Source: a virus
Reading direction: 5' to 3' (one strand)
Virus record (IMG/VR): IMGVR_UViG_3300030090_001884
Span: 1-26,234 of that record
DNA length: 26,234 bases
Part shown: positions 1-26,234 of the stretch, one piece after another
Position numbering within the stretch: position 1 is the stretch's first letter
Layout: each line of letters starts with the position of its first letter
Notes under the pieces: model-generated
Databases searched by the model: none
Told to the model about the DNA's origin: nothing
The model's input: only the letters and a program-made list of their open reading frames with translations
Position numbers and translations under genes: made by a program

Positions 1-3000
1 TATATCCACGAACCACATCAGGCTATTGATAGGCCAGCTATGAACTTTGATGCTGATCCAGCTAAGTTTATGGTTGATAACCATCGCATCTTAAATAACA
101 TTGGTACTACAAATGGTCGCCCTACACCTGTTGTAACTGACCACTATAAATTTAAGTTCCTAGATGCTGGATCTTCAGTAGAACGTAATCAACTTTTGGA
201 TGATCTTGCTAGTCGTTCACAACATGACTTTGATGTGACTTTTCAAGGTGCTAAGGAGAAAGTTACGCTCAAGGATAAGGACATCAAAAATTCTGTAGAC
301 ACTCTTGTCAAACAAGCGTTTAAAATTGATACCAAAAAATTTGAAGAAGTTTTCAAGAAAAACATGGATTACACTACTGACCGTCTGGTCGTAGGTGGTA
401 AACAGGTTGATCTTTTGACTACTGCCGGTATGAAACAGGCAGGTGAGGTTCTCAAGAAAGGTTTGGATATGTTAGATCCAGACCGTATTCGTAGTGCGGC
501 TAAGATTACTTCACAGTCTGCTGGTGATGCTGCTGACTTAGCAAGAGGTATCGCCTTTATTGGTGAGGATGGAAACATTGCTAGCCAAGCTGATTTACTA
601 ATTGATAACCTGTCGCTTGTCTTACGTGAAACTGGTATCCATAAAGCTATCAAAGGTTATGGCCTGAAGGCATTAGACTTTACTGAGCGTGGCATTAAGA
701 CTAAGCAAGGTCTCGATGCTTCTTTCTATGAAGAAGCTGGTGAGGTCTACGAGCAAATAGTAAAAGAAAAAACTAAAAGTGCAGCAACTCTTTCTAAAGA
801 GTTGAAAGCGATCAATAAAAAAAATCCACAGTATCTAAAACCTCTTTGGGAGCAATACCTGAAGACTGGTGGTGATATTGATACTATGGAGAAGATCAAC
901 CAGCTTGTAAATAATAGGCTTGGTTTTTGGAAGAAAGCTTTTGTAGATGGTGAGGCTCAGTATCCTTCATATCTACTGCAGGAGTTGAACTCTGCTAGAT
1001 ACAATAGTGTTCTAAATGGCCTTGCACCTGTACGTGCTGTTGCTGGTGGTGCCATGGCATTGATTGGTAAGCCACTTACTACTTTTGTTGGTAGTGTCCC
1101 CCGTGTCTTGATGGATCGTCAAGAGGGGTTGGGTGAGTTTAAACGTGCTATGTACACTTATGGTGGTGTTGTAGAGAACATACAGCGTGGTTTTAAAAAC
1201 TTAAAAAGTGAATGGAAACATGCTGTTGAAAATCCAAGAGGAGAGAAGCAAATCGGTAGGGCTGATGTTAAGCAGCAGTCCTTAGACGATTTTATGACTA
1301 TTGAACGTATGTCAAGTGAATGGCATCTTATGAAGGATTTTGGTAAAGTTGCAGCTTGGAACATTACTAAAACACTTTCATACTTTAACAACTGGAGCTA
1401 TGCACGATGGGGTGTTAACTCTATGTCTGCTATCGATGGTTTTACGAAATCAATGACTCGCAGTATGGCTGCACGTTCTAAAGCATATGATGAGCTATTT
1501 TCTCAAAGTAATGGTGCATTTGATACCAAGGCTTTTGAAACAATGCAACGTAAGTTGTACAACGATTCCTTTGATGCTGATGGTTTAATGACCAATAAAT
1601 TAGCTCAGGATGTCGCAAAGGCTGGCAACTATGCAGCAGGTGAAATCAACTTGAACCTGGATATGGATAGCGTAAAAGCATTGGAAGGTGTTATGAAACA
1701 CTTTCCTTTGATGCGTTCTATCTTCATGTTTCCCAGGACAGGTATGAATGCTTTGGAGTTGGCTGCTACGTTTAATCCTGGCAATATGGTTACCACAATC
1801 ACTCATGGAAAACTAAACCTTTCTCTTGGTAAAGCACGTCGTCTTATGACTGCCACAACAGATGACCAAATTAAGGAAGTCCTTAGTGAGCATGGTCTAT
1901 CTGGATTTGGTTCTGAGGCTTTCAAGCAACTCAAGAGTGAATACCTTGGTCGTTATACAGCGGGTAGTGCTGTGACAATGGGTGCTGCAATGCTTGCTGC
2001 ACATGGAATGCTCACTGGTTCTGGACCACAGGATGACGGTGAAAAAAGGCGAATGCAGGCTATGGGTTGGAAACCATTTTCTTTCTGGGATCCAGTTGGT
2101 CAGCAATGGCGTAGTTATCAAGGTCTAGAACCGTTTGATACGTTCCTTGGCCTTACTGCTGATATTGCATTTAACTTTGACCGTGTTGATCAGGCTGTAA
2201 CAGAAGATTGGTTCCGTGCTATTGCACATTCTATTACTATGAATGTGTCTAACAAGTCATTCCTTAGTGGATTTGAGCCTCTTGTTGGTCTAATCACTAT
2301 GGATCCATCTCAAATAACCCGATATCTTGTAAATGTAACTGATAGCACTATTCCTGGTTCGGGTGTACGGAGTATTCTCAATAAGGTTGTTACACCACAA
2401 CTCAAAGATGTACAAAATAACTACTTTGAGTACCTAGCTAATAGGAACAAATGGCTTGTTGGTGACAAACTTGAGACTTTCCTTGATGTTTATACCGGAC
2501 TGCCTATCAATACATATGACCCAATGAACCGGGCTATCAATAGTGTGCTTCCTTTCTTTAAAACGAATGGTGGTATGGAGCCGTGGCGTAAACAGCTACT
2601 TGCTAGTGGTTGGGATGGTCTACAAGCTGTACGTCGAAATAAAATTGACGGCAAAAATTTACGGCCTAGTGAGAGACAGTTCATTAATAATTGGATTGCA
2701 CAAAACTACCAGCTTGGACGGCGTGTAGAAGCTCTTTTCAACGAATCACCCAAGTTTTGGGACAAAGAAATGAAGAAATACGCTAAAGAAAGGGGTCTAA
2801 AAACACAACAAGAATACCCTATTAAGCAAACTATACTTCATGATGAACTTACACGCATACATAATGCGGCGTTTGATGCCGGATTTGCTGCCTTAGCACA
2901 AGAAAATGCAGCATATGGTACTCGTAAGAACCTACAACAACTTGTAAATACCTCTATCAAACGAGGAGATTACAAATCTGCCACCCAGGCTGCTGAAGCC

Positions 3001-3021
3001 ATTAAAAATATTCCTAAATAA
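1..3021 (+). CDS. Internal virion (core/ejection) protein, 5' end outside window
   Basis: The frame is open from base 1, with no stop before the first ATG at 40, so the gene very probably begins upstream and only its C-terminal ~1006 residues are visible. The product is large, mixed-charge and mostly helical in appearance, with a hydrophobic Ala/Gly/Met-rich stretch near codons 645-665. Its place directly before the T7-type tail fibre matches the large internal core protein (gp16 position) of T7-like cyanophages, which is ejected into the host and helps carry DNA across the envelope. T7 gp16 has an N-terminal lytic transglycosylase domain; that part would lie outside this window, so I cannot say whether it exists here. 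The assignment rests on position, size and general character, not on a diagnostic motif. Confidence 0.75.
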   Translation, partial: YIHEPHQAIDRPAMNFDADPAKFMVDNHRILNNIGTTNGRPTPVVTDHYKFKFLDAGSSVERNQLLDDLASRSQHDFDVTFQGAKEKVTLKDKDIKNSVDTLVKQAFKIDTKKFEEVFKKNMDYTTDRLVVGGKQVDLLTTAGMKQAGEVLKKGLDMLDPDRIRSAAKITSQSAGDAADLARGIAFIGEDGNIASQADLLIDNLSLVLRETGIHKAIKGYGLKALDFTERGIKTKQGLDASFYEEAGEVYEQIVKEKTKSAATLSKELKAINKKNPQYLKPLWEQYLKTGGDIDTMEKINQLVNNRLGFWKKAFVDGEAQYPSYLLQELNSARYNSVLNGLAPVRAVAGGAMALIGKPLTTFVGSVPRVLMDRQEGLGEFKRAMYTYGGVVENIQRGFKNLKSEWKHAVENPRGEKQIGRADVKQQSLDDFMTIERMSSEWHLMKDFGKVAAWNITKTLSYFNNWSYARWGVNSMSAIDGFTKSMTRSMAARSKAYDELFSQSNGAFDTKAFETMQRKLYNDSFDADGLMTNKLAQDVAKAGNYAAGEINLNLDMDSVKALEGVMKHFPLMRSIFMFPRTGMNALELAATFNPGNMVTTITHGKLNLSLGKARRLMTATTDDQIKEVLSEHGLSGFGSEAFKQLKSEYLGRYTAGSAVTMGAAMLAAHGMLTGSGPQDDGEKRRMQAMGWKPFSFWDPVGQQWRSYQGLEPFDTFLGLTADIAFNFDRVDQAVTEDWFRAIAHSITMNVSNKSFLSGFEPLVGLITMDPSQITRYLVNVTDSTIPGSGVRSILNKVVTPQLKDVQNNYFEYLANRNKWLVGDKLETFLDVYTGLPINTYDPMNRAINSVLPFFKTNGGMEPWRKQLLASGWDGLQAVRRNKIDGKNLRPSERQFINNWIAQNYQLGRRVEALFNESPKFWDKEMKKYAKERGLKTQQEYPIKQTILHDELTRIHNAAFDAGFAALAQENAAYGTRKNLQQLVNTSIKRGDYKSATQAAEAIKNIPK

Positions 3022-3024
3022 TCA

Positions 3025-4932
3025 ATGGCAATTACAACTAATTCTTATACGGGAGATGGGTCTACTACGGTATATTCCATCTCCTTTCCGTATGTAAAAA
3101 CCGCAGATGTAAAGGCCACACTTGATGGCTCAGCAACTACTGCTTTTACAGTATCGGGTACAAATCTAACGTTTACTTCTGCACCTGCCAATAATGTAGC
3201 AATTAAACTGTTTAGAGACACTAATAACGAGACTATTCTTGCTAGTTTCCAGTCTGGATCTGCACTTCGTGCTGTAGATATGAATACGAACTTTACTCAA
3301 AGTTTGTATGTCTCCCAAGAAACTACAACGACCGCAGATTCGGCAGTAACTGCGGCTAATTCAGCGGTCACAACGGCTAACAGTGCTGTTACTACAGCTA
3401 ATGCAGCTTCTTCAACAGCTAATATCGCGTCTGAGGACGCCACTAGTGCTGTTCTTATAGCTAATACAGCTTCTACAACAGCTAATACGGCATCCACTAA
3501 TGCTTCTGCTGCTGTTACGACAGCCAATACAGCATCAACCAATGCTTCTGCTGCTGTTACCACAGCTAATAGTGCTGATACCAAGGCTGATAACGCTGTA
3601 ACTACAGCTAACACTGCATCCACTAATGCTAGTAATGCTGTCAGTACAGCTAATACAGCCAATACAACGGCTAATAGTGCTGTCAGTACAGCTAATACTG
3701 CCTCTACCACTGCATCCAACGCTTTAACAACGGCTAATAACGCTCAGACTGCTGTTACTAATGCAGCTATCTTTGCTATTGTAAATAACGTTGCAGCGAT
3801 ACCTGGAAGCCCCTCTGACCAGGATAAAATTGAGATTACGGACTCAACTGGGGTTCAGTCCTCAAGCGTTGTTGCAGGCCTTCCTGTAGGCTTTGTAGGT
3901 GATTCTGGGTTGTTTGTAAGACTTGAATACCAGAATCAGACTAGTAAGTGGAATTTTGTACAGTATGGTGCTAATGATATTGATGCTCGATATTTAAAAC
4001 AAAGTACATCTAAAACTATTTCTTTTACTGGTGATGCAACAGGCAGCTATGCTTTTACTGGTAGTGGTGCTCACTCTTGCGCTTTAACTGTAGCTGATGA
4101 TAGCCATAATCATATTATTAGCAATGTTGATGGACTGCAAAATGCTTTAGATTTAAAAGTAGCAAAAGATAGCTCAGGAAATGTAGCGATTACTGGATCT
4201 GCTACTTTTGCTGGCAATGCCTGCATAGGTGGAACTACCGTAACAGATGCAAATATACTAAATCTGCAAGGATCTTCTGCATCGGTCAACATTGGTGTTG
4301 TCCTTAATGACACTAACGGAGATGGTCAAATTTATGGTATTCAGAATGGCAATAGTGCTCTAAAATTCTTTGATTATACAGCTAGTACTGAGCGGATGAG
4401 GATCGCAAGTAACGGTCAGATACTGCTTAACACCACCAACTCAACCGCAATTCATGCAGCGAGAAGCATTGTTTTTACATTGGCACAAAACGGTGACATT
4501 GCCATCAACCATTCAACGGATAATGGTTCTGGAGATGTATTTGCTCGTTTTGGCTATAACGGAACGCAAATTGGCAGCATTACACAAAACGGAACTACAG
4601 CCGTCGCCTACAACACATCCTCCGACCACCGCTTAAAAGAAAACGTCGTTGACATTGCTGATGGTATCACTCGCGTAAAACAACTTCAGCCAAAGCGTTT
4701 CAACTTCATCGCAGACCCTGATACAACAGTTGACGGCTTCCTTGCCCACGAAGCACAAACTGTTGTACCAGAAGCAGTCACTGGAGCGCACAACGAAGTC
4801 GATGATGATGGCAACGCTGTAATGCAGGGTATTGACCAGTCAAAACTTGTGCCATTGCTGACTGCGGCATTACAAGAGGCAATCGCAAAGATTGAAAGTC
4901 TAGAAACCCGTATTGCCGTATTAGAATCGTAG
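3025..4932 (+). CDS. Tail fibre protein, T7 gp17-type N-terminus with C-terminal S74 chaperone
   Basis: Trimeric adsorption fibre, 635 aa. Residues 1-100 (MAITTNSYTGDGSTTVYSIS onward) match the T7 tail-fibre N-terminal domain that anchors the fibre to the tail. Residues about 100-250 are a low-complexity run of seven-residue units of the type TANxAxT, expected to form a long trimeric coiled coil. The middle part is probably beta-rich. From about residue 530 the motif SSDHRLKENV starts an intramolecular chaperone autoprocessing (peptidase S74) domain, with the usual Ser/Lys pair near S533 and K538; in known fibres it helps trimer folding and then cuts itself off. The gene starts 3 bases after the preceding stop. 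The receptor-binding part lies between repeat and chaperone and cannot be assigned to a host receptor. Confidence 0.93.
   Translation: MAITTNSYTGDGSTTVYSISFPYVKTADVKATLDGSATTAFTVSGTNLTFTSAPANNVAIKLFRDTNNETILASFQSGSALRAVDMNTNFTQSLYVSQETTTTADSAVTAANSAVTTANSAVTTANAASSTANIASEDATSAVLIANTASTTANTASTNASAAVTTANTASTNASAAVTTANSADTKADNAVTTANTASTNASNAVSTANTANTTANSAVSTANTASTTASNALTTANNAQTAVTNAAIFAIVNNVAAIPGSPSDQDKIEITDSTGVQSSSVVAGLPVGFVGDSGLFVRLEYQNQTSKWNFVQYGANDIDARYLKQSTSKTISFTGDATGSYAFTGSGAHSCALTVADDSHNHIISNVDGLQNALDLKVAKDSSGNVAITGSATFAGNACIGGTTVTDANILNLQGSSASVNIGVVLNDTNGDGQIYGIQNGNSALKFFDYTASTERMRIASNGQILLNTTNSTAIHAARSIVFTLAQNGDIAINHSTDNGSGDVFARFGYNGTQIGSITQNGTTAVAYNTSSDHRLKENVVDIADGITRVKQLQPKRFNFIADPDTTVDGFLAHEAQTVVPEAVTGAHNEVDDDGNAVMQGIDQSKLVPLLTAALQEAIAKIESLETRIAVLES
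3340..3770 (+). repeat. Degenerate heptad-coding repeats in tail fibre gene
   Basis: About 430 bp of imperfect 21-bp units coding TANxAxT/S heptads. Two adjacent 42-bp units, about 3488-3571, encode the same 14 residues (TASTNASAAVTTAN) twice with only synonymous differences, which shows recent duplication and selection on the protein. The reverse strand carries a long open frame here only because of this low complexity. Length changes here would alter shaft length. Confidence 0.85.
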
Positions 4933-4944
4933 CGGCTAAACTTA

Positions 4945-4960
4945 TCAACAATTTTGTTGA
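4945..4960 (+). other. Small hairpin after the tail fibre gene
   Basis: TCAACA-ATTT-TGTTGA is a 6-bp perfect stem with a 4-base loop in the 63-base gap between the fibre gene and the next gene. No T-run follows, so it is a weak terminator candidate at best; it may be an mRNA-stabilising or processing hairpin. Confidence 0.3.
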
Positions 4961-4995
4961 GGAATGGTTAGTGCGCTAATTAATTATTTTAAACA

Positions 4996-5310
4996 ATGTC
5001 TATGACTACTACTTGGTCTATTAATACTCTCGAAAGATCCGTTGCAGACGGAATTGTTTTTACTGTTCATTATCAAATTCTTTCTACTGATGGCACCTAT
5101 GCCAGCTCTGCCTATGGCTCAGTAGGTTTAGATGCACCTGCAGAAGGTGATGCAGTTATCCCATATGCAGATTTGACTGCTGAAAAATGTCTTGAATGGA
5201 CAAAAGCTAAGTTGGGTGAAGAGGCTGTTACTAACGTAGAAACAGCACTTGCAGATCGAATTGCAGAACAAAAAGCACCAACTAAGGCAACAGGTACGCC
5301 CTGGTCCTAA
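4996..5310 (+). CDS. Conserved phage tail-region protein of unknown function
   Basis: 104 aa starting MSMTTTWSINTLERSVADGI and ending in KATGTPWS. The pattern (TTTWSI, LER, DG.VFTVHY, YGSVGLDAP, IPYADLT, then an amphipathic helix and TGTPW) recalls a small family seen beside tail genes in many T4-like and T7-like phages of aquatic bacteria. No enzyme motif, signal peptide or membrane segment is visible. It lies downstream of the tail fibre and upstream of the lysis-like genes; a minor virion or tail-assembly role is only an inference. A second Met at codon 3 could also be the start. The TAA stop is followed by a second TAA. Confidence 0.7.
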   Translation: MSMTTTWSINTLERSVADGIVFTVHYQILSTDGTYASSAYGSVGLDAPAEGDAVIPYADLTAEKCLEWTKAKLGEEAVTNVETALADRIAEQKAPTKATGTPWS

Positions 5311-5327
5311 TAATCCTACTTTTTACT

Positions 5328-5498
5328 ATGATCACCCTTATTCGTCCAGTTCTTTTTTCATTTTTGAACTCTGAAAAAGTGAAACGTCTAATTGTTGAAA
5401 TGCTTCGTAAGCTTGCCAAGCAAAGTGACAACACCGTAGATGATGCAGCCGTTGATTTCATTGAACGTGGGCTGTTCAGTGATAAAGCTGCTTTCTGA
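5328..5498 (+). CDS. Small conserved protein of unknown function (56 aa)
   Basis: The ATG at 5328 opens a 56-codon frame to TGA 5496-5498; it begins MITLIRPVLFSFLNSEKVKR. The N-terminal 13 residues are hydrophobic, followed by a basic amphipathic helix (RLIVEMLRKLAKQS) and an acidic helix (NTVDDAAVDFIERGLF). This arrangement suggests a small membrane-associated helical protein. It fills the gap between the 104-aa gene and the Pro-rich gene, which starts 3 bases downstream. I recall similar ~55-aa proteins beside cyanophage tail genes but cannot name a function. The ordered codon use and fit in the gap support a real gene. Confidence 0.65.
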   Translation: MITLIRPVLFSFLNSEKVKRLIVEMLRKLAKQSDNTVDDAAVDFIERGLFSDKAAF

Positions 5499-5501
5499 TA
5501 A

Positions 5502-5948
5502 ATGGAGTGGGCTGATCCACCCGTCCTTCCTTATCTACTCCTCCCAGAAGCCCCTACAATGCCTGCTCCGGTACTCGAAGTACCCAGAGCATCAATACCC
5601 AATTACAAGCCCCTTGTAGTCCCTCCTAGCGACCTTAGACCGCCTCCTGGTGTCAAAGGTAAGGAGGATGAAGGACAACAACCGGCAAAGAAACCACCAC
5701 CTCCTCCAATCAAACCTCCGGTTCCGCCTGAGGCTTTTTTTGTTGAGATTCCTGGTACTGATATTGAAGTACCTTTACCTTCACCTACTATTTTAACAAC
5801 TGCAGCAACTACAGCCTTCGTGTCTGTAGCCGCCACCCTTACTGCTACTACTGTCTTTAAACATACAGTCACAATATTAAAGCCTGTTTTTAAACAAGCA
5901 TGGACTCGAATAACAAAAAAGATGGGATCGAAAAAAGATCCTTCTTAG
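5502..5948 (+). CDS. Proline-rich protein with one hydrophobic segment, function unknown
   Basis: 148 aa. Residues 1-85 are strongly proline-rich (for example PPPPPIKPPVPPE) and probably extended. Residues about 96-120 (TILTTAATTAFVSVAATLTA) form a moderately hydrophobic Thr/Ala segment that could cross a membrane, and the C-terminus is basic (RITKKMGSKKDPS). A rigid Pro-rich arm, one membrane segment and a basic tail are compatible with a spanin-like or virion-anchoring role, but no known motif is present. It starts 3 bases after the previous stop, and its 3' end overlaps the next gene by 49 bases in another frame. Confidence 0.65.
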   Translation: MEWADPPVLPYLLLPEAPTMPAPVLEVPRASIPNYKPLVVPPSDLRPPPGVKGKEDEGQQPAKKPPPPPIKPPVPPEAFFVEIPGTDIEVPLPSPTILTTAATTAFVSVAATLTATTVFKHTVTILKPVFKQAWTRITKKMGSKKDPS

Positions 5949-6217
5949 ATAAAATTAAAGAACATACTCCAGAAGAATTAGAAATACTTGGTACGTTTGT
6001 CCGTCTTGGTGTTGTGGTTTGGAGTGGTTTTATTATCACTCTTAATTACGTTGAAATACCTATGATTAAAAAAGGTCAAAGCGGTGGGGACATAACTTTT
6101 GTGGCCTCAGTATTTACAGGAGCTTTAGCAACTTTTGGACTGACAACATCAAACAGTAAAAATGGCAACGGCAACGGCAACAGTAAACCTGACAGCACTA
6201 AAAAGAAAGAAGAATGA
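5900..6217 (+). CDS. Holin-like small membrane protein
   Basis: 105 aa with two predicted membrane segments: about residues 30-50 (GTFVRLGVVVWSGFIITLNY) and 65-82 (DITFVASVFTGALATFGL). The N-terminus is charged, and the hydrophilic tail contains an Asn/Gly/Lys-rich run ending KKKEE. Two helices with a short charged turn, about 100 residues and a charged C-terminus are typical of class II/III holins, which form membrane holes that end the infection. It lies between structural and packaging genes, where lysis genes often sit in T7-like phages. No endolysin is visible beside it. It overlaps the upstream gene by 49 bases and the downstream gene by 4 (ATGA). Confidence 0.5.
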   Translation: MDSNNKKDGIEKRSFLDKIKEHTPEELEILGTFVRLGVVVWSGFIITLNYVEIPMIKKGQSGGDITFVASVFTGALATFGLTTSNSKNGNGNGNSKPDSTKKKEE

Positions 6218-6561
6218 AACTACTTATCTTGTTATTGCTAGCTAGTCCTGCAGTAGCTCAACAAGTGACTCCTAATTTTACACAGGGGTCTATGCAATCT
6301 AATACCACCACGACCGTCGAGATTGAAAGGACTGTAGCTACTGAAATTTTCGGCGGTGATTACTCATCATGGTCAGGAACAAACGTAACTCCAAGTGGAG
6401 ACATCACAAATTCGGAAACAACTTATTCAGTAACAACAGCAGGAGAACAGTTCCAACTGGAGATTGTGGAACGTGCAGCGGGAGTAGTGGAGACGATCGA
6501 CACCGTCGAAAACATTACCCAAAATACTACTACTACATCGCTCTCTGTCTTCTCTCAATAA
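6214..6561 (+). CDS. Secreted or periplasmic small protein with signal peptide, function unknown
   Basis: 115 aa. Residues 1-15 (MKLLILLLLASPAVA) are a textbook Sec signal peptide with AVA before the likely cleavage site. The mature part is Thr/Ser/Asn-rich (NTTTTVEIERTV, NITQNTTTTSLSV) with no cysteine and looks beta-rich. The start overlaps the holin-like gene by ATGA, so translation is probably coupled. Its 3' end overlaps a second reading frame that encodes another signal-peptide-like segment; see the next entry. The location beside a holin-like gene suggests a cell-envelope role during lysis, possibly spanin-like, but no lipobox is present. Confidence 0.7.
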   Translation: MKLLILLLLASPAVAQQVTPNFTQGSMQSNTTTTVEIERTVATEIFGGDYSSWSGTNVTPSGDITNSETTYSVTTAGEQFQLEIVERAAGVVETIDTVENITQNTTTTSLSVFSQ

Positions 6562-7013
6562 CTCCTGCTTTCGCTTCAGAAGATCCAAAAGTCCAAAATA
6601 CATCTAACCCCGTGGCGGCGGCAACGGGCAATGTTACTAACCAAGCGGTCCAATTCCAGAACAATGGAGCACCTTCGCGTCAGTATTTTGCGAATAATAA
6701 TAGTTGCAATGGGACTACTATGCAGTTATCGCCTTTTTACATGGGTAATGACACTGTACCGTATGAACATTCTTCGTATGTTAGGGGTAATAACTGGGGA
6801 TTACAATTAAATTTCTCCGTCCCCTTAGACGGCAGTATGGTCGAAATATGTAAGAGCATAGCTCGTAAACATGAGCAAAAGATGAGACTTGATTATGAAC
6901 TTGTCAGAGCATTAAAATGTACTGAAATTATGAAATCTGGTTTTACCTTTCGTCCTGGCTCTCGCGTAGAAGTTATATGTCACGACGTTGTACCTATAGT
7001 ATCTTTAGAATAA
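6369..7013 (+). CDS. Second secreted protein, start codon unresolved
   Basis: The convincing protein begins around codon 57 (6537): IALCLLSITPAFA is a clear signal-peptide core with AFA cleavage, followed by SEDPKVQNTSNPVAAATGN and a ~140-residue domain with four cysteines (NNNSCNG, MVEICKS, ALKCTE, VEVICHD). I recall similar secreted proteins in cyanophages. The only canonical start in frame is ATG 6369, but the 50 or so residues after it are an arginine-rich shadow of the overlapping gene, and no ATG, GTG or TTG lies just before the signal peptide. Either a rare start (ATC 6537), a ribosomal frameshift from the upstream frame, or a sequence error must explain expression. The stop is directly followed by the next ATG. 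Confidence 0.6.
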   Translation: MVRNKRNSKWRHHKFGNNLFSNNSRRTVPTGDCGTCSGSSGDDRHRRKHYPKYYYYIALCLLSITPAFASEDPKVQNTSNPVAAATGNVTNQAVQFQNNGAPSRQYFANNNSCNGTTMQLSPFYMGNDTVPYEHSSYVRGNNWGLQLNFSVPLDGSMVEICKSIARKHEQKMRLDYELVRALKCTEIMKSGFTFRPGSRVEVICHDVVPIVSLE

Positions 7014-7259
7014 ATGGCTAAGACAAAGGCAACAGAAGATCAATTTAATGAGTTGCACAATCTAGTTACTGACGAGTTTCTTCGCCGCATTAAGGCTGGT
7101 GAGGCAACTGCTCAAGACTTGAAAGCAGCCTGTGATTGGCTGCATAAAAATGACATCAGTGGTGTTGCTTACGAAGGTAACCCACTAGATAAGTTGGCAA
7201 ATATCTTGCCAAATGTTGATCCTGAACTAGTGCAAACGAGACTTTATGGAAAGAGGTAA
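7014..7259 (+). CDS. Terminase small subunit (T7 gp18-like)
   Basis: 81 aa, beginning MAKTKATEDQFNELHNLV. The helical pattern with LVTDEFLRRIKAGEATAQDL, AACDWLHKNDISG and PLDKLANILP fits the small DNA-packaging protein family of T7-like phages, which recognises concatemeric DNA and hands it to the large subunit. T7 gp18 is 89 aa, so size agrees. It starts immediately after the preceding stop codon and overlaps the next gene by 14 bases. Large terminase is 2.3 kb downstream and not adjacent as in T7; four genes intervene. Confidence 0.72.
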   Translation: MAKTKATEDQFNELHNLVTDEFLRRIKAGEATAQDLKAACDWLHKNDISGVAYEGNPLDKLANILPNVDPELVQTRLYGKR

Positions 7260-7506
7260 AACAGCGACGTATTACGCAAACAACCCTGATGCTGCAGCAA
7301 AGCATCGAGCGTATCAACGTAAGCTCAATAAAAACCCAGAACAAATCGCGTATCGGTCCAAATTAAATAAAGCACGACGTAAACGAGGTATTTACGGCAA
7401 GGGAGGTGGTGACTTGTCACATTCACCTTCTGGTCAACTACGGATTCAAAAACCTAGTACCAACCGTGCTGCTAATGGACATGGAAACAACTCACGATAC
7501 GCATGA
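7246..7506 (+). CDS. Small basic protein of unknown function (86 aa)
   Basis: Starts MERGKTATYYANNPDAAAKH and is strongly basic, with a core YRSKLNKARRKRGIYGKGGG followed by DLSHSPSGQLRIQ and NRAANGHGN. I recall this pattern (repeated Tyr/Lys helix, RR.RG..G, then D.SH..SG.L and NRA.NG) from short conserved proteins encoded next to HNH and terminase genes in many aquatic phages, with no established function; nucleic-acid binding is likely from charge. It overlaps small terminase by 14 bases and the HNH gene by 4 (ATGA), so the three are translationally coupled. Confidence 0.65.
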   Translation: MERGKTATYYANNPDAAAKHRAYQRKLNKNPEQIAYRSKLNKARRKRGIYGKGGGDLSHSPSGQLRIQKPSTNRAANGHGNNSRYA

Positions 7507-7838
7507 CCTTGTTACTGCCTTCACCTGAACACTATTTACACAATTTAATTACCATGAACAGTTCTATGTCTAAAAAGCTTTGGCGAAAAGCACTTAAAGA
7601 ACATTTTGACTGTACATGTGTTTACTGCGGAAAATCTTATGAACTATCTCAACTTACTCTCGATCATGTTATTCCTCGTTCTTCTGGAGGAGAAACTATT
7701 GTCTCGAACATTGTACCCGCTTGTGAAAAATGTAATCAGAAAAAGGCAAGTAACGAATGGCGCTCATTTATGAGAGCTGCTTTCGGTTATCAAAAACTAA
7801 GAGAACACATTATTTGTAAACATACTAATGAAACCTAA
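7503..7838 (+). CDS. HNH endonuclease
   Basis: 111 aa with a compact HNH (beta-beta-alpha metal) nuclease: CVYCGKSYELSQLTLDHVIP around residues 39-58, then SSGGETIVSNIVPACEKCNQ, giving the C-x2-C pairs, the catalytic LDHV histidine and the Asn/His positions. It cuts DNA with a divalent metal. Genes of this type occur either as homing nucleases or as partners of terminase in packaging; here it sits between the terminase subunits with coupled overlaps on both sides, which favours integration into the packaging operon but does not prove it. A second in-frame ATG at 7554 (MNSSMSKKLW) is an alternative start. The nuclease domain is intact. Confidence 0.88.
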   Translation: MTLLLPSPEHYLHNLITMNSSMSKKLWRKALKEHFDCTCVYCGKSYELSQLTLDHVIPRSSGGETIVSNIVPACEKCNQKKASNEWRSFMRAAFGYQKLREHIICKHTNET

Positions 7839-8475
7839 TTACGGTTTAAATAACAGTACATTCCTCGGTTCTGGTCCTACAAATGCACGTCATCTTGGAC
7901 CTGCAATGAACAAAAAAGTGCAAGGTGCAAAATCCATGTCCCCAGAAATGCGGAAATGGGTTGAAGCTAATAGAAGTAAACTAAAAGACCCAACTGATGC
8001 ACAAAAGGCCTTATTTAAGAAATACGATGCTTTAAAAAAAGCAGGTAACCTACCTAGTCTTTCTGGTGTTAAATCCAAACCTGCTGAGGTAGCTAAGAAG
8101 CTTACGAACAAAGCTAAATCAACTTCTCCTAAGGCTAAGACGTCACCTGCACAACCAGCTGTAAGGCAATTAGAGACAAGAGGCAAAACAAAAGCCACGA
8201 TGCTTCCTAATCCCACTGGTCAACGTCAACGCACAGAAGGTGTACCTACTAGGGGTGCAAACGTACCTAATAACCCAAAACTAAAATCTCAAAAGAAACA
8301 AACAGCAAAAGACATCGTAGAAAAGTATAAAGGCGGTAAGCGTTCAAAAACTAACGCCAATAAACCTTCTGCTAAAAAAGCTCGAAGCAAGGTAGCTGAC
8401 ATTATTAAACGTTTTGCTCAAGAAGTTTATGACACCACCATTGATTATCGCCGTAAAAAAGGCAGAAAGAACTAA
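7828..8475 (+). CDS. Lysine-rich disordered protein, possibly DNA-binding
   Basis: 215 aa, very basic and low in hydrophobic residues except at the ends. After an N-terminal segment (MKPNYGLNNSTFLGSGPTNA) comes a long Lys/Ala/Ser/Pro-rich region with histone-like runs such as AKKLTNKAKSTSPKAKTSP and NKPSAKKARSKVADIIKRFA. It probably binds nucleic acid and might condense or guide DNA during packaging or ejection; that is inference from composition and position. No enzymatic motif is seen. It overlaps the HNH gene by 11 bases. The next gene is preceded by a strong terminator-like hairpin. Confidence 0.65.
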   Translation: MKPNYGLNNSTFLGSGPTNARHLGPAMNKKVQGAKSMSPEMRKWVEANRSKLKDPTDAQKALFKKYDALKKAGNLPSLSGVKSKPAEVAKKLTNKAKSTSPKAKTSPAQPAVRQLETRGKTKATMLPNPTGQRQRTEGVPTRGANVPNNPKLKSQKKQTAKDIVEKYKGGKRSKTNANKPSAKKARSKVADIIKRFAQEVYDTTIDYRRKKGRKN

Positions 8476-8481
8476 CTAACT

Positions 8482-8496
8482 GTTCCACTTAAGTAA
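8482..8496 (+). promoter_or_regulatory. NTTCCACTTAGGTAA motif, copy 1
   Basis: GTTCCACTTAAGTAA, one mismatch to the window consensus. It lies in the 54-base gap before the 8530 gene, 7 bases before a strong hairpin. Seven further copies occur at unit starts elsewhere in this window. A promoter for the phage RNA polymerase is the favoured reading; a repressor operator is the alternative. Confidence 0.55.
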
Positions 8497-8503
8497 ATAT
8501 ACC

Positions 8504-8529
8504 GCCGCTCCTCTGGGGCGGCTTTTTTT
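8504..8529 (+). terminator. Strong intrinsic terminator
   Basis: GCCGCTCC-TCT-GGGGCGGC (8 bp with one G-U) followed by seven T. It has all parts of a rho-independent terminator. The run of T ends at the base before ATG 8530, so the next gene has no room for a ribosome-binding site downstream of it. Confidence 0.85.
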
Positions 8530-9516
8530 ATGCCCGATTTTCAGTCTGCAAAGACGCGGGCTGATGCCGTTAATTTAGCTAAGGAATATTTAAAAAATAA
8601 TCCTACTCTTAAAGGAGGTAACCTTTACGAACTTCCCGACGGTACAAAGCTTCGCGTTAGAAAAAAGGAAGGCGGACGTTTGTCTGCTGAAGATTATAAT
8701 ACTAAGAATAAAGCTGACATTAAAAGAGCTAAAGGTGAGCAAACTTACACTACTGATGAAGCTAGAAAAAATGCTGCTAAAACGCGTAAATCAGCACGGG
8801 AAATCTCTTCAAGTACGCTTCATGGCCATGCATATGGCGCTAGAGTAACTATCGCTGAACATAGCCCAGATATTGCTTCTGGTGGAATTGGTGATGACCA
8901 GGATTCAACATCTGATCCTTATTTTAAAGATTTTAAAGATTCTGTTGCTCAAAAAATTCGAGGTAAATATGGTGACAAGTATATAGTTGATATCAATGAA
9001 GTCACAGGTTATTTACGTGCAATTCCTAAGACTTATTATAATCAATTTCAAAAAAGAAGCCAACAACCAGGCTATGACATTGAGCCTGACATGGACATCG
9101 ATAGAGTCATTAATGCCCTTCCTTTTATGGTTAGAGATGACCTGTCAATGCGTCAAACCTCATCTCCTCTTGCCCCTGAGCCTGAAATAAAAATCTTTGC
9201 AACACCTAAGGGTAATCAACAAACAAGTACACCTTTAATTTTCCCTGATTCTCCTCCTACCTTACCTACAAATACAGCTAAAGCCCCTGAGCAGCCCTTT
9301 GTACCTAATGTGTACTCTTTTGCATATTCTGAAAATGGTAATGAATATGGAAATGGCTTTTCTCCCTTTACAAATGGTGGTTCCAATGGTGAAGCTACAA
9401 ATGGAGACAAATCATCAAATACACTTTTTCAAGTAGGCACTGCTGCTTTACTTACTGGCGGAGCGATTGTCAGTGAGCTTGCAAAAACTGCTCTGGGGTT
9501 TGATTTTAACCCGTAG
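8530..9516 (+). CDS. Protein of unknown function before large terminase (328 aa)
   Basis: Begins MPDFQSAKTRADAVNLAKEY. Residues 1-100 are Lys/Arg-rich (RVRKKEGGRLSAEDYNTKN), including RKNAAKTRKSAREISSST and a STLHGHAYGARV stretch that might form a small nuclease- or winged-helix-like fold; residues 115-205 contain an acidic region (DIEPDMDIDRVINALPF). The rest is Pro/Asn-rich and ends in a mildly hydrophobic segment (VGTAALLTGGAIVSELA). I recognise no family. The ATG directly follows a terminator T-run with no Shine-Dalgarno, so its translation start is unusual; no other ATG, GTG or TTG was found that gives a better start. Large terminase starts 12 bases downstream. Confidence 0.65.
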   Translation: MPDFQSAKTRADAVNLAKEYLKNNPTLKGGNLYELPDGTKLRVRKKEGGRLSAEDYNTKNKADIKRAKGEQTYTTDEARKNAAKTRKSAREISSSTLHGHAYGARVTIAEHSPDIASGGIGDDQDSTSDPYFKDFKDSVAQKIRGKYGDKYIVDINEVTGYLRAIPKTYYNQFQKRSQQPGYDIEPDMDIDRVINALPFMVRDDLSMRQTSSPLAPEPEIKIFATPKGNQQTSTPLIFPDSPPTLPTNTAKAPEQPFVPNVYSFAYSENGNEYGNGFSPFTNGGSNGEATNGDKSSNTLFQVGTAALLTGGAIVSELAKTALGFDFNP

Positions 9517-9528
9517 GACAATATATAC

Positions 9529-11262
9529 ATGACCAACGTTTTACAGGCCTTACAGGCCGATTTTAAGCTGTTTCTGCAGGCTTTATGGGATCAGCTAGAC
9601 CTACCCTCCCCAACCCGCGCACAATATGCAATCGCAGACTATCTTCAAAATGGACCTAAACGTCTTCAAATACAAGCTTTCCGTGGAGTTGGAAAATCAT
9701 GGATTACTGGAGCCTTTGTTCTGTGGACACTTTTTAATAACGCTGAAAAGAAAATAATGATTATTTCGGCATCTAAAGAACGTGCCGATAACATGTCCAT
9801 CTTCCTACAAAAACTAATTATTGAAACACCATGGCTTTCTCATTTACGTCCGAAGTCCGACGATGCAAGGTGGTCAAGGATAAGCTTCGATGTGAACTGC
9901 TCACCCCACCAGGCACCGTCCGTAAAGTCGGTCGGCATCACTGGACAGCTAACCGGAAGCCGCGCCGATTTAATGATTCTCGACGACATTGAAGTTCCTG
10001 GTAACTCAATGACCGAGTTGATGCGAGAAAAGCTATTACAACTTTGTACTGAAGCAGAGTCCATCCTTACACCCAAGGATGACTCCCGCATTATGTACCT
10101 CGGTACTCCACAGACAACCTTTACTGTCTATAGAAAGCTTGCCGAACGTAACTACAGGCCTTTTGTTTGGCCTGCACGTATCCCTAGATCTCTGGCTAAC
10201 TACGAAGGCCTTATCGCTCCTCAACTACAAGCTGATATTGACAATGGTGCCAAATCTTGGGATGTAACAGATCCTGATCGTTTTGATGATGATGATTTAC
10301 TTGAACGTGAAGCGTCTATGGGACGAAGTAACTTCATGCTTCAGTTCCAACTTGACACAACCCTCTCTGACTCAGAAAAGTTTCCCCTTAAATGTTCTGA
10401 CCTCGTTGTTACTTCAGTTAACCCTACTACTGCTCCTGATTCCGTCGTCTGGTGCTCAGACCCAAAGAACGTTATCAAAGACCTCCCTACTGTCGGCTTA
10501 CCTGGAGACTATTTCTATAGTCCAATGCAACTCCAAGGAGAATGGTTACCTTACACCGAGACAATCTGCTCAGTTGACCCGTCGGGTCGTGGAACAGATG
10601 AAACAGCTGCAGCTTATATCTCACAACGCAACGGTTTCTTGTACGTGCACGAAATGCGAGCTTACCGAGATGGATACAGTGACAACACACTTCTGGATAT
10701 ACTAAGAGGTTGTAAAAAATATAACGTCACTAAACTTGTAATTGAAACTAACTTTGGTGATGGTATCGTCTCCGAACTATTCCGTAAACACCTACAACAA
10801 ACAAAACAAGCTATTGATGTCGAAGAAGTACGTGCCAACGTACGCAAGGAAGACAGAATTATTGACAGCCTTGAGCCTATACTTAATCAACACCGGCTTG
10901 TTATAGACAGATCAGTTATTGAATGGGACTTTAGATCTAATCCAGATGAAGCTCCAGAACGTCGCCTGATGTACATGCTCTTCTATCAGATGTCACGCAT
11001 GTGTAAAGAAAAAGGTGCCGTTAAACATGATGACAGATTAGACTGCTTAGCTCAAGGTGTTAAATACTTTACAGACTGTATGTCTATCTCCGCTTACGAA
11101 CAAGTAAGACAAAGAAAGATGGATGATTGGAATGAAATGCTTGAAGACTTTATAGACAATCCTCAATCTGCTACTAATCACTTAGTCTTTGGCATGGACT
11201 TAGAACAAAGAAGACAAGCAAAAGGTCTCCCTACTAAGAACGCAGTCCCCACCTGGGTTTAG
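9529..11262 (+). CDS. Terminase large subunit (T7 gp19-like)
   Basis: 577 aa; ATPase motor and nuclease that cuts concatemers and pumps DNA into the prohead. Walker A is FRGVGKSW at residues 51-58, followed by the T7-like IISASKERADNMSIF; the region SPSVKSVGITGQLTGSRADL leads into Walker B MILDDIE near residue 150, and YLGTPQT is the coupling motif. The nuclease domain shows VDPSGRGTDE near 348, ETNFGDG and the C-terminal HDDRLDCLA. Length is close to T7 gp19 (586 aa) and all key residues appear intact. It ends a transcription unit: a 26-base repeat and a strong terminator follow. Confidence 0.97.
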   Translation: MTNVLQALQADFKLFLQALWDQLDLPSPTRAQYAIADYLQNGPKRLQIQAFRGVGKSWITGAFVLWTLFNNAEKKIMIISASKERADNMSIFLQKLIIETPWLSHLRPKSDDARWSRISFDVNCSPHQAPSVKSVGITGQLTGSRADLMILDDIEVPGNSMTELMREKLLQLCTEAESILTPKDDSRIMYLGTPQTTFTVYRKLAERNYRPFVWPARIPRSLANYEGLIAPQLQADIDNGAKSWDVTDPDRFDDDDLLEREASMGRSNFMLQFQLDTTLSDSEKFPLKCSDLVVTSVNPTTAPDSVVWCSDPKNVIKDLPTVGLPGDYFYSPMQLQGEWLPYTETICSVDPSGRGTDETAAAYISQRNGFLYVHEMRAYRDGYSDNTLLDILRGCKKYNVTKLVIETNFGDGIVSELFRKHLQQTKQAIDVEEVRANVRKEDRIIDSLEPILNQHRLVIDRSVIEWDFRSNPDEAPERRLMYMLFYQMSRMCKEKGAVKHDDRLDCLAQGVKYFTDCMSISAYEQVRQRKMDDWNEMLEDFIDNPQSATNHLVFGMDLEQRRQAKGLPTKNAVPTWV

Positions 11263-11263
11263 T

Positions 11264-11289
11264 GCAAGCGGACAGTTATACAGGGAGAA
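11264..11289 (+). repeat. 26-nt exact repeat, copy A (terminase 3' flank)
   Basis: Begins GCAAGCGGACAG and ends TTATACAGGGAGAA, immediately after the terminase stop. The same 26 bases occur inside the RNA polymerase gene at 18245-18270. The segment TATACAGGGAGA resembles the initiation part of T7 promoters (TATAGGGAGA). It is 28 bases upstream of a terminator, so transcription from here would be stopped early unless read through. Confidence 0.9.
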
Positions 11290-11317
11290 GAGAAGGGTGG
11301 ACTCGACTTCCTGGACT

Positions 11318-11341
11318 GGGGAAAGACAACCTTTCCCCTTT
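11318..11341 (+). terminator. Strong terminator after large terminase
   Basis: GGGGAAAG-ACAAC-CTTTCCCC is a perfect 8-bp stem with a 5-base loop, followed by TTT. It resembles T7-type late terminators and marks the end of the late region. The next 80 bases (11342-11421) are AT-rich, with an eight-T run at 11371-11378 and CTCCACCCGGTAA near 11386-11398, a partial match (one base shorter) to the NTTCCACTTAGGTAA motif. Confidence 0.85.
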
Positions 11342-11421
11342 ACTATATGAAATTAAGAGGCTGTATTTACTTTTTTTTATTCCCACTCCACCCGGTAAAT
11401 TAGACGCGCTAATTACACTGT

Positions 11422-11745
11422 ATGAAACCCATCCCCTTTGAACACAACACCAAAGATATGTCTTTTGAATATATACGTTCAAGAGAAGGACCAAATCAAT
11501 TTATTTGTTACTACAAGCATAGTGCAGTTCTTAGACAAGACCCTAAAGATGCTTGGAGAGTCTTAGGTGTAGCTAAATTCACAGATACAGGTAAATTACT
11601 AAAAGAATGGTGTCTTGAAATGCACCAAACCTGGGTTGTTGATAGACAAAAGAAAAAAGAAGAAGGTAGGAAAGATACTTCTTTTGCTAGTGAAGTCCAA
11701 TCCGAACAGGAAGAACCTAATGACAACACAAAAATGGTTACATGA
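11422..11745 (+). CDS. Hypothetical protein, first gene after late terminator (107 aa)
   Basis: Starts MKPIPFEHNTKDMSFEYIRS. The first ~75 residues look globular and beta-rich (FICYYKHSAVLRQDPKDAW, RVLGVAKFTDTGKLLKEWCL); the last 35 are charged and disordered (RQKKKEEGRKDTSFASEVQ). No recognisable family. It stands alone after the terminator and opens a small group with the two genes below. A late or an early gene is equally possible; the location at the junction between late and early regions is where T7-like phages carry their terminal repeats. Confidence 0.6.
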   Translation: MKPIPFEHNTKDMSFEYIRSREGPNQFICYYKHSAVLRQDPKDAWRVLGVAKFTDTGKLLKEWCLEMHQTWVVDRQKKKEEGRKDTSFASEVQSEQEEPNDNTKMVT

Positions 11746-11854
11746 CACGAAAATAATGAAATGTAAGGTATGTGATAAGGAAATACCAGTCAATATTAAC
11801 TACGATATACCCTCAGTAACTTGTTCTGATTGCCACAAACGTAATAATGTGTGA
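11720..11854 (+). CDS. Small CxxC zinc-ribbon-like protein (44 aa)
   Basis: MTTQKWLHDTKIMKCKVCDK begins a 44-residue protein with two CxxC pairs (CKVC and CSDC) about 20 residues apart, the arrangement of a minimal zinc ribbon or knuckle. I chose ATG 11720 because AGGAAG sits 6 bases before it; ATG 11756 would give 32 aa and keep both CxxC pairs but has no ribosome-binding site. The gene overlaps its upstream neighbour by 26 bases in another frame and its downstream neighbour by 8. Small zinc-binding proteins of phages often bind nucleic acids or host proteins; nothing more specific can be said. Confidence 0.6.
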   Translation: MTTQKWLHDTKIMKCKVCDKEIPVNINYDIPSVTCSDCHKRNNV

Positions 11855-12011
11855 ATTACTTTCTTTTTTTCTTGTGGTGGGGGCTGTCCAGGTCCAACCC
11901 AACACAATGCACGTCGAATTGCTAAATGATGGTCAAATTGAGCAATATTTGGTCCCAAAAGAGCAATATGACAAATGTATGACCCCTGAATATTCTGACA
12001 GAAATCTTTGA
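11847..12011 (+). CDS. Small protein with hydrophobic N-terminus (54 aa)
   Basis: ATG 11847 overlaps the stop of the zinc-ribbon-like gene (AATGTGTGA) and opens 54 codons to TGA 12009-12011: MCELLSFFLVVGAVQVQPNT, then MHVELLNDGQIEQYLVPKEQ and a short tail. The first ~15 residues resemble a signal peptide or membrane anchor; the mature part looks like a small folded beta-strand/helix unit. No family recognised. The overlap, the sensible composition and the lack of a competing frame support it. It is the last gene before the ~730-base structured region. Confidence 0.55.
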   Translation: MCELLSFFLVVGAVQVQPNTMHVELLNDGQIEQYLVPKEQYDKCMTPEYSDRNL

Positions 12012-12067
12012 AGCCTATTATCGACAAGGAAGGCCGCAATTTCCCCCCGTGGGGGTGCTCTAGGCCG

Positions 12068-12088
12068 CGTTAGATGTGCAAACTAACG
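12068..12088 (+). other. Hairpin with complementarity to the RNA polymerase leader
   Basis: CGTTAG-ATGTGCAAA-CTAACG forms a 6-bp stem. The overlapping 14 bases at 12065-12078 (CCGCGTTAGATGTG) are the exact reverse complement of 17407-17420, which lies 7 bases before the start codon of the RNA polymerase gene. TTAGATGT occurs again at 12170-12177. An antisense action on the polymerase mRNA is possible but one 14-base match is near chance for this window length. Confidence 0.35.
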
Positions 12089-12191
12089 GGCGCGACTGGG
12101 CGCGAAGGATGAAACACGCGAACAATCTACCGCGCGGGCGCGACTCTGGCTGTCACCATCTGTCGGCGATTAGATGTAAAGATGAAACCCA

Positions 12192-12221
12192 TTGGTATGA
12201 CTACGATGTCGCTACTATAAG
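12192..12221 (+). promoter_or_regulatory. Possible host sigma70 promoter
   Basis: TTGGTA (12192-12197) and TATAAG (12216-12221) are separated by 18 bases: 4/6 and 5/6 matches to the bacterial -35 and -10. It is correctly oriented to drive the structured region and early genes with host polymerase. Single weak promoters like this occur by chance. Confidence 0.3.
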
Positions 12222-12322
12222 CAGTGCTAATCGATGGCCAACCAAAGACTAATCAGTCAGTGCTGCCAGTCGATTCGAGCCACCATGGTATCCCATTGAT
12301 ACATTGTTGCCGTTGTGGAACC

Positions 12323-12337
12323 GTTCCACTTGGGCTA
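12323..12337 (+). promoter_or_regulatory. NTTCCACTTAGGTAA motif, copy 2
   Basis: GTTCCACTTGGGCTA. It overlaps a dyad GTGGAA-CCG-TTCCAC (12315-12329) and lies 15 bases before the long hairpin at 12352, so it stands in front of the putative structured RNA. Confidence 0.4.
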
Positions 12338-12351
12338 TGCTCTGAATCTGA

Positions 12352-12426
12352 TGTCTGGTTTGGAGGTCTTGATCTCGACTCTCCCTGTTAAGGGTGAGGA
12401 GAGTCTCGATCTTCAACCACCAGACA
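12352..12426 (+). ncRNA. Long imperfect hairpin, putative structured RNA
   Basis: Arms pair in order: TGTCTGGT with ACCAGACA (8 bp, outermost), GATC with GATC, then GACTCTCC (12377-12384) with GGAGAGTC (12398-12405), separated by a symmetric TC/TC internal loop. The apical part is 13 bases and can alternatively pair CCCT with AGGG. Three collinear pairing blocks over 75 bases in a gene-free region make a real RNA element likely. Its role (stable small RNA, processing site or terminator) is unknown; no T-run follows, which argues against a terminator. Confidence 0.6.
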
Positions 12427-12529
12427 CAGCCTCACCGAACCTTGACAATTTCATAAGCACTCCATTTCCAGACTGACTGGTAGGTAGCGACGACCGGCAT
12501 GGGTACTTGACCGGGAGGAGTGGTAGATC

Positions 12530-12544
12530 ATTCCACTTATGTAA
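12530..12544 (+). promoter_or_regulatory. NTTCCACTTAGGTAA motif, copy 3
   Basis: ATTCCACTTATGTAA, with CACTTAT-GTA-ATAAGTG (12534-12550) forming a perfect 7-bp dyad around it. It lies 6 bases before the tandem hairpins, so transcripts starting here would begin with those structures. Confidence 0.5.
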
Positions 12545-12550
12545 TAAGTG

Positions 12551-12614
12551 ATGGGGAGCCACACCCGTAATTGATCATGGCACGGCGGAGCCACACGCCT
12601 AATTGCTCATGGCG
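12551..12614 (+). repeat. Two tandem 32-nt units with compensatory hairpin changes
   Basis: Units 12551-12582 and 12583-12614 share a loop GAGCCACA-type core and the tail TAATTG.TCATGGC. Each can form a 4-bp stem closing the loop GAGCCACA (TGGG/CCCG in unit 1 with a terminal U-G, GGCG/CGCC in unit 2). Within this stem both differences between the units are paired changes: G54-C65 becomes C86-G97 and T52-G67 becomes G84-C99 (last two digits of 125xx). This covariation supports an RNA hairpin with a constant loop, as found for protein- or RNA-binding elements. Confidence 0.6.
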
Positions 12615-12617
12615 ACA

Positions 12618-12659
12618 GGGATGTACCTATGCATCCCGCACTACATATGCACATAGGTA
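12618..12659 (+). ncRNA. Hairpin whose loop is fully complementary to a downstream 8-mer
   Basis: GGGATG (12618-12623) pairs with CATCCC (12632-12637), leaving the 8-base loop TACCTATG; that loop is exactly complementary to CATAGGTA at 12652-12659. This would make an H-type pseudoknot, or two alternative exclusive structures. It follows directly on the tandem hairpins and precedes the T-arm-like hairpin, so all may belong to one RNA. Confidence 0.5.
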
Positions 12660-12681
12660 GGCACATACGTCAGGCGTCCAG

Positions 12682-12698
12682 CTGGGTTCAAGTCCCGG
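12682..12698 (+). other. tRNA T-arm-like hairpin
   Basis: CTGGG-TTCAAGT-CCCGG is a perfect T-stem/T-loop of tRNA type (one U-G pair), followed by CAGTGTCA where an acceptor 3' strand and discriminator would be. No matching 5' acceptor strand or normal D and anticodon arms are found within 100 bases upstream, so it is not a complete tRNA. It could be a tRNA-mimic part of a structured RNA or a tRNA relic. Confidence 0.4.
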
Positions 12699-12707
12699 CA
12701 GTGTCAT

Positions 12708-12725
12708 TGCGTCATCAAGGACGCA
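12708..12725 (+). other. Duplicated leader hairpin, copy 1
   Basis: TGCGTC-ATCAAG-GACGCA, a perfect 6-bp stem with a 6-base loop, 19 bases before the ATG at 12745. The same element, with one loop change, stands before the next gene (12956-12973). Confidence 0.6.
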
Positions 12726-12728
12726 TTC

Positions 12729-12743
12729 ATTCCACTTAGGCAA
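12729..12743 (+). promoter_or_regulatory. NTTCCACTTAGGTAA motif, copy 4
   Basis: ATTCCACTTAGGCAA, one mismatch to consensus. It ends one base before the ATG at 12745, so if it is a promoter the transcript would be almost leaderless. Its AGG might alternatively serve as the ribosome-binding site. Confidence 0.45.
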
Positions 12744-12744
12744 C

Positions 12745-12915
12745 ATGACTTACGAAGAATCCTTCCTCTCTGTCTGCGACGCCGAAGGCCTGGCACCTGC
12801 CTGGGCTATCGATCAGATCTTTGAGGAGCACGGCTCAAACCTCACCAACTACCAGGAAGCAAACCCGCGTAACTGGGAGAACGGTGAGCTGATCCTCGAA
12901 TGGCTCGGGTATTGA
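12745..12915 (+). CDS. Small acidic early protein (56 aa), function unknown
   Basis: MTYEESFLSVCDAEGLAPAW starts a 56-codon frame ending in ENGELILEWLGY. It is acidic, with four tryptophans and a probable helix-turn-helix-sized fold, but no known motif. Codons prefer C or G in the third position (TTC, CTC, GTC, TGC, GAC), unlike the AT-ending codons of the structural genes, which may show a different origin. An AGG lies 6 bases before the ATG within copy 4 of the recurrent motif. It is the first gene of the early region and is followed by two leader hairpins before the next gene. Many T7-like phages use this position for host-takeover proteins. Confidence 0.6.
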   Translation: MTYEESFLSVCDAEGLAPAWAIDQIFEEHGSNLTNYQEANPRNWENGELILEWLGY

Positions 12916-12927
12916 GTACAAGCTCAC

Positions 12928-12948
12928 GGCTAGGTGCAATGCCTAGCT
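12928..12948 (+). other. Hairpin in early intergenic leader
   Basis: GGCTAGG-type stem: GCTAGG (12929-12934) pairs with CCTAGC (12942-12947), loop of 7, extended by a G-U pair. It stands 8 bases before the second duplicated hairpin, so the leader of the 12996 gene carries two hairpins in a row. Confidence 0.45.
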
Positions 12949-12955
12949 ACCCAAT

Positions 12956-12973
12956 TGCGTCATCAAAGACGCA
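12956..12973 (+). other. Duplicated leader hairpin, copy 2
   Basis: TGCGTC-ATCAAA-GACGCA. Together with the preceding ATT, 20 bases match copy 1 at 12705-12725 except for one loop base. It lies 22 bases before ATG 12996. Conserved stem and position suggest an RNA processing or translation-control element. Confidence 0.6.
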
Positions 12974-12995
12974 CTTTGTTGTTTCATTTATTCAC

Positions 12996-13277
12996 ATGTT
13001 CATTCAAGTTCCATTCCGTACATCTGAGTGCGTTGAGATCATGTACGTCGACATCATCGGCGGACGTGTTCAGGTTGCATACGCTAAGGGTGATGTCTAC
13101 GAGTACACCCATGTGTCTCGTCGGGCTATTGCCAACCTGCTTTGCAATCCCAACATGAGCCTAGGTTTCTGGGTTAATCACAACCTGCTCGCTTGCAACA
13201 GCAAGAGTGCAGTGTGGGGTGAGTGCAAGTCACTCCCTGTTCTCTTTAAGAAAGAGATGCCATTCATGGCTGCCTGA
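12996..13277 (+). CDS. KTSC-domain-like small protein (93 aa)
   Basis: The start ATG 12996 (MFIQVPFRTSECVEIMYVDI) is preferred to the upstream in-frame ATG at 12900 because the latter lies inside the neighbouring gene and leader hairpins. The core MYVDIIGGRVQVAYAKGDVY, then EYTHVSRRAIANLLCNPNMS and LGFWVNHN, has the strand order of the KTSC family: a short beta-sheet with a V-Y-x-Y motif followed by a helix and a conserved aromatic/His segment. KTSC proteins are small, common in phages and of uncertain biochemical function; nucleic-acid binding has been proposed. It is followed by a strong hairpin and a tRNA gene. Confidence 0.6.
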   Translation: MFIQVPFRTSECVEIMYVDIIGGRVQVAYAKGDVYEYTHVSRRAIANLLCNPNMSLGFWVNHNLLACNSKSAVWGECKSLPVLFKKEMPFMAA

Positions 13278-13286
13278 TTAGGCAAC

Positions 13287-13308
13287 AGACAGGGTCACAT
13301 CCCTGTCT
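13287..13308 (+). terminator. Strong hairpin between KTSC-like gene and tRNA
   Basis: AGACAGGG-TCACAT-CCCTGTCT is a perfect 8-bp stem, 6 bases before the tRNA. No T-run follows, so it may be a processing or mRNA 3'-end-stabilising hairpin and not a true terminator. Confidence 0.55.
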
Positions 13309-13314
13309 ATCACT

Positions 13315-13386
13315 GGGCTATTAGTGAAACGGTTATCACATGTGCCTGTCTCGCACACATTAGCGGTTCGAATCCGCTATAGCTCG
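13315..13386 (+). tRNA. tRNA-Asp (anticodon GTC)
   Basis: A complete 72-base cloverleaf: acceptor GGGCTAT/ATAGCTC (one G-U), T8 A9, D-arm GTGA/TCAC with loop AACGGTTA, anticodon arm TGTGC/GCACA with loop CTGTCTC, variable CATT, T-arm AGCGG/CCGCT with loop TTCGAAT. The anticodon GTC is at 13348-13350, and the discriminator is G73; G34-U35-C36 and G73 are aspartate identity elements. CCA is not encoded, so it must be added. Position 37 is U, whereas tRNAs normally have a purine there. The gene is flanked by hairpins on both sides (13287-13308 and TGACAC/GTGTCA at 13388-13404), which may mark processing ends. A phage tRNA-Asp could support GAY codon use or replace a cleaved host tRNA. Confidence 0.87.
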
Positions 13387-13407
13387 TTGACACCTTGTGT
13401 GTCACAT

Positions 13408-13422
13408 TGTCCACTTACATAC
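13408..13422 (+). promoter_or_regulatory. NTTCCACTTAGGTAA motif, weak copy 5
   Basis: TGTCCACTTACATAC matches the TCCACTTA core but departs at the 3' end. It is placed like other copies, between the tRNA and the ATG at 13429, so I list it with low confidence. Confidence 0.3.
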
Positions 13423-13428
13423 AAGAAC

Positions 13429-13914
13429 ATGGTCGCATTGCCTGCTGACAACAACACTCTCCTCACTGGTGAGGAACGTGATGCATACATTGCAAAGCGG
13501 TTCAATCAAGAACCGATTGTTCAAGAGCAGACCATCCAGCGCACTGCTGCTGATTGGTATGACAACCTGAAAGAACAGGATCAAGAACTCTACGACATGA
13601 TCGAAGATCGTTGTCCTGAGTTTAGTAAACTCAACGGCGAATTGTGCCGTGAGTTCATGGATTTGTTGAGTGAGTATGGCATCGATACTGCTGAGCGGTT
13701 TGAGGATGCATTCTTCACATCATTCAGCTATGCACTTGATGAGTCTCACTTTGGTGAGTTCGTTGAGTACATTGTCACTGAGATTGACTGTCAACCAGAT
13801 CTCCCTGAGTTCCTTGTTATTGATTGGGAAGCCTCATGGTATAGAAACTATCGCCATGATTTCTTCACCATCGAGTTCGATGGGGAAGTGTACTTCTTCC
13901 GTAACAATTTCTGA
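13429..13914 (+). CDS. Acidic protein resembling ArdA-type antirestriction proteins (161 aa)
   Basis: The start is ATG 13429 (MVALPADNNTLLTGEERDAY); the upstream in-frame ATG at 13324 lies inside the tRNA gene. The protein is rich in Asp/Glu. Its C-terminal half has the pattern of ArdA proteins: AERFEDAFF, a helical FGEFVEYIVTEI, then FLVIDWEASWYRNYRHDFF and a closing GEVYFFRN, comparable to the ArdA F.DAY.G, DYEAFARDL and VFR elements. ArdA mimics B-form DNA and blocks type I restriction enzymes. It is shorter at the N-terminus than a three-domain ArdA (~165-170 aa), so a divergent homologue or a mere acidic protein remains possible. Its place among early genes fits a defence-blocking role. 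Confidence 0.5.
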   Translation: MVALPADNNTLLTGEERDAYIAKRFNQEPIVQEQTIQRTAADWYDNLKEQDQELYDMIEDRCPEFSKLNGELCREFMDLLSEYGIDTAERFEDAFFTSFSYALDESHFGEFVEYIVTEIDCQPDLPEFLVIDWEASWYRNYRHDFFTIEFDGEVYFFRNNF

Positions 13915-13929
13915 TTCTCTTCTGTAACC

Positions 13930-13952
13930 CTTCCACTTAAGTAATTAAGTGG
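13930..13952 (+). promoter_or_regulatory. NTTCCACTTAGGTAA motif, copy 6, inside a perfect dyad
   Basis: CTTCCACTTAAGTAA (13930-13944) overlaps the dyad CCACTTAA-GTAA-TTAAGTGG (13933-13952), an 8-bp perfect stem with a 4-base spacer. It lies 16 bases after the ArdA-like gene and 48 bases before the ATG at 14001, the first gene of a long coupled run. The strong symmetry would also suit an operator. Confidence 0.55.
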
Positions 13953-14000
13953 TGGGTTTCATAAGGGATTCACTCCCTTTTGTTCACTTGCTTGTATCAC

Positions 14001-14129
14001 ATGATCAAGATCCACTACACACAAGAACGTAATGGGGTTGTGCTCTATTACGACTGCCCATCTGAGGAGTACAAGGACGCAGTCCGTTGGCTACTCAACA
14101 AAGGATATGAAATCGTAGGAGAATCCTGA
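14001..14129 (+). CDS. Very small protein (42 aa), function unknown
   Basis: MIKIHYTQERNGVVLYYDCP begins a 42-residue protein ending in NKGYEIVGES: two beta strands, a helix (EEYKDAVRWLLNKG) and a last strand, a plausible minimal alpha/beta fold. No family recognised. It is preceded by the dyad-bearing motif and its stop overlaps the next ATG (TGATG), so it leads a chain of coupled small genes running to 14982. Confidence 0.6.
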   Translation: MIKIHYTQERNGVVLYYDCPSEEYKDAVRWLLNKGYEIVGES

Positions 14130-14239
14130 TGACTGATAACGAATACATGGAGATGATCATCAAACAATGGGAAGCCATTGATGATGACCCTGATCTTATG
14201 GACGAAGTAAACCTATTCGAGGAGATTGAAACTGAATGA
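14129..14239 (+). CDS. Very small acidic protein (36 aa), function unknown
   Basis: MTDNEYMEMIIKQWEAIDDD leads a 36-residue, strongly acidic, helical protein ending in FEEIETE. Its ATG overlaps the previous stop and its stop overlaps the next ATG by ATGA. Such acidic micro-proteins are common in early regions of T7-like phages and sometimes inhibit host enzymes; nothing in the sequence identifies a target. Confidence 0.55.
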   Translation: MTDNEYMEMIIKQWEAIDDDPDLMDEVNLFEEIETE

Positions 14240-14430
14240 CTATTGACACACATAATGTTGGAGCTGTTCGCATGGACATCTTCGACAATGAATTGCTACC
14301 ACTGCTGAAACTATTCAGCCGTGCTGTATCTAATAGCGAGATCATGTCAACCTTTAGTGATGATGAGGTCGAGCGTTTATCCACATTCATGGATTGTTTA
14401 CAGGAAACTGCATTACAGAATGGGATATGA
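14236..14430 (+). CDS. Small acidic protein (64 aa), function unknown
   Basis: MTIDTHNVGAVRMDIFDNEL starts a 64-residue acidic, helical protein with leucine-rich segments (LLPLLKLFSRAVSN, VERLSTFMDCLQETALQ). Its size and helices would suit a small helical bundle or a dimer. It overlaps neighbours on both sides by 4 bases. No known motif. Confidence 0.6.
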   Translation: MTIDTHNVGAVRMDIFDNELLPLLKLFSRAVSNSEIMSTFSDDEVERLSTFMDCLQETALQNGI

Positions 14431-14555
14431 CACAGACACAAGTACGTGAGTTGCAAGTTACAGCCCTGCGTGATTATCACAAGGGGCTATTAACTAAGGA
14501 GCAACTACTTAACATCATCCATCGATTAGATCGTATTAGTTTTGTTTCACCCTAA
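14427..14555 (+). CDS. Very small helical protein (42 aa), function unknown
   Basis: ATG 14427 overlaps the previous stop (ATATGA) and opens 42 codons: MTQTQVRELQVTALRDYHKG then LLTKEQLLNIIHRLDRISFV. It is probably two helices with a short turn. The TAA stop shares its last base with the next ATG (TAATG), so expression is coupled. No family recognised. Confidence 0.55.
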   Translation: MTQTQVRELQVTALRDYHKGLLTKEQLLNIIHRLDRISFVSP

Positions 14556-14758
14556 TGAATTACACACTTAATTCTATGCAGCAGTATGTGTTAAACGAAG
14601 CATGTACTGCTGAGATACGTACTCAAGAACAGATGTTGTCTCTGTTATTAGCTGAAGCTATGCGTTTCTATTTTCTTGATCACGAAGCACCGCAAGGTAA
14701 TCCTGATTCAACCAAGCTAGAAACCCAATTAATTAATGACGCGAGAGCACAAGTATGA
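14555..14758 (+). CDS. Small protein (67 aa), function unknown
   Basis: MNYTLNSMQQYVLNEACTAE leads a mostly helical protein with a leucine-rich core (QMLSLLLAEAMRFYFLDHEA) and a charged tail. Start and stop overlap neighbouring genes. No motif is recognised. Confidence 0.6.
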   Translation: MNYTLNSMQQYVLNEACTAEIRTQEQMLSLLLAEAMRFYFLDHEAPQGNPDSTKLETQLINDARAQV

Positions 14759-14982
14759 CACAAGATAAGACAGATGATTGGTTAATCAAGAACGCTATTG
14801 GTTGTTGGTTACACCATTTCCCTGATCATCAATGGACTGACCGCATGAAAGAGTTAGTTAAGCATGACACATTCATCCCAAAGACTAAAGTTCAAGGACG
14901 CAGACGTCCAGCGAAAAGAGCGAGGCAAGCAAAAGCCTCAACAAAAGAGACAACGGAAGGCAGCATTACGCAGCCTAACTAA
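14755..14982 (+). CDS. Small protein with basic C-terminus (75 aa), function unknown
   Basis: MTQDKTDDWLIKNAIGCWLH begins a protein with an aromatic N-terminal half (three W, HHFPDHQW) and a strongly basic C-terminal third (GRRRPAKRARQAKASTKE), suggesting binding to nucleic acid. It overlaps the preceding gene by ATGA and ends 38 bases before the next start. No family recognised. Confidence 0.6.
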   Translation: MTQDKTDDWLIKNAIGCWLHHFPDHQWTDRMKELVKHDTFIPKTKVQGRRRPAKRARQAKASTKETTEGSITQPN

Positions 14983-15020
14983 CAAACTTTATTCACAATC
15001 ACGCACAAGGACGTAACGCA

Positions 15021-15200
15021 TTGCCACTATTAGGACGGTCTAAGTATCAAGAATATGAGGTCACGTTGGTTGACGGTGAGGAGCTGTGGCTTGAGTATGT
15101 CTATGCTCCCGACTTAGAACATGCAGCATGGTCTGCATTAGAGTTGTCCAAGAACCGAGATGCACAACTTAAGAACGTAAAGCTTACTGATGACTGGTAA
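15021..15200 (+). CDS. Small protein with TTG start (59 aa), function unknown
   Basis: TTG 15021 opens a 59-codon frame: (M)PLLGRSKYQEYEVTLVDGE, ELWLEYVYAPDLEHAAWSAL and a tail NVKLTDDW. AAGGA stands 9 bases upstream, which supports TTG as a start; no ATG or GTG is available. Two beta-strands with aromatic residues followed by a helix containing AAWSALELSK look like a folded domain. The frame fills an otherwise empty 200-base gap and overlaps the next gene by 11 bases, so it is very likely real. Function unknown. Confidence 0.6.
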   Translation: MPLLGRSKYQEYEVTLVDGEELWLEYVYAPDLEHAAWSALELSKNRDAQLKNVKLTDDW

Positions 15201-15513
15201 AAAGTATTTTCCAAATAACTGGCAGCGTTACAAGAACGCACCGGATAGTATGTTTCATCAACATACATTTGAAGAGATAATGAATTACAAAATCAACGGA
15301 TGGGAGCTACATGACAACGTTGCGTGCATCATCCGTGAACAAAACACCCGCACTAAAAAGGTCAAAGAACATGTCTACCAACTGCAAAAAGCAGCAACAA
15401 GGCGAGTCTCAAAACTCATGGATCAAGAGGACACAGAGTTCACAGTCTGCACACCAGAATCAATCTACTTCGTGCATGACGGAGAAGATGAATACGAAGA
15501 AGATGTCTTCTAA
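15190..15513 (+). CDS. Conserved cyanophage-type protein of unknown function (107 aa)
   Basis: MTGKKYFPNNWQRYKNAPDS begins a protein whose pattern (KYFPNNW, FHQHTFEEIMNYKINGWEL, CIIREQNTRTKKVKEHVYQL, AATRRVSKLM, TEFTVCTPESIYFV) I recall from early regions of cyanophages of several families; no function is established that I know. It has an alpha/beta appearance and an acidic tail (DGEDEYEEDVF). It overlaps the genes before and after by 11 bases each. Confidence 0.65.
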   Translation: MTGKKYFPNNWQRYKNAPDSMFHQHTFEEIMNYKINGWELHDNVACIIREQNTRTKKVKEHVYQLQKAATRRVSKLMDQEDTEFTVCTPESIYFVHDGEDEYEEDVF

Positions 15514-15622
15514 AACACATGATCATTTGGTTGCAAAATTAGTGTTTGATATTGAATCACATCCACAAAGGGATGAATTGTTAAGCTTGATCCACGATCA
15601 GCTCCTAGACTCGGTAGCATGA
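15503..15622 (+). CDS. Very small protein (39 aa), function unknown
   Basis: MSSKTHDHLVAKLVFDIESH then PQRDELLSLIHDQLLDSVA: two probable amphipathic helices. I chose ATG 15503 because GAAGAAG precedes it and the 11-base overlap equals that of the gene before; ATG 15488 would add five residues. A much longer open frame extends upstream to 15311 but has Ser/Gln/Lys-rich shadow composition. No family recognised. Confidence 0.5.
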   Translation: MSSKTHDHLVAKLVFDIESHPQRDELLSLIHDQLLDSVA

Positions 15623-15643
15623 GATGCATTCGCATGACACATT

Positions 15644-15835
15644 ATGGGTCGGGTTGCTGTTGTTATGTCTGATAAATGCCACAAAGTGCTAAAGCAGTAC
15701 GCTGCTTACATGGGTATGACTATGTCTGAGTGTATGTATAAAACGATGCGTGCACATTTGCACACAGTTGCAAAAACAAATGAACAAGTGCGAAATATGA
15801 TTCTTGCTCAAGGCATTGAGTTGGATGACGTTTAG
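15644..15835 (+). CDS. Ribbon-helix-helix (Arc/MetJ-like) putative DNA-binding protein
   Basis: 63 aa. The order beta strand RVAVVMSDKC, helix HKVLKQYAAYMG, turn MTMSE, helix CMYKTMRAHLHTVAKTNEQV is the RHH fold, in which paired N-terminal strands of a dimer enter the DNA major groove. I kept ATG 15644 because it includes the whole strand; ATG 15668 would lose it. It stands just upstream of the MarR-like and integrase genes, with a 147-base regulatory gap between, so a role as a repressor or antirepressor of that unit is plausible. No toxin gene accompanies it. Confidence 0.65.
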   Translation: MGRVAVVMSDKCHKVLKQYAAYMGMTMSECMYKTMRAHLHTVAKTNEQVRNMILAQGIELDDV

Positions 15836-15929
15836 TATTTGTACTCACTTGGGATTGCACCATCGATTTCCACATCTCGATTGATAGCCAATCCTTTTGG
15901 GATATTTGGCAAAATGGTACAGGTGTATC

Positions 15930-15944
15930 ATTCCACATGGGTAA
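15930..15944 (+). promoter_or_regulatory. NTTCCACTTAGGTAA motif, copy 7
   Basis: ATTCCACATGGGTAA, three changes from consensus, in the leader of the MarR-like gene. A second TTCCACAT occurs at 15868-15875 in the same 147-base gap, which may be another binding site. Confidence 0.5.
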
Positions 15945-15949
15945 TCTCA

Positions 15950-15982
15950 GGTTAGACTTATGTTGTACACCAAGGTCTAACC
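15950..15982 (+). promoter_or_regulatory. Perfect 8-bp dyad ending at the GTG start
   Basis: GGTTAGAC (15950-15957) and GTCTAACC (15975-15982) flank a 17-base spacer. The 3' arm touches the GTG start at 15983 and includes the last G of AAGG, the likely ribosome-binding site. In RNA it could hide the start; in DNA it could be an operator for the MarR-like or RHH protein. Confidence 0.6.
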
Positions 15983-16339
15983 GTGGATCCACTCAGGCGG
16001 ACGATCACGAACGACGACATGATCACTCTCCTTGAGGTCATGCAGAAGTTCAGGGTCATGGACGCTGAGATGCCTGCACAGTTGTTAGCTACTTTCTTGT
16101 ATATCGCATCACATGACGGCTGTCATACGGGTGCATTGCAAGAAGATCTAGAGCTGACTGCTGCTAGCTCATCACGTAACACTGATTGGCTATCCAATAA
16201 GCATCGAACCAACCCGGCTCGCGGTTTGAACTTGATCACCAAGGAGGTTGACCCATCCAATAGGAGACGACATGTCCTGAAGCTCACAGCACAAGGACGC
16301 CTTTTAGTTAAAGAACTTTCCACCATCCTCAATGGCTAA
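15983..16339 (+). CDS. MarR-like winged-helix protein
   Basis: 118 aa starting at GTG with AAGG 7 bases upstream; ATG 16019 would give 106 aa but has no ribosome-binding site. The order of helices MITLLEVMQKFRVMDAEMPA, LLATFLYIASHDGCHTGALQ, recognition-helix region ASSSRNTDWLSNK, then a wing NLITKEVDPSNRRRHVLKLT and AQGRLLVKEL matches the MarR winged-helix fold, including the wing D.xDxRR-like segment. These proteins bind short DNA palindromes as dimers. It overlaps the integrase by 8 bases, so the two are coupled; control of integration or of the phage promoter is the likely role. The dyad directly before its start suggests autoregulation. Confidence 0.72.
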   Translation: MDPLRRTITNDDMITLLEVMQKFRVMDAEMPAQLLATFLYIASHDGCHTGALQEDLELTAASSSRNTDWLSNKHRTNPARGLNLITKEVDPSNRRRHVLKLTAQGRLLVKELSTILNG

Positions 16340-17189
16340 ACACTACACATGGGGCGAAGCCCTGGATTACACACTGCGCACTCGTGACAAATGGCGTAAT
16401 GGTAATGGTCGGAAGACCAACATCATTAACGCTGGTCATTTCACTGAAGCTCATGGTCGTAGCTTTCCTGTATCTAACATTTCATCTGCACTGGTTAACC
16501 AATTTGCAGTTGACCTAGAAGAGTCAGGCAAGTCAAACGCTACGATCAATCGTTGTATTAGCGCAATCAGGACAGTTATCAATCACTGTGCTGAAGATGA
16601 CTTATGCGAGAAGCCTCCTAAGTTTATGACTCGCAAGGAGCACAATTCGCGTAAACAGTGGTACACAAAAGACCAAGTCAATCAGATGCGTCATGCAGCT
16701 GTTGATGTGTACCAACGTGCTGACTTAGCAGACATCATTCAAGTTGCTGCTTACTCAGGTTTGCGTCAGGGTGAGCTGCTTAAGCTTAAAGCGCGTGACG
16801 TTGACCTATCACTCAACACACTTCACATTGGTGGCTTGCCTGACTTTGTCACGAAGCCTGAGACCTATCGGTCGATACCGATTCATGAAAGCCTCCGGAG
16901 TATGCTCTGTGAGCGCCTTGAACAAGTGAAACCATCCGTTCATGTGTTCGATGATTGGTCATCCATCGATCAGCTTCAGAGAGCCTTCACAAAGGTGCGC
17001 CGCTTCATCGGCTTGCCTGAGGGTTACTGCTTCCACACGTTGCGACATTCGTTTGCGACGTGGCACGTAGAAGCAGGGACGCCAATGAGGACTCTGATGG
17101 AGCTGATGGGACACAAGAACATTGAAACCACCCTGCGGTACGCAAAGGTCTCAGACAAGGCCAGAAACCAGGCCATGGACTCGATCTAA
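16332..17189 (+). CDS. int: Tyrosine recombinase (phage integrase)
   Basis: 285 aa. The N-terminal core-binding domain (about 1-100) precedes the catalytic domain with all key residues visible: first Arg in YSGLRQGELLKL (about residue 147), a central Lys-containing beta region, HTLRHSFATWH (H-x-x-R near 236-240), the GH box LMGHKNIETT and the nucleophile Tyr in TLRYAKV. It would join attP at 17272 with a host tRNA-Leu gene. It lacks a large arm-binding N-terminus (usual phage integrases are ~330-400 aa) but matches the short integrases of T7-like cyanophages. Start overlaps the MarR-like gene by 8 bases. Confidence 0.95.
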   Translation: MAKHYTWGEALDYTLRTRDKWRNGNGRKTNIINAGHFTEAHGRSFPVSNISSALVNQFAVDLEESGKSNATINRCISAIRTVINHCAEDDLCEKPPKFMTRKEHNSRKQWYTKDQVNQMRHAAVDVYQRADLADIIQVAAYSGLRQGELLKLKARDVDLSLNTLHIGGLPDFVTKPETYRSIPIHESLRSMLCERLEQVKPSVHVFDDWSSIDQLQRAFTKVRRFIGLPEGYCFHTLRHSFATWHVEAGTPMRTLMELMGHKNIETTLRYAKVSDKARNQAMDSI

Positions 17190-17271
17190 CGTGACTAATG
17201 GGTGCTCTGTGCTACCTTTTCCAGGTCTTCATGGACAATTCTCAGGCGAGTCTCATCGCTGGAATCCACAC

Positions 17272-17314
17272 GCGGATGTGGCGGAATTGGTAGACGCGCT
17301 AGTTTCAGGTTCTA
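17272..17314 (+). other. Putative attP: 5' half of a tRNA-Leu gene
   Basis: From GCGGATGTGGCGGAATTGGT to the anticodon-stem 3' side, 43 bases match the 5' half of bacterial tRNA-Leu: acceptor strand, D-arm with GGTAGACGC, and the anticodon loop TTCAGGT (CAG). After position 17314 the sequence no longer follows a tRNA, and no variable arm or T-arm exists. It is 82 bases after integrase. T7-like cyanophages such as P-SSP7 are known to carry a ~42-bp tRNA-Leu identity at this place, proposed as the core attachment site. Integration would restore the host tRNA. Confidence 0.85.
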
Positions 17315-17340
17315 CCTAGACTAGATTTCACTAGTGCAAT

Positions 17341-17369
17341 GGTCGGGGTCCGCGCCTCGACCTTCCTTT
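17341..17369 (+). terminator. Hairpin terminator between attP and RNA polymerase
   Basis: GGTCGGGG-TCCGCG-CCTCGACC (8 bp, one G-U) followed by TTCCTTT. It would stop transcripts of the integrase unit before the RNA polymerase gene, which has its own motif copy at 17380. Confidence 0.6.
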
Positions 17370-17379
17370 CACAATCACG

Positions 17380-17394
17380 GTTCCACTTAGGTAA
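17380..17394 (+). promoter_or_regulatory. NTTCCACTTAGGTAA motif, copy 8 (consensus)
   Basis: GTTCCACTTAGGTAA, exact consensus, 33 bases before the RNA polymerase start. GTTCC and GGAAC (17395-17399 region) add a short dyad around it. This is the best candidate promoter or operator of the replication operon. Confidence 0.55.
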
Positions 17395-17427
17395 GGAACT
17401 AAAGCCCACATCTAACGCGGATTCTTA

Positions 17428-19776
17428 TTGCCAACACCAGTACAGATTGATGAGCAAATAAGGCTTGAACGAGAGCAAATACGCCAAGGTCTCAAGCTTT
17501 TACATAAGAACACAAAACAACTAGAAGACAAGAGTTATGCAAGTGCTTCTGTTTACGGAATTGTATCTATTGACCAGTTGCTACCCCTTGTAGCTGCACG
17601 TATTGAAGACACTGACGATCGGATACAAGAACGGCACAATGGGCGAGCGTTCAAGGAAATCATTCACTTTCTTGCTGATCTAGAGCCTGAAGCAGCCGCA
17701 GCTATCGCACTCAAGGTCACCTTTGATCGTGTCTTTAGCGTGAAACTGGGTCAGGCAACAATTACTAATGTCACCAGTGCTGTAGGTCAGGCATTGGAGA
17801 ATGAGTGCATGATGCGTCACTACGAACGCAACGTGCCAGGATTGCTCAATGTTATCAAAGAGAATTATTTTCATAGATCCATTGGTACACACCAAAAAGT
17901 TAAAGTAATTACTACTTTGATGAATCGTTATGATGTAGACCACTGGAAACCTTGGGGTCAAATTAACCGAGTCAAACTTGGTGGTTGGTTAGCTGATTGT
18001 ATTTGTGAAGTAAGTGGTTACTTCATGAAACATAGTTACTACAAAGGAAAACGTCAGCAAGTTGTAGAAATAGTACCTACACCTGCATTTCTAGAACGTA
18101 AGGACGAGATCATGGCTCAAGCGGAGTTGTTCAGCCCATTGGCTTGGCCGATGTTGATTGAGCCAAATGATTGGACAACTGACGGAAAACATGGTGGCTA
18201 CTTGCTCAATGAAGTCATGCGTGGGTATGACATGGTGCGCAGGGGCAAGCGGACAGTTATACAGGGAGAAAACCCTGTCGCATTTCTGAATCGCATTCAG
18301 AAGGTTGCCTACACGCTTAACCCATTCATCGTGAACGTCGCTGAGACGTTGATGGAGAAGCAAATACAAGTAGGTAAATTCATCCCCATTACTGAGATAC
18401 CTCTACCACCCAAACCTCCTGACATTGCTGAGAATGCGGTGTCCAGGCAGGATTACAGACGACGAGCTGCGGAGGTATGCAACAAGAACGCACAAGCATT
18501 TAAAAAGTCATGCCGAACAAGGATGACTATGAATGCAGTTGAAAGATTCAAGGAAGTAGAGAAGTTTTTTCTGCCATGGAGCCTGGATTACAGAGGAAGG
18601 GCTTACCCAATCCCTGTATTTCTCACTCCACAAGATACTGACTTTGGTAAATCACTGCTGAAGTTTTATGAACATTCATTTGTAGCAGGAGAGGAGACTG
18701 AGGAATGGCTTGCCTTTCAAGTTGCAACAACATACGGGCTTGATAAAGCCTCAATGCAAGAACGTCAGCAATGGGTTGAAAGTAACAAAGATTTAATTAA
18801 ACGAATTGCCAAAGACCCGATTACAAACAGACCTGAATGGGAAACAGCAGCTGAACCATGGTCTTTCCTTGCTGCCTGTGATGAATACTATCATTGTGTC
18901 ATCAAGTGTGACCGTCATTATACTTCTTTGCCTATCGCTGTCGATGCTTCCTGTAGTGGGTTACAAATTCTCGCAGGACTCTGTAGAGACGCAAGTACAG
19001 CAAAATTAGTCAATGTACTCCCTAGTGACAGACCACAAGATGCATACAAAACGATAGCTGAAGAAGCTAAACCTCATGTACCTGAACATCTCCGTCCTTA
19101 CATGGACAGGAAGACAACAAAGAGGACAGTGATGACTGTCCCTTACAACGCCAAACCCTTTTCTAATCGTGGATATATCCGTGATGCATTGAAGGAGAAA
19201 GGTGTGGAGGTTGAAAAGGAAGACCTCACTGTTGTTGTCAAGGCTGTTAGGGGAGCAATGGATGTCATTGTTCCTGGTCCGATGCGGGTTATGAAGTGGA
19301 TTGAACAAGAGGTAAGCAAAGCTATTGATCGTGGTCTTAACCAATTAACTTGGGTCACACCTTCAGGTTTTGTGGTCACACAAAAGCTAATGAAGAGAAA
19401 TACACAACGTGTAAACCTTCAATTACTTGGTAGCTGCAAGATTTCAGTTATCAATGGTGACTCTGATGAGGTTGACAAGAACCACCACAAGAATGCAACA
19501 GCACCAAATCTAATCCACTCATTGGATGCATCATTACTTCACTTATCTGCAATACGCTTCGACGCTCCGATTTCCCTCATACACGACTCGGTTTTATGTC
19601 GTGCTACTGACATGTCTGTTCTTTCAACGATTGTTCGTGAGACATACATGCACCTATTTGCGGAGCATGATTACCTAACGGATTGGGCGCAACAAATTGG
19701 CGCTGAATCTGAACCACCGATCATTGACACACTTCAACCTGAGTCAGTGATTGATTCTACTTATTTTTTTTGTTAA
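17428..19776 (+). CDS. T7-type single-subunit RNA polymerase
   Basis: 782 aa. Motifs align with T7 RNAP: LDYRGRAYP, catalytic Asp in VDASCSG (about residue 505; T7 D537), the O-helix TKRTVMTVPYN with Lys and Tyr (T7 K631/Y639), the specificity-loop region NQLTWVTPSGFVVTQKLMKR and the second catalytic Asp in SLIHDSV (about 718; T7 D812). The N-terminal domain is shorter than in T7 (883 aa). It transcribes middle and late phage genes from phage promoters. The start is TTG with no clear Shine-Dalgarno, so translation may be weak or controlled. The stop overlaps the SSB start (TAATG). The 26-nt repeat lies inside it. Confidence 0.97.
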   Translation: MPTPVQIDEQIRLEREQIRQGLKLLHKNTKQLEDKSYASASVYGIVSIDQLLPLVAARIEDTDDRIQERHNGRAFKEIIHFLADLEPEAAAAIALKVTFDRVFSVKLGQATITNVTSAVGQALENECMMRHYERNVPGLLNVIKENYFHRSIGTHQKVKVITTLMNRYDVDHWKPWGQINRVKLGGWLADCICEVSGYFMKHSYYKGKRQQVVEIVPTPAFLERKDEIMAQAELFSPLAWPMLIEPNDWTTDGKHGGYLLNEVMRGYDMVRRGKRTVIQGENPVAFLNRIQKVAYTLNPFIVNVAETLMEKQIQVGKFIPITEIPLPPKPPDIAENAVSRQDYRRRAAEVCNKNAQAFKKSCRTRMTMNAVERFKEVEKFFLPWSLDYRGRAYPIPVFLTPQDTDFGKSLLKFYEHSFVAGEETEEWLAFQVATTYGLDKASMQERQQWVESNKDLIKRIAKDPITNRPEWETAAEPWSFLAACDEYYHCVIKCDRHYTSLPIAVDASCSGLQILAGLCRDASTAKLVNVLPSDRPQDAYKTIAEEAKPHVPEHLRPYMDRKTTKRTVMTVPYNAKPFSNRGYIRDALKEKGVEVEKEDLTVVVKAVRGAMDVIVPGPMRVMKWIEQEVSKAIDRGLNQLTWVTPSGFVVTQKLMKRNTQRVNLQLLGSCKISVINGDSDEVDKNHHKNATAPNLIHSLDASLLHLSAIRFDAPISLIHDSVLCRATDMSVLSTIVRETYMHLFAEHDYLTDWAQQIGAESEPPIIDTLQPESVIDSTYFFC
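18245..18270 (+). repeat. 26-nt exact repeat, copy B (inside RNA polymerase gene)
   Basis: Identical to 11264-11289. Here it codes for part of GKRTVIQGEN, a non-catalytic N-terminal region. ACAGGG-AGAAAA-CCCTGT (18261-18278) adds a 6-bp hairpin that copy A lacks. Confidence 0.9.
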
Positions 19777-20339
19777 TGGCACGTACCACCTTTATTACAC
19801 CAGAAGCTGTTACCCTCGAAGGGTTCCAAGCTGTACTCCAACCAACCAAGTTTGGTTATGCATTGTCTGCCATCTTTGATGAAGACATGGTCAGCAAACT
19901 TGAAGACGATAGAACAGAGACACTGAAGTGGGCTCAGTCAAAACTCAAGAACCCAAAGCGGTCAGTTCTCAAGCCCGAACCTTGGGAAGAGGTTGCTAAA
20001 AACAAGTACAAAGCTAAGTTCTCATGGAATGAAGAGAACAGGCCACCAGTTGTAGATACGGAAGGCACACCAATCACTGATGAACGTACACCTTTGTACA
20101 GTGGTAGTAAGGTGAAGCTTGCGTTCTTCCAAAAACCTTATATTCTTAAGGATCAATCAACCTACGGTACTTCACTTAAACTGCTAGGTATCCAGGTTGT
20201 TGTTGCTAATGGATCTGCTGGTGTTGATGCTGGTGATCTCAATGTAGATGATGTTGCGGAAATGTTTGGTAAGACAGATGGATTTAAGGTTGGTGATCCA
20301 AATGTTCAACCACACGATGATGATGCGGATGATTTCTGA
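19776..20339 (+). CDS. Single-stranded DNA-binding protein (T7 gp2.5-like)
   Basis: 187 aa from ATG 19776 (MARTTFITPEAVTLEGFQAV). An OB-fold-like core (FGYALSAIFDEDM, YKAKFSWNEENRPP, VKLAFFQKPYIL, TSLKLLGIQVVVANGS) is followed by a linker and a very acidic tail ending HDDDADDF. The acidic tail with C-terminal Phe is the hallmark of T7 gp2.5, which uses it to bind the polymerase and helicase. It coats single-stranded DNA and coordinates the replisome. The ATG overlaps the RNAP stop; an in-frame TTG two codons upstream is unlikely to be the start. Confidence 0.9.
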   Translation: MARTTFITPEAVTLEGFQAVLQPTKFGYALSAIFDEDMVSKLEDDRTETLKWAQSKLKNPKRSVLKPEPWEEVAKNKYKAKFSWNEENRPPVVDTEGTPITDERTPLYSGSKVKLAFFQKPYILKDQSTYGTSLKLLGIQVVVANGSAGVDAGDLNVDDVAEMFGKTDGFKVGDPNVQPHDDDADDF

Positions 20340-20695
20340 TGGGGTTTCGCTCGGGTTTAGAGGAGAAGGTAGCTGGCCTTCTTCTCGATCTCGGTGTCAC
20401 CTATGAATACGAAAGCACAAAGATACCTTATGTAATTAGACATAACTACACACCAGATTTCATTCTTCCGAATGGTATCTGGCTTGAATGTAAAGGATAT
20501 TGGGATGCTGCTGATCGGCGTAAGGTCAAGGCTGTAAAAGAACAGAACCCTGAGATCGATTTACGCATGGTCTTTCAGGCACCGTTTAACACTATCAGTA
20601 AAAAATCAAAGACAACATATGCGCAGTATTGCGAAAAGTTAGGGATACCATGGACTTCATATGCCAACATCCCACTTAAATGGCTCACAGAGTGA
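20339..20695 (+). CDS. Endonuclease I, Holliday-junction resolvase (T7 gp3-like)
   Basis: 118 aa. SGLEEKVAGLLLDLG, YTPDFILPNGIWLECKGYW and EQNPEIDLRMVF align with T7 gp3. The active-site set is present: E8, D40, E50 and K52 (T7 E20, D55, E65, K67). In T7 it resolves branched DNA and breaks down the host chromosome to supply nucleotides. T7 gp3 has 149 aa; this protein lacks part of the N-terminal swapped segment. The start overlaps the SSB stop by one base, and the end overlaps primase-helicase by 35 bases. Confidence 0.93.
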   Translation: MGFRSGLEEKVAGLLLDLGVTYEYESTKIPYVIRHNYTPDFILPNGIWLECKGYWDAADRRKVKAVKEQNPEIDLRMVFQAPFNTISKKSKTTYAQYCEKLGIPWTSYANIPLKWLTE

Positions 20696-22256
20696 GTTCG
20701 TAAGACACGAACCTTGTACTGAATGTGGTTCGTCTGATGGCAATAGTTTGTATTCAGACGGCCACACTTTTTGTTTTGTATGTCACACCTGGAAAGGTGG
20801 AGACGGCAATGTTCACAATCACAAATCCACTAATGCAAGAAAAAATCAAATGGAGGCCAGAGGAGTACCCAGACGACTTTCTCGAAGAGGAATTAGCGAG
20901 AGAGTCTGCGAGGAATATGGCATCACCACTGACGGAGAACTCCTATGCTTCCATTATCGAGATAGCACTGGACATCTTATCGGAATAAAAACTAAATCCA
21001 AAGACAAACAATTTCGATATGAAGGAGAATCGGATGGCCGGTTCTTCGGTCAACACCTATTCCGACATGCAGGCAAGAGAGTTGTCATTACGGAGGGTGA
21101 GATTGATGCTGCTACGTGTAGAGAGGCGCTCCCAACGTGGGAGATGGTATCCCTGCCATATGGCGCGGCGTCAGCAAAGAAATCAATTCAGAAAAATTAT
21201 GAATGGTTGGAGAACTGGGACGAAATATGCCTGTTCTTCGACAATGACGATGCAGGCCGTCAGGCAACGCAGGAGGCCGCTGCAGTGCTGCCACCTGGCA
21301 AGGTCACGATCGCTGACCTCAAGGGCTATAAGGACGCCTCTGAGGCGGCACAAGACAGCAATCTTGAGGCGATTCGAGAGGCTATTTGGAATGCTAAGCC
21401 GTACAGACCTGACGGGATTGTCGATGGAAAGTCTTTACTTTCACTTGTAATTGAACCACAACAAGATTACATCCATGAATATCCCTACAGTGGATTACAA
21501 GAGAAGCTACACGGGATCAGGCGAGGAGAACTTGTCACGATTACTAGTGGCTCTGGTCAAGGAAAGTCCTCAGTCTGCCGTGAACTTGCAACTTACCTCC
21601 TCTCTAAAGGGGAGCGGGTTGGGTACGTGGCACTTGAGGAGTCAAACAGAAGAACAGCACTAGGGCTTATGTCCTCTGCTTGCGGTAAACAATTTCACAT
21701 AGGTAACCATGAACGATCTGATCTCACCGAAGCGTATCAAAACACTCTTGCTAACTGGAATCTCTATCTTTTCGATGGCTTTGGTAGCTTCGATCCTGAC
21801 AACATACTCAGCAAGATTAGATACCTTGCTGCTGGACTCGACTGCAGGGTTGTATTTCTAGATCACCTATCCATTCTGCTTAGTGGTCTCGATGGAGACG
21901 AACGTAAGATGATTGACACAACAATGACAAAACTAAGGTCATTGTGTGAAGAGACAGGAATTGCGATGTTCCTTGTTTCTCATCTCCGTAGACCACAAGG
22001 AGATAAAGGACACGAAGATGGAGCAAAAGTATCACTTGGACAGCTGCGAGGAAGCCACTCAATTAGTCAGATTTCTGACGCAGTTATTGGACTCGAAAGA
22101 GATCAGCAGAGTGGACCTGAACACGCTGATACAACAGTGCGAATCCTTAAGAATCGCTATTCAGGCGAAACTGGCATCGCATGTGTACTGAATTACGACA
22201 AAGAAAAGTGCAAGTTCAATGAAACTAAAACCTTCGATGCAACAGCAGATTTTTGA
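20661..22256 (+). CDS. DNA primase-helicase (T7 gp4-like)
   Basis: 531 aa. A zinc-binding domain with C19, C22, C38 and C41 (CTECGSSDGNS, HTFCFVC) at the N-terminus; TOPRIM primase core with ITEGEIDA near residue 144 and FFDNDDAGRQA; linker; then a RecA-type hexameric helicase with Walker A TSGSGQGKSS near residue 296, Walker B VVFLDHLSIL and motif H4-like QLRGSHSISQISD. It unwinds the fork and makes primers. T7 gp4 has 566 aa. The start lies 35 bases inside the endonuclease gene in another frame; no later start keeps the zinc domain. Confidence 0.96.
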   Translation: MPTSHLNGSQSEFVRHEPCTECGSSDGNSLYSDGHTFCFVCHTWKGGDGNVHNHKSTNARKNQMEARGVPRRLSRRGISERVCEEYGITTDGELLCFHYRDSTGHLIGIKTKSKDKQFRYEGESDGRFFGQHLFRHAGKRVVITEGEIDAATCREALPTWEMVSLPYGAASAKKSIQKNYEWLENWDEICLFFDNDDAGRQATQEAAAVLPPGKVTIADLKGYKDASEAAQDSNLEAIREAIWNAKPYRPDGIVDGKSLLSLVIEPQQDYIHEYPYSGLQEKLHGIRRGELVTITSGSGQGKSSVCRELATYLLSKGERVGYVALEESNRRTALGLMSSACGKQFHIGNHERSDLTEAYQNTLANWNLYLFDGFGSFDPDNILSKIRYLAAGLDCRVVFLDHLSILLSGLDGDERKMIDTTMTKLRSLCEETGIAMFLVSHLRRPQGDKGHEDGAKVSLGQLRGSHSISQISDAVIGLERDQQSGPEHADTTVRILKNRYSGETGIACVLNYDKEKCKFNETKTFDATADF

Positions 22257-22440
22257 ATCACCGCATCAACAAGCAATTCTTTGGAATCCTGGCGGTTTGA
22301 TTACTAATGCAGAACAAGAAAAACTAAAGAAACCAAATCCACCTACCGCTGAAATGGTAGAGAAAGCACAATTTATCGATAAAACTTACATCTGGAAACA
22401 TGCTGGTGTTCGACCTAGAGACGAACGGTCTCCTGAATGA
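22219..22440 (+). CDS. Small protein between primase-helicase and DNA polymerase (73 aa)
   Basis: MKLKPSMQQQIFESPHQQAI leads a 73-residue protein with a Pro/Lys-rich middle (KLKKPNPPTAEMVEKAQFID) and a basic tail. It fills the 143-base gap between two well-defined genes and overlaps both (38 and 41 bases) in other frames. ATG 22237 (MQQQIFESPHQ) would shorten the upstream overlap and is equally plausible. No motif recognised; T7-like phages carry various small proteins here. Confidence 0.5.
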   Translation: MKLKPSMQQQIFESPHQQAILWNPGGLITNAEQEKLKKPNPPTAEMVEKAQFIDKTYIWKHAGVRPRDERSPE

Positions 22441-22915
22441 TGTTACCTGCATCCACTGTCTTGTTATCTACGATAGTGAGACTGACCAAACAATGGTTTA
22501 CAACGACGAAGGTTCTGAAGAACCCATCGTTCGTGGGATTCAAAACCTTGAGACTGCGGACGTCATTGTCGGACATAACGTCATCGGCTATGACATCCCA
22601 GTTATCAAAAAAATCCATCCTTGGTTTTCGCCTAGCGCCTTGGTCATTGACACCTTACTTTTGTCGCGGTTATATCACCCGAACATGATGGCAATCGATA
22701 AAAGGAGAAACATCAAGCACATGCCTGGTCAACTCTATTCAAGACACAGCCTTGAAGCGTGGGGTTACAGGCTTGGTGAATACAAAGGAGAGTTCGGTAA
22801 AACAACTGACTGGAAAGAATGGTCAGAAGAAATGCAGGACTACTGCAAACAAGACGTCAACGTTACTAAACAATTATGCGACCACTTCCACCCCTACCTG
22901 AGTGGGTTGCGTTAG
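22400..22915 (+). CDS. DNA polymerase I-type 3'-5' exonuclease domain (T7 gp5 N-terminus)
   Basis: 171 aa. MLVFDLETNGLL carries the ExoI acidic pair D5 and E7; ExoII is in VIVGHNVIGYDIPVI; ExoIII is YCKQDVNVTK with D near residue 149. SLEAWGYRLGEYKGEFGKT is the T7 gp5 signature. It provides proofreading. The frame stops at 22915, where T7 gp5 would continue into the polymerase part; that part follows in the -1 frame and overlaps by 40 bases. So either two polypeptides assemble, or a frameshift joins them, or one base is wrong in the sequence. The catalytic residues are intact. Confidence 0.9.
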   Translation: MLVFDLETNGLLNDVTCIHCLVIYDSETDQTMVYNDEGSEEPIVRGIQNLETADVIVGHNVIGYDIPVIKKIHPWFSPSALVIDTLLLSRLYHPNMMAIDKRRNIKHMPGQLYSRHSLEAWGYRLGEYKGEFGKTTDWKEWSEEMQDYCKQDVNVTKQLCDHFHPYLSGLR

Positions 22916-24198
22916 AGCACAAGGTTGCTCAGATACTTACAGAACAAGAACAACATGGATGGTATTTCGATGAGCGATCTGCATGGAAACTTGCATCGTC
23001 TCTCACACAAGAACTTCAAGATCTTGAAAAAATACTTCGGCAACGCCACCCTGACGTCGCAGGAGATAGATTCACTCCAAAGCGAAATAACAAAACTAGC
23101 GGCTACATCAAAAGCACAGGACACACAGAATCCCACGAACATTGTGGTGAATTACTAGACATTGAAGAATGTTCCTTCACACGCCTCAAAGAACTAAACC
23201 CAACATCACGGGATCATATTTCATGGATATTGCAGCAATACTATGGCTGGAAGCCGACGAAGTTGACAGCTACTGGGAAGCCTATCGTAGACGAAGTTAT
23301 TCTGACCGAGATTGGATCAGAAATTTCTATGATGTTTGCGAGATGCTTGACGGTAACGAAAATGCTTGGGATGCTCTCGAACGGCGTGAACGCATGGCTG
23401 AAGCTAGTTACGAGACATAATCGCATACATCACCATTGTTCTATAGCAACATCCACACATCGAGCAGCACACAGACGTCCAAATTTGTCTCAAACCCCGA
23501 GTGAAAATGAATTTAGAAAGTTATTCCAAGCATCCCCTGGTCAAGTTATGGTGGGTGCCGATCTTAGTTCTGTCGAGCTTAGGATGCTCGCCCACTACCT
23601 CGGAAAGCATAGTTCCGAGTTTGGAGATACCCTCCTCAATGGAGACATCCATCAAGTCAACGCTGACCGAGTTGGAGTCAGTAGAAGAGCAATTAAAACA
23701 ATTACCTACGCCTGGTGCTACGGTGCTGGAGATGAAAAAATAGGTCATAGTTTTGACCCACAACTATCATCAGCCAAAGCTAAAAAGAAAGGTAAGGAAA
23801 TCAGAGAAGCATTTGTGAAAGCAATTCCAGGTATGCCACAACTGCTAGCTGAACTTTCTACGGCTGTTGCACGCGGATACGTGAGAGCAATCGACGGTAG
23901 AAAAATTATCCTGGAAAGTCGGCATAAGGCCTTAAATTACCTTTTGCAGTCATCTGCCGGTGTGATTTCACGTCGGTGGATGCTAATTAACCAAGAGACA
24001 ATTAAAGAAACTAATCTTTGTTGTTCTCAACTAGCCTACATTCATGACGAATTACAATTCGAGTGCGAGCCAAAACACTCAAAAGATTTGGCAACATCCC
24101 TGGTATATAGCGCAGCAGCGGCTGGCGAATACTACAACATGCGAATCCCCATCGCAGCAGAAGCGAAAATCGGAAACAACTGGGCGGAGGTTCATTGA
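22876..24198 (+). CDS. DNA polymerase family A, polymerase domain (T7 gp5 C-terminus)
   Basis: 440 aa, beginning MRPLPPLPEWVALEHKVAQI. It aligns with T7 gp5 from the region after the exonuclease: PTSRDHISWILQQYYGW, motif A GADLSSVELRMLAHYLG (catalytic Asp about 228), motif B RRAIKTITYAWCYGAGDEKIG with Lys and Tyr at the T7 K522/Y526 positions, and motif C YIHDELQF (Asp about 391). The Tyr in motif B is the residue that weakens dideoxynucleotide discrimination in T7. The stretch equivalent to the thioredoxin-binding loop seems shorter than in T7. The start is an ATG inside the exonuclease gene; translation would be coupled or frameshifted. Confidence 0.92.
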   Translation: MRPLPPLPEWVALEHKVAQILTEQEQHGWYFDERSAWKLASSLTQELQDLEKILRQRHPDVAGDRFTPKRNNKTSGYIKSTGHTESHEHCGELLDIEECSFTRLKELNPTSRDHISWILQQYYGWKPTKLTATGKPIVDEVILTEIGSEISMMFARCLTVTKMLGMLSNGVNAWLKLVTRHNRIHHHCSIATSTHRAAHRRPNLSQTPSENEFRKLFQASPGQVMVGADLSSVELRMLAHYLGKHSSEFGDTLLNGDIHQVNADRVGVSRRAIKTITYAWCYGAGDEKIGHSFDPQLSSAKAKKKGKEIREAFVKAIPGMPQLLAELSTAVARGYVRAIDGRKIILESRHKALNYLLQSSAGVISRRWMLINQETIKETNLCCSQLAYIHDELQFECEPKHSKDLATSLVYSAAAAGEYYNMRIPIAAEAKIGNNWAEVH

Positions 24199-24957
24199 AT
24201 GAAGTTATTGGTAGACGCAGACTTCATTGTCTATAAGTCTTGCGCTGCCGCTGAAACAGAAATTGACTGGGGTGATGATGTCATCCTGGTAACCAGTAAA
24301 TTTAGCGATGCGTACAAAAATGTTCAGAAAGAACTAAATAGAATCAAGAACCAGTTCATGTGGGATGTACCCGAACTGATGTTATTTTTTAGTGACTCTA
24401 AAAATTTCAGGAAGAAAATTTACCCCGATTACAAGGGACATCGAAACAGAAAAAAGCCCTGTGGGTATAGACGAGTCATTGAAAACCTCAAAGACGAATA
24501 CGACGTTGTTAGGCTTCCAGAACTAGAAGCAGATGATGCTATGGGTATTTATGCAACAGCTAACCCTGGCAACATTATTGTTAGTCCTGATAAAGACATG
24601 CGTCAGATTCCTGGACGTTTGTACAACTTAGATGAAACGTTCACAATCACGCCTCAAGATGGTGCAAGATGGCATCTTATTCAAACGCTAGCTGGTGACC
24701 AAACAGATGGTTACAGTGGTGTCCCTGGGATAGGTGTTAAAAAGGCTGAAGCATTGTTTGAAGACAAGGGCTACAGCTGGGAAACTGTCGTTGAAGCATT
24801 TAAAAACAAGGATCTTACAGAAGAGGATGCCTTATTGAATGCAAGGCTTGCTCGAATCCTTACTAATACTGATTATGACATTCCCAATAAACGAATCATC
24901 CCTTGGACCCCCACCTCCAGTGGTCGAATTGACACTGGAACAGCAATTCAAGCTTAG
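24199..24957 (+). CDS. 5'-3' exonuclease (T7 gp6-like, FEN family)
   Basis: 252 aa starting MKLLVDADFIVYKSC, with the acidic D6/D8 pair. FFSDSKNFRKKIYPDYKGHR, LPELEADDAMGIYA, IIVSPDKDMRQIPG and the helix-three-turn-helix GDQTDGYSGVPGIGVKKAEAL are typical of the FEN-like flap nuclease family. It removes RNA primers, degrades host DNA and processes ends. It begins right after the polymerase stop (TGA ATG). T7 gp6 has ~300 aa. Confidence 0.93.
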   Translation: MKLLVDADFIVYKSCAAAETEIDWGDDVILVTSKFSDAYKNVQKELNRIKNQFMWDVPELMLFFSDSKNFRKKIYPDYKGHRNRKKPCGYRRVIENLKDEYDVVRLPELEADDAMGIYATANPGNIIVSPDKDMRQIPGRLYNLDETFTITPQDGARWHLIQTLAGDQTDGYSGVPGIGVKKAEALFEDKGYSWETVVEAFKNKDLTEEDALLNARLARILTNTDYDIPNKRIIPWTPTSSGRIDTGTAIQA

Positions 24958-25144
24958 AAAAATTGATGATTACCTAGCTATGGCTAGTAAAGAGGACATC
25001 GTTACTGTCTTTGTTGCCTTACAAAGGCAGAACTTTGCTCTTGCAAATACTGTTACTAACTTAGTCAAAAAATGGCCGATTCACCCACTCACTACACTAG
25101 AGGAGACATTGAAGTCTGGGACTTCATCAGAGACCAAGGATTAA
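24875..25144 (+). CDS. Small conserved protein of unknown function (about 89 aa)
   Basis: The conserved-looking part is VELTLEQQFKLRKIDDYLAM, then SKEDIVTVFVALQRQNFALA and NTVTNLVKKWPIHPLTTLEE; the pattern recalls a small helical cyanophage protein without known function. The start is uncertain: ATG 24875 (MTFPINESSLG) gives 89 aa and overlaps the exonuclease by 83 bases; GTG 24920 gives 74 aa and overlaps by 38. The 3' end overlaps the DUF3310 gene by 73 bases in another frame. Confidence 0.55.
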   Translation: MTFPINESSLGPPPPVVELTLEQQFKLRKIDDYLAMASKEDIVTVFVALQRQNFALANTVTNLVKKWPIHPLTTLEETLKSGTSSETKD

Positions 25145-25368
25145 ATTACTTTAGAGGCAATGCTATTAAATATATTTGCCGAGCCGGTTTCAAAAGTCCT
25201 CACACAGAGGTTGAGGACATTAAAAAAGCTATCCACTACCTTGAAAATGAATTACAATACTCACTTGCAGAAAGAAAGTTTGAGCGATCAGGCAATGCAA
25301 TTCCGCTCAGCATATGGGATGAAGAATGGGATAAAAAATCGGACTATGCAACGGGATTTGATCGTTGA
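25072..25368 (+). CDS. DUF3310-family protein
   Basis: 98 aa. SPTHYTRGDIEVWDFIRDQG and FRGNAIKYICRAGFK with HTEVEDIKKAIHYLENEL match the DUF3310 pattern (S..HY, iE..D, GN.iKY..R...K, ED..KA..YL). The family is common in phages, sometimes called a nucleotide kinase-like protein without firm proof. It lies between exonuclease and MazG-like genes, so a role in nucleotide supply is likely. Confidence 0.85.
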   Translation: MADSPTHYTRGDIEVWDFIRDQGLNYFRGNAIKYICRAGFKSPHTEVEDIKKAIHYLENELQYSLAERKFERSGNAIPLSIWDEEWDKKSDYATGFDR

Positions 25369-25624
25369 AGAGTTCCAGGAGTTTGTTCATTCCATGCGAG
25401 AAGGGTATGAACAAGAATTAAAAGAACTTGCAGATCTTGTTTATGTTTGTTTTCAATATGCAGAAAATATGGAATGGGATCTGGAAACAGCATTAGATCG
25501 TGTTCATAAATCCAACATGTCCAAGCTTGGTTTGGACGGTAAACCAATTCGCCGTAACGACGGCAAGGTTCTTAAAGGACCAAACTATAAACCACCTGTA
25601 CTAACCGATCTTGTCAATGCCTGA
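25295..25624 (+). CDS. MazG-like nucleotide pyrophosphohydrolase
   Basis: 109 aa from ATG 25295 (MQFRSAYGMKNGIKNRTMQR); a longer open frame upstream is a shadow of the DUF3310 gene. LIVEEFQEFVHSM with ELKELADLVYVCFQYAEN gives the EExxE and ExxD metal-binding helices of MazG, and VHKSNMSKLGLDGKPIRRND with DGKVLKGPNYKPP is the typical C-terminal tail. MazG hydrolyses nucleoside triphosphates to monophosphates or related signals; cyanophages often carry it. It overlaps DUF3310 by 74 bases and ribonucleotide reductase by 8. Confidence 0.85.
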   Translation: MQFRSAYGMKNGIKNRTMQRDLIVEEFQEFVHSMREGYEQELKELADLVYVCFQYAENMEWDLETALDRVHKSNMSKLGLDGKPIRRNDGKVLKGPNYKPPVLTDLVNA

Positions 25625-26234
25625 ACTTATCTCTAGAACTGGCCGGGTTCAAACCTGGATGGACGACCCAGAAGGACGTCTCCCCGTGTCGTGCACGGTA
25701 TTTGTTGTTGAAAATGAAATGGAGGGACCAAATGGAATCGAAGCGAGCTGGAGATTTGCTAGTCATGCTCTACGCAATGGAGCGGGATGTGCAATCCATT
25801 TATCAAGGCTTGACCCCAGAGGCTTCGAGAGAACATCAGGGGTTGTGGCGTCTGGTCCAGTATCATTTGGGCGCATCTATTCAGGCCTTAACGAAACTCT
25901 CAGGAGAGGAGGTAAGTACAAGAATGGGGCGATAGTTCTTCATCTAGACGCTTCCCATCCTGACATCGAAGAGTTTATTGAAGCTCCTCGTGACTATCTT
26001 CCATGGGTCAAACGTTGCGTCAACATCTCACCAATGTGGTGGGATAGTATGCATGACACAACAAAACAAAAACTACTCCGTGGTATTGCTGCGGGTGACA
26101 TCTGGTTAAACAAAGTAAAATACGATGACTATGGAAATCGAATTAGGGGAAATGTCTGTCTTGAAGTATATCTGCCCTCACGCGGAACGTGCTTGTTGCA
26201 ACATGTCAACCTCGGTGCCTGTGAATTCAACACA
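25617..26234 (+). CDS. Ribonucleotide reductase, class II-like, 3' end outside window
   Basis: 206 codons from ATG 25617 to the window end with no stop; reading continues beyond. MPELISRTGRVQTWMDDPEG is followed by LPVSCTVFVV (first redox Cys about residue 26), RRGGKYKNGAIVLHLDASHP, DIEEFIEAPRDY and, near residue 182, RGNVCLEVYLPSRGTC with the N-x-C-x-E radical-transfer triad, then LLQHVNLGACEFNT. It makes deoxyribonucleotides. The layout fits the adenosylcobalamin-dependent enzymes of cyanophages. The distance from the first redox Cys to the NxCxE motif (about 155) is shorter than in long class II enzymes, so this is a compact form. Confidence 0.88.
   Translation, partial: MPELISRTGRVQTWMDDPEGRLPVSCTVFVVENEMEGPNGIEASWRFASHALRNGAGCAIHLSRLDPRGFERTSGVVASGPVSFGRIYSGLNETLRRGGKYKNGAIVLHLDASHPDIEEFIEAPRDYLPWVKRCVNISPMWWDSMHDTTKQKLLRGIAAGDIWLNKVKYDDYGNRIRGNVCLEVYLPSRGTCLLQHVNLGACEFNT

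Follow-up and report, generated by a model that had tools for sequence, protein, structure and literature searches.

The closest described system is that of phage Syn5, whose RNA polymerase (RNAP) uses the 15-bp promoter ATTGGGCACCCGTAA, as established by in vitro transcription (PMC3950665). The Syn5 genome is reported to have two promoters only, one of which serves the transcription of more than 37 kb (PMC3950665), and the promoter is located within the RNAP gene (PMC6834552). It is for this orthologue only that initiation by the cognate RNAP has been demonstrated (PMC3950665). Prediction of the cognate promoter has been named the main obstacle and limiting factor in the use of such RNAPs, and promoters have been predicted for P-SSP7 and S-CBP42 (AAAATTCTTCAAGTTTACAA; CACTTCCACTCAACCAACCG) (PMC11475235). 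In T7, the AT-rich loop of the enzyme recognises positions −17 to −13 of the promoter and the specificity loop −11 to −7, while −4 to −1 are unwound (PMC10138996; see also PMC13029058). KP34 differs from the arrangement described below, in that its strong promoter is another 16-nt sequence, placed directly after the RNAP gene, and more copies occur elsewhere in the genome.

The DNA analysed here (the window, 26,234 nt of IMG/VR record IMGVR_UViG_3300030090_001884) represents part of the genome of a marine T7-like cyanophage. Its terminase and RNAP are closest to those of marine cyanopodoviruses such as S-RIP2, S-SBP1, MedDCM-OCT-S28-C3, S-TIP37 and P-SSP7, and the RNAP gene product matches Pfam RNA_pol (4e-70) and T7 RNAP in the PDB (E = 1.5e-63).

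The repeat pair in the window and in relatives

A sequence-only reading of the window had pointed to an identity of 26 bases between 11264–11289 and 18245–18270. Direct comparison within the window confirmed that the two segments are identical over exactly 26 nt (GCAAGCGGACAGTTATACAGGGAGAA); the window has no longer exact direct repeat, and about 8e-8 repeats of this kind would be expected by chance. As that reading had also stated, one copy is non-coding and follows the terminase gene, and the other lies in a non-catalytic part of the RNAP. The first begins 2 nt past the terminase stop (11260–11262); the second (residues ~273–281) falls between the Pfam domains RPOL_N (10–265) and RNA_pol (421–759). 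A search of the 26-kb fragment on both strands with the 15-nt core, allowing up to 2 mismatches, gave no third copy. The exact 26-mer matched no other contig in IMG/VR because the sequence is phage-specific; comparison of relatives by the position of the two sites succeeded where the exact search had not. Positions in the window are given in Table 1.

Table 1. Positions in the window of the genes, repeat copies, RNAP elements and hairpins, with the grounds for each assignment.
Feature	Position	Strand	Basis
Terminase large subunit	9529–11262	+	Pfam PF22530; tblastn to cyanopodovirus terminases
Copy 1, probable right-end phage RNAP promoter	11264–11289	+	Exact repeat; orthologous to the Syn5 promoter adjoining its terminase
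Copy 1, recognition block from −16	11265 (first base)		
Copy 1, TATA (−4 to −1)	11277–11280		
Copy 1, presumed +1	11281		
Hairpin 1: 7-bp stem, AA/GA internal loop, 3-bp stem, loop AAGGGUGGA	11281–11313	+	Fold, covariation
Hairpin 2, terminator-like: GGGGAAAG-ACAAC-CTTTCCCC, then TTTACT	11318–11338	+	Fold; terminator-like call
T7-type single-subunit RNAP, proposed reader of both promoters	17428–19776	+	Pfam PF00940, PF14700
RNAP counterpart covarying with −13	17614–17652	+	T7 RNAP alignment, covariation
RNAP codon 178, best covarying residue for −5, aligned with T7 ~206	17959–17961	+	Covariation
Counterpart of the T7 intercalating hairpin, codons 203–213, covarying with −7 and −6	18034–18066	+	Alignment, covariation
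Copy 2, probable promoter within the RNAP coding sequence, codons ~273–281	18245–18270	+	Exact repeat; Syn5 counterpart; codon-anchored alignment
Copy 2, TATA	18258–18261		
Copy 2, presumed +1	18262		
Specificity loop, codons 655–675, covarying with −11 to −8	19390–19452	+	Alignment, covariation

For each complete genome among the relatives, we determined the longest match between the RNAP gene and the 450 nt that follow the terminase gene. With few exceptions it fell at the same two places as in the window, namely RNAP codons ~273–281 and just past the terminase stop, and the sequence of the pair varied among phages while agreeing within each phage (for example, AACCCCTACGTATACAGGGG in P-SSP7, GTAACCACGGGTGTATACAGG in S-CBP4 and GGCGATAGCACCTGTATACAGGGAGA in S28-C3). 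Once IMG/VR loci were added, both sites were present in 49 genomes, 34 of which were non-redundant and used for statistics. In these 34 phages, 22 nt of the RNAP copy matched the phage's own post-terminase region at a mean of 19.0 of 22 positions, as against 12.8 of 22 for the regions of other phages (permutation z = 18.8, 0/20,000); other segments of the same RNAP gene reached 14–17 matches at most. About 20 of the 25 genomes examined had exactly two copies, at the RNAP and post-terminase sites. Relatives with the coding copy alone, which that reading had named as the contrary case, were looked for and not found. Nor is the junction at 11262, its other concern, an assembly scar, since relatives, a 24.4 kb contig (L025/L105) among them, share the gene order and have a promoter in that position. 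The pairs were weak in a few genomes (7B11-B, S-B28, DSL-LC07, L126 and L142). A possible third promoter-like copy, ATGACACCCGTAAA, was seen in 7B11-B (L006, oriented like the window, at ~3019) and in S-B28 (L013, at ~3072), in both cases with the thyX region on one side and the early genes on the other.

The same blind procedure applied to Syn5 returned ATTGGGCACCCGTAAGCAAG, with one copy in the RNAP gene (4929) and the other after the terminase gene (44797), and this pair contains the established promoter ATTGGGCACCCGTAA. The Syn5 pair is thus a proven promoter at the same sites, which makes the repeat in the window the positional orthologue of a proven promoter pair. The two-promoter architecture of Syn5, with exactly two copies in orthologous positions, the first within the RNAP gene and the second directly behind the terminase gene, was found both in the 26-kb window and in about 20 complete genomes. 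Unlike Syn5, with its GTAA-G, the P-SSP7/S-RIP group has a variable sequence from −16 to −5 followed by TATA and CAGGG/GGGG, and the promoter sequence of the window appears to be new. Our candidates resemble the published predictions in being proposed promoters for RNAPs of the same family, but the sequences are entirely different: our data point to AACCCCTACGTATACAGGGG for P-SSP7, whose group of T7-like phages is abundant in the ocean, and to CATCTGGCCCATGTAAGCAGGGAGA for S-CBP42 (compare PMC11475235). The same architecture was sought in the pelagiphage HTVC031P and the roseophage CRP-804 and was not found in either. CRP-804 (L190) has repeats of its own, AATTAATCACCCTTATTAGAAA and AATAATCACCCTTTCTAGG, at 6233/8176 and 34005/40657, mostly in or near intergenic gaps, and these look like promoters of that roseophage's RNAP.

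Like T7 phiOR, the right-end copy points rightwards and sits in the stretch from the terminase gene to the right end; phiOR is at 39229, 99 nt past the gene 19 stop (39130). The physical right end lies 1.0–1.4 kb downstream of the right-end copy in P-SSP7, Syn5, S-SBP1 and S-TIP37, and in the linear genomes of relatives the RNAP copy is ~37 kb away from it. T7 has many promoters, and we know of none within its gene 1; here there are only two.

Several further elements were observed in the window. The + strand carries a repeat family, TTCCACTTA[AGT]G[TC]AA, at 8483, 12531, 12730, 13931 and 17381, with a weaker copy at 12324; several copies are just 5′ of genes, and the family may mark early promoters or regulator sites peculiar to this phage. 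Between the integrase and RNAP genes, 17275–17315 (GGATGTGGCGGAATTGGTAGACGCGCTAGTTTCAGG...) resembles the 5′ half of a tRNA-Leu gene and looks like what would be expected of an attP core. The early region contains a complete tRNA-Asp (gtc) gene (13314–13387) and a 45-nt imperfect direct repeat (12681–12725 and 12929–12973), the first copy of which includes the tRNA T-arm-like GGTTCAAGTCCCGGC. The DNA polymerase (22400–24198) is apparently split into an exonuclease ORF (22400–22915) and an overlapping polymerase ORF (22876–24198); split DNA polymerases have been noted in other cyanopodoviruses (PMC10976474).

Promoter extent and the RNAP residues that covary with it

The two copies from 28 genomes were aligned on TATA (−4 to −1), leaving −16 to −13 out of the fit. 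They agreed with each other in 22–28 of the 28 genomes at each position from −16 to −5, and the identity spanned −16 to about +4, falling to the expected level at −17 and past about +5. This block matches the span of a T7 promoter, and it has the form of the T7 family, whose elements of about 17–23 bp comprise a recognition half (−17 to −5), a TATA-like −4 to −1 and a purine start, TATA and GGG being conserved. The likeness to T7 late promoters extends to the G-rich nature of the purine start, the −17 to −5 recognition region and the elements of the RNAP that read it. The start regions of the two copies differ systematically (TATACAGG versus TATAGGGG). Coding copies read ATA-CAG-GG(x), which encodes an obligatory Ile-Gln-Gly, while several non-coding copies are without the CA and thus become TATAGGGG or similar, as in T7 (S-RIP1, S-CBP3, P-GSP1 and L107). 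The resemblance to the T7-type TATAGGGAGA remarked on in the sequence-only reading was therefore the right clue, the non-coding copies of several relatives being exactly TATAGGGG.

Covariation between promoter bases and RNAP residues was computed over 78 RNAPs using the coding copy, excluding the promoter-encoded residues 264–290 and with controls run; the boundaries of the AT-rich loop, the intercalating hairpin and the specificity loop are those we take to apply in T7 RNAP. By alignment, R661, N663 and K671 in the specificity loop are equivalent to T7 R746, N748 and R756. The best columns were 70, 71, 63 and 64 for −13, 663 for −11, 669 and 661 for −10, 671 for −9 and −8, 205 and 210 for −7 and −6, and 178 for −5. 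The residues aligned to the AT-rich loop thus covary with −13, those of the specificity loop with −11 to −8 and those of the intercalating hairpin with −7 and −6. For 7 of 9 promoter positions, the top column lay in one of the elements by which a T7-type enzyme reads its promoter, compared with 26 of 302 control codon-window positions, in a comparison from which phylogeny is not fully removed. Across the whole enzyme, the best 20-residue segment was 661–680.

The pairings include K671 with A(−9), Q671 with T(−9), R661 with G(−10), E663 with C(−11), and K or R663 with G(−11). In pairs of RNAPs with 80% identity or more, −9/−8 had changed in 76 of 87 cases where residue 671 differed, compared with 11 of 66 where that residue was the same, and −5 differed in 0 of 86 cases where residue 178 was the same. 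The core CCGACACT recurs convergently at ~50% RNAP identity, in enzymes with R661, E663 and either K or R at 671 in common. The window fits this code at two positions, with R661 alongside G(−10), and K671 alongside A(−9) and C(−8). Covariation thus supports the view that the promoter is read by the specificity loop, the AT-rich loop and the intercalating hairpin. Such a pattern of residues and bases is not predicted by any other account of the repeat.

The sequence-only reading had offered three accounts of the repeat, and of these the phage promoter is strongly supported by the relatives' own pairs, the Syn5 case and the RNAP covariation. Copies identical within a genome and different between genomes, as concerted evolution gives, would also result from a recombination or gene-conversion scar, in which part of the RNAP gene was duplicated behind the terminase gene and stayed identical through conversion, without function. 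A scar, however, would not recur at both places with a phage-specific sequence and sharp, promoter-sized borders (−16 to +4) in unrelated contexts, and that account is accordingly unsupported; the systematic difference between the start regions, the covariation with promoter-reading residues distant in the gene and the validated Syn5 pair make it extremely improbable. The third account, a site by which the polymerase mRNA and the late transcript are recognised together, is likewise unsupported, since an mRNA tag would not covary with the residues by which the RNAP reads DNA. Packaging signals lie near the right genome end, as does one copy, and a packaging or recombination site, or a binding site for a terminase, integrase or replication protein, might be considered; we hold this to be highly improbable given the second copy within the RNAP gene, ~37 kb off, the location of the covarying residues in the RNAP's own promoter-reading elements and the Syn5 precedent. 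The real phage promoter might instead be the TTCCACTTAnGTAA family (8483, 12531, 12730, 13931, 17381), which offers five or six + strand copies, several of them preceding genes. Its core TTCCACTT, however, forms no such family in relatives, where it occurs 0–6 times on either strand, and a motif restricted to one phage would not be expected to pair with RNAP specificity; we consider this very improbable and dropped the family as a rival promoter. Taken as a whole, a promoter pair for the phage's own T7-type RNAP, with presumed starts at 18262 and 11281, is very probably the best explanation.

A predicted hairpin RNA at the right end

A + strand hairpin starting at about +1 follows the right-end promoter in 111 of 115 terminase 3′ flanks. 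Its loop is (A)AGGGUGGA, or AGUGGUGC in the Syn5/P60 group (Syn5 clade); since the hairpins were located by this motif, its invariance is partly a matter of selection, yet only 4 of the 115 flanks are without it. After a few nucleotides comes a GC-rich, terminator-like hairpin, usually with a T-run. The unit is found 3′ of the right-end copy and not of the RNAP copy. Syn5 has the downstream hairpin as well, and we found no description of it.

The stems vary freely with pairing kept, and stem covariation over 51 sequences was 0.306 versus 0.169 after shuffling (0/500), a value lowered by sliding partners. G-U combinations far outnumbered A-C combinations (58 versus 6), which assigns the structure to the + strand RNA. 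A collection-wide search of IMG/VR with the hairpin pattern gave 116 stretches; all 75 newly fetched loci had it directly behind the terminase gene, and none of the 75 checked had it away from terminases. No Rfam family scored above the gathering threshold for this hairpin, no conserved complementary target for the AGGGUGGA loop was found in the phage genomes, and the RNA appears to be undescribed in the literature searched. To our knowledge, no conserved AGGGUGGA hairpin plus terminator follows T7 phiOR. In a related phage contig (L145), a Glutamine-II riboswitch aptamer (51.8 bits) was observed at 3271–3326, ~1 kb past the terminase gene.

The right-end unit predicts a small RNA of ~60 nt. 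A bolder reading, possible if less likely than not, is that the right-end promoter chiefly makes this RNA, with its 5′ hairpin (invariant loop AAGGGUGGA) and 3′ terminator, and that the RNA works in trans by targeting a protein of the phage or the host, for example as an RNA associated with packaging or replication beside the terminase gene. The main alternative to a replication or packaging role, which we consider possible if rather doubtful, is that the promoter mainly serves the genes that follow (thyX, talC and small ORFs), with hairpin 1 as no more than a stabilising leader at the 5′ end and hairpin 2 acting as an attenuator. T7 leaders likewise begin with hairpins, thyX or talC lies downstream in many relatives, and the T-run after hairpin 2 is short in the window (TTTACT), so that termination may be partial. 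A plain stabilising hairpin, however, needs no fixed loop, and here the loop is almost invariant while the stems change freely; moreover, the hairpin stands behind terminases, whatever gene follows.

A proposed two-promoter program and its implications

Computation supports the identity of the promoter, its extent, the RNAP residues involved in reading it and the assignment of the hairpin to a + strand RNA; start sites, promoter strength, termination, early expression by the host and a role for the small RNA we infer. In the course of events we propose, host RNAP would presumably express the RNAP gene early, and the phage RNAP would then start at 18262, inside its own gene, and transcribe the replication and late genes. 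This start is downstream of the RNAP start codon and thus cannot feed back on full-length RNAP. The phage RNAP would also start at 11281, near the right genome end and in the position of T7 phiOR, giving a transcript that begins with the conserved hairpin and mostly stops at hairpin 2, though read-through into the following genes may occur. A role in right-end replication or packaging has been proposed for T7 phiOR, and our best guess is a similar role for the small RNA or its transcription.

This kind of promoter and the two-promoter layout are already known from Syn5; the promoter sequences, the extension to the P-SSP7/S-RIP group and the covariation of residues and bases appear to be new within the literature searched. 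By the two-site rule, the genome alone yields the promoter of almost any cyanopodovirus RNAP. The natural covariation set resembles a residue-to-base code for single-subunit RNAPs, which is testable by point mutation. RNAP residues 274–277 vary strongly beside the invariant Ile-Gln-Gly, which shows selection on the DNA of a coding gene imposing changes on the protein's amino acids. The hairpin RNA conserved at the right end offers a testable element in a widespread phage group, and a ~60-nt RNA acting in trans, if that reading is true, would add a new class to the non-coding RNAs of phages, with a spread across marine cyanopodoviruses.
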